Shown one piece after another: positions 1 through 64,000 of a DNA stretch of 64,000 nt. The notes beneath the pieces are model-generated. The model saw only the letters and a program-made list of their open reading frames with translations. It had not been told where the DNA came from and made no database searches. A program made the translations under genes and the position numbers. The number at the start of each line of letters is the position of its first letter. Position 1 is the first letter of the stretch. The DNA is from Actinomycetes bacterium (GTDB lineage: Bacteria > Actinomycetota > Thermoleophilia > RBG-16-64-13). The DNA is taken from assembly GCA_024637095.1 (NCBI GenBank), contig JAGXFV010000049.1:1-64000 (forward strand), given 5' to 3'.

Positions 1-121
1 AGGCCGAGGGAACCTTGGAGTACTTCTTGAACGTGGAACTGACCTTCCACTGGGCATACAGCGAAAGCAGGAGGGCTGGGACCAGGAGGATCATCGTCCA
101 GTCCCAGAAGAAGAAGGGCAT
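1..121 (-). CDS. YugP-like zinc metallopeptidase, N-terminal fragment
   Basis: Only the first 40 codons are in the window; the gene runs off the left edge. The reading begins MPFFFWDWTMILLVPALLL, a hydrophobic N-terminal segment followed by a LYAQWKVSSTFKKYSKV stretch. That pattern is typical of the membrane-anchored zinc peptidase family PF04298 (YugP). The HExxH site would lie outside the window. The ATG is preceded on the minus strand by GAGAGGAG at about 8-nt spacing, which supports this start. It is divergent from the PilB-like gene. Family assignment rests on a short stretch. Confidence 0.6.
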   Translation of the reverse strand, partial: MPFFFWDWTMILLVPALLLSLYAQWKVSSTFKKYSKVPSA

Positions 122-248
122 CCTATTTGTCTCCTCTCAGGTGTAAATGCTCTTTGGGTGAAGAAGGAATCTGCCGAAAGAATATAGCAGCAGACGGTGG
201 AGTACGACGGTCCGCATTCGGGCCGTTTGCATTATACCCCCTACCGCT

Positions 249-1973
249 ATGGCTGGGGGAGACACAGCGGAGAAATTGGATGGTCCCATGTCGGTAACCC
301 GAGTCAACGGCGGCGCCAAACGGCTTGGAGACATCCTCGTCGAGCGCGAGTCGCTCAGCGAGGACGACCTGCTTCGGGCGCTCGAATATCAGAAGCAGAA
401 CGGCTCCAAGCTGGGCGAGTCTCTGCTGAAGATCGGGGCCCTCACGCACGAACAGTTGGCCGAGGGCTTGGCCGCTCAGAAGCGGCTTTCGGTCATCCCT
501 TTGAACGAGATCTACCCCAACCCGCGGGCCGTCTCGCTGCTTAGCGAGAAGTTCATCCGCAACCGGCTGGTCCTGCCTGTGGACTTCGAACAAGACTCGC
601 TGGTTCTAGCCATGGTGAACCCGCTGGACGTGGTGACCATTGACGACGTCCGGGTGATCGCCGGCTATCCAGTCCTGCCCGTAGTGGCGACTCTGCCCTC
701 CTTCGAGGGGGCTGTTGACTACTTCTTCAGCGACAAGGGCGTGCTCGATACGGCGGACGACGGCGACCTGGAACCCGGGCCCGGACAGGCGGACGAACAG
801 CGCCGCGAAGCGGAAGATGGCTCGGTCGTGACCTTGGTGAACGACATCATCGACGGTGCCATCAAGAGGCGGGCCTCGGACATCCATTTTGAGCCTCAGG
901 AGGAGCACCTGGCTGTCCGGGTGCGCATCGACGGCGTGCTGCACAATCTCACGGAAGTTCCCTCGAACCTCGCTGGGGGGCTTGTCTCGCGCATCAAAAT
1001 CATGGGGGACCTGGACATCGCCGAGCGGCGTCTTCCTCAAGATGGACGGGCCGGTTACCGCAACTCTGACCAAACGGTCGACCTGCGCATCGCCACCCTC
1101 CCCACGGTCTTCGGCGAGAACGTGACCCTGAGGATCCTGGACGAATCGATGTTCGAGATCAACCTGAAGTCCCTGGGCATGGAAGAAGAAGAGCTCGAGG
1201 TGCTTCGCCGCGCCCTCGGCCGGCCCTACGGTCAGATCTTGATCACCGGGCCGACGGGATCCGGCAAATCGACGACGCTCTACTCCGCACTCGAGGAACT
1301 CAACCGCCCCGAGGTGAAGATCTACACGGTTGAGGACCCGGTGGAGCGGAAGATCCCCGGCGTTCTGCAGAGCCAGGTGAGGCACAAGATCGGACTTACA
1401 TTCGCCCGGGTGCTGCGCTCGCTCGTGCGGAGCGATCCGGACATCATCATGCTCGGCGAGATCCGGGATCTGGAAACCGCGATGATCGCGACCGAAGCCT
1501 CCCTCACCGGCCACCTTCTGCTCTCGACGCTGCACACAAACGACGCTCCTTCGGCCATCACCCGGCTGGTGGAAATGGGCGTGCCCCCCTATCTGATCGC
1601 CTCATCTCTGGAGTGCGTGGTGGCTCAGCGGCTGGCCCGCAGGCTCTGTCCCCGCTGCTCAACGGAAACGCACCTCAGCACTAAAGACATGGCCCCAGGC
1701 GAGCGGGAACTCCTCGGGAACGGAGAATTCCTCATACGCGAACCCGTCGGCTGTCCGCGTTGCTTCGGCACCGGTTACAGCGGCAGGCTGGGGCTTTTCG
1801 AGGTCCTGCCCGTCACGCCGGAGGTCCGCAAGCAGATCCTCAAAGGAGCGGGAGACGAACAGATTCGGCGGCAGGCCCGCAAAGCGGGAATGATCCCCTT
1901 GCGCGAAGCGGGCCTGCGCCGGGTGCTCACGGGCGACACCAGCGTTGCCGAAATCCTCCGGGTCACCGCCTAG
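249..1973 (+). CDS. PilB/GspE-type secretion and pilus assembly ATPase
   Basis: A 574-residue hexameric ATPase of the type II secretion/type IV pilus assembly family, expected to power pilin polymerisation at the inner face of the membrane. An N-terminal MshEN-like domain (RLGDILVERESLSEDDLL) precedes the core. Walker A GPTGSGKSTTL lies near residue 333, the Asp box/Walker B LGEIRD near 401, the His box LLSTLHTN just after it, and a tetracysteine zinc motif (CPRC...CPRC) near 468-503. ATG at 288 (MSVTRV) is an alternative start with a GGAGA about 13 nt upstream; the ATG at 249 has no visible ribosome site. No other pilus genes are adjacent, so the partners must be elsewhere. Confidence 0.88.
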   Translation: MAGGDTAEKLDGPMSVTRVNGGAKRLGDILVERESLSEDDLLRALEYQKQNGSKLGESLLKIGALTHEQLAEGLAAQKRLSVIPLNEIYPNPRAVSLLSEKFIRNRLVLPVDFEQDSLVLAMVNPLDVVTIDDVRVIAGYPVLPVVATLPSFEGAVDYFFSDKGVLDTADDGDLEPGPGQADEQRREAEDGSVVTLVNDIIDGAIKRRASDIHFEPQEEHLAVRVRIDGVLHNLTEVPSNLAGGLVSRIKIMGDLDIAERRLPQDGRAGYRNSDQTVDLRIATLPTVFGENVTLRILDESMFEINLKSLGMEEEELEVLRRALGRPYGQILITGPTGSGKSTTLYSALEELNRPEVKIYTVEDPVERKIPGVLQSQVRHKIGLTFARVLRSLVRSDPDIIMLGEIRDLETAMIATEASLTGHLLLSTLHTNDAPSAITRLVEMGVPPYLIASSLECVVAQRLARRLCPRCSTETHLSTKDMAPGERELLGNGEFLIREPVGCPRCFGTGYSGRLGLFEVLPVTPEVRKQILKGAGDEQIRRQARKAGMIPLREAGLRRVLTGDTSVAEILRVTA

Positions 1974-2076
1974 ACCCCCGCGAGTCTGGCCCGACAGGGC
2001 CCTCCTGCGTTTCAACTCTACGCCTGAGGGGATAACCCGCCGTTCGTCGTCTGATTCACAAGCAATGGGAGGACCT

Positions 2077-2502
2077 ATGTCTCGCAAGCTACCTTATCTG
2101 CTATTGGTGATCCTGCTCGCCCTCAGCGTCGCTGTCCTGGTTGGTTGCGGGGACGACGGGGAACCCCAAGCTGTCACCGACACCACCGAAGGTGGACTCA
2201 TGGACACTGAAACCACCGAGGGCATGGGTACCGACACCACCGAGGGCATGGGAACCGAAGACACCGAAGCGAGCGGCGAAGTGTCCGGAGAAGAGGTCTT
2301 CTCACAGAACTGTGCCACCTGCCACGGCGCCGATGGCACCGGGATCGATGGTCCCGACCTGACCGCGCTCAGCCTTGATCAAGCCGCCGTAGAAGAGACC
2401 GTCCGCACCGGCCCCGGCGCCATGACTGCATTTGAAGGTCAGCTCTCGGACGAGCAGATCCAGGCAGTTGCCGACTACGTGACCAGCGAGTTCATGCAAT
2501 AG
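2077..2502 (+). CDS. Lipoprotein monoheme cytochrome c
   Basis: A 141-residue secreted electron carrier. The signal peptide (MSRKLPYLLLVILLALSVA) ends in a lipobox (VLVGC), predicting lipid anchoring outside the membrane. A low-complexity linker rich in Thr, Glu and Asp, with repeated TTEGMGT units, follows. The C-terminal domain has one CATCH heme-binding site and a distal Met (PGAMTAF), as in class I cytochromes c of the cbb3-subunit type. The ATG at 2077 is preceded by GGGAGGA at short spacing; the in-frame ATG at 2065 contains that ribosome site and is less likely. The redox partner is not evident from context. Confidence 0.85.
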   Translation: MSRKLPYLLLVILLALSVAVLVGCGDDGEPQAVTDTTEGGLMDTETTEGMGTDTTEGMGTEDTEASGEVSGEEVFSQNCATCHGADGTGIDGPDLTALSLDQAAVEETVRTGPGAMTAFEGQLSDEQIQAVADYVTSEFMQ

Positions 2503-2519
2503 GCGCCCGCGGACCTCTT

Positions 2520-2548
2520 CCGGCCGGCCGGCGGCCGGAGCCGGCCGG
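2520..2548. repeat. GC-rich inverted repeat after the cytochrome gene
   Basis: CCGGCCGGC at 2520-2528 pairs with GCCGGCCGG at 2540-2548 around an 11-nt loop. It lies 17 nt after the cytochrome stop codon and has no T-run. It may protect the mRNA 3' end or aid termination together with the hairpin at 2602-2622. Confidence 0.5.
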
Positions 2549-2593
2549 CAACCTGGCTGAGGTGATCTGACTTCCCTGCGGGCCGAGCAGGCA

Positions 2594-2627
2594 AGAAAAA
2601 AGGGGGGAGCCAGGCTCCCCCCTTTTC
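2594..2627. terminator. Bidirectional rho-independent terminator
   Basis: GGGGGGAG (2602-2609) pairs with CTCCCCCC (2615-2622) around a CCAGG loop. The stem is followed by TTTT on the plus strand and preceded by seven A residues, which give a U-run on the minus strand. It sits between convergent genes, the cytochrome (plus) and gyrA (minus), so it can serve both. Confidence 0.85.
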
Positions 2628-2654
2628 ATTCAGCTATCCATGGTTTCCCGGCGA

Positions 2655-5120
2655 CTATTCGACTTCCAGTTCTTCCTGGGTCGGCCCCGCGGGGCCGACC
2701 ACCACTCGGGCCAGACCGACCAGGTGATCGCCCTTGCGCAGGTTCATCACCCGCACACCCATGGTGTTACGCCCCGTGCTGCGCACGCCTCCCGCAGGAA
2801 TGCGGATCACAGTGCCGTCGTGGCTGACCAGTAACAGCTCATGGTTGTCGCGGATCGCCGAGATCGCGATCAGGTCACCCCGGTCCTCGGAGTCCCTGAT
2901 CGTGATCACGCCCATCCCCCCGCGATGCCGGAGGGGATAAGCCGAGATCGGCGTGCGCTTGCCGTAGCCGCCGCTGGTGACACAGAACAGATCCATGTCA
3001 TCCTCGGCCGTCGTCATCCCGACGATCTCGTGTCCCTTGGGCAGGGACATCCCTCTGACGCCCATGGTGTTGCGCCCGGTGGGACGCACGTCGCACTCGT
3101 CGAAGCGGATGGCCTTGCCCTGAGAGGACACCAGGATCAGGTGGTCGTCGCCGTTGGTCGGCCGCACGGCAACGAGCTCGTCATTGTCCTGCAGGCTGAT
3201 TGCGATGATGCCGTCCGCCTTGAGAATGGTGTCATAGTCCTTGAACCTGGTCTTCTTGACCAGCCCATTCTTGGTGGCGAAGGAGAGGTACTTGGCGTCG
3301 GTGAAGTCCTTGGTTGCGATCACCGCCTTGATCTCTTCTTCCTGCGCCAGCGGGAGCAGGTTGACCACGGCGCGGCCCTTGCTCTGCCGGCTGCCCAGGG
3401 GCAGCTCGTGCACCTTCAGGCGGTACACCTTGCCCTTGGAGGTCAGGAAGAGCAGGAAGTGGTGCGTGGTCGTGATGAAGAGATGCTCGATGTAGTCGCC
3501 GTCTTTGAGGTCCATGCCCATGACCCCGACACCGCCCCGGTGTTGGGTGCGGTAAGTGGAGACGGGCAGCCGCTTGACGTAACCCGACTTGGTGATGGAG
3601 ATGACCATCTCCTCGACCGCGATCATGTCCTCGATGTCGATATCGTCCTCGCCGGGCGCAATCTCGGTGCGACGGGGATCGTCGTACATAGCCTTGATCT
3701 CGAGAAGCTCTTCCTTGATCACGTCGTAGATCATGCTGTCGGTGGCCAAGAGTGACTCCAGGTATTCGATCCGCTCGAGCAGGTCGCGGTGCTCTTCCTC
3801 GATCTTGTGGCGCTCGAGCGCGGTCAGGTTGCGCAGGCGCAGGTCGACGATCGCCTGAGCCTGCTCCTCGGAGAGACTGAAGCGTTCCATGAGGTTGGTC
3901 CGGGCGGCTTCAGTATCCTCACTCGAACGGATCACCCGGATGACCTCGTCCAGGTTCTCGATGGCGATAAGCAGGCCTTCTAGCACATGGGCCCGCTTGC
4001 GCGCCTTCTCCAGCTCGTACTTGGTCCGACGAGCGATGACGTCGTACTGATGCGCGATGTAGTGTCCGAGCATGTCCCTGAGAGAGAGAACCCGAGGCAC
4101 GCCGTTGACCAGGGCGATCATGATCACGCCGAAGGTGCTCTGCATCGCGGTGTGCTTGTAGAGCTTGTTGAGCGCCACCTTGGGGATGGCTTCGCGCTTG
4201 AGCTCGATGACGATGCGCATGCCCGAGCGGTCGGACTCGTCGCGCAGATCGGAGATCTCAGTGATGCGCTTGTCGCGCACGAGTTCGGCGATCTTCTCGA
4301 TCATCTGCGCCTTGTTCACCTGGTAAGGGATCTCGGAGACGATGATCGCAGTTTTGCCCTGCTTGAGCTGCTCGGTGTGGACTTTTGCGCGCACCATTAT
4401 CTTGCCTCGGCCGGTCTGGTAGGCCTCTTTCATCCCTGCCCAGCCCATGATGATCCCCCCGGTGGGGAAATCCGGGCCCTTGATATGCTCCGTCAGGTCG
4501 AGCGAGCCCAGCTCGGGGTTGTCGATCAGCGCCACGGTGGCGTCGATGGCCTCGCCCAGGTTGTGCGGGGGGATGTTGGTCGCCATGCCCACGGCGATGC
4601 CCGACGCTCCGTTAACCAGCAGGTTCGGGTAACGCGCCGGGAGCACCACCGGCTCTTCCCGGCTCTCGTCGTAGTTCGGGGTCCAGTTGACCGTGTCCGC
4701 GTCGATGTCCCGGAGCATCTCCGTGGCCAGCTTGGCCAGACGGCACTCGGTGTAGCGCATGGCCGCGGCGGCATCACCGTCGACGGAGCCGAAGTTTCCG
4801 TGCCCGTCGACCAACGGGTAGCGGATGGAGAAGCTCTGCGCCATCCGCACCAGAGTGTCGTAGATGGCCGAGTCACCGTGGGGGTGGAAGCTACCCATGA
4901 CGTCACCGACGATGCGGGCGCACTTGCGGTAAGGACGGTTGGGCTGCATGCCGGAGTCGTGCATGCCGTAAAGGACGCGCCGGTGCACCGGCTTGAGGCC
5001 GTCCCTGGCGTCGGGGAGAGCCCTGCCCACGATCACGCTCATGGCGTAATCCAGGTAGGAGTTCTGCATCTCCTCCGCGATCTCTATCTGTTCGATACGA
5101 CCTTCGAGAGTTTCGAGCAC
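2655..5120 (-). CDS. gyrA: DNA gyrase subunit A
   Basis: Breakage-reunion subunit of DNA gyrase, 821 residues, acting as A2B2 with GyrB to introduce negative supercoils. The catalytic tyrosine is in RYTECR at about residue 122, the usual position. The quinolone-resistance region [17 protein letters not shown] keeps the Ser and Asp of sensitive enzymes. The C-terminal beta-pinwheel begins after a [10 protein letters not shown] segment, a variant of the GyrA box. It is the last gene of the leftward dnaA-dnaN-recF-gyrB-gyrA cluster, 72 nt after gyrB. Confidence 0.97.
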
Positions 5121-5192
5121 TCTAATGCCTTCCTTGCCTGCTACCGATGCCGGCCGTCGACCGCGCTCGAGCCGGGTTAGACCTTCAGTTTC

Positions 5193-7205
5193 CTAGACGT
5201 CCAGGTTCTTGACGTACTTGGCGTTCGCCTCGATGAACTCCCGCCGCGGTTCGACCTTGTCGCCCATGAGGATGGTGAAGGTCTCGTCGGCGATGGTGGC
5301 GTCGTCCACGGTCACCTGCAGCAGCGTGCGCCTCTCCGGGTTCATGGTGGTCTCCCAGAGTTGGTCTGGATTCATCTCGCCCAGCCCCTTGAAACGCTGG
5401 ATGGAGATGCCCTGCCTGCCCAGCCGGTCGAGCACGACCTCGAGTTGCTTGTCGTTGAACGCGTAGTAGTCGTTACGCTTCTGCGTGACCTTGTAGAGCG
5501 GGGGCTGCGCCACGTACACGAAACCCGCCTCGATCAACTCCTTCATGTTGCGGAACAGGAAGGTGAGGATCAGCGTGCGGATGTGGGACCCGTCCACGTC
5601 GGCGTCGGTCATGATGATGAGTTTGTGGTAGCGCGCCTGCTCCAGATCGAACTCGTCACCCAAACCGGTCCCCATCGCGGTCACAATCGCCTGGATCTCG
5701 ACGTTGGAGAGGATCTTGTTGAGGCGCGCCTTCTCGGCGTTGATGATCTTCCCGCGAAGCGGCAGGATGGCCTGGAAGCTGCGGTCGCGGGCCTGCTTGG
5801 CCGAACCACCTGCCGAGTCACCCTCGACCAGGTACATCTCGGTGGATTCCGCTTCCTTCATGGAACAGTCCGCCAGCTTTCCCGGGAGGGTGCTGTTCTC
5901 GAGCACACTCTTTCGGCGGGTGAGGTCGCGCGCCTTTCGGGCGGCGGACCGAGCGTGGGCGGCCTGAACCGCCTTGGTCACGATCTTCTTGCCCTCCGAG
6001 GGGTTCTCCTCGAGAAACTCCGCAAGCTTCTGATTCACGGTCTGCTCGACGAAGCTCCGCATCTCGGAGTTACCGAGCTTGGTCTTTGTCTGCCCCTCGA
6101 ACTGTGGCTCCTTGAGCTTGACGCTCAGGATGGCCACCACTCCTTCGCGGACGTCCTCCCCGGAGAGGTTTTCGTCCTTCTCCTTGAGAATGCCCTTGGA
6201 GCGGGCGTAATCGTTGATCGTGCGCGTGAGCGCGGCGCGGAATCCCGAGAGATGGGCCCCGCCCTCATGTGTGTTGATGTTGTTGGCGAACGAGAAGACG
6301 TTGTCGATGTAGCCCGCGTTCCACTGCATGGCGAGCTCCATCTGCTGGTCCTCGCCCGCGTCTGAGAAGTAGACGATCTTGTCGTGGATCGGGTCCTTCT
6401 GCTCGCTCACGTGGCGCACGAAGTCGATGATGCCACCCTCGTAGTAGAGGGTGACCGTGCGCACTTCGGCGGGGGGCTGCACCTCCTCCGCGACGGTGCG
6501 GTCCGGGCGGACCGACTCTCCGCCGTTGCCCTCGGCGAGGAGCGCGGCCACGGCCGTGTCCTCCTCACGCGGAGCAGCCGGACGTTCGTCGGCCAGGACG
6601 ATGGTGAGCGCCCGATTTAGAAAAGCCACTTCGCGCATTCGCTGAACCAAGGTGTTGAAGTTCAGATCCAGGCTCTCAAAGATCTGGGCATCCGGCAGGA
6701 AGCGGATTTTGGTTCCGGTATCCGAGCACTTGGCAACCTTCGCCACATCGCCTGCCGGCACGCCGCGCTCATAACTCTGGCGGAAGAGCTCGCCCTCGCG
6801 GCATACCTCTACCGTGAGTTCTTCCGAGAGCGCGTTGACGACCGAAACCCCGACCCCGTGCAGACCGCCGGAAACCTTGTAACCCTCGCCCCCGAATTTG
6901 CCTCCGGCGTGCAACTTGGTCATCACGATCTCGAGCGCCGACTTGCCGAACTGGGGCATGACTTTGACTGGAATCCCCCGGCCGTCGTCGGTGACAGTCA
7001 CCGAGAAGTCCGCGTGCAGGGTCAACTCGATGCGGTCGCAGTAGCCGGCGAGGGCCTCGTCAACCGAATTGTCGACCACCTCATAGACCAGGTGGTGAAG
7101 CCCGCGGGGACCGGTGGAGCCGATGTACATCCCCGGGCGTTTGCGCACCGGCTCCAGGCCTTCGAGCACCTGGATATCGGTGGCGTCATAGGTATGCTCA
7201 GTCAC
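5193..7205 (-). CDS. gyrB: DNA gyrase subunit B
   Basis: ATPase subunit of DNA gyrase, 670 residues from the chosen GTG. The GHKL ATPase domain starts with the conserved [18 protein letters not shown] and contains DDGRGIP and [15 protein letters not shown]. The TOPRIM metal site is shown by [11 protein letters not shown] and [12 protein letters not shown] chose GTG at 7205 because homology starts there and AAGGGAG lies 11 nt upstream; the open frame continues to 7343 without family similarity. The gene lies between dciA and gyrA on the same strand. Confidence 0.96.
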
Positions 7206-7431
7206 TCGCCTGAGACTCCCTTCCTGATGATCATCTCGCGGGGCGCGTCCGCTCCAACAAAGCCCGCGCCCAGCCGTGGCCGAACCACTGAAAAGGGAGT
7301 TCGCAGAGGGCCCAAATACCTCTGCGCGAGCGGGATTGCGCACCCTGTGAATAATAGCATAGAGGAAAGGCTCTCTGAGGCCGGCTCGCGCTCCGCCGAC
7401 TAACCCCAGAAGGTATGCGCGGGGTGACCTA

Positions 7432-7950
7432 TCAGGAGTCGCGGCGGGCCAAAGAAGCCCTCATAGCGGCCGCGATCACGCGTCCCAGATCGGCGTCGCA
7501 TGCGTCTCGCTCGACCGCCGCGGCGGCCGCTTCTTCCTCGGCCGCCAGCGGACGGGCCGGCGGTTTTCTCGAGCGTCCTCCGGAGGGCGCCCCCGGGGGA
7601 GCATCTCTGAGCGCCCGAGGTCCGTCCGCGCCACCTCCGGGATCCCAGCCGGCCGGCCGGAAGACGATCTCGTCGACGGCCTCTTCTCCGAGAGCCTCAT
7701 TCAGCCTCTGACGGATTCTCTCGGAAATCATCTGCAGGCTCTGCGCCCAAACCGAGGATGAAGTGGCTACCGTGAGCCTGCGCCCGCGCAGCTGCCGGGG
7801 GCCGCTGTTGCGCGCGGACTCAATCCCCACAATCTGCTCCCACAGGTTGGAGATGCGCGCAGCGCGGGATTTGGAGTTCAGGTCGATCCCGCGCGCAAGG
7901 TCGCCAACGCGCTCCAACTCTCCTCCAGCCACTCCGCCTGCCCTCCTCAC
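7432..7950 (-). CDS. DUF721/DciA family protein
   Basis: A 172-residue member of the DUF721 family, which includes the replicative helicase loader/operator DciA. The conserved part ([19 protein letters not shown], then [18 protein letters not shown]) lies at about residues 36-80. The remainder is an Ala/Pro/Gly-rich, probably disordered tail. Its ATG overlaps the recF stop by 4 nt, indicating translational coupling. The position next to recF is typical for high-GC Gram-positive bacteria. A helicase-loading role is inferred from family and context. Confidence 0.8.
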
Positions 7951-9116
7951 TCCTCGGCCGTTGAGCTGCCGGCCTCGCTGCCGCTATCGGCGGCTTCGAC
8001 GTCCGCCGCGTCCTCGGCAGCGCCCTGCTCCTCATCGCGCTCAGGACCGGGCCCGATCCGCACAACCTCCATGTTAGCGAGCTCAGCGGACGTAAAGTAA
8101 TCGGTAGTCGTGGTGCTTATCAGGGTCTGCCCTCCCTCCTCGAGCGCAGAGAAGAGGGCGCGCCTACGTTCATGGTCCAGCTCGCTCATCACGTCGTCCA
8201 GCAGCAGCAGCGGCCACCTGCCGGCCTCCTCCCTCAGCCAGCGCCGCTCTCCAAGCAGCAGGGCGAGCAGAGCCGCGCGCTGCTCGCCCTGGGAGCCGAA
8301 TTCGCGCAGGTCGCGGTCGCCAAGAAACAGCCGCACATCGTCTCTGTGCGGACCCAGCCGGGTATAGCCGCGATTGCGGTCGTCCGGGCGTTCCTCGGCC
8401 AACCGCTCCCGATACTCCTCCACCTTTAGCCCCGAGGCGTTGGTGCGATACTCGAGTCTGGCCTCCGCCGCCTCCGAAGGAGCCAGTAGGGCAAACCCGC
8501 GGGCAAATCGTGGAGAGAAGGCCTGGAGGGTCTCGGCGCGCAGACGGTTGAGCTCAAGACCGCGCTCGGCGAGGACCGACTCCCACGCGGCCTGCTCCGC
8601 GGAGCCCGCGCCTCGGCGCAAGAGATAGTTGCGCTGACGCAGGGCCTCTTCGTACTCCGCCTGGATCTCCCGGTATCCGGGATTCGCCGCGAGAGCCAAC
8701 CCGTCCGCGTAGCGGCGGCGCCGGCGGGGCCCGCCCTTGACCAGGAGAAGATGGTCGGGCAGGAAAACCCTCACAGGCACTTCCTCTTCCCACCTGGTGT
8801 AGTCGTCCAGCGACGCCCCGTCACGAGTCACTCGGCGTTCTCCCGAACGGTCATAGCCGGTGGCTCCCGAGACCATGCGGTCACCGTAGAGCATGTCGAG
8901 CTCCACCCGCAGCACCTGTTCCCCGCGGCGGACCACGTCCCGAAGACTGCGGGTGCGCGGCGACGAGCCGCGAAGCGCGATGTGCACGGCCTCGAGCACG
9001 GAGGTCTTGCCCGCGCCATTGGGGCCGACGAGTGCGTTCACCCCCGGCCCCAGCTCCAGCGAGAGCGAGACATGATTACGGACGTTCTGTAACCGAACCC
9101 GCCGAAGCACTGCCAC
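7947..9116 (-). CDS. recF: DNA replication/repair protein RecF
   Basis: A 389-residue SMC-like ATPase that loads RecA at gaps through RecOR. Walker A is GPNGAGKTS near residue 33; the ABC-type signature is in EFGSQGEQRAALLALLLGE; Walker B is LLLLDDVMSELD. The C-terminus carries an acidic Glu/Asp/Ala extension beyond the usual end. The 5' end overlaps the upstream S4-domain gene by 41 nt and the 3' end overlaps dciA by 4 nt, so all three are probably co-translated. Confidence 0.95.
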   Translation of the reverse strand: MAVLRRVRLQNVRNHVSLSLELGPGVNALVGPNGAGKTSVLEAVHIALRGSSPRTRSLRDVVRRGEQVLRVELDMLYGDRMVSGATGYDRSGERRVTRDGASLDDYTRWEEEVPVRVFLPDHLLLVKGGPRRRRRYADGLALAANPGYREIQAEYEEALRQRNYLLRRGAGSAEQAAWESVLAERGLELNRLRAETLQAFSPRFARGFALLAPSEAAEARLEYRTNASGLKVEEYRERLAEERPDDRNRGYTRLGPHRDDVRLFLGDRDLREFGSQGEQRAALLALLLGERRWLREEAGRWPLLLLDDVMSELDHERRRALFSALEEGGQTLISTTTTDYFTSAELANMEVVRIGPGPERDEEQGAAEDAADVEAADSGSEAGSSTAEE

Positions 9117-9306
9117 GCGCTACCACTTTAACCCGTTCGTCTGCGATTTCCACGACATCACCGACGGCTAGCTTCGTTCCGCGGCGGAGCTCAACCGCCC
9201 CATTAACGACGACGGCCCCCCCGAGAATCAGCACCTTGGCCTCACCGCCGGTCATGGCCAGGCCGGCCGCTTTGAGAAACTGTCCCAGGGTTATGGGCAG
9301 CTCCAC
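9076..9306 (-). CDS. S4-domain RNA-binding protein (YaaA/RlbA-like)
   Basis: A 76-residue protein made almost entirely of one S4 RNA-binding domain: LGQFLKAAGLAMTGGEAKVL then GGAVVVNGAVELRRGTKL. Small S4 proteins between dnaN and recF are common (B. subtilis YaaA) and are associated with ribosome assembly. The end of the gene lies in the recF 5' region with a 41-nt overlap, so about 13 C-terminal codons share sequence with recF. Confidence 0.85.
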   Translation of the reverse strand: MELPITLGQFLKAAGLAMTGGEAKVLILGGAVVVNGAVELRRGTKLAVGDVVEIADERVKVVARGSASAGSVTERP

Positions 9307-9325
9307 CTCCTGGTCCCGAGGTGCG

Positions 9326-10432
9326 CTAATCGTTGAGCCTGATCGGCATGATCAGGTAGAGGAAGTCATCGTCCTCTCCGGAAAGCAGCGCCGGCCGCAA
9401 GGGACTTATGAATTTCATCCTTACCTCGTCCGCTGCGACCGCCGCGATTCCAGCCTGGAGAAACTCAGGGTTGAAGCCGATCTCCAGGACGTCGCCCTGA
9501 TAGCGGACCGGCACGGCTTCGCGTGCGCGGCCGACATCCTGAGACTCCGCCGAGATGGTAAGCGTGCCTTCCTCAAAGCGCAGGCGTATGGGTGCGTTAC
9601 GTTGGGCGAGCAGCCCGACCCGCCGCACCACGTCCCCCAGTTCGTCGCGCGCCATGACCACCTCGTGGTCAAAGGAATCGGGCAACAGTTGCTGATAGTT
9701 CGGGAACTGCCCGTCGATCAGGCGCGAGCTCAGCCCAACCCCGCCGATGTCGAATAGGATCTGATTATCGGTCGCCACCACGCTGATGGTGTCGGCGTCC
9801 GAGCCCGCCCCTATCCGGGAGAGCTCCTGCAGAGAACGGGCTGGGACAATGGCCTCCAGCCTCTCCTCGACTCCGGTTTCGATCTCGGTTTCCTTGACGC
9901 TCAGACGGTAGCTGTCCGTCGCCACCATCTTCACCGAGGTCTTGGTCACGTGCATGAGGACGCCGGTCAATACCGGGCGGGTCTCGTCGCGGGACGCGCT
10001 CGAGCTCACCCGGTCGATGGTCTCCAGAAAACCCTTCTTCCCGAGCGTGAAGGCGCTTTCTTTCGGAAACACAGGCAACTGGGGGAAGTCCGCCGCCGGC
10101 AGCGACTGCAGCATGAACTGCGAATCGCCGGAACGAACTTCCACCTGGCTCTCGCCGGGCTTCTGCTCGATCACCACCTCTTCCCGAGGTAGATTACGCG
10201 CGATATCCGTCGCTATGCGTGCCGGCAGAACCACCGCCCCGGCCTCCTCGACCTTTGCATCGAGTGGCGCCTTGATCGAGATCTCCATGTCCGTGGCGGC
10301 CAAATGGCAGCCATCCGCCTTGGCTTCCAGGAAAACTCCCGAAAGCACCTGGATCGAGCTCCTCGTTGACACGGCCTTGTTGACCGTGCCGAGGGCGTTG
10401 ACCAGATCAGCCTTGCGCGCAACTACCTTCAT
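9326..10432 (-). CDS. dnaN: DNA polymerase III beta sliding clamp
   Basis: A 368-residue clamp with the three-domain arrangement, starting MKVVARKADLVNALGTVNKA and ending in the conserved LYLIMPIRL. The dimeric ring tethers replicative polymerase to DNA. An AAGGAG sits at suitable distance before the ATG at 10432. It is separated from dnaA by 270 nt and followed 19 nt later by the S4-domain gene. Confidence 0.97.
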   Translation of the reverse strand: MKVVARKADLVNALGTVNKAVSTRSSIQVLSGVFLEAKADGCHLAATDMEISIKAPLDAKVEEAGAVVLPARIATDIARNLPREEVVIEQKPGESQVEVRSGDSQFMLQSLPAADFPQLPVFPKESAFTLGKKGFLETIDRVSSSASRDETRPVLTGVLMHVTKTSVKMVATDSYRLSVKETEIETGVEERLEAIVPARSLQELSRIGAGSDADTISVVATDNQILFDIGGVGLSSRLIDGQFPNYQQLLPDSFDHEVVMARDELGDVVRRVGLLAQRNAPIRLRFEEGTLTISAESQDVGRAREAVPVRYQGDVLEIGFNPEFLQAGIAAVAADEVRMKFISPLRPALLSGEDDDFLYLIMPIRLND

Positions 10433-10702
10433 ATAGTCGCTCCTTGTCTACCGGATCCCGGTTTGCCTGCGAGGGTTTTCCCAACTACCTAAGAACTATT
10501 TAAAGAAAGAGATAGGTGTAGTCATAAGGGCTGTGGAAGCTGGGGAAAAGGCTCCTCAGCCCGGCAACCCGAACGAACCGGCCTCGGGAGGGAGGTGTGG
10601 ACCACAAGCGAAGAACACCACCCCCCTTCGTTACAAATGTTGCAATACCTGCCGCTTGTGCACAGTCTCCACTGCTCTTTCCAGGGTTGTCCCCAGGCGC
10701 GA
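10433..10702. other. dnaA-dnaN intergenic region
   Basis: A 270-nt gap without a credible gene. It contains one near-consensus DnaA box, TTGTGCACA at 10656-10664 (one mismatch to TTATNCACA), and an AT-rich stretch at 10486-10520 in an otherwise GC-rich region. It may hold the dnaN promoter and a secondary DnaA-binding site. The main box cluster is upstream of dnaA. Confidence 0.5.
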
Positions 10703-12169
10703 TCATTGCGCGCTCTTGATCATCGTAGTCAATTGTTGAATGAGGTCATACATCTGACGGTCTCCCTGCAGGAGCTTGGTGACCTTCTCCACGGCATGCA
10801 AGACGGTGGTGTGATCCCGGCCACCCATGCGCTCCCCGATTTTGGGCAGACTCAGGTCGGTGAGTTCCCGGGCTAGGTACATGGCAACGTGCCTCGCCTG
10901 AACCACATTGCGGGACCGGCGATCGCCTTTGATCTCGGCCTCGGACACGTTCAGTCGGGTGGCCACGATCTTCATGATCAATTCAATTGTGACCCTAACC
11001 TGGGGAACCTCCGGTATGTCCTTGAGCACCGCGGCGGCCACATCTCGATCGATGGGGCTGTTGGAGAATGAGGCGAAGGCGACTACGCGGGTCAGGCAGC
11101 CTTCGAGCTCACGGATGTTGTTGGGCACGCGTGAGGCGATCACCGTCAGCACCTCGGGGTCGTCCAGCCTGATGCCTTCCATCAGCACTTTCTTGCGGAG
11201 GATGGCGATGCGGGTCTCTAGGTCGGGTGGGTGGATGTCTGTGGTCAACCCATACTCAAACCGCGAGACCAGCCGATCTTCCAGAGTATGCAGCGCTTTG
11301 GGGTGACGATCTGAGGAGATGACTATCTGCTTGCCGGCTTCGTGCAGTGCGTTGAAGGTGTGGAAGAACTCCTCCTGGGTCTGCTCCTTACGCTCGAGGA
11401 ACTGGATGTCGTCGATCAGGAGAATGTCGTTGGTGCGGTAGCGTTGCTTGAAGCCCTCGATGGAATCGTCCCGCAGAGAGTTGATGAAGTCGTTGGTGAA
11501 AGTCTCGATGGTCACGAAACGCACCTTGAGGTGCGGGGAATGCTGCAGTGAGTAATGGCCGATCGCCTGTAGAAGATGGGTCTTTCCGAGGCCTACGCCG
11601 CCGTAGATGAACAGCGGGTTGTACGCGGTACCGGGCGACTCGGCTGCGGCGAGGGCGGCCGCGTGCGCAAAGCGGTTTGACGGTCCGATGACGAAGCTCT
11701 CGAACGTGTACTTGTCGTTGAGCCCCGATATCGAAGGATGGATCCGGGAGACAGGGAGAGGCGCGGCCGGCGGCGCCGAGCCGTTGCCACGTTGCTCTTG
11801 CCCCTGCTTACCGGCGGGTTGCCCGCCGTTGTCCGGGGAGTGCCCGCGGATCGGCCCTGGATCCTTGTCCGATTCTCGATCCGGGGACTCTTGCAAGTCG
11901 GGTTCCGCCGCCAACTCGGGTGACACCACCAGGCGGCAGGAGACGCGGTCGCCCAGCACCTCGCCGAGCGCTTCATGGATGATCGGTTGGAAGCGAGTCT
12001 CTATCCAGTCCTTTGCGAAGTCAGAGGCGACGCCGACCACAAACGCGTCCTCAGAGAAACCGAGACCCTTGGTGGACTCGAACCAAATGCGGTAGGTGCC
12101 CTCGTTAAGGCGCTCGCGAATGATAGCGAGGGCCTTGTCCCAGATTTCCCCGCTCTTATACGTATCCAA
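10703..12169 (-). CDS. dnaA: Chromosomal replication initiator DnaA
   Basis: A 488-residue AAA+ initiator that melts oriC and loads helicase. Domain I is at the N-terminus (IWDKALAIIRERLNEGTYRIWF), followed by a Gly/Pro/Gln-rich domain II linker. Walker A GGVGLGKTH is near residue 190 and Walker B ILLIDDIQFL follows. The C-terminal DnaA-box-binding signature is LPKIGERMGGRDHTTVLHA. It starts the leftward replication cluster, with oriC upstream beyond one gene. Confidence 0.97.
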   Translation of the reverse strand: MDTYKSGEIWDKALAIIRERLNEGTYRIWFESTKGLGFSEDAFVVGVASDFAKDWIETRFQPIIHEALGEVLGDRVSCRLVVSPELAAEPDLQESPDRESDKDPGPIRGHSPDNGGQPAGKQGQEQRGNGSAPPAAPLPVSRIHPSISGLNDKYTFESFVIGPSNRFAHAAALAAAESPGTAYNPLFIYGGVGLGKTHLLQAIGHYSLQHSPHLKVRFVTIETFTNDFINSLRDDSIEGFKQRYRTNDILLIDDIQFLERKEQTQEEFFHTFNALHEAGKQIVISSDRHPKALHTLEDRLVSRFEYGLTTDIHPPDLETRIAILRKKVLMEGIRLDDPEVLTVIASRVPNNIRELEGCLTRVVAFASFSNSPIDRDVAAAVLKDIPEVPQVRVTIELIMKIVATRLNVSEAEIKGDRRSRNVVQARHVAMYLARELTDLSLPKIGERMGGRDHTTVLHAVEKVTKLLQGDRQMYDLIQQLTTMIKSAQ

Positions 12170-12251
12170 AAAGCAACCCTCTTAGCGGGTAGGAGTGTGT
12201 GACCTACAGGTCTTCCAGGATAGGTCAGTTGGGGGGCCCTCGGCTAGTCCT

Positions 12252-12998
12252 TTAGAGTAAAGTCGTCAGGCGGGACATCCCCTTGGCGCTGATAGTGCGC
12301 CTTCCTCGAGAATTGCTCTCCACGAGACCGATGACCTCGAGCGCCTCGAGGTCACGATAAGCGGTGGATGCGGACAGGTGCATCTCCTTGGCCAAGGCGG
12401 TGGGGCCCACGGGGCCCAGCTCTACCACTAACGAAAGCATCCTCAGTTGCCGATCGTCCAGAACCGGTTCCGAAGGACGAGCGTCTTGCGTCTGGGTCTC
12501 CTGGGGGACGGGTCCGGGAACCCACAGCCGCACCACGGTGCCGCCGCCGAGGTTGTCCTCGATCTCCAGAGTCCCCCCCCGGTGTTCGACCAACCATCCG
12601 GCCCGGCTGAGACCGGCGCCCACGCCGCGAATGACCGCCCGGGTGTCAAGAGTGCCGGTGCCGAATCCCGGGAGGCGAGCCCTCACCTTGTCCGATATCC
12701 CGGGACCTTGGTCGGCCACGAGAACCAGATTGCCGAGTTCCAGGATGCTCACCGTGGGCTCACGCAGACCGGCGTGGATCAAGTTGTCGACGACTTCCTC
12801 CACGGCTTCGGAAGGAATACCGCCGCCCAGCTCTCTGGCCAGGGAATTGACCGTGTCCGCCAGAGTCGAGAGAAACAGCCTGGGATCGGAACGTGAGACC
12901 TCGTAGAGCGACGGCGCCTCGAGGTAATTGCTGTAGACGGCCACGGACCCCCGAATGGGCTGGTCGAGGCTCTTAGAAGTGCCGTCGGGCGGCGACAT
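12252..12998 (-). CDS. GHKL ATPase-HTH fusion protein beside oriC
   Basis: A 248-residue protein with a histidine-kinase-like ATPase fold followed by a winged helix. The N box is in EAVEEVVDNLIHAG, the G1 box is DQGPGIS, and the G2-type region is GVGAGLSRAGWLVEHRGG with a final GGGTVVRLWVP strand. No phospho-accepting His domain is present. The C-terminal ~70 residues (LSLVVELGPVGPTALAKEMH, STAYRDLEALEVIGLVES) resemble an ArsR/MarR-type DNA-binding helix-turn-helix. ATG at 12998 is chosen because GGAGGG lies just upstream. It is transcribed toward dnaA. Regulation of replication genes or sporulation-type anti-sigma activity are both possible; neither is shown. Confidence 0.65.
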   Translation of the reverse strand: MSPPDGTSKSLDQPIRGSVAVYSNYLEAPSLYEVSRSDPRLFLSTLADTVNSLARELGGGIPSEAVEEVVDNLIHAGLREPTVSILELGNLVLVADQGPGISDKVRARLPGFGTGTLDTRAVIRGVGAGLSRAGWLVEHRGGTLEIEDNLGGGTVVRLWVPGPVPQETQTQDARPSEPVLDDRQLRMLSLVVELGPVGPTALAKEMHLSASTAYRDLEALEVIGLVESNSRGRRTISAKGMSRLTTLL

Positions 12999-13584
12999 TG
13001 GTCCCTCCGCTCTCCCTGTCAAGAGAAACAGCTACGATCCGTTGCGAAATGGAACGACATTCTATCGATCAGTACCCGGCTTTTCCACAACTGCATTTCG
13101 TGAGAAGTGCCAAATTATCCGCAAAATGGGCGATTTCACCGAGCGCCAGTCGAGGGATTTCCACCGGCGCTGAGCACTAGTTTGCAGGGAAATCAGTCGG
13201 TTATCCCCAGGTATGGATGTGCTCTGTTGAAAAGGAGATAGAACGGTGGCACGGAAATGAGGTAGGCGGGACGTTACTTGGGGAAACTGGGGATAATTCG
13301 CTGATCACCGAGGGACAAGGCCCACCGGAAGGGCGGGCAGGCCCGGGAGAAGGCACCGCTCAAGTTGCGAGGGAGATAGGAGTCCCCACTAGGTGCACTT
13401 GGGGGAGGCAGACGTGCTCGGCGCGGGCTCTGGCGGCTGCTTCTTGAGGCGGGGCCTACGGAACTGAATGTTCCGGGTTGAGCGGTGCAGACGTGGTCGG
13501 CGCCGGGGGGATGGGCGGCCCGGACTCGGAGGGATTGGCCTGCTCTCCACAAGCGCTTTGCGCGCCCGACGCTCAGGAGGATAC

Positions 13585-13593
13585 TTATCCACA
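13585..13593 (+). promoter_or_regulatory. Perfect DnaA box
   Basis: TTATCCACA exactly matches the DnaA-binding consensus. It is the only perfect copy found in the origin and lies about 105 nt upstream of the rpmH promoter, so DnaA bound here could also affect rpmH transcription. Confidence 0.85.
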
Positions 13594-13696
13594 ACTTCCA
13601 CAGGCTTACGGCCGCCCCGGGCCCGGTCCATTGCACCGAGGCAGTTCATGTTTGCACGCTTCGCCCACCCGATCGCCGGCATGCCGTCCGGGGGGT

Positions 13697-13726
13697 TTGA
13701 CTAGTCGAGCCGGTGAAGGCTATACT
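13697..13726 (+). promoter_or_regulatory. Predicted sigma-70-type promoter for rpmH
   Basis: TTGACT (13697-13702) and TATACT (13721-13726) are separated by 18 nt. The site lies about 80 nt before the rpmH GTG and is the best promoter match in the origin region. It should drive the rpmH-rnpA-yidD-yidC-jag cluster. Confidence 0.7.
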
Positions 13727-13805
13727 GCTGCGTCCTTTCCGCTGCCGCGCAACAACGGCGAGGCGAGGACAAGAGACGGGTTCCGACCGATGAGAAAGAG
13801 GCGTC

Positions 13806-13940
13806 GTGAAGCGGACGTACCAGCCAAATAAGCGTAAGCGGAAGAAGGCGCACGGCTTTCGCAATCGGATGTCCACGCGCGCCGGCCGCGCACTCCTCAA
13901 GCGTCGGCGCGCCAAAGGGCGCAAGCGCCTTTCGACCTAG
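13806..13940 (+). CDS. rpmH: 50S ribosomal protein L34
   Basis: A 44-residue, highly basic ribosomal protein of the large subunit, starting at [23 protein letters not shown] then [20 protein letters not shown]. It matches L34 along its whole length. It is too short for most gene finders but unmistakable, and lies in its usual place between oriC and rnpA. Confidence 0.97.
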
Positions 13941-13945
13941 TCGCG

Positions 13946-14329
13946 TTGGTTAGGCGCCGCAGTCGCCTCTCCCGCTCTCAGGACTTCGATCGCGTATACC
14001 GGACGGGCCGGTCGGTTGCTAACCGATACCTGGTTCTATACTATTTCCGTCGTACTGATGCGCCACCGCCGAGCGACGGTGCGCCCTCTCGCGTCGGATT
14101 CTCGGTGTCGAAGAGACTGGGATCGGCAGTGGTGCGCAATCGCATCAAGCGCGTTTTGCGCGAAGCCTTCCGATTGAACGAACCCCGCATACAGAGCGGG
14201 TGGGATTTTGTGCTGATCGCCCGGCAACCGCTGGTGGAGTTGGCCGAGCGTGAAGGTCTTTCAGGCGTAGAGGGCCGCGTTCTCGAAGTGTTTCGCAAAT
14301 CCTCGCTGCTGCTGCCCGAGAGGCACTAA
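13946..14329 (+). CDS. rnpA: Ribonuclease P protein component
   Basis: A 127-residue basic protein that helps the RNase P RNA process tRNA 5' ends. The start is taken as TTG at 13946, six nt after rpmH, giving VRRRSRLSRSQDFDRVYRTG, the usual N-terminus. The RNR motif is in SAVVRNRIKRVLREAFR. No clear ribosome site is visible, so coupling to rpmH translation is likely. Confidence 0.93.
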   Translation: MVRRRSRLSRSQDFDRVYRTGRSVANRYLVLYYFRRTDAPPPSDGAPSRVGFSVSKRLGSAVVRNRIKRVLREAFRLNEPRIQSGWDFVLIARQPLVELAEREGLSGVEGRVLEVFRKSSLLLPERH

Positions 14330-14346
14330 GGGGCGAGTCGGGAGTA

Positions 14347-14628
14347 ATGATCAAGGGAGCCTTCATAGCAGCCATACGCCTATACCAGCGCTTTATCTCT
14401 CCGGCGCTGCCCAGAAGTTGTCGCTATCACCCGACCTGCTCCCAGTATGCCGTGGACGCGGTCAGGGGCTACGGTGTGGGCCGAGGGACCGTTCTCGCAG
14501 CCTGGCGCGTGCTCCGCTGTAACCCTTTTAGCTATGGCGGCTACGATCCCGTGGAGCGTCAGACGCTCTTCGGCCGTCTGCCTGCCAAGGCCGAGCACGC
14601 CTCGCATGACTCGGGGGTGAATCCTTGA
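14347..14628 (+). CDS. yidD: Membrane protein insertion efficiency factor YidD
   Basis: A 93-residue YidD family protein: YQRFISPALPRSCRYHPTCS, then QYAVDAVRGYGVGRG and a C-terminal NPFSYGGYDPV. It assists YidC-dependent insertion at the membrane. The stop codon overlaps the TTG start of yidC (TTGA), indicating coupling. Confidence 0.94.
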   Translation: MIKGAFIAAIRLYQRFISPALPRSCRYHPTCSQYAVDAVRGYGVGRGTVLAAWRVLRCNPFSYGGYDPVERQTLFGRLPAKAEHASHDSGVNP

Positions 14629-15410
14629 GCAGTTGGTTCGCCCCCTTGAGCGACATCTTCCTGACGATTCTGGAGTTCATCCACGAGAACTTCGGGCTCA
14701 CCTGGGGGTGGTCGATCGTCATTCTCACCATTCTGGTGCGTTTGGTCCTGCTTCCCCTGACCATCAGGCAGATGAAGAGCATGCGCTCCATGCAGGTGCT
14801 CCAGCCGCAACTCAAGGCGCTGCAGGAGAAGTACAAGCACGATCGGCAACTCCTCAATCAGAAGATGATGGAGTTCTACAAGGAGAACAAGTTCAACCCC
14901 TTCGGGTCGTGCCTTCCCCTTCTGCTTCAGATGCCGGTCTTCATTGCCCTGTTCTACATGCTCCGCGGCGCCGAGGCCGGAGGCGTCTTCGTCAGTGACA
15001 ATCAGTGGCTGTGGATTCGGGATTGGTCGGGCGCAGGCTCTGAGTTCCTAGCGGCGAACATCACCGAGTTCGACCTGCCCCTCCTTTTGCTCTACGTGGG
15101 CAGCCAGTTCTTGTCTTCCAAGATCATGATGGCGAACCGCGATTCCACCCAGGCGGCCATGATCTACGCCATGCCCATCGGCATCGGAGTCATCATGTTT
15201 ATCGGCCGTTGGCCGGCGGGTCTCTTTATTTACTGGTTCACTTCCAATATGTGGCAGATAGGCCAGCAATTCGTTATAAACCGGACCTTACCGGCTCCAG
15301 CGGCAGCGGGAGCGGCAGCGGCCGTGATCGAGGCGGAGCCTGCAGGAGGCAAAGGTGGCGGACAGCAGACAAAGCGGAAATCGTCCAAAGGCAAGCGCGG
15401 CAAGAGGTAG
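14625..15410 (+). CDS. yidC: Membrane protein insertase YidC/Oxa1
   Basis: A 261-residue Gram-positive-type YidC without the large periplasmic domain. The conserved insertase segments are NFGLTWGWSIVILTILVRLV, QPQLKALQEKYKHDRQLLN with NPFGSCLPLLLQMPVFIALF, and a late SNMWQIGQQFVI. The C-terminal tail is Lys/Arg-rich, which favours ribosome binding. The start TTG overlaps the yidD stop, and its end overlaps jag by 56 nt. Confidence 0.94.
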   Translation: MSSWFAPLSDIFLTILEFIHENFGLTWGWSIVILTILVRLVLLPLTIRQMKSMRSMQVLQPQLKALQEKYKHDRQLLNQKMMEFYKENKFNPFGSCLPLLLQMPVFIALFYMLRGAEAGGVFVSDNQWLWIRDWSGAGSEFLAANITEFDLPLLLLYVGSQFLSSKIMMANRDSTQAAMIYAMPIGIGVIMFIGRWPAGLFIYWFTSNMWQIGQQFVINRTLPAPAAAGAAAAVIEAEPAGGKGGGQQTKRKSSKGKRGKR

Positions 15411-16104
15411 CGGGCCGAGCATAGAGAAGGCGGTCGACCGGGCCATGGCCGGCTTGGGCTTCGCGCCCGGCGAGCTGGACGAGGACCAGTACGATCTGCG
15501 GGTATTGACCGAGCCGGAGGAAGGCTTCTTGGGCGTCGGTGGCGTCGACGCGGAGGTAGAAGTCACCCTTCGAGAAGATGCTCTCGATGCCCTGAGCGGG
15601 CTATCCGGGGAGGGCGAAGAAGAGACCTTGGCCGACGAGGACGATTGGCAACCGAGTGCGGGCTCGGACCGGTTGCGCGAGTACCTCGATACCGTCCTTC
15701 ACCACCTGGGTATCGACGCGCGCGTCACCATAGAGGAGACGGCGGACGCCCTGCGGGCGGAGATCACCGGCGAAGAACTGGGGATACTCATTGGCCGCCG
15801 GGGCCAGACGCTGGATTCGATCGAACATCTGGCAAGCATCATCCTCTACCCCAATCCGGATGCCCGCAAGGAGCTCGAGATCGATGCTGAAGGCTATAAG
15901 GGCCGCCGCCGTGCGGGCATCGAGAGGGTGGCAGAGCGCAAGGCGCAGGAGGCAGTCAAGCGCCGCCGCTCGGTCGAGCTCGAGTCCATGACTCCGGCGG
16001 AACGTAAGATCGTGCACTTGACTCTTCGCGAATGGAGCGACGTGAGCACCGAGAGCGTCGGCAAGGAGCCGAACCGCTACGTCGTCATTCATCCGTCGCG
16101 CTAG
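15355..16104 (+). CDS. jag: Jag/KhpB family RNA-binding protein
   Basis: A 249-residue protein with an N-terminal Jag_N domain (EEGFLGVGGVDAEVEV), a KH domain around ELGILIGRRGQTLDSIEHLA, and a C-terminal R3H domain (ERKIVHLTLRE...GKEPNRYVVIHP). It binds small RNAs/mRNA and is linked to cell-wall and division control in Gram-positive bacteria. GTG at 15355 lies within yidC with a 56-nt overlap. Confidence 0.92.
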   Translation: MADSRQSGNRPKASAARGSGPSIEKAVDRAMAGLGFAPGELDEDQYDLRVLTEPEEGFLGVGGVDAEVEVTLREDALDALSGLSGEGEEETLADEDDWQPSAGSDRLREYLDTVLHHLGIDARVTIEETADALRAEITGEELGILIGRRGQTLDSIEHLASIILYPNPDARKELEIDAEGYKGRRRAGIERVAERKAQEAVKRRRSVELESMTPAERKIVHLTLREWSDVSTESVGKEPNRYVVIHPSR

Positions 16105-16156
16105 CCGCGGACTTGGAGCACCGCACCGGCCCCTAAGACTTATCCTCGAGGAACTC

Positions 16157-17677
16157 ATGGTCCCCCGAAAGACTCCGGCATCCGAGCCTCACATAGAGCC
16201 ATCTCAGATGGTCACGCTCGAAACCATCGCCGCCATTAGCACGGCGGCCGGGCCCGGGGCCATCGGCATAGTGCGGATGAGCGGCCCACAAGCGGTCCCC
16301 ATCGCTCAAGAGGTCTTTCGCCCAGTCAGAGGCGGGGCCGACCGGGTGGGCGCGGAAAGCCATCGTCTTCTCTACGGTCACATCGTGGGCCCGGTCGATG
16401 GTGAGAATGTGGACGAAGTCCTCCTCGCGGTGATGCAGGCCCCCGCAACCTACACCAGGGAAGATGTGGTCGAGGTGCATTGTCACGGCGGCCCCGCCGC
16501 ACAGAGGGCGGTGTTGGCGATCCTCCTGCAGAAGGGGGCCCGGCCGGCCGAACCGGGGGAGTTCACCAAGCGCGCCTTCTTGAACGGGCGGATAGACCTG
16601 ACCCAGGCCGAGAGCGTGTCGTCCGTCATCCGGGCGCGCACCACCACGGCTTTGCGCGCCGCCGTGCGCCAGCTCGAAGGGGGACTGGGTGATCGGCTGC
16701 GAGACCTCCGCCGGGAGTTGGTCTCCGTGCTTGCCGAACTCGAGGCAGGAGTCGATTTCTCGGAAGAGGACATCGATGACCTCGACCGTGAAGGGTTGGC
16801 TTCGAAGGTGGCGCAGGTTTGCCGGCAGCTGGAAGGCTTGTTGGCGACGGCGTTCACAGCCCGGGCTTTGGAGGAGGGGGTGCGAACGGCGATCGTAGGA
16901 CGGCCCAATGTGGGCAAGAGCTCGCTTCTCAACGCTCTGCTGATGCGCGAGCGGGCTATCGTGTCGGAGATCCCTGGCACCACTAGAGATACGATCGAGG
17001 AAACCCTCGAGTGTGGCGGAATCCTGCTCCGTTTGGTGGACACAGCAGGCCTGCGCGAGGGGCGGGACCACATTGAGGTTCTCGGCATCGAGCGTTCTCG
17101 CGCCGCCCTCGATTCCGCCGACCTGGTTCTCGCCGTCTTCGACGCGGCTGAAGGACTTTCCGACGGGGACCGCAGCCTCTTGGCCGGGGTTGATCCAGGT
17201 CGGGCGATCCTCGTGGCCAACAAAATCGATTTGTTGCCGGCGGACGGGGACGGTCCCGCCAAAGGTGAAGACGACTGGTGGAAGAGGGGTTGGCTCACCC
17301 GCGACATTGCGCTGGTCGGTGCAAACGTTCTGGAGGGTCTCGGACGAGTTGATCAGTTCTCGCCCCCCATCCCGGTGTCTGCGACCACAGGGTATGGCAT
17401 TGACGAACTGCGCGACGCGGTGTCGAGGTTGGTCCTGGAGGGCCAAGACCTAGATCTCGAGGAGCCCTTGCTTGCGACGGAACGCCAACGCCACCTCACC
17501 GAGGAAGCCCATAATCACGGCCAGCAGGCGGTTTGCGCCTTGGAAGAGGGGCTTTCTGATGAACTGGTGTCCGAGGATCTCCGCGCAGCTATCGTGTCCC
17601 TCGGGGCCATAACCGGCGAGAGTATCGTTCCCGACCTTATCGACGAGATCTTCGCTCGGTTTTGCATCGGGAAGTAG
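16157..17677 (+). CDS. mnmE: tRNA modification GTPase MnmE
   Basis: A 506-residue GTPase that with MnmG modifies wobble uridine 34 of certain tRNAs. The N-terminal folate-binding domain contains AISTAAGPGAIGIVRMSG. The G domain has G1 GRPNVGKSSLLNALL, G2/G3 DTAGL and NKID, and the chain ends with the invariant FCIGK. The start used is ATG 16157 with GAGGAA upstream; ATG 16208 (MVTLETIAA) is possible. The tail overlaps the next gene. Confidence 0.96.
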   Translation: MVPRKTPASEPHIEPSQMVTLETIAAISTAAGPGAIGIVRMSGPQAVPIAQEVFRPVRGGADRVGAESHRLLYGHIVGPVDGENVDEVLLAVMQAPATYTREDVVEVHCHGGPAAQRAVLAILLQKGARPAEPGEFTKRAFLNGRIDLTQAESVSSVIRARTTTALRAAVRQLEGGLGDRLRDLRRELVSVLAELEAGVDFSEEDIDDLDREGLASKVAQVCRQLEGLLATAFTARALEEGVRTAIVGRPNVGKSSLLNALLMRERAIVSEIPGTTRDTIEETLECGGILLRLVDTAGLREGRDHIEVLGIERSRAALDSADLVLAVFDAAEGLSDGDRSLLAGVDPGRAILVANKIDLLPADGDGPAKGEDDWWKRGWLTRDIALVGANVLEGLGRVDQFSPPIPVSATTGYGIDELRDAVSRLVLEGQDLDLEEPLLATERQRHLTEEAHNHGQQAVCALEEGLSDELVSEDLRAAIVSLGAITGESIVPDLIDEIFARFCIGK

Positions 17678-18810
17678 TGGAAGACGGCTCCGGCGCAAAA
17701 GCGCACGCGTCTCACTCGAGCGTGCTCGTCGTGGGAGGGGGCGTATCGGGAACGGCCTGCGCCGGCACGCTGGCCTCCCGCGGTCTCGATGTGCGCCTAC
17801 TTTCGGGGGCGCTCGACAGCCTCGGAGTTGCTGAGTACTCCCCCTGCTTTTTGCCCGCTGGGGCAGGAGAGGAGCGTCTCCTTCTCGGTTCCAAAGAACC
17901 CGCTGGGCTCGGGCGGGCCTGGTTCGAGAACATGTGGGCGTTGCCAGGAGCCTCGTGGGGCGTTGTCGACCGCCGCCGGGTGTCCATCCGTCTCAAGGAA
18001 TGGGTGGAGGAGATCGGCGTCGAGTTGAGACAGGGGCTTGCAACGACGATAGCTCGGGTTCCGCAAGGCTGGCTGGTCGGGACCGCGTTTGGAGAGAGCT
18101 TCACCGCAGAGGTTGCAGTGTTGTCAGTCGGTTTGTCCTTGGGTGGCCACCATCTGATCGGTGAGCGCGAATTTCCGGGGGCGCGAATCGGTGAAGTCCC
18201 GAGCGAGGGTCTTCTGCAGGCGCTCAAGGCACATGGGGCCGTATTCGACACCGGGGAAGAAAGGGTAGGACCGCGCTTGTGGCGTCTTCCTGACTCGATT
18301 CCCCCCTTCCTTCGTCGAGTGCAGTTGAGGCCGGCGGGGACGCTCCGCGGGGGGGCGAAACCGGGGACCTCGCGCCTGGCCTTTGGCCGAGGCCCGCGTA
18401 CTGCTGGGGATCAGTACGGTGCGGAATATCTAGAAGCCTGGCTGGCGCCGACTCCCCCGCTTGCGGGTGCCGATGTGGCGGTCGGCCAAACGAGTGAGTG
18501 CCCGGTTGGCCTTTTCCCCGATGGAGCAGCCACCGGTGAGTGGTACGTATCCCCCGGACTGGAGCAACAGGTGGTGGGTGCGCCGCTTTCCCGGAGAGGT
18601 TACGTGGTTCGTGGGCTCGTGTTTGGCGGAGAACAGGCCCAAGACACCCAAGAGCGATGTGCGACTCGGGAAGTCATGGAGGGCTTGTGGGCAACGGGCT
18701 GGCTGGCTGGAGCTGGGCACACCTCGGCGAGCCTGCTCTCGGGGATCGCCTGCGCGGACGCAGTTGAACGGGTCATTCGCCAGCGAGACGGTCGCCGAGC
18801 CCCACGCTAG
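17677..18810 (+). CDS. FAD-dependent oxidoreductase, GlpB-like, unknown role
   Basis: A 377-residue protein with an N-terminal dinucleotide-binding fold (VLVVGGGVSGTACAGTLASR) and a C-terminal ATGWLAGAGHTSASLLSG segment resembling the cofactor-binding end of GlpB/FrdA-type flavoproteins. GTG at 17677 overlaps the mnmE stop (TAGTG); a TTG at 17662 is an alternative. It is co-directional between mnmE and mnmG, where no such gene is usually found. Substrate unknown. A tRNA-modification role is only suggested by position. Confidence 0.55.
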   Translation: MEDGSGAKAHASHSSVLVVGGGVSGTACAGTLASRGLDVRLLSGALDSLGVAEYSPCFLPAGAGEERLLLGSKEPAGLGRAWFENMWALPGASWGVVDRRRVSIRLKEWVEEIGVELRQGLATTIARVPQGWLVGTAFGESFTAEVAVLSVGLSLGGHHLIGEREFPGARIGEVPSEGLLQALKAHGAVFDTGEERVGPRLWRLPDSIPPFLRRVQLRPAGTLRGGAKPGTSRLAFGRGPRTAGDQYGAEYLEAWLAPTPPLAGADVAVGQTSECPVGLFPDGAATGEWYVSPGLEQQVVGAPLSRRGYVVRGLVFGGEQAQDTQERCATREVMEGLWATGWLAGAGHTSASLLSGIACADAVERVIRQRDGRRAPR

Positions 18811-18882
18811 GACCGCCCGGAGACCGGGGACGGCCCGCCCCCTGCCTCCGGGGACTGCCCGGCACCGCCCGCCGTCTGCGCC

Positions 18883-18950
18883 GCCGATAGTTCGCCACCC
18901 CTGCCGATCGTTCACCACCCGCCGGGCCTAACGCTGGGGCACGCTGGGGC
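18883..18950. repeat. Short degenerate and tandem repeats before mnmG
   Basis: GCCGATAGTTCGCCACCC (18883-18900) recurs with two changes at 18903-18920, and ACGCTGGGGC is present twice in tandem at 18931-18950. They lie in the 213-nt gap before mnmG. No function is evident. Confidence 0.5.
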
Positions 18951-19023
18951 AAACACCCTAAGGCACAGGCCCTTCCCACCCCTTCACCGCTCGAGGCGCC
19001 TCGGTTTCTGGCAGAATAGCGGG

Positions 19024-20955
19024 GTGATGAAGAAAGCTTCTAAAGAGGGACTTCAGTACGAGGTTGTCGTGGCCGGTGGAGGCCACGCGGGCGTTGAGGC
19101 CGCGTTGGCCTCGTCCCGCATGGGCAGACGCACCGCGCTGGTGACGCTCAGCGTCGACAAGATTGCCTTGATGCCGTGCAACCCTGCGATCGGAGGCGTG
19201 GGGAAGGGCCAGCTCACCCGGGAGATCGATGCACTCGGAGGCGAGCAGGGTCGCAACATCGACAAGGCCTACATCCAGATAAAGATGCTGAATACCTCGA
19301 AGGGCCCCGCGGTTAGGGCCCTTCGGGCACAGGCCGACAAACGGCTTTACGAAGACTCGATGAAGGCCGTTCTGTCGGCAACTGCGAACCTCGAGATCAT
19401 CGAAGGTGAAGTGGCACGTGTCGATGTTTCACGTGAAACACTCCGCGGTCTCTGGCTCCACGATGGTCGCTATCTGGCCACGCGGACCTTCGTGCTCGCC
19501 TCCGGCACTTTCCTGCGGGGCAAGGTCATAGTCGGTAATTGCTCTTATCCGGCGGGCCGCGTCGGCGAGCTCCCGGCCAACCACCTTTCTCGGAGCTTGG
19601 AGGAGGCGGGCATCGCTTTGGGCCGCTTCCAGTCGGCCACACCGCCGCGGGTAGATGGGCGGACGATTGACCCGAGCAAGATGATCGTCCAGCCCGGGGA
19701 GGAACTGCGCGGCGGCTTCTCACATTGGGAAACCCCGGCACCCAGGACGCAGGTACCCTGCTACTTAACCTATACCAGCGCCAACACCCACCAGACTGTG
19801 TCCGAGCATTTGCACCTCAGCCCGCTAAAAAGTGGGACCGTGAGCGGGAAAGGGCCGCGTTACTGCCCGTCAATCGACCGGAAGATCATCAACTTCCCAG
19901 AGAAAGACCGGCACCCGGTGTTTGTCGAGCCCGAGGGCGCGACAACTCATGAGGTGTACCTACAGGGGCTGACTACCAGCCTGCCCGTCCACGTTCAGGA
20001 ACTGATCATCTCTGCCACCCCGGGGCTGGAGAGAGCACGTTTGATCCGTCCGGGATACGCAGTTGAGTACGACTACCTTATCCCTGAGCAACTCACCCTT
20101 TGGCTCGAGTCTAAGACCGTTAGCGGACTGTTCTCTGCTGGTCAGGTCAATGGGACCTCGGGCTACGAAGAAGCCGCCGCCCAGGGATTGATCGCGGGCA
20201 TCAATGCGGCACTTTCCGCCCGCGGCGTGGAACCGTTCATACTCGGTCGTGATCAGGCCTACATTGGAGTGCTCATTGACGACCTGGTGACAAAGGGCGT
20301 TGATGAGCCATACCGGATGTTCACCTCGCGCGCTGAGTACCGGCTGCTGCTCCGGCACGACAATGCCGACGAGCGCCTCGCAGAGTTCGGTCAGCGCTTG
20401 GGCTTACTAGAGGAGGCCCAGTTGCAGGCGGTGGAGAACCGCCGACATCAAGTCGGCGAACTGCAGGCTTTTTTGGACTCGACAACTCTGCGCGACGACG
20501 GGCAGCTCAACGCCGAACTCGAGAGCATGGGTACATCCCCCATCAGCGAGCCGCAGACAGCCGGCCAGTTGCTTCGTCGGCCTCAAGTGGCCCTGCTCGA
20601 TTTGATGCGAATGCTTGAGGCCTCAGGGCACTCGCCGGGGCGGTACGATGAGAAGGTTCTCGAGCAGGTCGAGATCCGAGCGCGCTATGACGGGTACATT
20701 CAACGGCAACTGGCCGAGATCCGCCGTCATCGGGCCACGGAGCACAGAGCCATTCCTCCGGGTTTTGCCTTCGACTCAATCGAGGGCATCACCGTGGAAG
20801 CCCGGGATAAGCTGACTCGCTTGCGCCCGGCGACTTTAGGTCAGGCCTCGCGGATTGCGGGGGTATCTCCTGCCGACATCTCCGTCTTGTTGCTCCACCT
20901 GCACCGCGCCGGTAGTGAGGGCGCCGGCACCTCCGCGGCCATTTCTCAACCCTAG
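19024..20955 (+). CDS. mnmG: tRNA uridine-5-carboxymethylaminomethyl modification enzyme MnmG
   Basis: A 643-residue FAD enzyme that partners MnmE in making the cmnm5/nm5 group on wobble U34. The FAD motif is VVVAGGGHAGVEAALASSRM, followed by the family markers CNPAIGGVGKG and GYEEAAAQGLIAGINAA. The start is GTG 19024 or the adjacent ATG 19027. Its coding sequence contains a perfect parS palindrome at 19425-19440, encoding VSRET. Confidence 0.96.
   Translation: MMKKASKEGLQYEVVVAGGGHAGVEAALASSRMGRRTALVTLSVDKIALMPCNPAIGGVGKGQLTREIDALGGEQGRNIDKAYIQIKMLNTSKGPAVRALRAQADKRLYEDSMKAVLSATANLEIIEGEVARVDVSRETLRGLWLHDGRYLATRTFVLASGTFLRGKVIVGNCSYPAGRVGELPANHLSRSLEEAGIALGRFQSATPPRVDGRTIDPSKMIVQPGEELRGGFSHWETPAPRTQVPCYLTYTSANTHQTVSEHLHLSPLKSGTVSGKGPRYCPSIDRKIINFPEKDRHPVFVEPEGATTHEVYLQGLTTSLPVHVQELIISATPGLERARLIRPGYAVEYDYLIPEQLTLWLESKTVSGLFSAGQVNGTSGYEEAAAQGLIAGINAALSARGVEPFILGRDQAYIGVLIDDLVTKGVDEPYRMFTSRAEYRLLLRHDNADERLAEFGQRLGLLEEAQLQAVENRRHQVGELQAFLDSTTLRDDGQLNAELESMGTSPISEPQTAGQLLRRPQVALLDLMRMLEASGHSPGRYDEKVLEQVEIRARYDGYIQRQLAEIRRHRATEHRAIPPGFAFDSIEGITVEARDKLTRLRPATLGQASRIAGVSPADISVLLLHLHRAGSEGAGTSAAISQP
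19425..19440. promoter_or_regulatory. parS: parS centromere site within mnmG
   Basis: TGTTTCACGTGAAACA is a perfect 16-bp palindrome matching the universal ParB/Spo0J binding consensus. It lies about 6 kb from oriC and 3 kb upstream of parB, as expected for the ori-proximal centromere. It is the only match I found in the window. Confidence 0.95.
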
Positions 20956-20969
20956 ATGCCCGCGCTACC

Positions 20970-21695
20970 GTGCAGTTTCGCCTAACAGAGGCCTTTCGAA
21001 CGCTCGGGCTGTCCTCGTATGCGCTGAATCAGCTTTCGGAGTTCGGGGATCTCCTGCTCGGTTCGACGACCAATGTATCCGGACTCCGGACGGCGGAGGA
21101 GATCGAGGAGCTTCACTTCCTGGATTCGCTGAGCCTACTTCGGTTGCAGGTGGTCCGCGATGCGCACGAAGTTGTGGACGTGGGGTCCGGCGGCGGGCTC
21201 CCGAGCGTCGTTCTGGCCATAGCCCAGCCAAACACGAGGGTGGTTGCCCTGGACTCGGTCGGCAAGAAGTGCCGGTTCGTGGAGTTCGCCGCCTCGAAGC
21301 TAGGCCTCGGCAACCTGCAGGTGATTTGCGAGCGGGCGGAGGAGCTTGGACGGGGCGAAGGCCGGGAACGCTTCGACGTTGCCACCAGCCGCGCGCTCGC
21401 GGCGCTGCCCGTGGTTGCCGAACTTACCTTGCCCTTGGTCAAGATGGGCGGCCACATGGTTGCCATGAAAGGCGCATTGTCAGACCAAGAGCGTATCGAC
21501 GGGGAGTTTGCCCTCGGTATACTGGGCGGCGGGCAGTTGGAAGAGCTTCGGATAGTGCCTTTTCCGAGCGCCGACAATCGATGGCTCCACGTGGCCCAGA
21601 AGGAGAGTGCGACCCCGGAGAGATACCCGCGGCGGGTAGGGGTGCCGGCCAAGCAGCCGTTGAACGCCCACGAGCCAGTATCAGGAGGAAGTTGA
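20970..21695 (+). CDS. rsmG: 16S rRNA (guanine-527 N7) methyltransferase
   Basis: A 241-residue SAM-dependent methyltransferase that modifies G527 of 16S rRNA. The SAM motif is VVDVGSGGGLPSVVLA, preceded by HFLDSLSLL and followed by the FDVATSRALA motif, all RsmG hallmarks. GTG at 20970 starts 15 nt after mnmG. It lies in the conserved mnmG-rsmG-parA-parB order. Confidence 0.95.
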   Translation: MQFRLTEAFRTLGLSSYALNQLSEFGDLLLGSTTNVSGLRTAEEIEELHFLDSLSLLRLQVVRDAHEVVDVGSGGGLPSVVLAIAQPNTRVVALDSVGKKCRFVEFAASKLGLGNLQVICERAEELGRGEGRERFDVATSRALAALPVVAELTLPLVKMGGHMVAMKGALSDQERIDGEFALGILGGGQLEELRIVPFPSADNRWLHVAQKESATPERYPRRVGVPAKQPLNAHEPVSGGS

Positions 21696-21699
21696 TTTC

Positions 21700-22509
21700 G
21701 TGATCTATGCCCTGGCCAACCAGAAGGGTGGAGTGGGCAAGACCACGACCGCTATCAATCTCGCCGCGACGATTGCCCAGGCGGGGGAGCGCGTGCTCCT
21801 AATTGACTCGGACCCGCAGGCCAATGCGTCAACCGGGTTGGGGATTCGTCTGGGCCCCGATGAGGCCGGCGTCCTCGAGGTGCTTCTGGGGGAATCGGAT
21901 TTGGTCGGGATCGTCCGAGCGACGGAGGTTCCCGGTTTAGACCTGGCCCCCTCCTCCAGCCAAATGGCGGGGGCGGAAGTGATGCTGGCGCGCGTCGACA
22001 AGCGGGAGTTCCGGTTGCGAACGGCGATAGCCCAGGTGACGCCACTCGCTGCGGTAAGGGATCGCCCAGTTGAGAAGCCCGAGAATGTAGGACTCCCGCC
22101 GTACTCCTACATCTTCATTGACTGCCCCCCATCATTGGGACTGATAACCGTCAACGCGCTGGTGGCCGCCCGACAGGTGATCATCCCGGTGCAGGCGGAG
22201 TACTACGCACTCGAGGGTATGACTCAGCTCCTGGGTACGGTCGAGGCTGTCAAGGCCCGTCTGAATCCAGATCTCACCGTGTCCGGGCTGGTTCTGACCA
22301 TGGTCGATCTGCGAACCAACCTCGCCGGGCAGGTGGAAGCGGAGGTCAGGCGCCACTTCCCGGATCTTACCTACAAGACAGTCGTCCCGCGCAACGTTCG
22401 ACTTGCGGAAGCTCCCAGCCACGGGATGCCGATTTCCATGTTCGACCCTACCTGCGCGGGATCAGACGCCTACTTCGACCTGGCCAAGGAGGTAATCGAG
22501 CGTGGCTAA
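21700..22509 (+). CDS. parA: Chromosome-partitioning ATPase ParA/Soj
   Basis: A 269-residue Walker-type ATPase with the deviant Walker A KGGVGKTTTAINLAA at the N-terminus, DSDPQANASTGLG, and IDCPPSLGLITVNAL as Walker B. It forms nucleoid gradients that segregate ParB-parS complexes. The sequence is interrupted by a short insert (around VRDRPVEKPENVGLPPYS) before Walker B compared with typical Soj. GTG at 21700 follows AGGAGG. Confidence 0.95.
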   Translation: MIYALANQKGGVGKTTTAINLAATIAQAGERVLLIDSDPQANASTGLGIRLGPDEAGVLEVLLGESDLVGIVRATEVPGLDLAPSSSQMAGAEVMLARVDKREFRLRTAIAQVTPLAAVRDRPVEKPENVGLPPYSYIFIDCPPSLGLITVNALVAARQVIIPVQAEYYALEGMTQLLGTVEAVKARLNPDLTVSGLVLTMVDLRTNLAGQVEAEVRRHFPDLTYKTVVPRNVRLAEAPSHGMPISMFDPTCAGSDAYFDLAKEVIERG

Positions 22510-23530
22510 GCGCAAGAGTGGGCTCGGGCGGGGCCTTGCGGAGCTCCTGGGCGAACCCCGGGACAACGCAGACGAAAGCGTCCAGACCCCGAGCAAGGAG
22601 ACCGAGACGACTTCTCCGGCCGGTGGTGATCGCGAGCTGGAAAGGCCATCCCCAACCATCACTCCAAGAAGAGAAGCGTCGCCCGATGAGACTGCGGCGG
22701 CAGAGTATCTGGGGACCACCGAAGTCGGGACCGGTCAGCCGGCGCTGGTGGACCTGCCGGTTCGCATGATCCGGCCGAATCCCCGCCAGCCCCGGAGGGT
22801 AATCGAGGCCGAGGGGTTGGAGGAACTCGCCCGCTCCATTGCGGCGAGCGGTGTGGTCCAGCCCATCATCGTCAGGCCGATGGATGACGGGTATGAGCTG
22901 ATAGCAGGGGAAAGGCGTTGGCGCGCCGCTCAAATGGCCGGCTACACGGTGGTACCGGCGATCTTGCGCAGGGTCTCCGACACGGAGAGCCTGGAGATCT
23001 CTCTCATCGAAAACGTCGTCCGGCGGCAATTGAATCCCGTGGATGAGGCCTATGCCCTGCACGTGCTGCTCGATGACCTCGGGGTCACTCAGGAAGAGCT
23101 ATCCGAGCGGGTCGGCAAGAGCCGGTCGGCCATTGCCAACAAGCTGCGCTTGCTCGATCTGCCATCGGAGATTCAGGAGATGCTAACCGAGGGCAACCTG
23201 ACTGAGGGCCACGGCCGGGCACTTCTCGGTCTGAAATCTCGCGGCGAGCAGCTTAGAATGAGCCGGAGAGCCGTCGCTCAAGGAATGTCGGTCCGGGCGC
23301 TCGAATCCGCGGTCAAGAAGCTTGCCGAGGGTGGAAAGGCCGTGTCCGGGTCAGGGAGGCGGGCCGGGTACCAACCACCGGGCGAACTGATGGAAGAGAC
23401 TCGCGAGCGGTTCTACGGTCGCTTTGAAGTTCTGCCTCGGATCAGGGTGGGAGCGAACGGCGGCGTGATCGAGCTCCCCTTTGGCGACGAGCAGGAGCTG
23501 CGCCGGCTTCTGGCCCGGTTGGAAGGGTAG
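22502..23530 (+). CDS. parB: Chromosome-partitioning protein ParB
   Basis: A 342-residue CTP-dependent clamp that loads at parS. The N-terminus KRKSGLGRGLAELLG is the ParA-stimulating peptide. Residues ~75-165 carry the CTPase domain with LIAGERRWRAAQMAGY and IENVVRRQLNPVDEA. A helix-turn-helix (EELSERVGKSRSAIANKLRL) binds DNA and the C-terminus dimerises. An acidic, low-complexity linker follows the N-terminus. The GTG start overlaps parA by 8 nt. Confidence 0.96.
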   Translation: MAKRKSGLGRGLAELLGEPRDNADESVQTPSKETETTSPAGGDRELERPSPTITPRREASPDETAAAEYLGTTEVGTGQPALVDLPVRMIRPNPRQPRRVIEAEGLEELARSIAASGVVQPIIVRPMDDGYELIAGERRWRAAQMAGYTVVPAILRRVSDTESLEISLIENVVRRQLNPVDEAYALHVLLDDLGVTQEELSERVGKSRSAIANKLRLLDLPSEIQEMLTEGNLTEGHGRALLGLKSRGEQLRMSRRAVAQGMSVRALESAVKKLAEGGKAVSGSGRRAGYQPPGELMEETRERFYGRFEVLPRIRVGANGGVIELPFGDEQELRRLLARLEG

Positions 23531-23608
23531 AGATCACCAACCCGCGCCCTCTGCCGAGCTTTACTGACGGGATCTCACCGCTTTCGTCAACGGTACCTTT
23601 GGCCTATT

Positions 23609-23908
23609 ATGCTCTCAATGAACGTTGAGCTCCACACACACGCCGAAGAGAGTGATTGGCGGGTCACGCTACGGGTTCGCCTGGACCGGAGCGAGACTAC
23701 CGCATTGTTCATGGAGGGCGATTCATTGATCTCTTGGCCGACTGAGGGCTTGCGCTCAACCGGAGCGCCCATCGATCGGAGTAGCATGTTCCTGTCGGAA
23801 ATCGTGGCGCGGCGAGAAGGACTCGAGCTCGCTTACGGCACTCGTGAACTGGCGGAGCGGGTTTCCCAGATCCTCGGCCACCAACTGCGGACTGCTCTCC
23901 CGCGATAG
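23609..23908 (+). CDS. Hypothetical protein, 99 residues
   Basis: No family recognised. The sequence is soluble, Arg/Glu-rich, without a signal or membrane segment. It begins MLSMNVELHTHAEESDW; a second ATG at 23618 is an alternative start. It lies 11 nt before the Roadblock-domain gene on the same strand, so the two are probably co-transcribed. Confidence 0.5.
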   Translation: MLSMNVELHTHAEESDWRVTLRVRLDRSETTALFMEGDSLISWPTEGLRSTGAPIDRSSMFLSEIVARREGLELAYGTRELAERVSQILGHQLRTALPR

Positions 23909-23919
23909 GGGGAAGGATC

Positions 23920-24252
23920 ATGGCGGCCGACCCGATACTCGACCTCATGCGCAGCTACCTGGATATTCCGGGCATGGAGGCCGCGGTCCTCGTGTCCGAC
24001 CAAGGCCTGGTAATCAACAGCGCCCAGCGGGAAGGCTCGCCGCTCGACATCGAAACTATTTCCGCTTTGGTGGGCGACACCGTGGGCGCCGCACAGCGGT
24101 TCGGCAGAGATGCAGTCGTGGGCCGGCTTGACACAATGACTATCGAATTTGGGGAACTCGCGCTGTTGCTCGCGCCCTTCGAGCAGGACGTCATGCTTGC
24201 CCTCATCGCTCTCCCCGGAACATTTGCGCTGATGTCCGATATGGGAGCCTGA
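23920..24252 (+). CDS. Roadblock/LC7-domain protein
   Basis: A 110-residue single-domain protein of the Roadblock/LC7 family (pattern: IPGMEAAVLVSDQGLVINSA, then a long amphipathic helix, then MTIEFGELALLLAPF and MLALIAL). Bacterial members such as MglB regulate small Ras-like GTPases and polarity. No GTPase gene is adjacent. A ribosome site GGGGGAAGG precedes the ATG. Partner and function are unknown. Confidence 0.65.
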   Translation: MAADPILDLMRSYLDIPGMEAAVLVSDQGLVINSAQREGSPLDIETISALVGDTVGAAQRFGRDAVVGRLDTMTIEFGELALLLAPFEQDVMLALIALPGTFALMSDMGA

Positions 24253-24330
24253 GCCAGCTAGGCGATCCTGTCTGTCGGGGCACCGGTTTCGTGCGCTAGG
24301 CGTCTTTGATCGCCCATTGCGGCCCTGGAC

Positions 24331-25023
24331 TCAGTTCTGGGGTTCCCCCGCGTCCGTCGCCGGTTCGTCCAGGGTTTCGAGCACGTCGCCGGTAGCGTAG
24401 TCCAGGAAACCGATCACATCGGCTCCGTTAGCATCCGCGGTCTCGCTCCCCGTCGTCCCGTCACCTGCGCCCTCCGTCGTGCCGGTGCCTGCACCGGTGG
24501 AATCGGCGCTTTCCTCTTGCCCCCCCAGTCCGGTTGTCTCCGGAGTCGTCGGGCCGCCTGCCTCATCGCTGGTAACGGCCCCTCCGGTATCCGTCACCGA
24601 GTTCTCCCCGCCCGTGGTCGCAGCTGCGGCGGGTTGAGTCGATGCCTGGCCCTCGCCCAGTTCGCCCCAGACCTCCCAAACGAAGGAGCCTTCCTCCTGA
24701 AAGCGCATGGTCCGCCCGTCGCGGGTGGTGTACTGGTACTCCTCGTCTCCCGGGAGAAAGAGCAGTTCTACCTTGGTTGGCTGGTAGGCGGTGTCGCGGA
24801 AAACCGCCTTTGCCCTGTCGAGGGCCTCTCCTGAGGTATTCAGCTCCGAGGACGGGCTGACTCGGGCGGCGGCAAACACGAAGCGGTAAGCTCGGATCGG
24901 GTTGGTCGCGTACTGCCCGTCCTGAGTCGGGGAACTGTAACGCTCGGCGATCGGGATGGGCAGTATCAACAGGATGAGGGCGGCCACTACGAGTGCCCAG
25001 ATCCAGCGGCGGCTAAGACTCAT
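24331..25023 (-). CDS. Membrane-anchored protein with low-complexity tail
   Basis: A 230-residue protein with an N-terminal transmembrane/signal-anchor segment (WIWALVVAALILLILPIPIA), a short extracellular domain (RAYRFVFAAARVSPSSE..., VELLFLPGDEEYQYTTRDG) and a long Thr/Gly/Ala/Glu-rich tail, probably disordered. ATG at 25023 has GGAG upstream and removes a nine-residue unconserved leader. No family recognised. It is followed upstream by a protease gene on the same strand. Confidence 0.6.
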   Translation of the reverse strand: MSLSRRWIWALVVAALILLILPIPIAERYSSPTQDGQYATNPIRAYRFVFAAARVSPSSELNTSGEALDRAKAVFRDTAYQPTKVELLFLPGDEEYQYTTRDGRTMRFQEEGSFVWEVWGELGEGQASTQPAAAATTGGENSVTDTGGAVTSDEAGGPTTPETTGLGGQEESADSTGAGTGTTEGAGDGTTGSETADANGADVIGFLDYATGDVLETLDEPATDAGEPQN

Positions 25024-25120
25024 TACGACACTCCGGCCCGGATGGGCCAACGATGGGGTTCAGGATAGTGTTGTTCAGAGTGTAGGGAAGCCCGCCCGTG
25101 GGTGTCAATCAAACTTCTGC

Positions 25121-26203
25121 TCACTCCGGTTCCCCAGGAGGCAGCCCTCGGCGTTCTTCGGGCCCGGCATTCGGCTGTGGCTGCTCTGCATCGACGGCCC
25201 CGGCGCGAGAGCGCTCGGTCATACGGATGTAGTTCTCGGCCGCCCTTGCGGCTACCACCTCCTCTTCGCGGAGGCGGTCTTCTCCGGCATAGATGAGCTG
25301 AGTGCGCCGAATCAGCCAGATCGCAGCACCGATAAGGGCTAGGCCGCCGATAACCAGAGTGACGTACGCACGGAGGGCGACCGGCGAGAAGAGGCTGTAG
25401 GCGTCATCGGCATAGGCCATCCAGCGCTGGTTGAGTTCGAGGTTGGAGTAGCCAAAGGTGGAGGCCATAGCATCTTCGAAGGAGGAGGCTTCGCCCAGCC
25501 GGCCGAGCAGCTGCCACAGCCGGGTCTCGCCGAAATCCAGCGCCAAGAACTGGACTATTGCCAGCCCCTCGACAGAGGCGATCTGCCGGTTGCCGTCGTG
25601 CAGGGCGTCGACTTTCCCCAGTTCCTCGAGCGAGAGCATGTTACCTACGCTCATCTCGTAGATCAGCTGCAGCGTGGGCGCTCGCGCTCCCGATACGTAC
25701 TGGGCGAGTCCTTCATTGAACCAGTCCGGTACTTCGAGGCCGGAGCGCACTTCGTGCCCCAGGAAGATATGAGTCAGCTCGTGAGTCACGACCTCCTGAT
25801 CCACGCTGCTGCTCTTCAGATAGATGCGATGGCCTCCATAGGTGGCGAATCCCCGCGTCATGGGAGCCGGCTCGATACTGTCGTATTCGGAGTCCGCAAG
25901 GACGAAAATGATCACCTGCTCGGGAGGGGATGTCTCGAAGAGCTGCTCCACCTGGGCCCAGCCATCCTCCGCCAACCGCAGGACTTCCTCGGCGCGCGCC
26001 GCGTCTTCGGCGACAACCGTCACCTCCTGTCCGTCGACCCGCGTGTCGGCCGAGATCAGGCCGTTTGGTACTGCGGATGCAGGCTGGGTAAAAAGCGACA
26101 GCGAGAGGAGGGCAACGAGCAGCGCAAAGATCACGAAGGCTGCGCCGGGAGTGGCGGCCCGCATTCCGTCCAGGACTGGTCTTTCTTGGTCGGCTCTCAT
26201 CAT
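25121..26203 (-). CDS. Secreted, membrane-anchored gluzincin protease (peptidase MA-like)
   Basis: A 360-residue protein with an N-terminal signal segment (FVIFALLVALLSLSLF...PASA) and a zinc peptidase core: THELTHIFLGHEV supplies HExxH and WFNEGLAQYVSG supplies the third-ligand Glu, as in the peptidase MA family. A C-terminal transmembrane helix (VTLVIGGLALIGAAIWLI) near residue 280 would hold the catalytic domain outside the cell. The substrate is unknown. Confidence 0.78.
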   Translation of the reverse strand: MMRADQERPVLDGMRAATPGAAFVIFALLVALLSLSLFTQPASAVPNGLISADTRVDGQEVTVVAEDAARAEEVLRLAEDGWAQVEQLFETSPPEQVIIFVLADSEYDSIEPAPMTRGFATYGGHRIYLKSSSVDQEVVTHELTHIFLGHEVRSGLEVPDWFNEGLAQYVSGARAPTLQLIYEMSVGNMLSLEELGKVDALHDGNRQIASVEGLAIVQFLALDFGETRLWQLLGRLGEASSFEDAMASTFGYSNLELNQRWMAYADDAYSLFSPVALRAYVTLVIGGLALIGAAIWLIRRTQLIYAGEDRLREEEVVAARAAENYIRMTERSRAGAVDAEQPQPNAGPEERRGLPPGEPE

Positions 26204-26360
26204 CTCGCTGGCTTTGAAATCCGTCTTTAAGAGGTTTCCCTCGATGGTGCGCTAGTATCCTAGGTGGTGTGTAAGTGCCCAAACCTGGCCGGACGGAGCC
26301 TTCGGGTCACGTCCTTCTCTCGGGTGGGGCGTTCTTCATTTTCTCACGCGGGGGCATCGG

Positions 26361-26885
26361 GTGCCTAAGACGGGTCGGGTCATAATCAATACCGGGGACG
26401 GCAAGGGAAAGACCACTGCCGCGCTGGGGACTGCGTTTCGGGCGGCCGGCCACGGTCAGAAGGTGGCGATCGTCCAGTTCATGAAAGGCAAGTGGACCTA
26501 CGGCGAATTGGCGGCCATCGATCAGTTCCCCAACATCACTTTTGTGCGCATGGGCCGGACCGGGTTTACCTGGGAAAAGGAAGGCCCAGAGGAGGACCAC
26601 GCCCTGGCCGAGCGGATATGGGAAATCTCCATGGAGTTGGTCGATGGCGGCGAGTATGACCTGCTTGTAATGGATGAGCTCAACTACGCGCTCGACTATG
26701 GCTTTCTGGAATTGGACACTGTGCTCGACTTCTTGGAGAGCAGGCCGGATAATCTGTCGGTGATCATCACCGGGCGGCGGGCCAAGCCGGAAATCATCGC
26801 CCTAGCCGACACGGTCACAGAAATGACCGCGATCAAGCACGCCTTTGGGTCCGGAAGACGGGCCAAGAAGGGCATCGAGTACTGA
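26361..26885 (+). CDS. cobO: Cob(I)yrinic acid a,c-diamide adenosyltransferase
   Basis: A 174-residue CobA/CobO/BtuR-family ATP:corrinoid adenosyltransferase that converts cob(I)alamin to adenosylcobalamin. The P-loop is NTGDGKGKTTAALG at the N-terminus; IVQFMKGKWTYGE and LVMDELNYALDYGF are further family marks. The GTG start is at 26361. It is upstream of a GntR regulator and the corrinoid methyltransferase locus, and would also supply the adenosylcobalamin needed by methylmalonyl-CoA mutase at 50.9 kb. Confidence 0.93.
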   Translation: MPKTGRVIINTGDGKGKTTAALGTAFRAAGHGQKVAIVQFMKGKWTYGELAAIDQFPNITFVRMGRTGFTWEKEGPEEDHALAERIWEISMELVDGGEYDLLVMDELNYALDYGFLELDTVLDFLESRPDNLSVIITGRRAKPEIIALADTVTEMTAIKHAFGSGRRAKKGIEY

Positions 26886-26895
26886 CGGAGGGCCA

Positions 26896-27753
26896 ATGGC
26901 CAAAAACAACGCCGGCGAGGGCCGCTTGGTTCCTACCGCGAGGGCGCGGTCGATTCTCGAGCGCTTGGTGGAACTCAATCGTCTGAATGCCGGCGAGCAC
27001 GAGATCGGACTGGAACCGGTCGGCAAGGATGAGCCTGAGGAGGCCGGTCTGGCCCTCACGCCGGTCCGCCGCCGCCGTCTATACGAGGACGTGGTCCATC
27101 AATTGCAGGGCCTGATCTCATCAGGAAAGCTGGAGCCGGGAGACCAACTGCCCTCCGAGCGTGCCCTCGCCGATCAGTTGGCTATCAGCCGCACCAGCGT
27201 GCGCGAGGCACTTCGCATTCTCGAGGCCAGGGGTATGCTGGAAGCCAGACCGGGACAGGGGCTATTCGTGCGGGGGTGGCGTTCCGACGAGATCGTCAAC
27301 ACTCTTGCCGCAGTTCTCCTGCGGGAGAGGGAGAGCTTTCTCGAGGTTCTCGACGTTCGCGAGGCGCTCGAGAGGAAGGCGGCCGAACTTGCGGCCACGC
27401 TCGCCACGGCCAAGGACCTGGATGCTCTGAAGTCCGCCGTGATCGCCATGCAAGAAGAGGTGCTGGAGGGCAAGCCCCCCCTGGAGGCGGATGAGGACTT
27501 CCATCGGGCCCTCGCCATGGCCTCGCGCAACGAAGTGCTTCGTCAGATGCTAGAGACCGCCATGGGCTTGATGTCCCATCATCGCCGTACGGTTTTTGCC
27601 CAGAGCTACGGCAGTCTCCTGGTGCTCCATCAGCACGTCAGCATCTACCGAGCCATCAAAAGCCGCGACGCAAAGCGGGCGGGCGAGTTGGTTACGGCCC
27701 ATCTCAGAGAGATCGGTCGGTCCTACTCCCAGCGTTCCCGCCGCTCGACCTAG
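26896..27753 (+). CDS. FadR-subfamily GntR transcription regulator
   Basis: A 285-residue regulator. After an unusual ~55-residue N-terminal extension comes a GntR winged helix (LYEDVVHQLQGLISSGKLEP, QLAISRTSVREALRILEARG) and an all-helical FCD ligand domain (VREALERKAAELAATLA, FHRALAMASRNEVLRQML). ATG at 26896 follows GGAGGG. FCD regulators bind small carboxylates or metal-bound ligands. Operators of the FadR type (TGGTCnGACCA) occur just downstream at 27855 and 27887, so it probably controls the corrinoid operon that follows. Confidence 0.88.
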   Translation: MAKNNAGEGRLVPTARARSILERLVELNRLNAGEHEIGLEPVGKDEPEEAGLALTPVRRRRLYEDVVHQLQGLISSGKLEPGDQLPSERALADQLAISRTSVREALRILEARGMLEARPGQGLFVRGWRSDEIVNTLAAVLLRERESFLEVLDVREALERKAAELAATLATAKDLDALKSAVIAMQEEVLEGKPPLEADEDFHRALAMASRNEVLRQMLETAMGLMSHHRRTVFAQSYGSLLVLHQHVSIYRAIKSRDAKRAGELVTAHLREIGRSYSQRSRRST

Positions 27754-27846
27754 TCCCTTGACTTGCGCGGCGCGTCAGGAGCCGCTGAGGTTCTTGTCGT
27801 GAGCTTTGTCCTTTTGGGCGATTTGCGACTTTGCGCACAATACGTC

Positions 27847-27875
27847 TTGACACTGGTCGGACCTTCTGGGAAACT
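27847..27875 (+). promoter_or_regulatory. Predicted promoter of the corrinoid operon
   Basis: TTGACA (27847-27852) is a perfect -35; 17 nt later GAAACT (27870-27875) is a weak -10 keeping the key A and T. A FadR-type operator fills the spacer, the layout of a repressed promoter. The transcript would start near 27882 and include the riboswitch. Confidence 0.5.
27854..27864. promoter_or_regulatory. FadR-type operator 1
   Basis: TGGTCGGACCT has the GGTC-n-GACC dyad of FadR-subfamily operators and lies between the -35 and -10 boxes. The same 13-mer TGGTCGGACCTTC occurs again at 58143. Confidence 0.6.
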
Positions 27876-27886
27876 CACTCTGGTCG

Positions 27887-27899
27887 GTGGTCCGACCAC
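27887..27899. promoter_or_regulatory. FadR-type operator 2
   Basis: GTGGTCCGACCAC is a perfect 13-nt palindrome centred at 27893, 34 nt (about three helix turns) from operator 1, so two regulator dimers could bind the same DNA face. Confidence 0.65.
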
Positions 27900-27984
27900 T
27901 AGATCGCAGGATCAACGGCCCGACGAAGGTCCCAGAACCAGGGGGTTGCGGGGAGAGGCGGGACGAACTCAATATCGACGAAGC

Positions 27985-28110
27985 TTTCCGAGCTGTTCGG
28001 CGCAGAGCGCCCGCAGCTAACGAGAGGCAAGTCCGGTTAGAATCCGGCGCGGTCCCGCCACTGTAAGTGCCTCACGCACGAGCCAGAAAACTCTCCGGGA
28101 AGTCGTTTCG
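27985..28110 (+). ncRNA. Cobalamin riboswitch
   Basis: The core AAGTCCGGTTAGAATCCGG (about 28029-28047) followed by GCGGTCCCGCCACTGTAA (about 28048-28065) matches the conserved B12-box region of cobalamin riboswitches. A downstream GCCAGAAAACTCTCCGG fits the variant of the usual GCCAGGAGACCTGCC element. The 5' boundary is approximate. It lies in the leader of the RACE-MtrH-MtaA-corrinoid-protein operon. B12 binding would be expected to favour the terminator at 28117. Confidence 0.9.
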
Positions 28111-28116
28111 TATCCG

Positions 28117-28167
28117 AGCTCTTCGTGGCAGGGAGCAGATACCTTGCCAGGGAGAGCTTATTTTTTG
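28117..28167 (+). terminator. Riboswitch expression-platform terminator
   Basis: AGCTCT (28117-28122) pairs with AGAGCT (28153-28158), with an inner GGCAGG/CCTTGCC stem, and TATTTTTT follows. It lies immediately after the riboswitch, so regulation is probably by premature termination. Confidence 0.8.
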
Positions 28168-28281
28168 TTCGTCGCCTCCTAGCTCCATCAACATCTCGAG
28201 ACCGCCCCTTTGTCCGGCGGCTCTCAGGGTCCTTCCCCTGTTATGGAAAGAGCGAGTAGATGCCAGGAAGGGAGAAAGCTT

Positions 28282-30276
28282 TTGAGCGAAAAGAAGATGT
28301 TCACCGTGATTTTCCAGCCCTCGGGAAGCCGGGGCAAGGTTGAGGAGGGAACCCCGGTTCTGCAGGCAGGACGGGATCTCGGTGTCGAAATCGAAGCCAT
28401 CTGCGGCGAGAAGCGAACCTGCGGCAAGTGTAAGATCCGTGTCGAAGAAGGCTTTTTCGAGCGCTACGGAATCGAATCCGCGGCGGACCACGTCTCCAAG
28501 TGGCGGCCGGTCGAAGAGAAATTCATCAATGAAAAGCGCCGCGAAGAGGGCTACCGGCTGAGCTGTGTGGCCAAAGTCGACGGCGATCTGGTCATCTTCG
28601 TCCCCGAGGAAAGCCGCTCCGGCGGCCAGGTGGTGCGCAAGGCCGCCACCGACCGTAAGATCGAGGTCAACCCGTCGATTAACACCTACTACGTCGAGTT
28701 GGTCCCCCCCACCCTCCACGATCCGCTGGGCGACTATGAGCGCATGGTCGAGGGACTCAAGGAGCAGCACGGTCTCGAAGAGCGGCCCAGGATCGACTAT
28801 CAGGTGCTGCGTACGTTGCCCGACGTCATCCGCGAGGCTCACTGGAAGGTCTCGGTTGCCATCTGGGACGGTGACGGCTTCCCGGAGATCGTAAAAGTGA
28901 CCCCGGGTAAGGTCGAGCGCAGCCTCGGGCTTGCCGTGGACGTGGGTACTACCACGGTCGCCGCCTACCTTTGTGACCTGCACACGGGTGAGGTGCTGAA
29001 CACCGACTCCATGATGAACCCGCAGGTACCTTACGGCGAAGATGTGATGAGCCGGATCACCTACGCGATGTCCCACCCCGAGGACGGCATCAAGAAGTTG
29101 CAGGACGCCATCATCGAGGGCATCAACACGATCGCGGCCCGGGTTACTGAGGCGGTTGGCTTCACCCATCGCGACATCCTCGAGATGACGATCGTGTTCA
29201 ACACCGCCATGCACCACTGCTTCCTAGGGATCTACCCTGAGCATCTGGGTCTGGCTCCATACGCCCCGGCGTTGCACCATTCGATGAACATCAAGGCGCG
29301 AGATCTCAAGCTGGACTTCGCTCTAGGTGCCAACGTGTTCGTGCTGCCCAACGAAGCCGGCTTCGTTGGCGCGGATAACGTCGGTGTGCTTATCGCCGAA
29401 GCGCCGTACAACCAGGACGAGAAAGTGCTGATCATCGACATCGGCACCAACGGCGAGCTCATCATGGGCAACCGGCAAGAGCTGATCTCCTCGTCCTGCG
29501 CTACGGGTCCCGCGCTCGAAGGCGCGCACATCAAGTACGGGATGCGGGCGGCTCCGGGAGCGATCGAGAGGATCTACATCAATCCGGAGACCAAAGAGCC
29601 GCGCTACAAGGTGATCGGCAAGGAAGAATGGTCCGATCAGATTCCGCAGGGAGAAATCGGCACCAAGGGCATCTGCGGCTCGGGCATCATCGATGCCATC
29701 GCCGAACTCTTCAAGGCCGGCATCATCGACAAGACCGGCAAGTTCGTCAAGGGTATGGACGAGCAGTACGAGCGGATCCGCAGAGGCGACGACGGCATGG
29801 AATACGTGCTGGCCTGGGCCGATGAGACCTCGATCCACCAAGACGTGGTCATCACTATCAAGGACGTCCGTTCGGTACAGCTTGCCAAGGGCGCGCTCTA
29901 CGCCGGCGCCAAGATCATGATGCAGAAGCTCGGGTACGAGTCGCTGGACAAGGTCATTCTGGCCGGCGCCTTCGGTTCGTTCATCGACCGGGAGGAATCC
30001 CTTGTAATCGGGATGTTCCCCGACGTGCCTATCGCCAAAGCCTACGCGGTCGGTAACGCGGCCGGCGACGGTGCCCGGATGGCTCTGCTCGACAAGAGCA
30101 AGCGTGCCGAAGCCGACGAATGGGCCCGCAAGGTCGAATACATCGAGCTCTCGGTGGAGCCGAAGTTCGAGAAGGAATTCATGATGGCGATGCATCTGCC
30201 GCACATGAAGGACAAGTTCGGACACTTGGCGGAAGGTCTGGAAGGCGAAGGCCTCGACGGACTCGTCAAGGCTTAA
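28282..30276 (+). CDS. Reductive activator of corrinoid proteins (RACE)
   Basis: A 664-residue ASKHA-type activator that uses ATP to return inactive cob(II)alamin in corrinoid proteins to cob(I)alamin. An N-terminal [2Fe-2S] ferredoxin-like domain has Cys in ICGEKRTCGKCKIRV and a later LSCVAKVDGDLVIF. The ATPase part carries LAVDVGTTTVAAYLCDL, IDIGTNGELIMG and ILAGAFGSFIDREES. TTG at 28282 is chosen because GGGAG lies 8 nt upstream; ATG 28297 is possible. First gene after the cobalamin riboswitch and 14 nt before the MtrH-like gene. Confidence 0.93.
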   Translation: MSEKKMFTVIFQPSGSRGKVEEGTPVLQAGRDLGVEIEAICGEKRTCGKCKIRVEEGFFERYGIESAADHVSKWRPVEEKFINEKRREEGYRLSCVAKVDGDLVIFVPEESRSGGQVVRKAATDRKIEVNPSINTYYVELVPPTLHDPLGDYERMVEGLKEQHGLEERPRIDYQVLRTLPDVIREAHWKVSVAIWDGDGFPEIVKVTPGKVERSLGLAVDVGTTTVAAYLCDLHTGEVLNTDSMMNPQVPYGEDVMSRITYAMSHPEDGIKKLQDAIIEGINTIAARVTEAVGFTHRDILEMTIVFNTAMHHCFLGIYPEHLGLAPYAPALHHSMNIKARDLKLDFALGANVFVLPNEAGFVGADNVGVLIAEAPYNQDEKVLIIDIGTNGELIMGNRQELISSSCATGPALEGAHIKYGMRAAPGAIERIYINPETKEPRYKVIGKEEWSDQIPQGEIGTKGICGSGIIDAIAELFKAGIIDKTGKFVKGMDEQYERIRRGDDGMEYVLAWADETSIHQDVVITIKDVRSVQLAKGALYAGAKIMMQKLGYESLDKVILAGAFGSFIDREESLVIGMFPDVPIAKAYAVGNAAGDGARMALLDKSKRAEADEWARKVEYIELSVEPKFEKEFMMAMHLPHMKDKFGHLAEGLEGEGLDGLVKA

Positions 30277-30290
30277 GGGGGGTTCAACAA

Positions 30291-31280
30291 ATGGCAGATG
30301 CTACAGGCTCAGGATCCAAGATGTTCAACTTCGACACAGAGCAGAAGGTGTTCGAGATCGCAGGGATCAAGGTGGGCGGGCAGCCGGGGGTCAATCCTCC
30401 CCTGCTCATTCCCTCCATGTTCCAGAAGGGCGATCCGGCCATCGAAAGTCGCCGGCAGCGCAAGTTCAATAAGCAGTTGGCCGGGGACAACATCAAGCGG
30501 ATGGAAGAACTGTCCGAGATGACCGGCATGCCCGCACTGGTGGCGATGGTGGCCAATCAGGGCGAAGAGATGAAGAACTACATCGACTTCTACGTGGAGG
30601 CCACTGATCTTCCTTTCGCTATCGACATGTGGAACCTGGATCCTCGGATGGAGGCCACCAAGTACGTGGCCGAGCAGGGACTGCAGGACCGACTCCTCTA
30701 CAACTCCGTTACGGTGTGGAGCCCGGACGTACCTGCCGAGGTCGAGCTGATCAAGGAACTCGGCGTGAAGCACGTGGTCACAGTGGTCATGGACATGGTC
30801 AACCAGACCCCCAGCGGTCGCCTGAGCTCTCTCGACGATATGTTGGACAAGATGAAGCCCGGTGAGTTCGAGAGCATCCTGGTAGACACCTCGGTCATGA
30901 ACCTGCCGGCCACCGGCATATGTGCCCTGGCCAACCGGTTGGTCAAGGAGAAGTACGGGCTACCCGCCGGTGCAGCATCGGCCAACGGCACTTATATGTG
31001 GCAGAAGTCGACCTACCGGGACAATAGGGAGAAGTGGGGCGAGAACGCATTCGTCGGCCTCGACGCCGGCACGCACGCCGCCTCGGTAGCCCTTTGGGGC
31101 GACTTCATCTTCAGCGGCCCGATGTGGGGCATTGACTCGGTCTTCCCGGCCGTGGCCGCCGCGCACTCGATGGTCAGCCTGATGAACTGGGCGGAGACGG
31201 GTGAACTGACTCAAAACGAGTCGACGCCCCTACACAAGTTGTGGCCGGATTATGTCAAGACACTCAAGGGTGAAGAGTAA
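30291..31280 (+). CDS. MtrH-family methyltransferase (corrinoid to pterin)
   Basis: A 329-residue protein related to tetrahydromethanopterin S-methyltransferase subunit H. It starts MFNFDTEQKVFEIAGIKVGG after a short leader, the family N-terminus, and keeps ELSEMTGMPALVAMVANQGEE and the TIM-barrel pattern. In bacterial corrinoid systems these enzymes move the methyl group from methyl-corrinoid protein to tetrahydrofolate. Spacing to RACE is 14 nt. The pterin acceptor (tetrahydrofolate) is inferred. Confidence 0.88.
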   Translation: MADATGSGSKMFNFDTEQKVFEIAGIKVGGQPGVNPPLLIPSMFQKGDPAIESRRQRKFNKQLAGDNIKRMEELSEMTGMPALVAMVANQGEEMKNYIDFYVEATDLPFAIDMWNLDPRMEATKYVAEQGLQDRLLYNSVTVWSPDVPAEVELIKELGVKHVVTVVMDMVNQTPSGRLSSLDDMLDKMKPGEFESILVDTSVMNLPATGICALANRLVKEKYGLPAGAASANGTYMWQKSTYRDNREKWGENAFVGLDAGTHAASVALWGDFIFSGPMWGIDSVFPAVAAAHSMVSLMNWAETGELTQNESTPLHKLWPDYVKTLKGEE

Positions 31281-31317
31281 ACCCGGCCAAACGAGCGAAA
31301 AGGAGCAGGACGAACAC

Positions 31318-32361
31318 ATGACTATGACGCACAAGGAACGGGTTCTCAAGACGATCAAAGGGGAGCCGGTCGATAAGATGCCGGCGTTCACCGGGTTCGG
31401 CGCGGTCCTCGTCGAGGGGCTGGAGAAGTACGGTCTGCGCTTTGCCCATGTCCACCTGGACGCGGACGAAATGGCCAAGGCTGCAGCGGCGACGAGCGAG
31501 TTGGCCGGCCTCGAGGCAATCGTGGTGCCGTTCGACATGGGCGTGGAGGCCGAAGCTCTGGGCGCTACGCTCAACACCTACCCGCACTCCGAGGACCTTC
31601 TCTACCCCACGCTGCGCGACAAGTTCGTGCATACGGCGGATGACATCAACCTGCCCGCGGACATCGCGAACGCGGGTCGCGTGCCCCTGGTGACAGAGGC
31701 CATCAAGAAGCTCAAAGAGCAGTACGGCGAAGAATACGCCGTGGCGTCCTGGGTGCTCGGTCCCTTCACCTTGGCCGGCCAGGTGATGGACCTGAACGAA
31801 CTGCTGAAAATGAGCTTCAAGGAGCCGGAAAAGGCTAACGCCATCCTCGACAAGCTGAGCGACATGATCATCGGTGTGGGTAAGGCCTATATCGCCGCCG
31901 GTGCGGACTACCTCTCGCTCCGCGAGATGGGAGCCACCTCCGACGTGCTCTCGCCTCGGGCCTACAAGAAGCAAATCAAGGGCTTCTCGCAACGCATCGT
32001 CGAGGAACTGAAGGCAACGGGCGTGCCCATCGTCTACCATATCTGTGGCGACACCAACATGATCATCGAGGATATGGCGGAACTCGGTGCCGACGCGGTC
32101 TCTGTGGACCAAAAGAACGACCTCAAGGCCAGCCGGGAGAAGCTGGGCGACGAGGTGGTCCTTCTCGGCAACATAAATCCCTGGGATGTTTTCACCCAAG
32201 GGAGCAAGGAAGACGTTCAGCGCGAGGTTAGGGCGTCAGTGGAGGCGGGCGCGGACGCGGTCTGGCCCGGCTGCGACATCTGGCCGACCACTTCGACCGC
32301 GAACATCAAGACCTGGGTGGAAACCAGCCACGAGCTGACACCTCGGCGGAACGGCGCCTAG
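31318..32361 (+). CDS. MtaA/UroD-family corrinoid methyltransferase (Cys form)
   Basis: A 347-residue uroporphyrinogen-decarboxylase-fold methyltransferase. The zinc ligands of the MtaA/MtbA type are present: His and Cys in YHICGD near residue 241, and the C-terminal Cys in WPGCDIWPTTSTANIK near 322. Such enzymes activate a thiol or transfer methyl groups to or from a corrinoid protein. It lies between the MtrH-like gene and the corrinoid protein. It is the internal control for the Sec-containing relative at 34140, where the C-terminal Cys position is TGA. Confidence 0.88.
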   Translation: MTMTHKERVLKTIKGEPVDKMPAFTGFGAVLVEGLEKYGLRFAHVHLDADEMAKAAAATSELAGLEAIVVPFDMGVEAEALGATLNTYPHSEDLLYPTLRDKFVHTADDINLPADIANAGRVPLVTEAIKKLKEQYGEEYAVASWVLGPFTLAGQVMDLNELLKMSFKEPEKANAILDKLSDMIIGVGKAYIAAGADYLSLREMGATSDVLSPRAYKKQIKGFSQRIVEELKATGVPIVYHICGDTNMIIEDMAELGADAVSVDQKNDLKASREKLGDEVVLLGNINPWDVFTQGSKEDVQREVRASVEAGADAVWPGCDIWPTTSTANIKTWVETSHELTPRRNGA

Positions 32362-32373
32362 AGATAGACTATC

Positions 32374-32396
32374 GGCCCCGGCCTCAGGCCGGGGCC
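32374..32396. repeat. Intercistronic hairpin before the corrinoid-protein gene
   Basis: GGCCCCGGCC and GGCCGGGGCC form a perfect 10-bp stem around a TCA loop. There is no T-run. It may stabilise or attenuate the mRNA between the MtaA-like gene and the corrinoid protein gene. Confidence 0.6.
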
Positions 32397-32433
32397 CCGG
32401 TATCCAAGAGAACACGTAAAGGGAGAACAACAC

Positions 32434-33099
32434 ATGGGATCCGACGAGCGCAAGCAGGAACTTTTCGGCAAGATGAAGGAAGGCGTCATCGAGTACGACG
32501 AAGACCAAGTCGTCGAGGCCGCCAATGCCCTGGTCGACGAAGGCTTCGATGCCTACGAGGGCATCATGGACGGCCTGGCCGCCGGCATGGAAGTCGTCGG
32601 CGAACTGTTTGATAGTCAAGAGTACTTCGTTCCCGAAGTCCTGATGTGCGCCGACGCCCTGTACGCCGGCCTCGATATCCTGCGTCCCAGAGTGGACATG
32701 ACAGGCCGCGAGGCTGTCAAGGGCGAGGTAGTGATCGGTGTGGTCGAGGGCGACGTGCACGACATCGGCAAGAACCTCGTGAAGATGATGTTCGAGGTCG
32801 CCGGCTTCACCGTACACGACCTGGGCGCGGACGTGCCGATCGACGAGTTCGTAGAGAAGCAGATCAACACCAACTCGGACATCGTGGCCTTGTCCGCCAT
32901 GATGACCACCACCATGATGGGTATGAAGAAAGCCATCGTGAAGCTGAAGGAAAAGAACCCGGACGTCATGATCATGCTGGGCGGCGCCCCGGTTACCGGC
33001 GAGATCGCCGACATGTTCGGTGCGGATGGCTACTCCGAGAACGCCTCCAACGCGGTTTCCGAGGCGATCAAGATGGTGGCTGCACTCCGCAAGATGTAG
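32434..33099 (+). CDS. Methyl-accepting corrinoid protein (MtbC/MttC-like)
   Basis: A 221-residue B12-binding protein. The N-terminal helical cap domain spans about residues 1-90. The Rossmann-like cobalamin domain starts KGEVVIGVVEGDVHDIGKNL, with the lower-axial-ligand His in DxHxxG, followed by LSAMMTTTMMGMKKAI and MLGGAPVTGEIADMFGADGY. It shuttles the methyl group between the methyltransferases and is reactivated by RACE. Strong hairpins lie on both sides of the gene. Confidence 0.95.
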   Translation: MGSDERKQELFGKMKEGVIEYDEDQVVEAANALVDEGFDAYEGIMDGLAAGMEVVGELFDSQEYFVPEVLMCADALYAGLDILRPRVDMTGREAVKGEVVIGVVEGDVHDIGKNLVKMMFEVAGFTVHDLGADVPIDEFVEKQINTNSDIVALSAMMTTTMMGMKKAIVKLKEKNPDVMIMLGGAPVTGEIADMFGADGYSENASNAVSEAIKMVAALRKM

Positions 33100-33113
33100 T
33101 AGCTCTAAGAGCA

Positions 33114-33144
33114 GGCGGCCGGCGGACAAAAGCCGCCGGCCGCC
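33114..33144. repeat. Intercistronic hairpin after the corrinoid-protein gene
   Basis: GGCGGCCGGCGG and CCGCCGGCCGCC form a perfect 12-bp stem around ACAAAAG, 15 nt after the stop codon. No T-run follows; it may protect the upstream mRNA. Confidence 0.65.
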
Positions 33145-33179
33145 GCGAACGGGGGGGCTGTTTAATCAGACACGGGCCT

Positions 33180-33914
33180 TTGGCACTCGTAGACCGTCGG
33201 ACCGGACTGGTCGAGACGATAGAGGAACTCGCACTGGATTGCGGCGTGGATGTCTTGGGCTTTGGGGACGTGAGCGAGGCCCTCCCCCCGGGTTTCGCTC
33301 ATCTTCCCGTTGGAGTCTCGGTCGGAGTGGCCCTCGGGCAGAGCCCTGGTGGCCCTGCCCGTTACGATCACCGCGACGCCCAGATACAGAGCATTCTGGA
33401 TGAGGCCCTTAGGGAGATCGCTGCCTTCCTCCGCTTGCGAGCGTACCGGTATTTCTGCTGTCCCGCCGAGTGCGACCCCATGGAATCACCGTTCACCGCC
33501 CGGATGGCGCATCGGTTCTCTCACAAGGCTGCGGCGACTTGCGCGGGCCTCGGCTGGGTTGGACGCAACGGGCTGTTGATCCACCCCGAGCTCGGTCCCT
33601 ACGTGTCCTGGGCCACGGTTGTCACGAACGCGCCCTTGCCTCTGGGGGACCCGTGGATCGAAGGACAGTGTGGCAGTTGCACGGCCTGTGCCGAGGCCTG
33701 TCCCGCGGGGGCAATCAGCGGGAGGGTTTGGCGGAGGAGCCATGGCATGCGCCGATTGGTTGACGCCGACCGCTGCCGGGGCTCTTTGGACGTTGTGGAA
33801 AGGGAAACGGGCTCTCGCGTCTGCGGTCGGTGCGTAGTTGCCTGTGCGTCCGTCTATCGGGAGAAGAGCGCCGTTGGACGTACGGGCCTTGAGTTAGATT
33901 GGTCTAACCTATAA
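33180..33914 (+). CDS. QueG-like iron-sulfur protein
   Basis: A 244-residue protein similar to epoxyqueuosine reductase. It has the RFSHKAAATCAGLGWVGRNG and LLIHPELGPYVSWATVVTN segments and a ferredoxin-like cluster site CGSCTACAEACPAGAI plus CGRCVVACAS, enough for about two [4Fe-4S] clusters. QueG enzymes bind cobalamin, and QueG-like proteins occur in other corrinoid loci. The start is uncertain: TTG 33180 is the best placed, but no ribosome site is clear. It may donate electrons to corrinoid factors rather than make queuosine. Confidence 0.72.
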   Translation: MALVDRRTGLVETIEELALDCGVDVLGFGDVSEALPPGFAHLPVGVSVGVALGQSPGGPARYDHRDAQIQSILDEALREIAAFLRLRAYRYFCCPAECDPMESPFTARMAHRFSHKAAATCAGLGWVGRNGLLIHPELGPYVSWATVVTNAPLPLGDPWIEGQCGSCTACAEACPAGAISGRVWRRSHGMRRLVDADRCRGSLDVVERETGSRVCGRCVVACASVYREKSAVGRTGLELDWSNL

Positions 33915-33915
33915 A
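33889..33915 (+). promoter_or_regulatory. Predicted promoter with third FadR-type site before the selenoprotein block
   Basis: TTGAGT (33889-33894) and TATAAA (33910-33915) flank a 15-nt spacer containing TGGTCTAACCT (33900-33910), which fits the TnGTnnnACnA pattern of FadR-type operators. The site overlaps the end of the QueG-like gene and precedes a 225-nt leader to the Sec methyltransferase. The short spacer lowers confidence. Confidence 0.4.
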
Positions 33916-34139
33916 CAAGATGGGGAGCTGTATAGACTGGGGCCTTTCCGGCCTTTGAGTATCGGCTCTCTAGAACTTTGTTGGACAATGCGGGTGTGAT
34001 CGCCGACCCGCGGTCTCGCGTGCTCAATGGTTGAGCGAGCCAATAGAGCGCGCATTGGACGGAGAGGAGGTGAAGCCTCGGCGAGCGTGATCAAGGGGCG
34101 CGTCTTTGCGCTCCAGATCCTATCGAGCGAAGGAGGACA

Positions 34140-35225
34140 ATGGGTAAGCAAGCTGTCTTGGATGCATACCAAGGCAAGTACACGCCAGTAGTGCCTTGGG
34201 TGCCGTATGTGGGTGTCCATGCGGGCTATCTGATCGGAGAGCCGGCGGACAAGCTCCTGCAGGACGCCGACCTGCTGGCCAAGGGCGTCCTGAACGCCGC
34301 CGAGCGCTACAATGCCGACGGCATTCCCCTCGCCTTTGACCTCGCCATCGAGGCCATGTCGATGGGTATCGAGGCGAAGTGGTTCCCGGACAATCCGCCG
34401 ACGGTGATCGACCATCCGCTGCAGCATAAGACCATGGCGGAAGCCGATCTGAAGGTGCCGGGCCCGAAAGATGGTCGCTGGCCGTTGATTATCGAGGCCG
34501 GCAAGAAGGTGAAGGAGCAACTCGGGGACCGTGCCCTGATCGGGTTGACCTGTGGTCCTCTGACCCTCGCCTCTCACCTGCGCGGCGCCAAATTCTTCAC
34601 GGACATGGTGAAGAAGCCCGAGTTGGCTGCCGAGATCATGGAGTTCGCGGCTCTCGTGACCAAAGAGTCGGCGCGAATCTACGCGGAAGAAATCGGCTGT
34701 GACATCGTCGCTTTGGTGGAACCCGTGGGTAGCCAGGTGCGCCCGGAGACGTACGACAAGTTCGTGATTCCCGCGTGCCAGCCGGCTCTCGAAACGATTC
34801 ACGCGGCCGACAAGGTCTCCGCCTTGTACATCTGCGGCGACGCCACCAAGATCGTCGAGAACATGATGTACACCGGCGCGCACGCCGTGTGCGTGGACGA
34901 GCAGCTCAACATGAACTACATCCGCGATTGCGCCCTCAAGTATGGTCGCGGTTTCGCCGGCAACCTCAAGCTGACCCTCGCCCTCTCCCTGGGTCTCGTC
35001 GACCCGCGTGAAGACGCTATCGTCAGCTTGGCGGCCGGTGGGAAGATCGGGTTCACCTTCTCCCCTGGCTGAGACATGCCTTACGACGTTCCAGTTGAGA
35101 ACGTGGATAAGGTTCTGGAAGCCAAGACCTGGTACGAGCAGTACTACGCCCATTACCCGAACGTGCCCTACCCGTCGATCGAGCCCAAGAAGACGCCGGC
35201 GGAACCGATCGTGGAGGTGAGCTAG
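34140..35225 (+). CDS. Selenocysteine-containing UroD/MtaA-family methyltransferase
   Basis: Read to the first TGA (35070-35072) this gives 310 residues ending GKIGFTFSPG. Read through the TGA as Sec it continues DMPYDVPVENVDKVLEAKTW and ends at TAG 35223, for 361 residues. SPG-U-D...P.ENV is the family's C-terminal zinc-ligand motif, with Cys replaced by Sec at residue 311; the relative at 31318 has PGCD there. The other ligand region is LYICGD: Cys is kept but the usual His is Tyr. AAGGAGG precedes ATG 34140. It is likely the substrate-facing methyltransferase of the locus; the substrate is unknown. No selenocysteine machinery genes are in the window. Confidence 0.88.
35070..35120 (+). promoter_or_regulatory. 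Sec TGA codon and candidate SECIS of the UroD-family gene
   Basis: TGA 35070-35072 is followed by AGAAC (35098-35102) pairing with GTTCT (35112-35116) around GTGGATAAG. The loop begins with G, 30 nt after the codon, inside the range used for bacterial SECIS models. A competing stem ACGTT/AACGT (35086/35100) exists. This is the weakest of the five SECIS candidates; the protein-level evidence is stronger. Confidence 0.5.
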
Positions 35226-35573
35226 TTGGCTGAAAACGACAAGATTGTTGTTGAAGTCCTGACACTAGACTCTCTGCAGTGACCGGCGTGCGGGTACATG
35301 GTCGATGTACTTAATTCACTGTCGCCGGAAGTCAAGGACATAATCGATTACAAAGAGTGGTCCATCAAGAACGCCGAAGGTATCGGCATGTTCATGGAAC
35401 GCAAAGGCCGCGTCCTGCCCACTCTTTGCATCGGGGAACAGCTCTGCTACGAGAGCGTCATCCCCACGATCGACGAGCTCTACGAGACGTTGATCGACAA
35501 CGCCAAGAGCGAAGAGCAGAAGACGATTCTCAAGACCTCGTACGACGAGTTCCTGGAGGAGTACAACAAGTAG
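35226..35573 (+). CDS. Thioredoxin-like selenoprotein 1 (UPAC motif)
   Basis: A 115-residue protein starting at TTG 35226, directly after the TAG of the previous gene, with GGAGGTGA five nt upstream. In-frame TGA at 35280 gives VVEVLTLDSLQ-U-PACGYMV, a UxxC redox site after the first beta strand, followed by LPTLCIGEQLCYESVIPT with the cis-Pro position of the thioredoxin fold. Without read-through only a start-less downstream fragment from 35298 remains. A textbook SECIS follows the TGA. Likely a thiol/selenol reductant or metal(loid)-handling protein for the neighbouring enzymes. Confidence 0.88.
35280..35310 (+). promoter_or_regulatory. Sec TGA codon and SECIS of thioredoxin-like selenoprotein 1
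   Basis: TGA 35280-35282 is followed by GTACAT (35294-35299), loop GGTCG (35300-35304) and ATGTAC (35305-35310), a perfect 6-bp stem. The loop starts 18 nt after the codon. Both loop sequence and spacing closely resemble the E. coli fdhF SECIS, whose loop is GGUCU. Confidence 0.88.
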
Positions 35574-35592
35574 CTTCTGCTTCGGGCCTGCA

Positions 35593-35635
35593 GCGGCGGG
35601 TGGCGCCCATCATCGGGCGCCTCCCGCCGTATTTT
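35593..35635 (+). terminator. Predicted terminator or attenuator between the two thioredoxin-like genes
   Basis: GGCGGGTGGCGCCC (35595-35608) pairs with GGGCGCCTCCCGCC (35615-35628), with one mismatch and loop ATCATC, followed by GTATTTTG. The T-run is short, so read-through is likely. The genes after it overlap or abut tightly. Confidence 0.6.
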
Positions 35636-35660
35636 GAGCAGTTCACGTGTGGGAGGCCCC

Positions 35661-35774
35661 ATGCAGGACATCCTGATCGAAGTATTGACCCTCGACTCCA
35701 AGCAATGACCATGTTGCTGGTACTTGGTCGATGTACTCGAGTTCAACGAGCGGCGCATACCGATGAGCAGTTGA
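35661..35774 (+). CDS. Thioredoxin-like selenoprotein 2 (UPCC motif), short or degenerate
   Basis: ATG 35661 has GGGAGG just upstream. Reading TGA 35706-35708 as Sec gives MQDILIEVLTLDSKQ-U-PCCWYLVDVLEFNE, closely parallel to the first 30 residues of the copy at 35226. The frame then stops at TGA 35772 after 37 residues. In the +2 frame a protein-like tail (RAAHTDEQLTVREGARQHVL) runs to TGA 35822-35824, which overlaps the ATG of the next gene. A frameshift in a full-length ancestor would join them. Alternatives: a real short selenopeptide, a programmed frameshift, or a second Sec. The SECIS is conserved. Confidence 0.6.
35706..35736 (+). promoter_or_regulatory. Sec TGA codon and SECIS of thioredoxin-like selenoprotein 2
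   Basis: TGA 35706-35708, then GTACTT (35720-35725), loop GGTCG (35726-35730) and ATGTAC (35731-35736). The stem has one T-T mismatch. Loop sequence and the 17-nt gap to the codon are identical to the copy at 35280. Confidence 0.78.
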
Positions 35775-35823
35775 CGGTGCGCGAGGGGGCTCGGCAGCAT
35801 GTGCTTCGAGAGTACGAGGGCTG

Positions 35824-36390
35824 ATGGCGGTTCGGCGCGTAGCGCTGCACGCCTGCGGGGGAATTACCCGCCCCGGCTCCACGGTCGCGCGGCTGGCGGT
35901 CTATTACGTCGCCGAGGAGTTGCTCCCCGAGAAGGCGCTGGTTTCCTGCGCTCCCGCCTTTCTCCGCGGAGTCGAGGAAGACGTTCTCATGGTGCAGAAG
36001 AGCCCCTCCATCGCCCTCGACGGTTGCGAATGGAGTTGCGGCACGAATCTGCTCTATCTGGCCGGCATCATCCCGGCCGCCCGCATCCTCATACCCGAAT
36101 ACGCGGAGGCTTGCGGGTACGATTTGACCCAGGTGAATCTGCGCTTCCCCACGGGAGTGGGCCGCGATCTGGCGTGGGCAGTCGCGGAGAGGATAGCCGC
36201 GATCGGCAGGGGTATGCTCGAACGGGGGAGCGACTATCGCTTCGAGCGGCCGGGGATCGTCCGCCGCCAGGGGGAGTGGTTCCGTCCGGCGCCCAATATG
36301 GAGGGGGCCTTGGAGTTCGTTCGTCTGGAGCCGGGAGTCTACCGGCCCGTGGGGATGCCGCCTCTTCCCGAAGAGTCAAGGGAGGCCTGA
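35824..36390 (+). CDS. DGC-domain putative metal-binding protein 1
   Basis: A 188-residue protein with the DGC-type putative zinc-binding pattern: an early ALHACGGITRPGSTVARLA, a Cys at LVSCAPAF, and ALDGCEWSCGTNLL near residue 65, plus Cys in EACGYDL. Its ATG overlaps the TGA of the preceding frame (tgATG). It is paralogous to the next gene. DGC proteins are of unknown function but have conserved cysteines suited to metal or thiol chemistry; context suggests handling of a metal(loid) or selenol intermediate. Confidence 0.78.
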   Translation: MAVRRVALHACGGITRPGSTVARLAVYYVAEELLPEKALVSCAPAFLRGVEEDVLMVQKSPSIALDGCEWSCGTNLLYLAGIIPAARILIPEYAEACGYDLTQVNLRFPTGVGRDLAWAVAERIAAIGRGMLERGSDYRFERPGIVRRQGEWFRPAPNMEGALEFVRLEPGVYRPVGMPPLPEESREA

Positions 36391-36395
36391 GCGCT

Positions 36396-37013
36396 GTGGT
36401 GGAGAAGGTCACTGTCTTTCCGTGTGGCGGAATCGGGGACCCGGTTTCCTCGGTGACCCGGCTGGCCGGTTATCTGCTGGCCGAGGATCTGCTGCCGGGC
36501 CGGGTGGAGTTGGTATCCATACCGCCGGTAGTAACCGGCGTCCCCGACGAACTGCGGTTGGTGCAGGAGTATCCGGTGATCGTTCTCGACGGCTGCTCGC
36601 ACCGGTGCGGGTCGAACGCGCTCAACCTGGTTGGGATTCGCCCCGCGGCGCGACTGCTGACTCCGCGCATTCGCAGCCAGACGAAGCACGCGGTCGGCCG
36701 ACGCCGTCCGTATCCGGAGACCTCGGGTCAAAAGCTGGCCAAGGCCCTGGCGGAGAAGGCCGCGGCTGTGGCTCTCGGTATGCTCGAGGATGAGTCCTAC
36801 GCCTTCGAGACTCAGCGGGTGAGCCCAAACCCCGAAGGGTTGATCGACGACACCTTCGACATCGAACGGGGCCTTGGCTATGAGGAAGTGCAGGTCGGCT
36901 GCTTCCATTGCAGCGGCATGTGCGCGTTCAAGCTCAAGGACGATCCGGAGTTGCGGCGCAGGTTGGAAGAAGAGGTCGCGGAGTTCGAGCGCCTGGAGGA
37001 TATCGAATGCTAG
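36396..37013 (+). CDS. DGC-domain putative metal-binding protein 2
   Basis: A 205-residue paralogue of the preceding gene: VFPCGGIGDPVSSVTRLAGY, LDGCSHRCGSNALNLVG, and an additional C-terminal VGCFHCSGMCAFKL cysteine cluster absent from the first copy. GTG 36396 (or 36399) follows GGGAGG. The last 7 nt overlap the following selenoprotein gene, so translation is coupled. Function unknown; the extra CxxCxxxC suggests a second metal or Fe-S site. Confidence 0.78.
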   Translation: MVEKVTVFPCGGIGDPVSSVTRLAGYLLAEDLLPGRVELVSIPPVVTGVPDELRLVQEYPVIVLDGCSHRCGSNALNLVGIRPAARLLTPRIRSQTKHAVGRRRPYPETSGQKLAKALAEKAAAVALGMLEDESYAFETQRVSPNPEGLIDDTFDIERGLGYEEVQVGCFHCSGMCAFKLKDDPELRRRLEEEVAEFERLEDIEC

Positions 37014-37243
37014 ACGAAGGTCCCCAAGGCCCTTTCAAACTACGGCTGATGGGTTGAGTGACCTGCGGGCCGGCCGTGCGCCGGGTTCTCGAGGATTCGC
37101 TCGAGGTCGAGTTGGTCGAGATGGTCTGGGAGGAGCACTGGGCCGACGTCCGTTTTGCCTCGCCGGAGTTCGGCGTGGAGGAATTGCGGATGCGGCTCGT
37201 GCCCGCGGGCGCCTGGTGCGGCCCCTGGCCGGAAGAGGCCTAA
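37007..37243 (+). CDS. Small selenoprotein with UVTC motif
   Basis: A 78-residue protein. ATG 37007 lies inside the end of the DGC gene with GGAGG at 8-9 nt. In-frame TGA 37055-37057 read as Sec gives FKLRLMG-U-VTCGPAVRRVLED, a UxxC site at the start of a helix as in redox-active folds, then ends with RLVPAGAWCGPWPEEA. Codon use around the TGA is continuous. A SECIS-like stem follows at the same spacing as in the thioredoxin-like genes. I do not recognise the family beyond this. Confidence 0.78.
37055..37084 (+). promoter_or_regulatory. Sec TGA codon and SECIS of the UVTC protein
   Basis: TGA 37055-37057 is followed by CCGGC (37070-37074), loop CGTGC (37075-37079) and GCCGG (37080-37084). 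The loop begins 18 nt after the codon, exactly as in the 35280 and 35706 elements. G is the second loop base. Confidence 0.68.
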
Positions 37244-37272
37244 GCCTATGCTGAAGGGAAAGGTCTAATTCG

Positions 37273-37569
37273 ATGCTGACGGTCCAGGTTATTTCCGAGG
37301 GCGGGCACTGCGTTCCCTGAATCATGGCGATCGAGGCCACCAGGGAGGTGGCTGCGGAATTCGGCCAGGCGGCCGTGAAGGTGGAGGTGGTCACCCTCAA
37401 GGAAGCCGAGGGAGCCGCGCGCTACCGTGAGCTTCGGCGCCAGGCCGGCGAACACCTGCCGGTTCCCAGCGTGCTGGTGGAGGGGGCTCTGGCCTTTTCC
37501 GCCATCCCCGAGCCGGATGAGTTGCGTGAGGTTTTCCAGCGGGCGCTCTTCAAGCAAGGCGGCGACTAG
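37273..37569 (+). CDS. Thioredoxin-like selenoprotein 3 (CVPU motif)
   Basis: A 98-residue protein from ATG 37273. In-frame TGA 37318-37320 read as Sec gives TVQVISEGGHCVP-U-IMAIEA, a CxxU site after beta strand 1 and before a helix. Later HLPVPSVLVEGALAFSAIPE has the cis-Pro strand of a thioredoxin fold. Only a downstream fragment is visible if the TGA is taken as stop. The end overlaps the GTG of the next gene by one base (TAGTG). The reversed order (CxxU against UxxC in the other copies) suggests a distinct redox role. Confidence 0.85.
37318..37352 (+). promoter_or_regulatory. Sec TGA codon and SECIS of the CVPU protein
   Basis: TGA 37318-37320, then GCCACC (37336-37341), loop AGGGA (37342-37346) and GGTGGC (37347-37352), a perfect 6-bp stem. 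The loop starts 22 nt after the codon and has G at position two. Confidence 0.72.
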
Positions 37570-38786
37570 TGCTCTACCTCGAAGGCTTCTACGGGCAGCG
37601 CGTGCGTGTGCCTGAGGACCGCCGCTACGATCCTGAGCGCGAACTCTGGCTGCTCGAGGGGGACGGCCGGGTGGTTCTGGGACTCACCCACGCAGGCGTT
37701 GTGTTGTCCGGGGGAATCGAGGACCTCATGCTCGAGGCGGAGGTCGGCCAGGACATCACTGTTGGCGAGCGACTGCTATCGGTCGAAGCGTACAAGGCAG
37801 CCCAGGAAATCACGTCACCGCTGGCCGGACGTCTGGTGGCGGTGAACCGGGAAGTACTGGACAACCCGGAATTGCTGGACGAAGATCCTTATGGAGTCGG
37901 CTGGCTTATGGAATTGAAGCCGAAGCCCGTGAGCGGCGCCACACTGGCCGGATTTCCCACCGCGAACGACTATCTGCGCGCGCTGGAGTCCTCCTGCGCG
38001 GCGACTGACGAGGGGGGCGTCACCGGGGAGTCGGATCTGGGAAACGCCTCGGGGGCTGGGGTCGAGAGCGTGGCCGGCGCTTCGCCCAAGGACGGCCTGT
38101 GCGCCGAGGTCAAACGTGCCACAGTCGCGGACTGCAGCGTCCCTGTTGCTCTCGCTCGCCTGGCTCCGGGAATGAAGGTGATCAATCTGGGGGCACGGGC
38201 CGGGGAAGACGCCGTACTCACCGGCGCGCGGGTAGGCCCGGAAGGGCGCGTCCTGGGAATCGTCCCGACCGACTCCATGCTCGAACGGGATCGGTTGGCG
38301 GCGACGGACGCCGGGCTCGAGAACGTGGAGTTTCGGTCGGGGGAGATCGAGCAGATCCCCGTAGTGGACGGGTGGGCGGATATGGTTATCGCCGGTTGCG
38401 CTGTTAACCTCTCGGCGCGTAAGGACCGGGCATTCGCCGAGGTCTTCCGGGTTCTCGGAGATGGCGGTCTGCTGGCGATCTCTGACATGGTTGTCATCAA
38501 ACCGCTTCCCCCTTTTCTCTCGCGAAATCGTGCGGCCCGCTCCAGTCTCTTAGCACACGCCGTCTCCTTGGAAAAGTATCTGGCGCTCATCGAGCGGGCG
38601 GGATTCATGCGCCCCAAGGTCGAGCAGCTCATCGAGTATTCGAGCGAGCAGTTGGAGACCCTGATGGGCATGGACCTGCGGTCCTTGGAATCGGAGGGCC
38701 GAATGGCAAAGGAGGACCTGGCGCTACTCGAGGGGCGTGTGGCGAGCGCCCACATTTTGGCGCTCAAGGTTCGCTGCAACTGCTAG
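37569..38786 (+). CDS. GcvH-like lipoyl domain fused to ArsM-like methyltransferase
   Basis: A 405-residue two-domain protein. Residues ~1-125 resemble glycine-cleavage H protein, with a candidate lipoyl Lys76 in SVEAYKAAQEITSPLAGRLV and the NPELLDEDPYGVGWL motif. After a linker, residues ~175-400 resemble arsenite methyltransferase: LAPGMKVINLGARAGEDAVL, VEFRSGEIEQIPVVDGWADM, IAGCAVNLSARKDRAFAEVF. The acidic SAM-ribose residue after motif I is replaced (GIVPTDSML), so catalytic competence is uncertain. The chain ends CNC. GTG 37569 overlaps the previous stop, and its stop shares CTAG with convergent rlmN. It may present a dithiol arm to a metal(loid) methyl intermediate. Confidence 0.82.
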   Translation: MLYLEGFYGQRVRVPEDRRYDPERELWLLEGDGRVVLGLTHAGVVLSGGIEDLMLEAEVGQDITVGERLLSVEAYKAAQEITSPLAGRLVAVNREVLDNPELLDEDPYGVGWLMELKPKPVSGATLAGFPTANDYLRALESSCAATDEGGVTGESDLGNASGAGVESVAGASPKDGLCAEVKRATVADCSVPVALARLAPGMKVINLGARAGEDAVLTGARVGPEGRVLGIVPTDSMLERDRLAATDAGLENVEFRSGEIEQIPVVDGWADMVIAGCAVNLSARKDRAFAEVFRVLGDGGLLAISDMVVIKPLPPFLSRNRAARSSLLAHAVSLEKYLALIERAGFMRPKVEQLIEYSSEQLETLMGMDLRSLESEGRMAKEDLALLEGRVASAHILALKVRCNC

Positions 38787-39853
38787 CGGCGCCGTTGCCG
38801 CTTGGGTTTGTCCACTTCCTCTCCGGCCAGCTGCCCGCAGGCGGCGGCGATGGTCCAGCCGCGGCTTTCACGCACGGTGACCTCGATTCCGCGCTGCTTG
38901 AGGGTCTCCACGAAACGGGCCGTATCTTGACGGCTCGAGGCGCGGAAGTCGCCGCAGGCAGCGTTCCAGGGGATGAGGTTGACCGTGACCACGCGTCCGC
39001 GCATCAGGTCCGCCAGCGCCCGCGCGTGCGCGCCCGTGTCGTTGACGCCGCCGAGCATAAGGTATTCCACGAACAGTTTGCGGTGAGTAACGCGGAAGTG
39101 ATCCTCAACTGCGGAGAGCACCTCGGCTAGGGAGAAACGTCTGCCCGCCGGAATGAGCTGGTTGCGCAAGACCTCGTCAGGAGCGTGCAGCGAGAGGGCC
39201 AGGTTGACCTGCGGTTCTTCCTTGGCCAACCGGCGGATACCCTTGGGCACCCCGACTGTCGAGACCGATATCGCCCGCCGCGCCAGGTTCAATCCGCCCT
39301 CGTCGTGAAGAACGGCCAGGGAAGGGAGGACGGCTTCCAGGTTGAGCAAGGGCTCGCCCATGCCCATGTAGACCACGTTGGTGAGGCGGCGCTCCTCGTC
39401 GGCGAGGAGCGGCAGCACGCTCCTGACCTGATCCACGATCTCGGCGGTGGTGAGGTTGCGCCGAAAACCCATCGCCCCGGTGGCGCAGAACGTACAGGCA
39501 AGGGAGCAGCCGATCTGGCTCGAGACGCAGACGGTGCTTCCCTGCCGATGGCGCATGAGAACCGTTTCGAAGGCCTGTCCGTCGTGGCCCCGGAGAAGCA
39601 GCTTGGTGGTGCCGTCAGGGTCGTCCTGGCGACGGACGCTCTCGACTACCGAGGCTCCGGCCTCATCCAGCCGGGCGCGCAGTCCCTTGGGCAGATTTGA
39701 AGCCTCCGAGAAGGGAATTTGGGGCCGATGCATCAAATGCTCGTAAACCTGGACGCAGCGGAAACGGGGAGCGGATTCTTCCCGCAGAATCGCGGCCAGA
39801 TCGGGGCGATAGGCGAGTAGCACCTCCTCCGGGTTCAGGCCGTCCGAACTCAT
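38783..39853 (-). CDS. rlmN: 23S rRNA/tRNA adenine-C2 methyltransferase RlmN
   Basis: A 356-residue radical-SAM enzyme that methylates A2503 of 23S rRNA and A37 of tRNAs. The CxxxCxxC cluster motif is CSLACTFCATGAMGF; YMGMGEPLLN and the later SLHAPDE are family marks, with the resolving Cys near the C-terminus (AAACGQLAG). ATG 39853 is chosen because it overlaps the upstream stop (ATGA) and follows GGAGGAG; GTG 39859 is possible. Its stop shares CTAG with the convergent lipoyl-methyltransferase gene. Confidence 0.95.
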   Translation of the reverse strand: MSSDGLNPEEVLLAYRPDLAAILREESAPRFRCVQVYEHLMHRPQIPFSEASNLPKGLRARLDEAGASVVESVRRQDDPDGTTKLLLRGHDGQAFETVLMRHRQGSTVCVSSQIGCSLACTFCATGAMGFRRNLTTAEIVDQVRSVLPLLADEERRLTNVVYMGMGEPLLNLEAVLPSLAVLHDEGGLNLARRAISVSTVGVPKGIRRLAKEEPQVNLALSLHAPDEVLRNQLIPAGRRFSLAEVLSAVEDHFRVTHRKLFVEYLMLGGVNDTGAHARALADLMRGRVVTVNLIPWNAACGDFRASSRQDTARFVETLKQRGIEVTVRESRGWTIAAACGQLAGEEVDKPKRQRRR

Positions 39854-40758
39854 TCCCACTCCTCCGGGAAACTCTGGCTCCGATGGACTTCCTCGTCCTC
39901 CGGGAGCGGCGGCGGCCTCCGCGCGCCGCGGTCAAGGGTCAGGACGGAGCCTTCTTCAACGCCGAGGACCTCGTCCGCGGGTTCCGCATTGATGACCAGG
40001 GCCACCCTTCCCCACGAGTCAGAAAGCACGCCCAGCTCGCCGCCCAGCAGTTCGTGAAAGGAGCGAACCCGGCGGGCGGTGTGGCAGTCGCCCAAGCCTC
40101 CGGCTGTGCGGACCTCCAGGTTGCCGGTTTCCAAGAGGCCTCGTTCCTCCAGCTCCGGAAAAGGCGCGGCCAGCGCGACGTTCCCAAAGCGGTCGATTTC
40201 GACGACTTCGGTTGCCAGGCGTCCGTCCACCCATTCGACGCGGTCGCCTTCGGTGGAGAGCAGTTCCTCCAGGGTGACGGGCTCTCCGAGGAGGGATCCG
40301 GGCAACTCGCCGGTCAGAAGTGCGGCGGCAGGCGAGAAGAGATCGCGCCCATCGAAGGTGCGGGAGCCAAAGGGAGAATCGCCGAGCTCCGCCTGTCGGC
40401 GCACCCGCTCGGCGTCCAGCGACCAGGCCGCGCTGACGCCTCCCAGCTCCTGCGCTGCAGGCAGGAGGAGACCGTTGTCGGGTCCCACGAGGAAGTCTCC
40501 CCGCTTGGTGTGAAGGGCGACCGCGAGCCTGCCGCTGCCCACGCCGGGATCGACCACGGCGAGATGAACAGCGACCGGTCCGAGTGGGGCCAAGTGGGCG
40601 AGCACCCGGGCGCCGGCCCGAACGTCTCCGGGAGCGATTTGGTGATCTAGATGGAGTATTCTCGCGGAGGGCGCCAGGCGGGCCATCACCAGCTCGCAGG
40701 CGGCGACGTTGCCCCCGGAAAGGCCGTAGTCGCTGAGAAATGTGATGGTGTTGGACAC
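39850..40758 (-). CDS. SAM hydroxide adenosyltransferase (DUF62)
   Basis: A 302-residue enzyme of the fluorinase-like DUF62 family, which hydrolyses S-adenosylmethionine to adenosine and methionine. Motifs: ITFLSDYG at the start, VVDPGVGS, VGPDNG, TFDGRDLFSPAAALL and the second-domain IDRFGNVAL. It is coupled to rlmN by a 4-nt overlap. The physiological purpose of SAM hydrolysis is not settled. Confidence 0.88.
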   Translation of the reverse strand: MSNTITFLSDYGLSGGNVAACELVMARLAPSARILHLDHQIAPGDVRAGARVLAHLAPLGPVAVHLAVVDPGVGSGRLAVALHTKRGDFLVGPDNGLLLPAAQELGGVSAAWSLDAERVRRQAELGDSPFGSRTFDGRDLFSPAAALLTGELPGSLLGEPVTLEELLSTEGDRVEWVDGRLATEVVEIDRFGNVALAAPFPELEERGLLETGNLEVRTAGGLGDCHTARRVRSFHELLGGELGVLSDSWGRVALVINAEPADEVLGVEEGSVLTLDRGARRPPPLPEDEEVHRSQSFPEEWE

Positions 40759-40831
40759 TGGGGGATTCTAACACCGGGTGTTGCCCAACGGATGGAGGCG
40801 CGGCCAGGCAAAAGGCGTCGGGGAGAAAGTC

Positions 40832-41344
40832 ATGCCAGAACGGACCATTCAGGTAACGGTCGAGATTCCCAAGGGGAGCCGCAACAAGTACGAACTGGAC
40901 CACGAGACCGGTCGCTTTAAATTGGATCGCATGCTGTTTTCCTCGATGCACTACCCCTCGGATTACGGCTTTATCGAAGACACCTGGGGTGAGGACGGGG
41001 ATCCTCTGGACGCCATGGTGCTGGTGGGCGAATCTACCTTCACCGGCTGCCTGATCGAGGCCAAACCGGTGGGTTTGTTCCTGATGTTCGACGAGAAGGG
41101 GCCCGATCAGAAGGTGCTGAGCGTGCCCATCAGCGATCCCCAATGGAACTGGGTGAACCGCCTCGACCAGCTTCCCAGCCGACTGCTGGACGAGATCGAG
41201 CACTTCTTCATGGTCTATAAGGACCTGGAAATGAAAAAGACCAAGACCCGGGGCTTCCAGGGTGTCACGGAGGCCTGGGAATGCATTGAAGAGGCGAGGG
41301 TGCGTTTTCAGGAACGCCTGCGGCGAGGAGAGCACGGGGCGTGA
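40832..41344 (+). CDS. ppa: Inorganic pyrophosphatase
   Basis: A 170-residue family I soluble pyrophosphatase that hydrolyses PPi and drives biosynthetic reactions. Motifs: VEIPKGSRNKYELDHETG, MHYPSDYGFIEDTWGEDGD and DPLDAMVLV, including the acidic metal-binding cluster. ATG 40832 is preceded by GGGGAGAAAG. It is followed by a large inverted repeat shared with the convergent trkH end. Confidence 0.95.
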   Translation: MPERTIQVTVEIPKGSRNKYELDHETGRFKLDRMLFSSMHYPSDYGFIEDTWGEDGDPLDAMVLVGESTFTGCLIEAKPVGLFLMFDEKGPDQKVLSVPISDPQWNWVNRLDQLPSRLLDEIEHFFMVYKDLEMKKTKTRGFQGVTEAWECIEEARVRFQERLRRGEHGA

Positions 41345-41355
41345 ACAGAGTCCGG

Positions 41356-41399
41356 GGCGCTAATTCGGCGCCGATAGGGCCGAGCGCCGAATTAGCGCC
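41356..41399. terminator. Perfect 16-bp inverted repeat between ppa and trkH
   Basis: GGCGCTAATTCGGCGC (41356-41371) pairs exactly with GCGCCGAATTAGCGCC (41384-41399) around a 12-nt loop. It lies between convergent genes and includes the trkH stop codon. There is no T-run; it may act as a bidirectional 3' end element. Confidence 0.6.
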
Positions 41400-42837
41400 G
41401 CCAGAAACCCCGAGTCAGGGGCAGCAACACGGGCAGCAACTCCAGGCGGCCCATCACCATCAGCACGATCATGGAGCCTTTGGCGAAGGAGTCGACCGGG
41501 GCATAGTTGAGAGTGGCCCCCACCAGATCGAGACCCGGACCGATGTTGTTTAGGGTGGCCGCGGTCGCCGACACCGTGGTCAGGAGGCCCAGATTCGAAG
41601 TGGAGATGAGCAGGGCGCCCACGAGGAAGGTCATCACGTAGAGGAAGAAGTAACCCAGGATCGTCGTGCGCACGCTCTCCTGCACGGGGCGGCCGCCAAT
41701 TTTCACGGGTAGCACGGCCTGAGGATGGACCTGCCGGGTGAGGTCGTGGCGTGCGTTCTTGCTCAGCACCAGCAGCCGGGCGACCTTGAAGCCCCCGGCC
41801 GTCGAGCCCGCCGAGCCGCCCACGAACATCAGGATGATGAGGATGGTCTTCGCGAAGCTGTTCCAGGTGTCGAAGTCGTGCGAGATGTAGCCGGTCGTGG
41901 TCTGCAGCGAGACCACCTGGAAGGCCGCGTCCCGCAGCGCCTGCAGCGGGGCGTCGTGGGAACCCGCCCAGAGCAGGCTGATGGTGACCAGCAGCACGCT
42001 CGCCGACATGATGGCCAGATAGAAACGGAATTCCGCGTCCTTGTAGAGCCTCGTGCCGCCCCCCCAGACCAGGGCGAAGTACAGGGCGAAGTTGCCCCCC
42101 GCGAGGATCATAAAGAGGATGATCGCCAGTTCGATGGCCCAACTGTCGTAGGCGGCGATTGAGGTGGCGAGCGGCGAGAACCCCCCGGTGGCCATGGTGC
42201 CGAAGGTATGCGTCACCGAATCGTAGAGAGGCATTCCCAGAATCAAGAGTACGACGATCTCGAGAGCGCTGAGGCCAAGGTAGATGTACCAGAGCCCCCG
42301 GGCGGTGTCTCGGATCTTGGGCGTCAGGCGGCCGGGAACGGGCCCGGGTGATTCTGCCGCGAAGAGCCGGATGGCGCCACCGCCCAGAGGAGGGAGAATG
42401 GCGATGAAGAGGACGATGATTCCCATGCCCCCGTACCAGTGGGTCAAGCTGCGCCAGAAAAGGATTCCGTGCGGTTGGTCGTAGTCGGTGAGCACGCTGG
42501 CGCCTGTGGTGGTGAAGCCCGACATGCTTTCAAAGAGGGCGTCGAGCGGACCGAACATGCCGTAGATCATGTAAGGAAGCGCGCCGAAAAACATCGCCAC
42601 GAACCAGGAGGTGCCGACGACGATGAAGCCCTCGCGATAGTTTATGTAGGCGCGTTCGGCCAGGGGCGTGAAGCGGTACAGAGGGATGCCGATCGCCAGC
42701 GAGATCCCGGCCGAGATCAGGAGGGCGTTGACGTCGTCCTCACCGTAGAGAGCGGCCACTCCGGCCGAGACGAGAATGCCCAGCCCAATGGCGACGACGA
42801 CCAGGGCCAGCAGGTGGAAGATGAAGCGGTAGTTCAT
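41392..42837 (-). CDS. trkH: Trk potassium uptake channel subunit TrkH
   Basis: A 481-residue multi-spanning membrane protein forming the K+ path. The four pore loops are seen as SGFTTTGASVL, TMATGGFS, SLQTTTGYIS and ATLNNIGPGL. It pairs with the NAD-binding regulator TrkA encoded immediately upstream on the same strand. The stop codon lies within the inverted repeat shared with ppa. Confidence 0.94.
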   Translation of the reverse strand: MNYRFIFHLLALVVVAIGLGILVSAGVAALYGEDDVNALLISAGISLAIGIPLYRFTPLAERAYINYREGFIVVGTSWFVAMFFGALPYMIYGMFGPLDALFESMSGFTTTGASVLTDYDQPHGILFWRSLTHWYGGMGIIVLFIAILPPLGGGAIRLFAAESPGPVPGRLTPKIRDTARGLWYIYLGLSALEIVVLLILGMPLYDSVTHTFGTMATGGFSPLATSIAAYDSWAIELAIILFMILAGGNFALYFALVWGGGTRLYKDAEFRFYLAIMSASVLLVTISLLWAGSHDAPLQALRDAAFQVVSLQTTTGYISHDFDTWNSFAKTILIILMFVGGSAGSTAGGFKVARLLVLSKNARHDLTRQVHPQAVLPVKIGGRPVQESVRTTILGYFFLYVMTFLVGALLISTSNLGLLTTVSATAATLNNIGPGLDLVGATLNYAPVDSFAKGSMIVLMVMGRLELLPVLLPLTRGFWRR

Positions 42838-42850
42838 CGAGCCCAGGAAT

Positions 42851-44191
42851 CTACTTGCCGGCGAACAGCCGCTCTACCCCCGCGACTGCTTCGGTCCTGG
42901 TGAAAACTATGGCGATGTCTCCCGGCCGGGGGATGGAGTTGCCATGGGCTATATGCACTCCGTCCTTCTGGACCAGCACGCCGACGATCGCGTCTTTGGG
43001 AAATTCCACGTCTTGGAGCGCCCGGTTCGCGATCCGGCTCTTCTCGGTCACCACCAGTTCGATCACCTCTCCCGCCGACTTGTCCAGCAAGGCGGCGCTC
43101 AAGACTTCGCCTGCCCGGATGAAGCGCAGCACGGCGGAGGCGAGAATACGGCGGGGACTGATGGCGACGTCCACCCCGACGCTCTCGAGGATGGTCGAGA
43201 ATTCGGGCCTTTCGATGATGGAAATCGTGCGTTTGGCTCCCAATCGCTTGGCCAACAGGGAGGCCAGGATGTTGAGGCGATCGTCTCCGGTGGCGGCGAT
43301 GAAAAGATCGGTCTCGCGTACGCCCTCCTGAATGAGACTGGTTTCGCTCAGCCCCTCATCGTGGAGCACCAGTGATTTTTGGAGGACGCCTGCGGCCTCC
43401 ACGGAGCGCTCGTAATCCTTCTCGAAGATGGTGAGCTTCATGTCGCGCGCTTCAAGGGCTTTGGCGATGCGCAGCCCCATGTCTCCGCAGCCCAGCAGGA
43501 TGCCGGTCCGCGATGACCGGGATTGAGGGTTGAGCAAAGCGGCAGCCTCCATCACCCCCTCGCGTTTACCCGCCAGGAAGACCCGGTCCCCCTCGTGCAG
43601 CACCGTCTTGCCCGTGGGGATCATCATGTTGTCGCCTTGGAGCACCGCGGTGACCAGCACGTTTCGCGGCAGGCCGATCGAAAGCAGGCTGTGCTCGGCG
43701 CCCACCGTGCCCGAGGCCACCTGGACCTCCAGCATGAAGACCTGGCCGTCGGCGAAAATCTCCACATCGAGCGCGCCCGGTATCTCCGCGAGCTTGGCGA
43801 TCTCGTGGGCCACGGCCGACTCGGGCTGGATTACGTAGTCGATGTCGGTGAACTCGGTCGAAACTGAGTCCTCGTAGTCCAGATAATCCTGGTTGCGCAC
43901 CCGGGCGATGGTCGTGCCCACGCCAACGTGTTTGGCTGCCATGCAGGCAATCATATTGACCTCGTCGGAGTCGGTCACTGCGATGAGGATTTCGGCACGG
44001 GCGATTTGGGCTTCGCGCAGAACCTTCTTGCTGGCGCCGTTGCCAACGATCCCCATCACATCGAGCTCTTGGGTGGCGCGCCGGATCTGTTCGGCGTCGC
44101 GGTCGATCAGGACGACGTCGTGGCCCTCCTGGGTCAGGATGTTCGTGATGTGGAAGCCGACCTCGCCCGCTCCCACCACTACGAGGTACAT
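42851..44191 (-). CDS. trkA: Trk potassium system regulatory subunit TrkA
   Basis: A 446-residue protein with two RCK repeats: each has an NAD-binding Rossmann fold (YLVVVGAGEVGFHITNILTQ and GILLGCGDMGLRIAKALEA) and a TrkA-C domain. It gates TrkH by nucleotide binding. The 13-nt gap to trkH indicates an operon. Confidence 0.94.
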   Translation of the reverse strand: MYLVVVGAGEVGFHITNILTQEGHDVVLIDRDAEQIRRATQELDVMGIVGNGASKKVLREAQIARAEILIAVTDSDEVNMIACMAAKHVGVGTTIARVRNQDYLDYEDSVSTEFTDIDYVIQPESAVAHEIAKLAEIPGALDVEIFADGQVFMLEVQVASGTVGAEHSLLSIGLPRNVLVTAVLQGDNMMIPTGKTVLHEGDRVFLAGKREGVMEAAALLNPQSRSSRTGILLGCGDMGLRIAKALEARDMKLTIFEKDYERSVEAAGVLQKSLVLHDEGLSETSLIQEGVRETDLFIAATGDDRLNILASLLAKRLGAKRTISIIERPEFSTILESVGVDVAISPRRILASAVLRFIRAGEVLSAALLDKSAGEVIELVVTEKSRIANRALQDVEFPKDAIVGVLVQKDGVHIAHGNSIPRPGDIAIVFTRTEAVAGVERLFAGK

Positions 44192-44210
44192 GGGGCTCCA
44201 GTCAAGGCCA

Positions 44211-45512
44211 TCAGGGCCGGTCTCCGTTGCCCGCCTGCAGGGCCGCCACGTACTCCAGCTTGGTGATCAGGATGTCGTCGATGACGCTGCGCCAGGTGAA
44301 GCGCTTCGCTGTGGCCCGCGCTTCTTTGCGTATCCGCTCCCTTGCCTTGGGATGATCGCGCAGGTAGTGGACGGCGATGGCGATCTCCGCGGGATCGTCG
44401 CTGTCGAGCACCACCGAGTTCAGATAGGGAATGGCGTAGTCCTCACCCGTCGAGCCGACGTAGGGGATGCCGCCCGCGGCCATCACTTCGAGGCCCACCA
44501 GACCAAAAGGCTCGTGTCCGGAATTGGCCAGGACTCCGTCGGCGGCGCGATAGAAGAGGGACACGGTCTCGTCGGAGAGGAAGGTGCGGATGTTGTAGAT
44601 GTCCGCCTGCGGCAGCTTTTCGCAGGCCTCCACCACATCCTTGGTCAGACGGGGCAGTTTGACGTCCTCGACCACCAGGCCCATGCGCCGGGCATTCGTC
44701 AGGACCTCCTCGGCGTGGGGCTCGATCCCGCCGCGCACTGCCAGGCGGACGTCCGCACCGTCCGCCTTGAGACGTGCTACAGCATGCACGGCCATGTTCC
44801 AGCGCTTGTCCGGGCTCCAGCGGCCTATCTTGAAGAGCAGGGTGTCCGCGGCGAGGGCCTGCCGCAGCCGACGGACTCTCTGCAGGGGAACGGCCTTCAG
44901 CCGCTGCTCGGGTATGCCGTTGGGGATTACCACCGGATTCACTCCCTGCGCCCACATCAGGTGCTTCATATAGCGGGAGACGGTGGCTACCTGGCTACAG
45001 AAGTTCAACCGGGGCCAATCGATCCGGTCGAAGCCCATCACGTTGTTGGCGGTCCACAGAAGAATGCTGCGTTGTCGCTGTCCCCGGGCCCAGAGCAGGT
45101 CGGAAAGGTCACATACGGAGTGGGCGGTGTGCCATTCTTCGGCCATTACGGCCGTGTAGATGCCGGCTTCGGCGGCGGGTCCAATCAGCTGGTCGACTAC
45201 GTAGCTGGGGACCGTCCCGTTCCAGTCGGCCAGCTTGGCTTCCTCGCCGGCGTAGACGCCCGCAGGGTGGTACTCGGATAGCCACTGTCCCCAGCGGTGC
45301 AGGATCAGGTTGTTCTCAGGTCGGCTGCACGGCGGTTCCTTGGGGTCGCCAATGAACACATGATGCGTGCGGAAGCCGCCACGGGCGAGCTCCAGCCCGA
45401 GCTCCTTCATGCGCATGCCCAAGCCGCCGGCCATGGCGTACTCATCCGGGCCTTCGAAGCTCAGCAGGACGAACTGCAGGTTATCCGGCGTCAGGGTTGG
45501 CAGCTCAGCCAC
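44211..45512 (-). CDS. Family 4 glycosyltransferase (glycogen synthase-like)
   Basis: A 433-residue GT-B enzyme. The N-terminal half contains a GGLGMRMKELGLELARGG loop similar to glycogen synthases; the C-terminal half has VVIPNGIPEQRL, FKIGRWSPDKRW and GHEPFGLVGLEVMAAGGIP, the nucleotide-sugar binding region with EX7E. It lies 19 nt upstream of trkA on the same strand. Donor and acceptor cannot be told from sequence. Confidence 0.82.
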   Translation of the reverse strand: MAELPTLTPDNLQFVLLSFEGPDEYAMAGGLGMRMKELGLELARGGFRTHHVFIGDPKEPPCSRPENNLILHRWGQWLSEYHPAGVYAGEEAKLADWNGTVPSYVVDQLIGPAAEAGIYTAVMAEEWHTAHSVCDLSDLLWARGQRQRSILLWTANNVMGFDRIDWPRLNFCSQVATVSRYMKHLMWAQGVNPVVIPNGIPEQRLKAVPLQRVRRLRQALAADTLLFKIGRWSPDKRWNMAVHAVARLKADGADVRLAVRGGIEPHAEEVLTNARRMGLVVEDVKLPRLTKDVVEACEKLPQADIYNIRTFLSDETVSLFYRAADGVLANSGHEPFGLVGLEVMAAGGIPYVGSTGEDYAIPYLNSVVLDSDDPAEIAIAVHYLRDHPKARERIRKEARATAKRFTWRSVIDDILITKLEYVAALQAGNGDRP

Positions 45513-45622
45513 AACGGCTTCCTTTTCCGATAACTGTGCGTGGAGCGACTGCCCTTAGGGCGGATTCACTTCCCGTGTGGTAGTTTGAGGCCCTTCTGAC
45601 TTTATACCTAGGGGGGAGTCCC

Positions 45623-46978
45623 ATGGCGACCAAATACCTGCTCCCAGAAGATCGCTTGCCCACTGCATGGTACAACATTGTGCCCGATCTTCCGGAACCA
45701 CCCGCGCCGCCCTTAAGCCCGGCCACCGGCCAACCGGCCGGCCCCGAGGATCTTGCCGCGATCTTCCCGATGGACCTGATCCTGCAGGAGGTCTCGGGGG
45801 AGCCTCGGATCGAGATTCCGGAGGAGATCCAGGAGATCTACAAACTATGGCGGCCGACGCCGATGCTGCGGGCCTACCGCTGGGAGAAAGCTCTGGGTAC
45901 GCCGGCCAAGATCTTCTACAAGTACGAAGGCGTCAGCCCGGCCGGCTCCCATAAGCCGAACACCTCGGTCCCCCAGGCCTGGTACAACAAGAAGGCCGGA
46001 ATCAACAAGCTCTCGACCGAGACCGGTGCCGGCCAGTGGGGAAGCGCCTTGGCCCTGGCCACCCAGTTCTTCGACATGGAATGTCTGGTCTATATGGTCA
46101 AGGTCAGCTATCACCAGAAGCCTTACCGCCGCAGCATGATCCACCTCTGGGGCGCCGAAGTCATCCCCAGTCCCTCCGACACCACCGCTTCCGGGCGGGC
46201 GATCCTTGCGGGAGACCCCGAGAGCCCGGGCTCATTGGGGATCGCCATCAGCGAAGCGGTGGAGATCGCAGCTACGCGTGACGACACCAATTACTCGCTG
46301 GGGAGCGTGCTCAACCACGTGCTCCTGCACCAGACCGTCATTGGGCAGGAATGCCTGGCCCAGATGGAGATGGCCGATTCCTACCCGGACGTGGTCATCG
46401 CCTGCGTGGGCGGCGGGTCCAATTTCGCCGGCATCGCCTTCCCCTTCATCGGCGAGAAGGTGAAGCACGGCAAGGACGTGCGCATCATCGCTTCCGAGCC
46501 GGCGGCCTGCCCGACTCTGACCCGCGGCATCTACGCCTTTGACTACGGCGACACGGCGAAGCTCACGCCCATCGTGAAGATGCACACGCTCGGCCATGAC
46601 TTCGTGCCGCCGGGAATCCATGCCGGCGGACTGCGCTACCACGGCGTGTCCCCGCTGGTATCCCTGGCGCTCGAGCACGGTCTGATCGAAGCGGAGGCCC
46701 TTCCCCAGACCGAGTGCTTCGAGGCGGCGGTGCAGTTCGCCCGCACGGAGGGCATCATCCCGGCTCCGGAATCGAGCCACGCGCTCGCTTCGGCCGTACG
46801 GGTCGCCAACGAGTGCAAGGAATCGGGCGATGAGAAGACCATCCTCTTCAATCTCTCGGGCCATGGGCACTTCGACATGTCTGCCTATGATGCCTATCTG
46901 AGCGGCAACCTAGAGGACTACGCGTACCCTGAGGAGAAGATCAAAGAGGCCATGAAGAACCTGCCCAAGGTGGGCTAG
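45623..46978 (+). CDS. Tryptophan synthase beta chain, TrpB2 type
   Basis: A 451-residue PLP enzyme of the TrpB2 class, longer than TrpB1 and often encoded apart from trpA. Lys of the PLP Schiff base is in [11 protein letters not shown], and GGGSNFAG binds the cofactor phosphate. No other trp genes are nearby. It may salvage indole and serine to tryptophan. A GGGGGGAG ribosome site precedes the ATG. Its stop shares CTAG with the convergent DUF72 gene. Confidence 0.9.
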
Positions 46979-47868
46979 GCCGAGGCTGCGAGCAGTGCCT
47001 TGAGCTGGTCGGCGTTGCGCGGGGCGTAGTCTCGATAGCAGTTATTGAACATGGCGTAGGTGGTCTCGGTCTCTTCCACCAACTCGTGCAGCGGCTCGAC
47101 CCACTCTTGGAGTTCCTCCTCGGCGTAGAGGTACTTGAAGCGTTCCGCGGCGGAGCTCACCCGGGCATTCCAGGTCTCTGCATTACGGCCGGATAGGCGC
47201 ACGTAGCCGATATTAGCCGTCGCTGCGGTTAGGGGCGGCAGGGCGTTCTTCGCCTCGACCCGGGGCACGTCGACACCCACGTAGCTCAATCCGTGGTCGG
47301 CGAGCAGGTTGAGCGTGCGCGGCCATTGCTCGGGCTCCACCCAGGAGAAGTGCCGGAACTCGATGGCCACCGGGTCGGGCCGGAGCCTCTCCGCGGCCCA
47401 GACCAGGTAGTCGCGGTTCTGCCGGTTGGCGACGAAGTACGGAGGGAACTGCAGCAGCACGACGCCGAGCTTCCCCGCCCGACGAAGCGGCGCGAGGGCG
47501 CTGGAGAACCAGTCGAACACAGCTTGCCGCAGCGCGCCCTTCGGATGCTTCACCCGCCCGTATCGGTCGAGCTCGAGTTCGTGGGATTCCCGGAGTGCTG
47601 CCGGGAGCTGCTGGGGACGGACCGCGTGGCGGGTCATCATGGCAAAAGCCTTCACGTGAAAAACGAAGCCGGCCGGGGTGCGCTCGACCCAGAGCTGCGC
47701 GTTCCGCTCGGAGGGCAGGCCGTAAGAGCTCGAGTCCACCTCGGCGGTATCGAAGTGGGCCGCGTAGTAGCCCAGCCTTTCGGCGGCGTTCTTGAGGCCT
47801 GTTGGATACCAGGCTTCGATCATGGTCTCGTCGGCCCAGGAGCAGGTGCCCACGCGGATATTGCCCAT
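46975..47868 (-). CDS. DUF72 family protein
   Basis: A 297-residue TIM-barrel protein of the DUF72 (YecE) family: starts [20 protein letters not shown] and keeps [18 protein letters not shown] and [15 protein letters not shown] 47868 is the family start; the open frame extends further upstream without similarity. Function unknown; family members bind a conserved pocket. Convergent overlap of 4 nt with trpB. Confidence 0.85.
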
Positions 47869-47943
47869 GCCCGCATTGTATCCTCGGGGTGTTCGAGAGA
47901 ATCGCGTCGCACGCGCGGAGGCGGTGCGGCATAGGAGTGATTC

Positions 47944-48945
47944 ATGATTGAAGAACAGGTCTGCTTCCTTACCCGGTTGGTACCGGAACCCGGTCCGCGC
48001 CTGCTGAAGGAAGCCTTTGCCGAGGTGAGGGGCAACTTCGAGGAGCGCAACCTCGACCGCACCGAGTTGCTCGCGGGCGTGCGGGAAGCGGACGCTCTCT
48101 ATTGCATGCTGACCGACACCATCGACGCGGAGGTCCTCGACGCGGCGGGCCCCCGGCTGCGCGTGGTTTCCAACATGGCTGTCGGTTATGACAACGTGGA
48201 TGTGTCCGCCGCCACGGCCCGCGGAGTCTTGGTCACGAATACGCCGGGAGTCCTCACCGAAACCACGGCCGACCTCGCCTGGGCACTGTTGCTTGCCGCG
48301 GCGCGCCGAGTGGTCGAGGGTGACCGCCTGGTCCGCGACGGAGGTTTCCACATGTGGAGCCCGACGATGCTCCTGGGCGGGGACGTCAGCGGAAAAACCC
48401 TGGGCATCGTGGGCATGGGACGGATCGGTCAGGCAGTCGCTCGGCGGTCCACCGGTTTCGGGATGAAGGTGCTCTACACGCGGCCTTCGGGTCCGCTGGA
48501 CAACGGCAGTGTGCCGGCGGGGGCCGATTGGCTGCACGTGGATTCGTTGGAAGAGCTCCTACGCAACTCGGACTTTGTCAGCCTTCACGTTCCGCTCAGC
48601 GAGGAGACCAGGCACCTGCTCGGGCGACGCGAGTTCGAACTGATGGGCCCGCACGGGGTGTTGGTCAATACCTCCCGCGGTCCGGTGGTTGACGAAGCGG
48701 CGCTCGTCGAAGCGCTCGCCGCCGGCACCCTGGGCGCGGCGGCGCTCGATGTCTATGAGCGAGAACCGGAACTGGCTCCCGGGTTGTCTGCGCTCACCAA
48801 TGCCGTTCTTCTGCCCCACCTGGGGAGCGCCACCCGGCAGACGCGCGCGCGAATGGCCGAGATGGCGGCGCGGAACGCCATAGCCGCGGTGCGGGGAGAA
48901 TCCGTCCCGCATCCGGTGAACCCGGAGGTTCTGGGTGCGGGCTAG
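47944..48945 (+). CDS. D-isomer 2-hydroxyacid dehydrogenase (glyoxylate reductase-like)
   Basis: A 333-residue NAD(P)-dependent dehydrogenase. NAD site: GKTLGIVGMGRIGQAVARR. Catalytic Arg is in VNTSRGPVVDEAAL, Glu in DVYEREPEL and His in LLPHLGSAT. The N-terminal KEAFAEV... and SNMAVGYDNVDVSAA suggest glyoxylate/hydroxypyruvate reductase. The exact substrate is unverified. Confidence 0.88.
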   Translation: MIEEQVCFLTRLVPEPGPRLLKEAFAEVRGNFEERNLDRTELLAGVREADALYCMLTDTIDAEVLDAAGPRLRVVSNMAVGYDNVDVSAATARGVLVTNTPGVLTETTADLAWALLLAAARRVVEGDRLVRDGGFHMWSPTMLLGGDVSGKTLGIVGMGRIGQAVARRSTGFGMKVLYTRPSGPLDNGSVPAGADWLHVDSLEELLRNSDFVSLHVPLSEETRHLLGRREFELMGPHGVLVNTSRGPVVDEAALVEALAAGTLGAAALDVYEREPELAPGLSALTNAVLLPHLGSATRQTRARMAEMAARNAIAAVRGESVPHPVNPEVLGAG

Positions 48946-49046
48946 CGCGACGCCGGCCAGATAGCTTGCGGCGACAGTGATCGTGACCGCTGCGAGGCCT
49001 GCCACGGACCCAGTTTCAGGCTTGCAGTAGGGTAGTATTGCGCGCT

Positions 49047-49916
49047 ATGGATGACAGACCGTCAGAGCAAGGATCGTTCCCCGAGGAGTGGGACCCCGAG
49101 GAATACGAGCGCGCGCGGCAGGAGCGTCTGGCCCGCAGGCAGCAGCGAAAGCGGCCGCGGCGGACCGGACCGGGCGGAGTGCCGCCCATCTTTGTGCTCG
49201 CGGCGGTTGTGGTTCTTCTCCTGATCGCGCTCTTCGCACTGTTTTCTTCGTGCGGGGAGGAGGAGCCAGCCTCGGGGCCGGGGGAGACCTCGTCATCACC
49301 TGATTCCACCGACCCGGGCACGGCCGAGGGAACCGCACCCACGGGGGAAGAGACCACCTCGGCGACGGCAGAGAGCGAGGCGGCCGAGCCGGGAGACACG
49401 ACGGCTGAGTCGCCGGATGCAACCGCCGAAATCACAGCGGCCGAGAGCGGGGATGTGGCCGCCGGCGTCGGCGAGCCGGTTATGCTTGGCTCCGTGCGCG
49501 TCAATGTGACCTCATTGTCCACCACCTCCCGACCCACCACCCCCCATCGATCGGTGGACGAAGCCGCTGCGGTGCCCAGCAGCGGCGACTTCGTGCAGGC
49601 ATTCGTGTACGTCCAAAACCGCAGCGCGGACGCGGTTAGGGTCGAGCCGTTTGACTTCATGCTGGTCGCCGAGGGCCACGGCTCTAAGCCGGTTTCCGGG
49701 CTCACGGGCCCGCCCGCCCGCACCCTGTTGCCCGGAGCCTCGCTCGACCTGATCGTGACCTTCGCGGCGCCTGAGGGGGAGATTTCGGGGCTGGTTTACT
49801 CACCCCGCTGGTTCCCCGGAAGCCTCTCGGTGACGGGCGAACTGACCCCGTCGGGAATGAGCGGCGGTAGCGGCTCCGCCGTCCCTGAGGGTGGCGCGGA
49901 GGCCGACGGCGAGTGA
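49047..49916 (+). CDS. Single-pass membrane protein with DUF4352-like domain
   Basis: A 289-residue protein: a basic cytoplasmic N-terminus (RQERLARRQQRKRPRR), a transmembrane helix (IFVLAAVVVLLLIALFALF), a long Thr/Glu/Ala-rich extracellular linker and a C-terminal beta domain (VMLGSVRVNVTSL..., FVQAFVYVQNRSADAVRVEP) resembling DUF4352-like immunoglobulin folds. ATG 49047 is preferred over the TTG at 49038. The next gene starts inside its last codons. Function unknown. Confidence 0.68.
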   Translation: MDDRPSEQGSFPEEWDPEEYERARQERLARRQQRKRPRRTGPGGVPPIFVLAAVVVLLLIALFALFSSCGEEEPASGPGETSSSPDSTDPGTAEGTAPTGEETTSATAESEAAEPGDTTAESPDATAEITAAESGDVAAGVGEPVMLGSVRVNVTSLSTTSRPTTPHRSVDEAAAVPSSGDFVQAFVYVQNRSADAVRVEPFDFMLVAEGHGSKPVSGLTGPPARTLLPGASLDLIVTFAAPEGEISGLVYSPRWFPGSLSVTGELTPSGMSGGSGSAVPEGGAEADGE

Positions 49917-50341
49917 AACGCGATCTCTGGGCGGTGGCCGTCCTCGCGCTCTTGGCCGGGCTGGCCGCCTACTTCTACTACTTCTCCTGGAGCGAGCCCC
50001 TGCTCGAAGGCGATCGCATCGGGAGCTGGGCCTACGGGATCGAGGGACAGAACCTGCGCGACTTCGAGACGGTGGAACGCGGGGACGGTCGTCTCGAGTG
50101 GATGATCGATTTGATCAACGACGCTCCGTTGTCCTCGGACCGGACGTCTCTCGCTGAAGGCGAGCTGCTCGTGGTGCTCTACCGGGAGGACGGACTGCAG
50201 TTCCACGTGTTCCGCGGGGGAACGGATCAGGTGGGGATCTCCGAGGGAGATCGGAGTTACGTGGGGACGCTCGTCTCCGCTGAACTCGCGGAGATCCTGG
50301 ACGGTTTGGCGGAAGAGGTAAGCGCCTCGCCCCCGGGTTAA
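49913..50341 (+). CDS. Hypothetical membrane-anchored protein
   Basis: A 142-residue protein with one N-terminal transmembrane helix (LWAVAVLALLAGLAAYFYYF) and an extracellular domain rich in Glu, Asp and Gly. GTG 49913 overlaps the upstream stop by 4 nt, so it is coupled to the preceding membrane protein. No family recognised. Confidence 0.65.
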   Translation: MKRDLWAVAVLALLAGLAAYFYYFSWSEPLLEGDRIGSWAYGIEGQNLRDFETVERGDGRLEWMIDLINDAPLSSDRTSLAEGELLVVLYREDGLQFHVFRGGTDQVGISEGDRSYVGTLVSAELAEILDGLAEEVSASPPG

Positions 50342-50459
50342 ACCGCTTGTCCCCCAGGGGCACCCCCTCATCCCACACCGTCTTGTTGGCCGCCCTTTTG
50401 GTCTGACATAATCAGCGGCCCGGTCAATAGACCGAGCGGCGAAGCCTTTTGGGGGGAAG

Positions 50460-50888
50460 ATGCTGGGCAAGATCGATCATCTGGGCATAGCGGTCGATGA
50501 TCTGGATTCGGCGCTGGCGGTGTACTCGACCACCCTGGGCTTGACCGTGAAGAGGCGTGAGGTGGTCGAAGAGCAGGGGGTCGAGCTGGCGGCGCTGATC
50601 GTGGGTGAGACCCTGATCGAGTTGCTCCACCCGTTGAGCGGAGAGACCCCCGTGGGGCGCTTCTTGTCCAAGAGAGGCCCGGGCCTTCACCATGTGGCCT
50701 ACCGGGTGGAAGACATCGAGGCCGCCCTGGGCGCGCTTCGCGAAGCAGGTGCCCGCCTGATCGACGAGGTCCCGCGCCGCGGAATGGGAGGCTCGCGGAT
50801 CGCTTTCGTGCACCCGTCCGCTACGGCAGGAGTGCTGACCGAACTGGTCGAGCCGCCGCGGGCGACCGATGCGACAGTGGCCGAGTAG
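50460..50888 (+). CDS. mce: Methylmalonyl-CoA epimerase
   Basis: A 142-residue glyoxalase-fold enzyme interconverting (S)- and (R)-methylmalonyl-CoA. It keeps IDHLGIAVDDLDSALAVY, ETLIELLHPLSGETPVGRFL with a metal-binding Glu, and GPGLHHVAYRVEDI with the metal His. It is followed 61 nt later by the mutase, and the two form the propionyl-CoA route together with sucCD. GGGGGGAAG precedes the ATG. Confidence 0.93.
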   Translation: MLGKIDHLGIAVDDLDSALAVYSTTLGLTVKRREVVEEQGVELAALIVGETLIELLHPLSGETPVGRFLSKRGPGLHHVAYRVEDIEAALGALREAGARLIDEVPRRGMGGSRIAFVHPSATAGVLTELVEPPRATDATVAE

Positions 50889-50949
50889 AGCGGTCCGGTT
50901 CGGGCCAAAACACCGGCAGTAGGAGTCCACCGCGCAGTAGGGGGCGTGC

Positions 50950-52542
50950 ATGACCGACGCACACGTAACTGATTCGGGGATCGAACTCCCGGTCTACTAC
51001 GATCACAAAGACGTCGAGGACAAGAACTGGCAGCAGGAGCTGGGTTCGCCGGGGCAGTACCCTTACACGCGCGGAGTCTATCCCCGCATGTATCGCGACC
51101 GCTTCTGGACGATGCGCCAGTACGCCGGCTTCGCCTCGGCGGAAGAGACCAATCAGCGTTTCCACTACCTGCTGGATTGCGGGCAGACCGGGCTCTCCGT
51201 GGCCTTCGACCTGCCCACCCAGATGGGCTACGACTCCGACCATCCGCTTTCTGAGGGCGAGGTCGGCCGGGTGGGCGTGGCCATCGACTCGCTCGCGGAC
51301 ATGGAGCTTCTCTTCGACCGGATTCCCCTGGATCAGGTTTCGACTTCGATGACCATCAACGCTCCCGCCTGCGTGCTGCTGCTGCTTTACGAGTTGGTGG
51401 CAGAGGAGCAGGGAGCGGACACCCGGGAGCTCCGCGGCACCATCCAGAATGACATCCTCAAGGAGTACGTGGCCCGGGGGACCTACATCTTTCCCCCTCG
51501 GCCGTCCATGCGCTTGGTGACAGACACCTTTGCCTATTGCAACGAGCACCTGCCCAACTGGAATTCCATCTCGATATCGGGCTACCACATCCGCGAAGCG
51601 GGCTCAACGGCGGCCCAGGAGCTGGCTTTCACCCTAGCGGACGGCATAGCCTACGTGGAGGCGGGCCTGGCCGCGGGCCTGGAGGTGGACCAGTTCGGAC
51701 CCCGGCTGAGCTTCTTCTTCAACGCCCACAACAACCTGCTGGAAGAAGTTGCCAAGTTCCGGGCGGCGCGGCGCATGTGGGCGCGGATCATGGAGGACCG
51801 GTTCGCGGCACAGGACCCCAACAGCCTGAAGTTGCGCTTCCATACGCAGACCGGGGGCTCTACCCTAACGGCCCAGCAGCCGCACAACAACATCGTGCGG
51901 GTGGCGGTTCAGGCGCTGGCGGCGGTGCTCGGAGGCACTCAGTCACTGCACACAAATTCCTTCGACGAAGCCCTGGCACTGCCCTCGGACGAATCGGTGA
52001 CGGTGGCGCTGCGCACGCAACAGATCATCGCCCACGAGAGCGGGGTGACCGACACGGTGGATCCCTTTGGGGGCTCCTTTGCCATCGAGAGTCTGACCGA
52101 TGAGTTGGAGGCCAAGGCGGAAGAACTGATGGCCGAGGTCGACCGAATAGGCGGCGCGGTGGCCGCCATCGAGGAAGGCTATATCCAAAGGCAGATCGAG
52201 GACGCGGCCTACGCCTATCAGTTGGCGATCGAGCGCGAGGAGAAGATCGTGGTGGGGGTCAATCGCCACACGAGCGACGAGCGCCCGGAGATGCGTCTAC
52301 ACCGCGTGAATCCCGCCGTCCAGGAGGGGCAACTCGAGCGGCTGGCGAAGATCCGCGGCCACCGCGACCAGGATGAGGTGGACCGGGCCCTTGCCCGAGT
52401 GCGCGCAGCGGCCAAGGGCACCGACAACCTGCTGCCGCCGATGAAGGAGGCCCTCGCGGCATACGCCACGCTGGGCGAGGTTATTGGAGTGTTGCGCGAG
52501 GAGATGGGGGAGTTCAAGGCGCGGTTGGCCATTCAGGTCTAG
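50950..52542 (+). CDS. Methylmalonyl-CoA mutase, catalytic subunit
   Basis: A 530-residue catalytic-domain protein: [40 protein letters not shown] and [20 protein letters not shown]. The C-terminal B12-binding domain is absent, so a separate cobalamin-binding subunit is needed; none is in the window. Adenosylcobalamin could come from cobO at 26361. Context with mce and sucCD supports methylmalonyl-CoA over other acyl-CoA mutase substrates. Confidence 0.92.
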
Positions 52543-52563
52543 TCAAGGTCTAGGAGGCGGTCG

Positions 52564-53706
52564 GTGGATCTCTACGAGCACCAGGGCAAGGAGTTACTGG
52601 GCTGCATGGGCGTGCCGGTACCCGCCGGCCGGGTGGCCTTCAGCGTCGAGGAGGCGGTCGCGGCGGCCGAGGAGTTGGGCGGCCCCGTGGTGGTAAAGGC
52701 CCAGGTCCACACCGGAGGCCGGGGCAAGGCCGGCGGCATTAGGGTGGTGGACGACGCTGCCGGCGCGTCCCGCGCGGCCGCGGACATCCTGGGCATGGAC
52801 ATAAAGGGCCACACGGTCGGGCGGGTCTACGTCGAGGAAGCCTCCGACATAGCGCGCGAACTCTACGCCGCCATCGTGCTGGACCGGGCCGAGAAACGCC
52901 CGCTTGCCATGCTCTCTTCGATGGGGGGCATGGACGTGGAAGAGATCGCCCGGGAACACCCCGGCGCGATCGCACGGGTGCACATTGACCCGCTCCTGGG
53001 CTGGAGCGACTATCTCGGCCGGCGACTGGCCTTCGAGTCGGGATTGGCGGCGGATATGGGGCCGGCGGTTTCGGAGGTGATGGCTCGCCTGTTCGAGGCC
53101 TTTGTGATCTACGAGGCCACCCTGGTGGAGGTGAACCCGCTTGCCGTGCTGGCCGATGGGCGGGTGGTGGCCCTCGACTGCAAGCTGACCGCGGACGACA
53201 ACGCCCTCTTTCGGCATGCCGACATCGCGGGCATGCGAGACGTGAGCGCGGCCGATCCCCAGGAGCAGATGGCGCGCGAACGGGGGGTCACCTACGTCAA
53301 GCTGGATGGCGAGGTCGGCGTGCTGGGGAATGGGGCCGGACTGGTGATGAGCACGCTGGACGTGGTGGCCAACGCCGGCGGCCGGCCTGCGAACTTCCTG
53401 GACGTGGGCGGCGGGGCCAAGGCGGAAGAGATCGTCCATGCGTTGGAAGTGATCACATCAGACGAGAAGGTTCGGGTGATCTTCTTCAACATTTTTGGAG
53501 GTATCACCCGCTGCGACGAGGTTGCCCGGGGCATTCTTACCGCCGTCGATCAACTGCGGATCATGCTGCCCATCGTCGTCCGGTTGGATGGTACCAACCA
53601 GGAGGAGGGCCGTAGCCTGATCGCCGAAGCCGGACTCGAGAACGTGTACTCCGAACCGACCATGACCGCGGCCGCCGAGCGCGCGGTCGCGCTGGCGGGG
53701 GCTTAG
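52564..53706 (+). CDS. sucC: Succinyl-CoA synthetase beta subunit
   Basis: A 380-residue ATP-grasp subunit. It starts [20 protein letters not shown] at GTG 52564 with AGGAGGCGG upstream. The ATP-grasp segment [18 protein letters not shown] and the C-terminal [17 protein letters not shown]-type motif (here [11 protein letters not shown]) are clear. With SucD it makes ATP or GTP from succinyl-CoA. Spacing to sucD is 2 nt. Confidence 0.95.
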
Positions 53707-53708
53707 CC

Positions 53709-54578
53709 ATGGCCATTTTGATCGACGAGAGCAGCCGCGTGGTGGTGCAGGGGATCACCGGCCGAGAGGGCTCGTTTCACGCCCTGCGCAACCGCGATTA
53801 CGGAACTCAGGTGGTGGCCGGCGTCACCCCGGGCAAGGGGGGCCGGCAGGTCGAGGGGATACCGGTGTTCGATACCGTGCGCGGGGCGGTCGAGGCCGAA
53901 GGGGTCGACACTTCGCTGATCTTCGTGCCCGCGCGGTTTGCGGCGGACGCAATGTACGAGGCGATCGATGCGGGGGTGGGCGTCGTCGTCACCATCACCG
54001 AAGGCATTCCGGTGCACGACATGCTGCGCGCCTACCATCACGCCCGGGCGCAAGGCGTCACGCTGATCGGCCCCAACTGCCCGGGACTTATTTCTCCAGG
54101 CCGCGCCAACGTGGGCATCATCCCGACCTCGGTGTTCAAGCAGGGAGGCGTGGGCCTCGTGAGCCGTTCCGGCACTCTCACCTACCAGATCGCCCACGAA
54201 CTAACCCGGCGGGGGATCGGTCAGTCGACCGCGGTGGGGATTGGTGGCGACCCGATCGTGGGATCTTCCTTCATCGACGTCCTGGAGAGATTCGGGGCAG
54301 ACGAACAGACCGAGGCCGTGGTGCTGGTCGGTGAGATCGGCGGCAGCGAGGAGGAGGCGGCGGCTGCTTGGGCTCAGGAGCACCTTGACAAGCCTGTGGT
54401 GGCCTACGTCGCCGGCTTCACCGCGCCGCCCGGAAAGCAGATGGGCCACGCCGGGGCGATCATCTCCGGTTCGGCGGGCACCGCGCAGGCGAAGCAACAG
54501 GCACTGGAGGCTGCGGGCATCCGCGTGGGTAAGGATCCGAGCGAGGTGGGAGAACTGGTCGCCGGGGCCCTTTGCTAG
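53709..54578 (+). CDS. sucD: Succinyl-CoA synthetase alpha subunit
   Basis: A 289-residue CoA-binding subunit. [20 protein letters not shown] binds CoA; the phosphohistidine loop is [16 protein letters not shown], with His in [16 protein letters not shown] is a further mark. Its stop shares CTAG with the convergent hypothetical gene. Confidence 0.95.
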
Positions 54579-54904
54579 AGCAGCGTGAGCCGGGCCAGGA
54601 GGGCGAAGACGTAACCCTCGAGGGCGAAGGAGACGAGTATCAGGGCGAACCCGACGGCCAGGAGCATTAGGCCGTTGCTTTCCCGGTTTACGTCGCCCCT
54701 CGCCCCCTCGTCCGCCCGGGAGGCGGAGTCGAAGCCCGAGTTGTTCACGGGAGCGAGCACCGATAGGCGCGCTAGGCAGCCCACGCCCTGCAGGGTGGCT
54801 GCGCCAAAAAGCGCGGTGAAGTACCCGGCCAGCCCGAGCACGATTCCCAGGACCAGCGACGAGAGAATGAGGTCCAAAGCGTTGGAGCCGGGTAGCACTT
54901 CCAT
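54575..54904 (-). CDS. Hypothetical two-span membrane protein
   Basis: A 109-residue protein with an N-terminal hydrophobic segment ([20 protein letters not shown]) and a C-terminal one ([20 protein letters not shown]) separated by a polar loop of about 40 residues. No family recognised. It overlaps sucD convergently by 4 nt. Its start is opposite the DUF2284 gene. Confidence 0.6.
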
Positions 54905-54954
54905 GAAGTTACCTTAGCACCGGCGGCGGAGACTGTAACCCGAAAAGCGGATGG

Positions 54955-55566
54955 ATGAAAATGAGCGAGGACGCGGAAAAGTTTTCCTTCTTATTGACGG
55001 CGGCCAGAGAGCTGGGCGCGGACGGCGTGGCGATCATCGAGGCCGGCCAGGTCGTGGTGGACGAGCGCGTGCGCCTGAAGTGCGCCGTTCCTCGCTGTCA
55101 CGGCTACGGCCGCTATCTCAACTGCCCCCCGAACACTCTTTCGGTGGCAGAGTTTCGAGAGGTGCTGGCCCGATACTCCAGCGCGATGATCGTTCAGGTG
55201 GAATCGAGCCACTCTTCCCTGGACCTGGACGATGAGGGACTCGCGGGCAAGGATCTGGCCGCGCTCGAAGAAGAAATGCACGGCGATCAGACCCGGTTGC
55301 TCGGCAGGATCCTGGGCGGTCTCGAAGCGGCGGCGCTCAAGGCAGAGTACTACTACGCCACCGGCTTCACTGGGGGTCTCTGTTCGCTTTGCCCGGATTG
55401 CGTGGGAATTGCCGGCGGCGAGCCGTGCCGCCATCCTTTTGAGGCGCGCCCGGCCATGGAAGGTGTGGGCATTGACGTTTTCCGCACGGCGGCGAATGCC
55501 GGGCTGCCGATTGCCCTCTCCTCGGACCAGCCTGTGCGCTGGACCGGCCTGCTGCTGATCGACTGA
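54955..55566 (+). CDS. DUF2284 cysteine-rich predicted metal-binding protein
   Basis: A 203-residue protein with the DUF2284 pattern: KCAVPRCHGYGRYLNCPPNT near residue 40 and GGLCSLCPDCVG...EPCRHP near 140, followed by GVGIDVFRTAANAGLPI. At least eight cysteines are suited to Fe-S or zinc binding. DUF2284 genes are common in methanogens and anaerobes and often lie near corrinoid genes. ATG 54955 or 54961 may be the start. Function unknown. Confidence 0.8.
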   Translation: MKMSEDAEKFSFLLTAARELGADGVAIIEAGQVVVDERVRLKCAVPRCHGYGRYLNCPPNTLSVAEFREVLARYSSAMIVQVESSHSSLDLDDEGLAGKDLAALEEEMHGDQTRLLGRILGGLEAAALKAEYYYATGFTGGLCSLCPDCVGIAGGEPCRHPFEARPAMEGVGIDVFRTAANAGLPIALSSDQPVRWTGLLLID

Positions 55567-55567
55567 A

Positions 55568-55613
55568 CAGGGTTACCGGGCGGGGCTACTCAGGGTTACC
55601 GGGCGGGGCTACT
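55568..55613. repeat. Perfect 23-nt tandem duplication
   Basis: A 23-nt unit beginning CAGGGTTACCGGGCGGGG occurs twice in direct tandem at 55568-55590 and 55591-55613, in the gap between convergent DUF2284 and DUF6951 genes; the second copy covers the DUF6951 stop codon. Confidence 0.85.
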
Positions 55614-55977
55614 CTTTCTCGAGCTTGATGCTGACGTCGCGGGGCAGCGCAAGCCCGGCGGCCGCCTCGCATGCCTTGAGTATCCCGGAGCCGACCGGAC
55701 AGGTGACGTGCCTCACGCATTCGGACAGCGCTCCGTAGACCTGGCCTTGGCCCAGGCCGGACCGGGTTTCCTCGAGCATGTCCACCTCGGGCAGACGATC
55801 CGCGGCTTTCTGGATGGCGGCGCAGTCGCTGGTGATCTCGAGCTTGACCTTGCGCATGGATTCCGCCTCGGCCAAGATATCGGCGTGGAAACCGCAGACT
55901 CCGGGATCCACCCTCGCGCGCACTCGTCCGGTCTTCGCGCCGCTGGTTTTGGGGCTTATCTTTTTTGAAGTGCTCAT
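55609..55977 (-). CDS. DUF6951-like cysteine-containing small protein
   Basis: A 122-residue protein: a basic N-terminus, then VDPGVCGFHADILAEAES, VKLEITSDCAAIQKAAD and VRHVTCPVGSGILKACEAAA. Four conserved-looking cysteines at strand ends suggest metal binding. I link it to the DUF6951 family from this pattern. It converges with DUF2284 and could be functionally paired with it. Confidence 0.65.
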   Translation of the reverse strand: MSTSKKISPKTSGAKTGRVRARVDPGVCGFHADILAEAESMRKVKLEITSDCAAIQKAADRLPEVDMLEETRSGLGQGQVYGALSECVRHVTCPVGSGILKACEAAAGLALPRDVSIKLEKE

Positions 55978-56125
55978 GGTGACATCATACCCTAGGTGGT
56001 ATTAGAGGAAAGCGATCGAGGGATAAGCGGAAGGGATGTTCGACAAACAGCCGTTCCAAACGAAGTGCGGTCGGTTAGAGTGCATGGCATTGTATGCTGT
56101 GGCAACACGGGCTAGAGGGGGGCGA

Positions 56126-56452
56126 GTGGGTTTTAATCTATCGTGGACCGGACTTGCCGGCAGCGTTCTGGGGATTATCGCCGGTCTTGTGATCTTGGGG
56201 TTCGACGTGAGCAGGTTGACCGTGGCCGGTTCCGAGGAAACCGCCGCCACCATAGGGGTGATCACGATTGGCCTAGGCGTGATCGGTTTGGTCATGGCTT
56301 TCCTTTCCGAGTCATCACCGCGCTTTGCCCGCGCGGTCTTTCTCGTGCTTGGGATAGCCGGTTTTCTCGTGGCCGCGATGCTCTGGATTCCTGCGGGCCT
56401 TCTCATGCTATTCGAGGGCCTTTCCGGGTTATTCGTACAGGAAGACAGCTAG
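56126..56452 (+). CDS. Small membrane protein, unknown
   Basis: A 108-residue protein with about three to four hydrophobic helices (LAGSVLGIIAGLVILGF, TIGVITIGLGVIGLVMAF, AVFLVLGIAGFLVAAML). GTG 56126 with AGAGGGGGG upstream is preferred to the ATG at 56036, whose leader lacks membrane character. No family recognised. Confidence 0.6.
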   Translation: MGFNLSWTGLAGSVLGIIAGLVILGFDVSRLTVAGSEETAATIGVITIGLGVIGLVMAFLSESSPRFARAVFLVLGIAGFLVAAMLWIPAGLLMLFEGLSGLFVQEDS

Positions 56453-56472
56453 GCGTTACCCTGGCCGGCGGC

Positions 56473-56811
56473 CTAGCCGTTCCCGCCCCGGTGCAGGGTC
56501 AAGAGGAAGACCATCTTGTCCGGGGCATCCACGGCGTGCTTGAGCTCTGCGGGCATGTAGACATAGGTGCCGGGACCGGCGTCGTGCCGCTCGTCGCCGA
56601 GCGTTATGGATGCGGTCCCGTCGAGGACGTGGATCGAAGCCGGGACACTGGCGGTATGCTCTGAGAGGCACTGCCCGGGGCTGAACGCGAAGAGGACTAT
56701 CTTGGTCTCCGGAGTGTCGACGATGGTCTTGCTAACGATCCCGTCCTTGGCGTACTCGATCATCTCATCGAGGTTTCCCACCCAGCGTGAAGTGCCTTCC
56801 GTCTCGGCCAT
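56473..56811 (-). CDS. Cupin-domain protein
   Basis: A 112-residue single cupin barrel: SPGQCLSEHTASVPASIHVL contains one metal-ligand set and PGTYVYMPAELKHAVDA the second. Small cupins of this type bind a metal and act as sensors, isomerases or dioxygenases. The role cannot be assigned. Confidence 0.8.
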   Translation of the reverse strand: MAETEGTSRWVGNLDEMIEYAKDGIVSKTIVDTPETKIVLFAFSPGQCLSEHTASVPASIHVLDGTASITLGDERHDAGPGTYVYMPAELKHAVDAPDKMVFLLTLHRGGNG

Positions 56812-57055
56812 GAACCGCTCCTCTGCAGTCGTTCCTCAGTTGCGCCCGTCCACCCTAGGCCGCAAGCCCGGTGGTTAGCCCTTCAGTCTATGCGCTATGG
56901 GCAGAGCTCCTGGCTTTCCGCCGCCTTGGGGGGGCGTCGCCGGGCCGCGGGCATGGGCAAAACTGCCCCGGCCGCAGACCTATCTAAACCTCGGGGAACG
57001 GGTCGCACTCAAGAACCGGCGGGGGGCCGGAAGCGCCTCCTGCCTGCCGCGGAGG

Positions 57056-58051
57056 CTAGCCGGTGAAGCGCTTGTCCGGAGCGTAGCCTATCTGCAGACC
57101 GGTGGCCTCGCGCACTCGCTCCATCACAGGCTCAGCCACGGCGCGGGCTCGACGCCCACCTTCCACCAGGACTTCCTCGACGTAAGCCGGATTGTCCGCG
57201 AGTTCCTTGCGCCGCTCGCGGTAGGGTCCAAAGTTCTCGTCGATCAACTCGAGCAGGCGCTTCTTGGCTTCGCCGTAGCCCATGCCGCCGGCGCGGTAGC
57301 GCGTCTCCCACTCGGCCGTCTCGGCGGAGTCGGCCATTAGGCGGAGCAGCAGAAACGGGGTCGAAGTCTCGGGGTCTTTGGGCTCCTCGACCGGCGTGGG
57401 ATCGGTGACGATCCCCATCACCTTCTTTTTCAGAGGTTTGCCCTCCTCGAAGATGCCGATCTGGTTGTCGTAGCTCTTGGACATCTTGCGACCGTCGACG
57501 CCGGGGACCACTGCGGTGCTCTCCAGGATGCGCGCCTCGGGAACCACGAAGGTCTTTCCGAACTCGTTGTTGAACTTAACGGCGATGTCGCGGGTCATCT
57601 CGATATGCTGTTTTTGGTCCTGGCCCACCGGGACGAGCTCGGAGAGATAGATGAGGATATCGGCCGCCTGCAGCACCGGATAGGCGAAGAGCCCGTGGTT
57701 GGGAGACAGGCCCTGAGCTACCTTGTCCTTGTAGCTCACCGCCCGCTCGAGCATCCCCATGGGAGTAACACACGAGAGAATCCAGCAGAGCTCGGTAACC
57801 TGAGGCACGTCGGCCTGGCGGAACAGAGTGGTCTTCTCCGGATCCAGGCCGAGGGCCAGGTAATCCAGGGCCACGGCGTTGGTCAGATCGCGGAGCTCAA
57901 TTGCGTCGTGGATGGTGGTCAGCGCGTGATAGCTGGCGATAAAGTAGAAAGCCTCGTTCTCCCGCTGCAGCTCGAGATGCTGCCGCAGAGCGCCGAAGTA
58001 ATTGCCGAGATGCAGTCGGCCCGAAGGTTGAATGCCGGATAACACGCGCAT
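57056..58051 (-). CDS. trpS: Tryptophanyl-tRNA synthetase
   Basis: A 331-residue class I synthetase. The HIGH-type motif is PSGRLHLGNYFG and the KMSKS loop is GRKMSKSYDNQ; YPVLQAADILIY and VPVGQDQKQHIE are family marks. It lies opposite the fumarase operon, with a 376-nt region between. Confidence 0.96.
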   Translation of the reverse strand: MRVLSGIQPSGRLHLGNYFGALRQHLELQRENEAFYFIASYHALTTIHDAIELRDLTNAVALDYLALGLDPEKTTLFRQADVPQVTELCWILSCVTPMGMLERAVSYKDKVAQGLSPNHGLFAYPVLQAADILIYLSELVPVGQDQKQHIEMTRDIAVKFNNEFGKTFVVPEARILESTAVVPGVDGRKMSKSYDNQIGIFEEGKPLKKKVMGIVTDPTPVEEPKDPETSTPFLLLRLMADSAETAEWETRYRAGGMGYGEAKKRLLELIDENFGPYRERRKELADNPAYVEEVLVEGGRRARAVAEPVMERVREATGLQIGYAPDKRFTG

Positions 58052-58427
58052 GGCCTAGAACCATAGCGCAACCATGGCGGGGCGCCAATACGGTCGAGCC
58101 TCGGCGCCCGTTCGCGCTCGCTAATGCCAATCGGCACCTGTTTGGTCGGACCTTCCATCTAACGGATGACTATGCTAAAACTAGCGCAAGCGTCCGAACG
58201 GGCGTCGTAGGGCTGTTGCTACAGCGACCGTGCCCCGCTCGAGGGTAACCCCCAGGGCAGTCGGTACGGTGGAAAGCTCTAGCGATCCAGTGACCTCTCC
58301 GTCTCGCGGGGTGGCTGCTGGATTTTTTCGTTGGGGGGTTTTGGATTCTTGGCTTCGCCGGGCGCGATTCCGCTTTGCCTTTGCCTGCGGACCTGCCCAA
58401 CGCTAGAGTTGAGCTGAAGGAGGGAGC
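58052..58427. other. trpS-fumarase intergenic region
   Basis: A 376-nt gap between divergent genes. It contains a FadR-type site at 58143-58153. No RNA gene or credible open frame was seen, and no promoter with good -35/-10 spacing stands out. Confidence 0.5.
58143..58153. promoter_or_regulatory. FadR-type operator near the fumarase operon
   Basis: TGGTCGGACCT is identical to operator 1 of the corrinoid operon at 27854, and the following TC extends the match to 13 nt. It lies upstream of the fumarase-SdhCDAB genes, so the same or a related GntR regulator may act here. Confidence 0.45.
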
Positions 58428-59273
58428 ATGAGGGAGCTGCAAGCCGCCGCAATCACGGACGCCGTCTCCAGGCTGGCCAAGGAGGCCTGCTACTTCTTGC
58501 CCAAGGACGTGGTCGACAAGTTCGACAGCGCCCTGGAGAGCGAGGAGTCCGAGACCGGCAGGGATATTCTGCGCCAGCTTCGGGAGAACGTGAGCATCGC
58601 CGACGCCGAGGAAGTCCCCCTCTGCCAGGACACCGGCTTTACCGTGGTCTTCATGGAGATCGGTCAGGATGTGCACGTGACCGGTGGCGACCTCAACGAG
58701 GCCGTCAATGAGGGAGTAAAACGCGGCTACGAAGAAGGTTATCTGCGCAAGTCGATGGTCACGCAGCCCTTCGGCGAACGCAAGAATACCGGTGACAACA
58801 CCCCGGCCATCATCCACAGCAGCATCGTCCCCGGGGAGCAGGTGAAGATCACCTTGCTGCCCAAAGGCGGGGGCGCGGAGAACATGAGCGCCCTGGCGAT
58901 GCTGAAACCCAGCCAGGGCCGACAGGGAGTCGTCGACTTCGTGCTCAACACCATCAGCAATGCCGGCCCGAACGCCTGCCCTCCGCTGATTATCGGCGTG
59001 GGCGTGGGCGGAAGCTTCGACAAGGTCACCTATCTGGCGAAGAAGGCGATTCTGCGCGACGTCGGGTCACGGAACCCCGAACCCCACCTGGCCGAACTGG
59101 AGGACGAACTCGAGCGCCGGGCCAATGACCTGGGCATCGGTCCCATGGGGATGGGCGGTCGCACCACGGTGATGGATGTGTTCGTCGAGGAGTACCCTAC
59201 GCATATCGCGGCGCTGCCGGTGGGCGTCAATATCCAGTGCCACTCGGCCCGGCACAAGGAGGTGGTCCTGTGA
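58428..59273 (+). CDS. Class I fumarate hydratase, alpha subunit
   Basis: A 281-residue N-terminal-domain subunit of two-component class I fumarase, a [4Fe-4S] hydro-lyase. PLCQDTGFTVVFMEIG, GERKNTGDNTPAIIHSSIVP and NACPPLIIGVGVGGSFD contain the cluster cysteines. Class I fumarases are oxygen-sensitive, in line with an anaerobic habit. A GGAGGGAG site precedes the ATG and the stop overlaps the beta gene. Confidence 0.93.
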   Translation: MRELQAAAITDAVSRLAKEACYFLPKDVVDKFDSALESEESETGRDILRQLRENVSIADAEEVPLCQDTGFTVVFMEIGQDVHVTGGDLNEAVNEGVKRGYEEGYLRKSMVTQPFGERKNTGDNTPAIIHSSIVPGEQVKITLLPKGGGAENMSALAMLKPSQGRQGVVDFVLNTISNAGPNACPPLIIGVGVGGSFDKVTYLAKKAILRDVGSRNPEPHLAELEDELERRANDLGIGPMGMGGRTTVMDVFVEEYPTHIAALPVGVNIQCHSARHKEVVL

Positions 59274-59839
59274 GCGAGAAGCGCATCACCACGCCCCTAA
59301 CCGAAGAGGCAATCGCGGATCTGCACAGCGGGGACCGCGTGCTCATTTCGGGCAAGATCCTCACCGGCCGCGACGCGGCGCACAAGCGACTGGTCGAGCT
59401 CGTGGAAAAGGGTGAGCCACTCCCGGTCGCGCTGGGGGGGCAGATCATCTACTTCGTGGGTCCCTCGCCGGCAAAGCCGGGGCAGGTCATCGGCTCTGCC
59501 GGACCAACCACCTCGGGGCGCATGGACTCTTACTCTCCGGTCCTGCTGGAATTGGGGCTCAAAGGCATGATCGGGAAGGGCTATCGCAACCAAGAGGTCC
59601 GCGACGCCCTGATCAAGCACAAGGCAGTTTATTTCGGAGCGATCGGAGGTGCGGCCGCCCTGATCGCCAGGCGAATCTCCTCCGCCAAGGTCATCGCCTA
59701 TGAGGATCTTGGCGCGGAGGCCATCCGCGAACTCGAGGTGGAGGATTTTCCCGCCGTGGTGGTGAACGACATCTACGGCGGCGACGCCTATCAGGAGGGC
59801 CGGGCCAAATTCGAGCGGAAGGAGGCGACGGGCACATGA
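59270..59839 (+). CDS. Class I fumarate hydratase, beta subunit
   Basis: A 189-residue C-terminal-domain subunit. RVLISGKILTGRDAAHKRL, FVGPSPAKPGQVIGSAGPTT and GAIGGAAALIA are typical. GTG 59270 overlaps the alpha stop (GTGA) and follows AAGGAGG. The subunit is co-translated with the alpha subunit, and its end overlaps sdhC by 4 nt. Confidence 0.92.
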   Translation: MSEKRITTPLTEEAIADLHSGDRVLISGKILTGRDAAHKRLVELVEKGEPLPVALGGQIIYFVGPSPAKPGQVIGSAGPTTSGRMDSYSPVLLELGLKGMIGKGYRNQEVRDALIKHKAVYFGAIGGAAALIARRISSAKVIAYEDLGAEAIRELEVEDFPAVVVNDIYGGDAYQEGRAKFERKEATGT

Positions 59840-60237
59840 TCGCCGAGAAGACACGGCGCAATGAGAACGTCGGCGCCGGAAATTGGAAGGGCTGGGGGAT
59901 GTGGGCGTGGATCCTCCACCGCGTCAGCGGGCTGGCCCTCGTCCTCTACCTCTTCATGCACATCAGCGTAATCGCCGCCTCCTCGCGTGGTGGGGCTGAT
60001 GAGAACATCTTCGAGACCTTCGAGCAGGACATCTTCGTCGCGCTCGATCTGCTGCTGACGGCGGCGGTGGTCTTTCACGGTCTCAACGGCCTGCGCATCC
60101 TGCTGTTTGACCTGGGCATCGGCACCTACCGCCACAAGAGCCTCTTCTACGGGGTCATGGCGGCGACGGCGGTGGTCCTGGCGGTGTTCGCCTACGCTTC
60201 CTTCTATTACATCTCGAACGGGGAGGGTCCCTGGTGA
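59836..60237 (+). CDS. sdhC: Succinate dehydrogenase cytochrome b subunit SdhC
   Basis: A 133-residue membrane subunit with three helices: WILHRVSGLALVLYLFMHI (the RxSG signature and heme-ligand His), LLLTAAVVFHGLNGLRILLF, and AATAVVLAVFAYASFYYI. It anchors SdhAB and carries heme b and the quinone site with SdhD. Four-nt overlap with sdhD. Confidence 0.9.
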   Translation: MIAEKTRRNENVGAGNWKGWGMWAWILHRVSGLALVLYLFMHISVIAASSRGGADENIFETFEQDIFVALDLLLTAAVVFHGLNGLRILLFDLGIGTYRHKSLFYGVMAATAVVLAVFAYASFYYISNGEGPW

Positions 60238-60596
60238 GACAAGAAGTCTTGCGCAAAGGTGAGGGCGGCGTTTGGCCTTGGTTTCTGCAGCGGATAACCG
60301 CGGTGCTCCTGCTCTACGGGTTGACGGTTCACTTGGTTGTACTGCACGTCCTCAACATCGGCCGACTTACTTTTGACAACATCGGCGACCGGCTGGGCTC
60401 TGGATTCTTTGTCTTCACCGATTTCCTGCTCCTTTTCGCCGTAGTCTTCCACGGCCTGAACGGAGTGCGGATGGTATTGCTGGACTACGGCTTTCAGGGC
60501 TCTAAGCGCACCGCGCTCGACGCGGCGCTTGTAGTCATCGGGGTCGCGGCGATCGCCTACGGCATCTGGGCGTTCTGGCCCTGGCTGACGGACTAG
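60234..60596 (+). CDS. sdhD: Succinate dehydrogenase membrane anchor SdhD
   Basis: A 120-residue three-helix membrane protein (FLQRITAVLLLYGLTVHLVV, LLLFAVVFHGLNGVRMVLLD, a third helix near the C-terminus). It resembles SdhC and forms the second anchor subunit; the His in TVHL and VVFHGLNG can ligate heme. Confidence 0.85.
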   Translation: MRQEVLRKGEGGVWPWFLQRITAVLLLYGLTVHLVVLHVLNIGRLTFDNIGDRLGSGFFVFTDFLLLFAVVFHGLNGVRMVLLDYGFQGSKRTALDAALVVIGVAAIAYGIWAFWPWLTD

Positions 60597-60607
60597 TAGG
60601 GGGGCGG

Positions 60608-62317
60608 ATGATCTACCACGAGCTAATCATTGTCGGAGGCGGCCTTGCGGGGCTGCGGGCAGCCATCGAGGCCAAGCGGGCCGGAGTGGATGTTGCCGTC
60701 CTCTCCCAGGTCTATCCCGCGCGCAGCCATTCCGGGGCCGCGCAGGGCGGTATCAACTCGGCGTTGGCCAATCACCCCGATTCCGCGGACGACACTCCAG
60801 AGAAGCACACCTTCGATACGGTCAAGGGGTCCGACTACCTGGCCGACCAGGACGCCGCCAAGCAGATGTGTGAGGACGCGATCCCCATCCTCTACCAGAT
60901 GGAGCACTGGGGATGTCCCTTCAGCCGCTTTGACGACGGGCGCATCGCCCAGCGCCCCTTCGGGGGCGCGGGATACCCGCGCACCTGCTACGGCACCGAC
61001 AAGACCGGCCACTATCTGCTGCATACCTGCAACAACGAGGCGATCAAGGCGGGGGTGCCTTTCTACACCGAGTGGTTCGTCACCGACATCGTGAGCGACT
61101 CCGACGGGCGCGCCTGCGGGGTCATAGCTTATGACATGACCGCCGGTGGGTTCGAGGGCTTCCAGGCCGAAGCCGTGGTTATCGCAACCGGTGGCGCCGG
61201 CCGCACCTACTCCAACTCGACGAACGCCATCATCTCGACAGGCTTCGGGGCGAGTCTCGCCTACCGGGCGGGGGTTCCCCTGAAGGACATGGAGTTCATC
61301 CAATTCCATCCCACCGGCCTTCTTACGACGAACATCCTAATGACCGAGGGTGCCCGTGGGGAAGGCGGCTATCTGATCAACGGCGAGGGCGAGCGTTTCA
61401 TGGCCAAATACGCGCCCAAGGCCATGGAATTGGCTCCGCGCGACATCACCTCGCGGTCGATCTGGACCGAGATTCTCGAGGGCCGGGGCATCGGGGGCAA
61501 GCAGTTCGTCCATCTGGATCTACGCCACCTTGGCCGCGAGAAGATCATGGAGCGGCTGCCGGGCATCCGCGATCTGTCCATTCACTTCGAGGGAGTGGAT
61601 CCGATCGACGAGCCCATCCCCATCGTTCCCAGCCAGCACTACACCATGGGCGGAATCGACACCGACGTGGACGGCCGCACCGAGCTACCGGGGCTCTTCG
61701 CAGCCGGCGAGTGCGCCTGTGTTTCGGTGCACGGCGCCAACCGTTTGGGCGGGAACTCCCTGCTCGAAACCTTGGTTTTCGGCCGCCGCAGCGGAGCGGC
61801 GGCGTCTGAGTACGTCAGCGGACTGGCGCAGCGTCGGCGCGGCGCGCCGGAGGTCGAGAAGGCTCTGCAGCGGATGGACGAAAAGCTGGCGGCGCTCACC
61901 TCGCGGTCCGACGGGGAAGACCCCTACGCCATCCGCGCCGAGATGACCGAAACCATGAAAGAGAGCTTCGGCATCTATCGTGAAGAGCAGATCATGCAGA
62001 CGGGGCTGGACAAGCTGTTGGCGCTGAACGAACGCGTGCACGACGTCTATCTTCGCCACACCGGCCGCGTGTTCAACCTGGACATGATCCGCACCTACGA
62101 GCTGCAGGGCATGGTGGAAGTGGCATTGACCACGGCCGCCGGTGCCCTGAATCGAACCGAATCTCGAGGCTCGCACTCGCGCACCGACTATCTCGCGCGA
62201 GACGACGAGAATTGGCTGGCCCATACTCTCGCCTACCGCGAGCCGTACGGCCGTCCGAGGCTGGACCGCAAGCCGGTGACTCTGGGCCTCTACGAACCGC
62301 AAGAGCGTAAGTACTAG
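60608..62317 (+). CDS. sdhA: Succinate dehydrogenase/fumarate reductase flavoprotein subunit
   Basis: A 569-residue flavoprotein with covalent FAD expected at His in RSHSGAAQGGI. FAD fold: LIIVGGGLAGLRAAIEA. Active-site region: QFHPTG, GARGEGGYLI, and HGANRLGGNSLLE. It oxidises succinate or reduces fumarate in the SdhCDAB complex. It links methylmalonyl-CoA-derived succinate to the quinone pool. Confidence 0.95.
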   Translation: MIYHELIIVGGGLAGLRAAIEAKRAGVDVAVLSQVYPARSHSGAAQGGINSALANHPDSADDTPEKHTFDTVKGSDYLADQDAAKQMCEDAIPILYQMEHWGCPFSRFDDGRIAQRPFGGAGYPRTCYGTDKTGHYLLHTCNNEAIKAGVPFYTEWFVTDIVSDSDGRACGVIAYDMTAGGFEGFQAEAVVIATGGAGRTYSNSTNAIISTGFGASLAYRAGVPLKDMEFIQFHPTGLLTTNILMTEGARGEGGYLINGEGERFMAKYAPKAMELAPRDITSRSIWTEILEGRGIGGKQFVHLDLRHLGREKIMERLPGIRDLSIHFEGVDPIDEPIPIVPSQHYTMGGIDTDVDGRTELPGLFAAGECACVSVHGANRLGGNSLLETLVFGRRSGAAASEYVSGLAQRRRGAPEVEKALQRMDEKLAALTSRSDGEDPYAIRAEMTETMKESFGIYREEQIMQTGLDKLLALNERVHDVYLRHTGRVFNLDMIRTYELQGMVEVALTTAAGALNRTESRGSHSRTDYLARDDENWLAHTLAYREPYGRPRLDRKPVTLGLYEPQERKY

Positions 62318-62329
62318 GGAGGAGCGCAG

Positions 62330-63049
62330 ATGCCGGAAGCCACCTTCCGCATTCACAGGTACGACCCGGAGCGCGACGGCGACCGCCGCTGGCAGGAATT
62401 CACCGTTCCGTACGAGAGCAGCCTCACCGTGTTGGAAGGCCTCTTCTACATCCAGGAGAGTCTGGACGGCTCTCTATCTTTTCGCTACTGCTGCCGTGCG
62501 GCGGTTTGCGGTTCCTGCGCCATGTACATCAATGGGCGCTACCGTCTTGCCTGTCAGACGAATGTCAAGAATCTGGAGGACGCTCCCATAACGGTGGAGC
62601 CGCTGCCACATATGCCGCTGGTCAAGGACCTGGTGTGCGACATGACCGACTTCTTTGCCAAGTATGAGTACGTCAAGCCGTACATCATGCATGACTCAAA
62701 GTACCCGGAGAAGGAGACCCTTCAAAGCCCGGAAGACCGGCGCAAGCTGGACAACCCGGTTGACTGCATCCTCTGCGGCTCATGCTACAGTTCCTGCCCA
62801 AGTGTGTGGGGAGAAGACAACTATCTCGGTCCCGCCGCGCTGCTCTGGGCTTACCGCTTCGAGGCCGACACCCGAGACGAGGCACGCAAGGCCCGTGTGT
62901 CGAGTTTCGACAACGAGCGCGGGGTTTACCGCTGCCACACCATCACCAACTGCGTCGAGGCCTGCCCCAAGGAGTTGAACCCGACAGAGGCGGTTCAATG
63001 GCTCAAGGGAGCAGCCGTTCGCAGGCGGATTTTTGGGCGCTGGAAGTAG
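62330..63049 (+). CDS. sdhB: Succinate dehydrogenase iron-sulfur subunit
   Basis: A 239-residue electron-transfer subunit. N-terminal [2Fe-2S] motif: CRAAVCGSCAMYINGRYRLAC. C-terminal ferredoxin domain: CILCGSCYSSCPS and a later CVEACPKELNP for the [4Fe-4S] and [3Fe-4S] centres. GGAGG precedes the ATG 62330. It completes the sdhCDAB operon. Confidence 0.95.
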   Translation: MPEATFRIHRYDPERDGDRRWQEFTVPYESSLTVLEGLFYIQESLDGSLSFRYCCRAAVCGSCAMYINGRYRLACQTNVKNLEDAPITVEPLPHMPLVKDLVCDMTDFFAKYEYVKPYIMHDSKYPEKETLQSPEDRRKLDNPVDCILCGSCYSSCPSVWGEDNYLGPAALLWAYRFEADTRDEARKARVSSFDNERGVYRCHTITNCVEACPKELNPTEAVQWLKGAAVRRRIFGRWK

Positions 63050-63299
63050 TCCTTCCAGGAGGGAATGCTCCGGCTCTGGTGATCAGGGTGCTGGGGTTCG
63101 CCGCCGGAGAAGAGGGCGAAGCGGGCTTCGGCGAGAAGTCAGGCGCTGCCCAAGCGGTTCGTTGCCCTTCGTCCGCAGCGTGATTATCGAATAGGTTAGT
63201 GTGGGAAGTCATTTCAGCCTGCGCATCGCCGCGCGGGCGAACCCGCACGGGCAGGATCCGTCCCGCGCTCGCGACACCGGCCAATAGGAGGTTCCTGCC

Positions 63300-64000
63300 A
63301 TGGACGCCGTGATTCTCGCCCGCATTCAGTTCGCCTTCACCATCGGCTTCCACTTCCTCTTCGTGCCGCTGAGCCTGGGATTGTCACTGTTTCTTGTCAT
63401 GGCGGAACGGCGCTACTATCGGACGCGGTCCGAAGCCGACCGCAACGCGGCCCACTTCTGGCTCAAGCTCTTCACCGCGACCTTTGCCATTGGGGTGGCG
63501 ACGGGAATAACCATGGAGTTCGCCTTCGGCACCAACTGGGCCGCCTACTCCCGCTTCGTGGGCGACATCTTCGGAGCTCCTCTCGCGGCCGAGGCGCTCT
63601 TCAGCTTCTTCTTGGAATCGACCTTCCTCGGAGTGTTGCTCTTCGGGAGGAAGAAGGTGTCTCCGCGCTTCTATTACGTGTCGGCCATTTTGGTGACCTT
63701 CGGCGCTCACCTGTCGGCTTTGTGGATCCTCATCGCTAACTCGTGGCAGCAGACCCCCGCCGGCTACGAGATCCAGGATGGCCGCGCAGTGCTGACCGAC
63801 TTCTTCGCCGCCGCCCTCAACGACTCCACGATTCCCCGATTCCTGCATACGGTCTCGGCGACCTGGGCCGCCGGGGCATTCATGGCTGCGGGCATCGCAG
63901 CCTACTACCTGCTAAAAGGCAGGCATCTGCCATTCGCCCGTCGGACCATGGGGGCGGCACTGGTCTTTGGCCTTGCGGTAACCGCGGTCATACCGGTTAT
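63300..64000 (+). CDS. cydA: Cytochrome bd ubiquinol oxidase subunit I, N-terminal part
   Basis: The first 233 codons of CydA, cut by the window edge. The hydrophobic start MDAVILARIQFAFTIGFHFL has the conserved heme-b595 His in IGFH; GITMEFAFGTNWAAYSRFVG, FFLESTFLGVLLFG and HTVSATWAAGAFMAAGI are typical. A GGAGG precedes the ATG at 63300. High-affinity oxygen reduction gives a microaerobic branch to the respiratory chain. Confidence 0.93.
   Translation, partial: MDAVILARIQFAFTIGFHFLFVPLSLGLSLFLVMAERRYYRTRSEADRNAAHFWLKLFTATFAIGVATGITMEFAFGTNWAAYSRFVGDIFGAPLAAEALFSFFLESTFLGVLLFGRKKVSPRFYYVSAILVTFGAHLSALWILIANSWQQTPAGYEIQDGRAVLTDFFAAALNDSTIPRFLHTVSATWAAGAFMAAGIAAYYLLKGRHLPFARRTMGAALVFGLAVTAVIPV

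Follow-up and report, generated by a model that had tools for sequence, protein, structure and literature searches.

Background

A paralogue of the glycine cleavage H-protein (GcvH) which serves another pathway is LbpA, of sHdr sulfur oxidation. It has conserved cysteines near its N- and C-termini which are absent from GcvH, and carriers of this type refuse the canonical lipoylation enzymes and need a ligase of their own (PMC6067878). Selenoprotein operons of the SAO and Tso types have also been described (Haft and Gwadz 2023; Haft and Tolstoy 2025), as cited in the selenoproteome review PMC13188914. Here we study a probable lipoyl carrier tied to an operon for corrinoid methyl transfer that is rich in selenoproteins; no such combination was found in the literature searched. 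It lies in a stretch of 64,000 nt (the window) from an Actinomycetes bacterium, and six syntenic loci are available for tests. Plain coordinates refer to the window, and the genes of the operon lie on its forward strand.

A fusion gene restricted to one genus

The gene at 37569-38786 codes for a protein of 405 aa in which a GcvH-like lipoyl domain is followed by a degenerate ArsM-like methyltransferase. An earlier note on this DNA had proposed this fusion, and both its extent and its domain reading are right, as judged by profile matches, shuffles and an orthologue. Its GTG start and the stop of the selenoprotein gene before it overlap (TAGTG). None of 300 dinucleotide shuffles of the region gave an open frame of more than 312 codons, against the 405 of the real gene. 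The orthologue comes from G017 (MAG Soudan_30), another species of this genus; it also has 405 aa, with an intact frame and 75% identity. The fusion is thus real, and it is lineage-specific: these two species of a single genus, both uncultured actinobacteria, are the only ones that have it. Within the family, four more genomes have a stand-alone GcvH-like protein of 193-205 aa at this position. No protein spanning both halves appeared outside the genus in 18 genomes of the family, 299 of the class and 396 of the phylum; the class and phylum samples were drawn evenly with few candidates scored per genome, and rare fusions may be missed. A scan of genome contigs with two short patterns did not find the fusion in other lineages either. 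It was also not found in plasmids, nor was the carrier domain found in viral contigs.

The carrier domain and the selenoprotein set co-occur exactly, in 6 of about 298 genomes of the class, with the same gene order in the six loci. This is the co-occurrence to which the earlier note had looked. Far from being found only outside selenoprotein loci, the fusion closes an operon in which genes for corrinoid methyl transfer stand together with four genes that contain TGA codons. This conserved operon includes the carrier domain as an integral component.

The operon

The operon starts with a RACo-type reductive activator of corrinoid protein (28279-30276; PF14574, 1e-95). It is followed by an MtrH/MtgA-like methyl-tetrahydrofolate:corrinoid methyltransferase (30300-31280; NF002142, over the cut-off), by an MtaA-type methyltransferase whose zinc-ligand motif is the ordinary HxC...C (31318-32361; TIGR01463, over the cut-off; 4ay7) and by a corrinoid protein of the methyltransferase type (32434-33099; TIGR02370, 3e-61). 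A QueG-like protein with two [4Fe-4S] clusters (33177-33914, start not fixed) is present in all six loci. The rest of the operon, which closes with the fusion, encodes an MtaA/URO-D paralogue, two DGC-domain proteins, two thioredoxin-like proteins and a small protein of HMA/MerP-like type. DGC protein 1 (35824-36390; PF08859, 3e-9) occurs in six of six loci; DGC protein 2 (36396-37013; PF08859, 1e-10) is found together with the carrier domain in these six genomes and in no other of the approximately 298 sampled.

Elsewhere in this genome (G000) a region on contig C24, at about 66.8-73.3 kb (L081:6771-13337), contains URO-D, VWA and MoxR-AAA genes among others; their relatives directly adjoin the selenoprotein cluster in two of the genomes (G006 and G007). 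A search for HgcA, of mercury methylation, gave only a match below the cut-off, in the Wood-Ljungdahl cluster on contig C15, and we have rejected it as a true HgcA. Proteins of the HgcA type over the NF040863 cut-off are found in two relatives (L085 in G007, L086 in G011).

Four genes with in-frame TGA codons

Each of the six genomes keeps four in-frame TGA codons, flanked on either side by similar protein sequence, in the motifs SPGUDMP, QUPAC, GUVTCG and HC[VL]PU. Short-loop hairpins lie downstream of the four codons. As the hairpins do not all have unusual folding energies, the conservation of TGA is the stronger evidence for selenocysteine. SelA and SelB are encoded in the genome.

The gene at 34140-35225 belongs to the MtaA/URO-D family (TIGR01463, 7e-35). 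Its TGA (35070-35072, SPGUDMP) aligns to the third zinc-ligand Cys of MtaA (LAPGCGIAP in 4ay7), and the ligand motif HICG reads YICG, with the His ligand replaced by Tyr. In MtaA these residues bind zinc. As judged from the sequence, the product is probably a selenocysteine methyltransferase. A selenocysteine at this position is directly testable and, if real, would mean that selenium is used in methyl transfer in an unusual way. The 2026 selenoproteome review (PMC13188914) yielded no entry for uroporphyrinogen or URO-D. This MtaA-like selenocysteine protein is a more striking lead than the fusion, and the little-known set of genes with four selenium-containing proteins is the more surprising part of the locus.

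The other three proteins are smaller. The thioredoxin-like selenoprotein at 35226-35573 has its TGA at 35280-35282 (QUPAC; NF047660, 8e-7). A truncated second copy of the start of this first thioredoxin-like protein (LDSKQUPCCWYLVDV) lies at 35661-35765; it has decayed differently in G017. The small HMA/MerP-like selenoprotein at 37007-37243 has the UVTC motif (GUVTCG, TGA 37055-37057). Its best NF041115 match is 1.9e-4, with five of the six members matching, and the MerP structure 1afi is found at 0.016. Just upstream of the fusion there is a second thioredoxin-like selenoprotein (37273-37569; HCVPU, TGA 37318-37320), which matches NF047660 (HUIPC) at 1e-26 with 92.9 bits, below the cut-off of 105; by this match it appears as a close relative of the HUIPC family.

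The probable lipoyl carrier half

Residues 1-122 (37569-37934) form the GcvH-like domain, with a Pfam GCV_H match (9e-19) at residues 19-122. Both the H-protein fold and the lipoyl lysine are present: the predicted model of this half matches the Thermus H-protein 1onl in Foldseek (E 3e-11, TM 0.79 of the target). A structure prediction of the whole fusion from the six-row alignment has a mean pLDDT of 42 and is usable for this half only. The predicted lipoylation site is Lys76 (37794-37796, SVEAYKAAQ), and the lipoylation-type context seen in the earlier note is borne out by its alignment with the lipoyl lysine of 1onl. Lys76 is invariant in the six orthologues, as are many H-protein residues; conservation was one of the points on which the earlier note had staked its reading. 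The outcomes for Lys76 and for the selenoprotein locus favour that note, but they do not test its organometal claim. The half is below the curated cut-offs, with 68.8 bits against the 115.85 of the TIGR00527 equivalog and 98 bits against the 150 of NF045810 ("GcvH-related protein").

The stand-alone orthologues end in a conserved tail with two cysteines (EHCA...SPTCR.VYGGIRGNEPGEGS). The fusion protein has no Cys in residues 1-142; its first one, Cys143, is near the position of the two-Cys tail and is followed by an unconserved linker. This linker (residues 123-183, 37935-38117) is near neutral and replaces the tail.

Lipoylation of Lys76 is plausible, since LipA, LipB and a dihydrolipoyl dehydrogenase are encoded in the genome. 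The genes for LipA and the dehydrogenase are found inside a Wood-Ljungdahl cluster (MTHFR, AcsC, AcsB, CODH) on contig C15 (L080:7436-9719, minus strand), and LipB, found with PF21948, is on C36. A PF03099 match was considered as a lipoate ligase and rejected, as it reads as BirA. Among the family matches of the operon proteins no dedicated lipoate ligase for the carrier was seen. LipB may not accept such a divergent carrier, given that LbpA proteins need their own ligase (PMC6067878).

A second GcvH-like domain occurs in this genome fused to an ArsR-type HTH domain (L030:8449-9330, minus strand; contig C9, about 28.4-29.3 kb). By reading, it adjoins DsrE-like and NrfD-like genes, and a related match is present in G017 (C8).

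The methyltransferase half

The ArsM-like domain (residues 184-405, 38118-38783) has a Methyltransf_31 match of 3e-18 and matches the NCBIfam ArsM profile PRK11873 at residues 188-400 (2e-49), with 168.5 bits, below the cut-off of 263. It aligns with CrArsM and CmArsM. Its motifs were compared with those of the ordinary ArsM of the genome itself, which is separate and intact (on contig C2, beside an ArsR gene), and with ArsMs from other sources. SAM motif I (GxGxG, ordinarily GSGAG) is broken in both species: it reads GARAG in this genome (residues 208-212) and GGRVW in G017. The acidic SAM contact is also gone in both, with GVDMT changed to GIVPT (IVPT at about residues 231-234). The earlier note had remarked on the loss of the acidic ribose contact, which is real, and the damage extends to motif I. 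A degenerate motif I alone is no proof of lost SAM binding. The structure model of the domain has a pTM of 0.63 and is poor at the SAM site. Going by these motifs, this half has most likely lost its activity as a SAM enzyme.

Two of the three arsenic-binding cysteines have equivalents. Cys189 (38133-38135, GCGNP) corresponds to CmArsM Cys72 and Cys277 (38397-38399, SNC) to Cys174; the latter is the "Cys before NLS" in which the earlier note had rightly recognised a resemblance to ArsM. The third, CmArsM Cys224, is lost in both species, with Leu327 (38547-38549) in its place. We take the assignment of the arsenic-binding cysteines from the titles of the mutant entries 5eg5 (C72A) and 5jx7 (C224A) and from the general background on ArsM. 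At the C-terminus Cys403-Asn-Cys405 (38775-38783) aligns with the C-terminal Cys cluster of ArsM. The Cys-rich N-terminal arm of ArsM is absent, and the lipoyl domain occupies its place. This arrangement is suggestive, but in a domain without a SAM site it does not count as evidence for methylation.

Selection and origin of the fusion

Only two fusion sequences exist, and all dN/dS values come from this one pair (G000 and G017). The value is 0.17 for the lipoyl part, 0.94 for the linker (CI 0.49-1.98), 0.34 for the methyltransferase core (bootstrap CI 0.21-0.54, with no bootstrap reaching 1) and 0.47 for its tail. The ordinary ArsM has 0.088 and the neighbouring genes 0.05-0.09. The methyltransferase half thus has about four times the dN/dS of the ordinary ArsM of the genome, yet stays below 1: it is relaxed but not free of selection, which argues that it still matters somehow.

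In a tree the two fused ArsM-like domains form one long branch of unsure position. One of the four genomes with a stand-alone carrier (G010) has an ArsM remnant (VIISNGVVNLSPEKDRVFAE) directly behind the carrier gene and on the same (minus) strand; it is 35 residues long (VTRVIISNGVVNLSPEKDRVFAEEIVSLKVQPSCS; L025:8955-9059) and has an hmmsearch E of 3e-7 among 4,854 translated stretches. Given this remnant, an ArsM-like gene was probably present behind the carrier in an ancestor common to at least two genera; one lineage would then have joined it to the carrier, while in the second it would have decayed.

Interpretation

The reading which we prefer, with a probability of about 0.55, is that the gene product is a lipoyl dithiol carrier dedicated to the selenoprotein/corrinoid methyl-transfer operon, and that the ArsM-like tail attached to it in one genus is SAM-dead. 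Lys76 would be octanoylated and then converted to lipoyl-lysine by the LipB and LipA of the cell. The swinging dithiol could act as a relay of electrons, or of methyl or sulfur, with the two thioredoxin-like and the MtaA-like selenoproteins encoded just upstream. The ArsM-like methyltransferase, once behind the carrier gene, would have been joined to it in one genus. Its SAM site appears to have been lost before the split of the two species, which would mean no more SAM methylation. Moderate selection may have preserved it as a tail that has a structural role or supplies cysteines (Cys189, Cys277, Cys403/405).

The methyltransferase half might instead be a decaying relic of a separate ArsM-like gene, with no function of its own, so that only the lipoyl domain matters. 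The stand-alone carriers in four genomes, the decayed stub in G010, the fast evolution of this half and its neutral linker agree with such a relic. The 405-aa frame is nevertheless intact in both species with no change in length, five of six cysteines are kept, and a dN/dS of 0.34 with no bootstrap at 1 or above speaks against decay; we consider this explanation possible, though clearly the less probable one. That the protein is simply the H-protein of glycine cleavage with an irrelevant C-terminal extension is the least probable explanation of all. It has the GCV_H domain and fold, but its score falls short of the gcvH equivalog cut-off, a canonical GcvH of 135 aa is encoded elsewhere (L031), and the gene shares both its location and its genomes of occurrence with the selenoprotein set.

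The earlier note had pointed to an organometal hypothesis. In full, this would be an active organometal(loid) methyltransferase in which the lipoyl dithiol takes the place of the N-terminal Cys arm of ArsM, binds an ion such as As(III) or Hg(II) and passes it to the methyltransferase fold. Much of what the note built on stands: the fusion, Lys76 in six of six orthologues, the selenoprotein co-occurrence and the presence of LipA and LipB. The position of the lipoyl domain, where ArsM has its Cys-rich N-terminus, the retained equivalents of Cys72 and Cys174 and the HMA/MerP-like selenoprotein of the operon also speak for it. What finds no support is a working enzyme with dithiol and SAM. The claim is weakened by the motif losses, as both species have lost SAM motif I, SAM motif II and the third Cys, and by the occurrence of the operon without the fusion, which is confined to one genus. 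An ordinary ArsM is present elsewhere in the genome, which has no true HgcA. Such an activity thus seems unlikely, and any organometal link rests on the neighbours (the HMA/MerP-like selenoprotein), not on the fusion. Since the methyltransferase half looks catalytically dead from its motifs, caution is due in reading the fusion as an arsenic enzyme. A more speculative variant, to which we give even less credence, is that the SAM-less ArsM fold is handed either a methyl group or an ion of a soft metal(loid) by the corrinoid/selenocysteine methyltransferase of the operon, with the lipoyl dithiol as carrier. If true, there would be a relay from cobalamin to selenium to dithiol through a SAM-less ArsM fold.

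Comparison with known systems

The dedicated carrier that we propose shares with GcvH (1onl) and NF045810 the lipoyl fold, the E-x-x-K-A context of the lysine with a following SPxxG, and the motif D-P-Y-G-x-x-W. It differs by its scores below the curated cut-offs, by its different operon and by a fused C-terminus or a Cys-containing tail. Like LbpA (PMC6067878), it is a GcvH paralogue for a pathway unrelated to glycine and has a Cys close to the C-terminal end of its carrier domain. However, it has no N-terminal Cys, the operon has no family match to hdr-like genes or to an LplA-type ligase, and LipB is on another contig.

The other half is homologous to ArsM (PRK11873; 4fr0, 5evj) over about 215 aa and keeps the equivalents of Cys72 and Cys174 and the C-terminal CxC. 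In contrast with ArsM, it lacks GxGxG, the acidic SAM contact, the equivalent of Cys224 and the N-terminal Cys arm.

At the level of the operon, the mec cassette of dichloromethane (PMC9768040) also brings together a corrinoid protein, MTII and several URO-D/MtaA-type proteins; its gene list has no selenoproteins, DGC proteins or lipoyl carrier. The SAO/Tso operons, as far as the account in PMC13188914 goes, resemble the present one by having several selenoproteins per operon and relatives of the HUIPC-type thioredoxin-like proteins. No operon protein has a family match to SaoB, SaoT, SaoL, SaoP or SaoX, and TsoX is matched only at E 0.035. With respect to the SAO/Tso operons as they are outlined in that review, the operon described here has two further elements, its corrinoid methyltransferase module and its DGC proteins.
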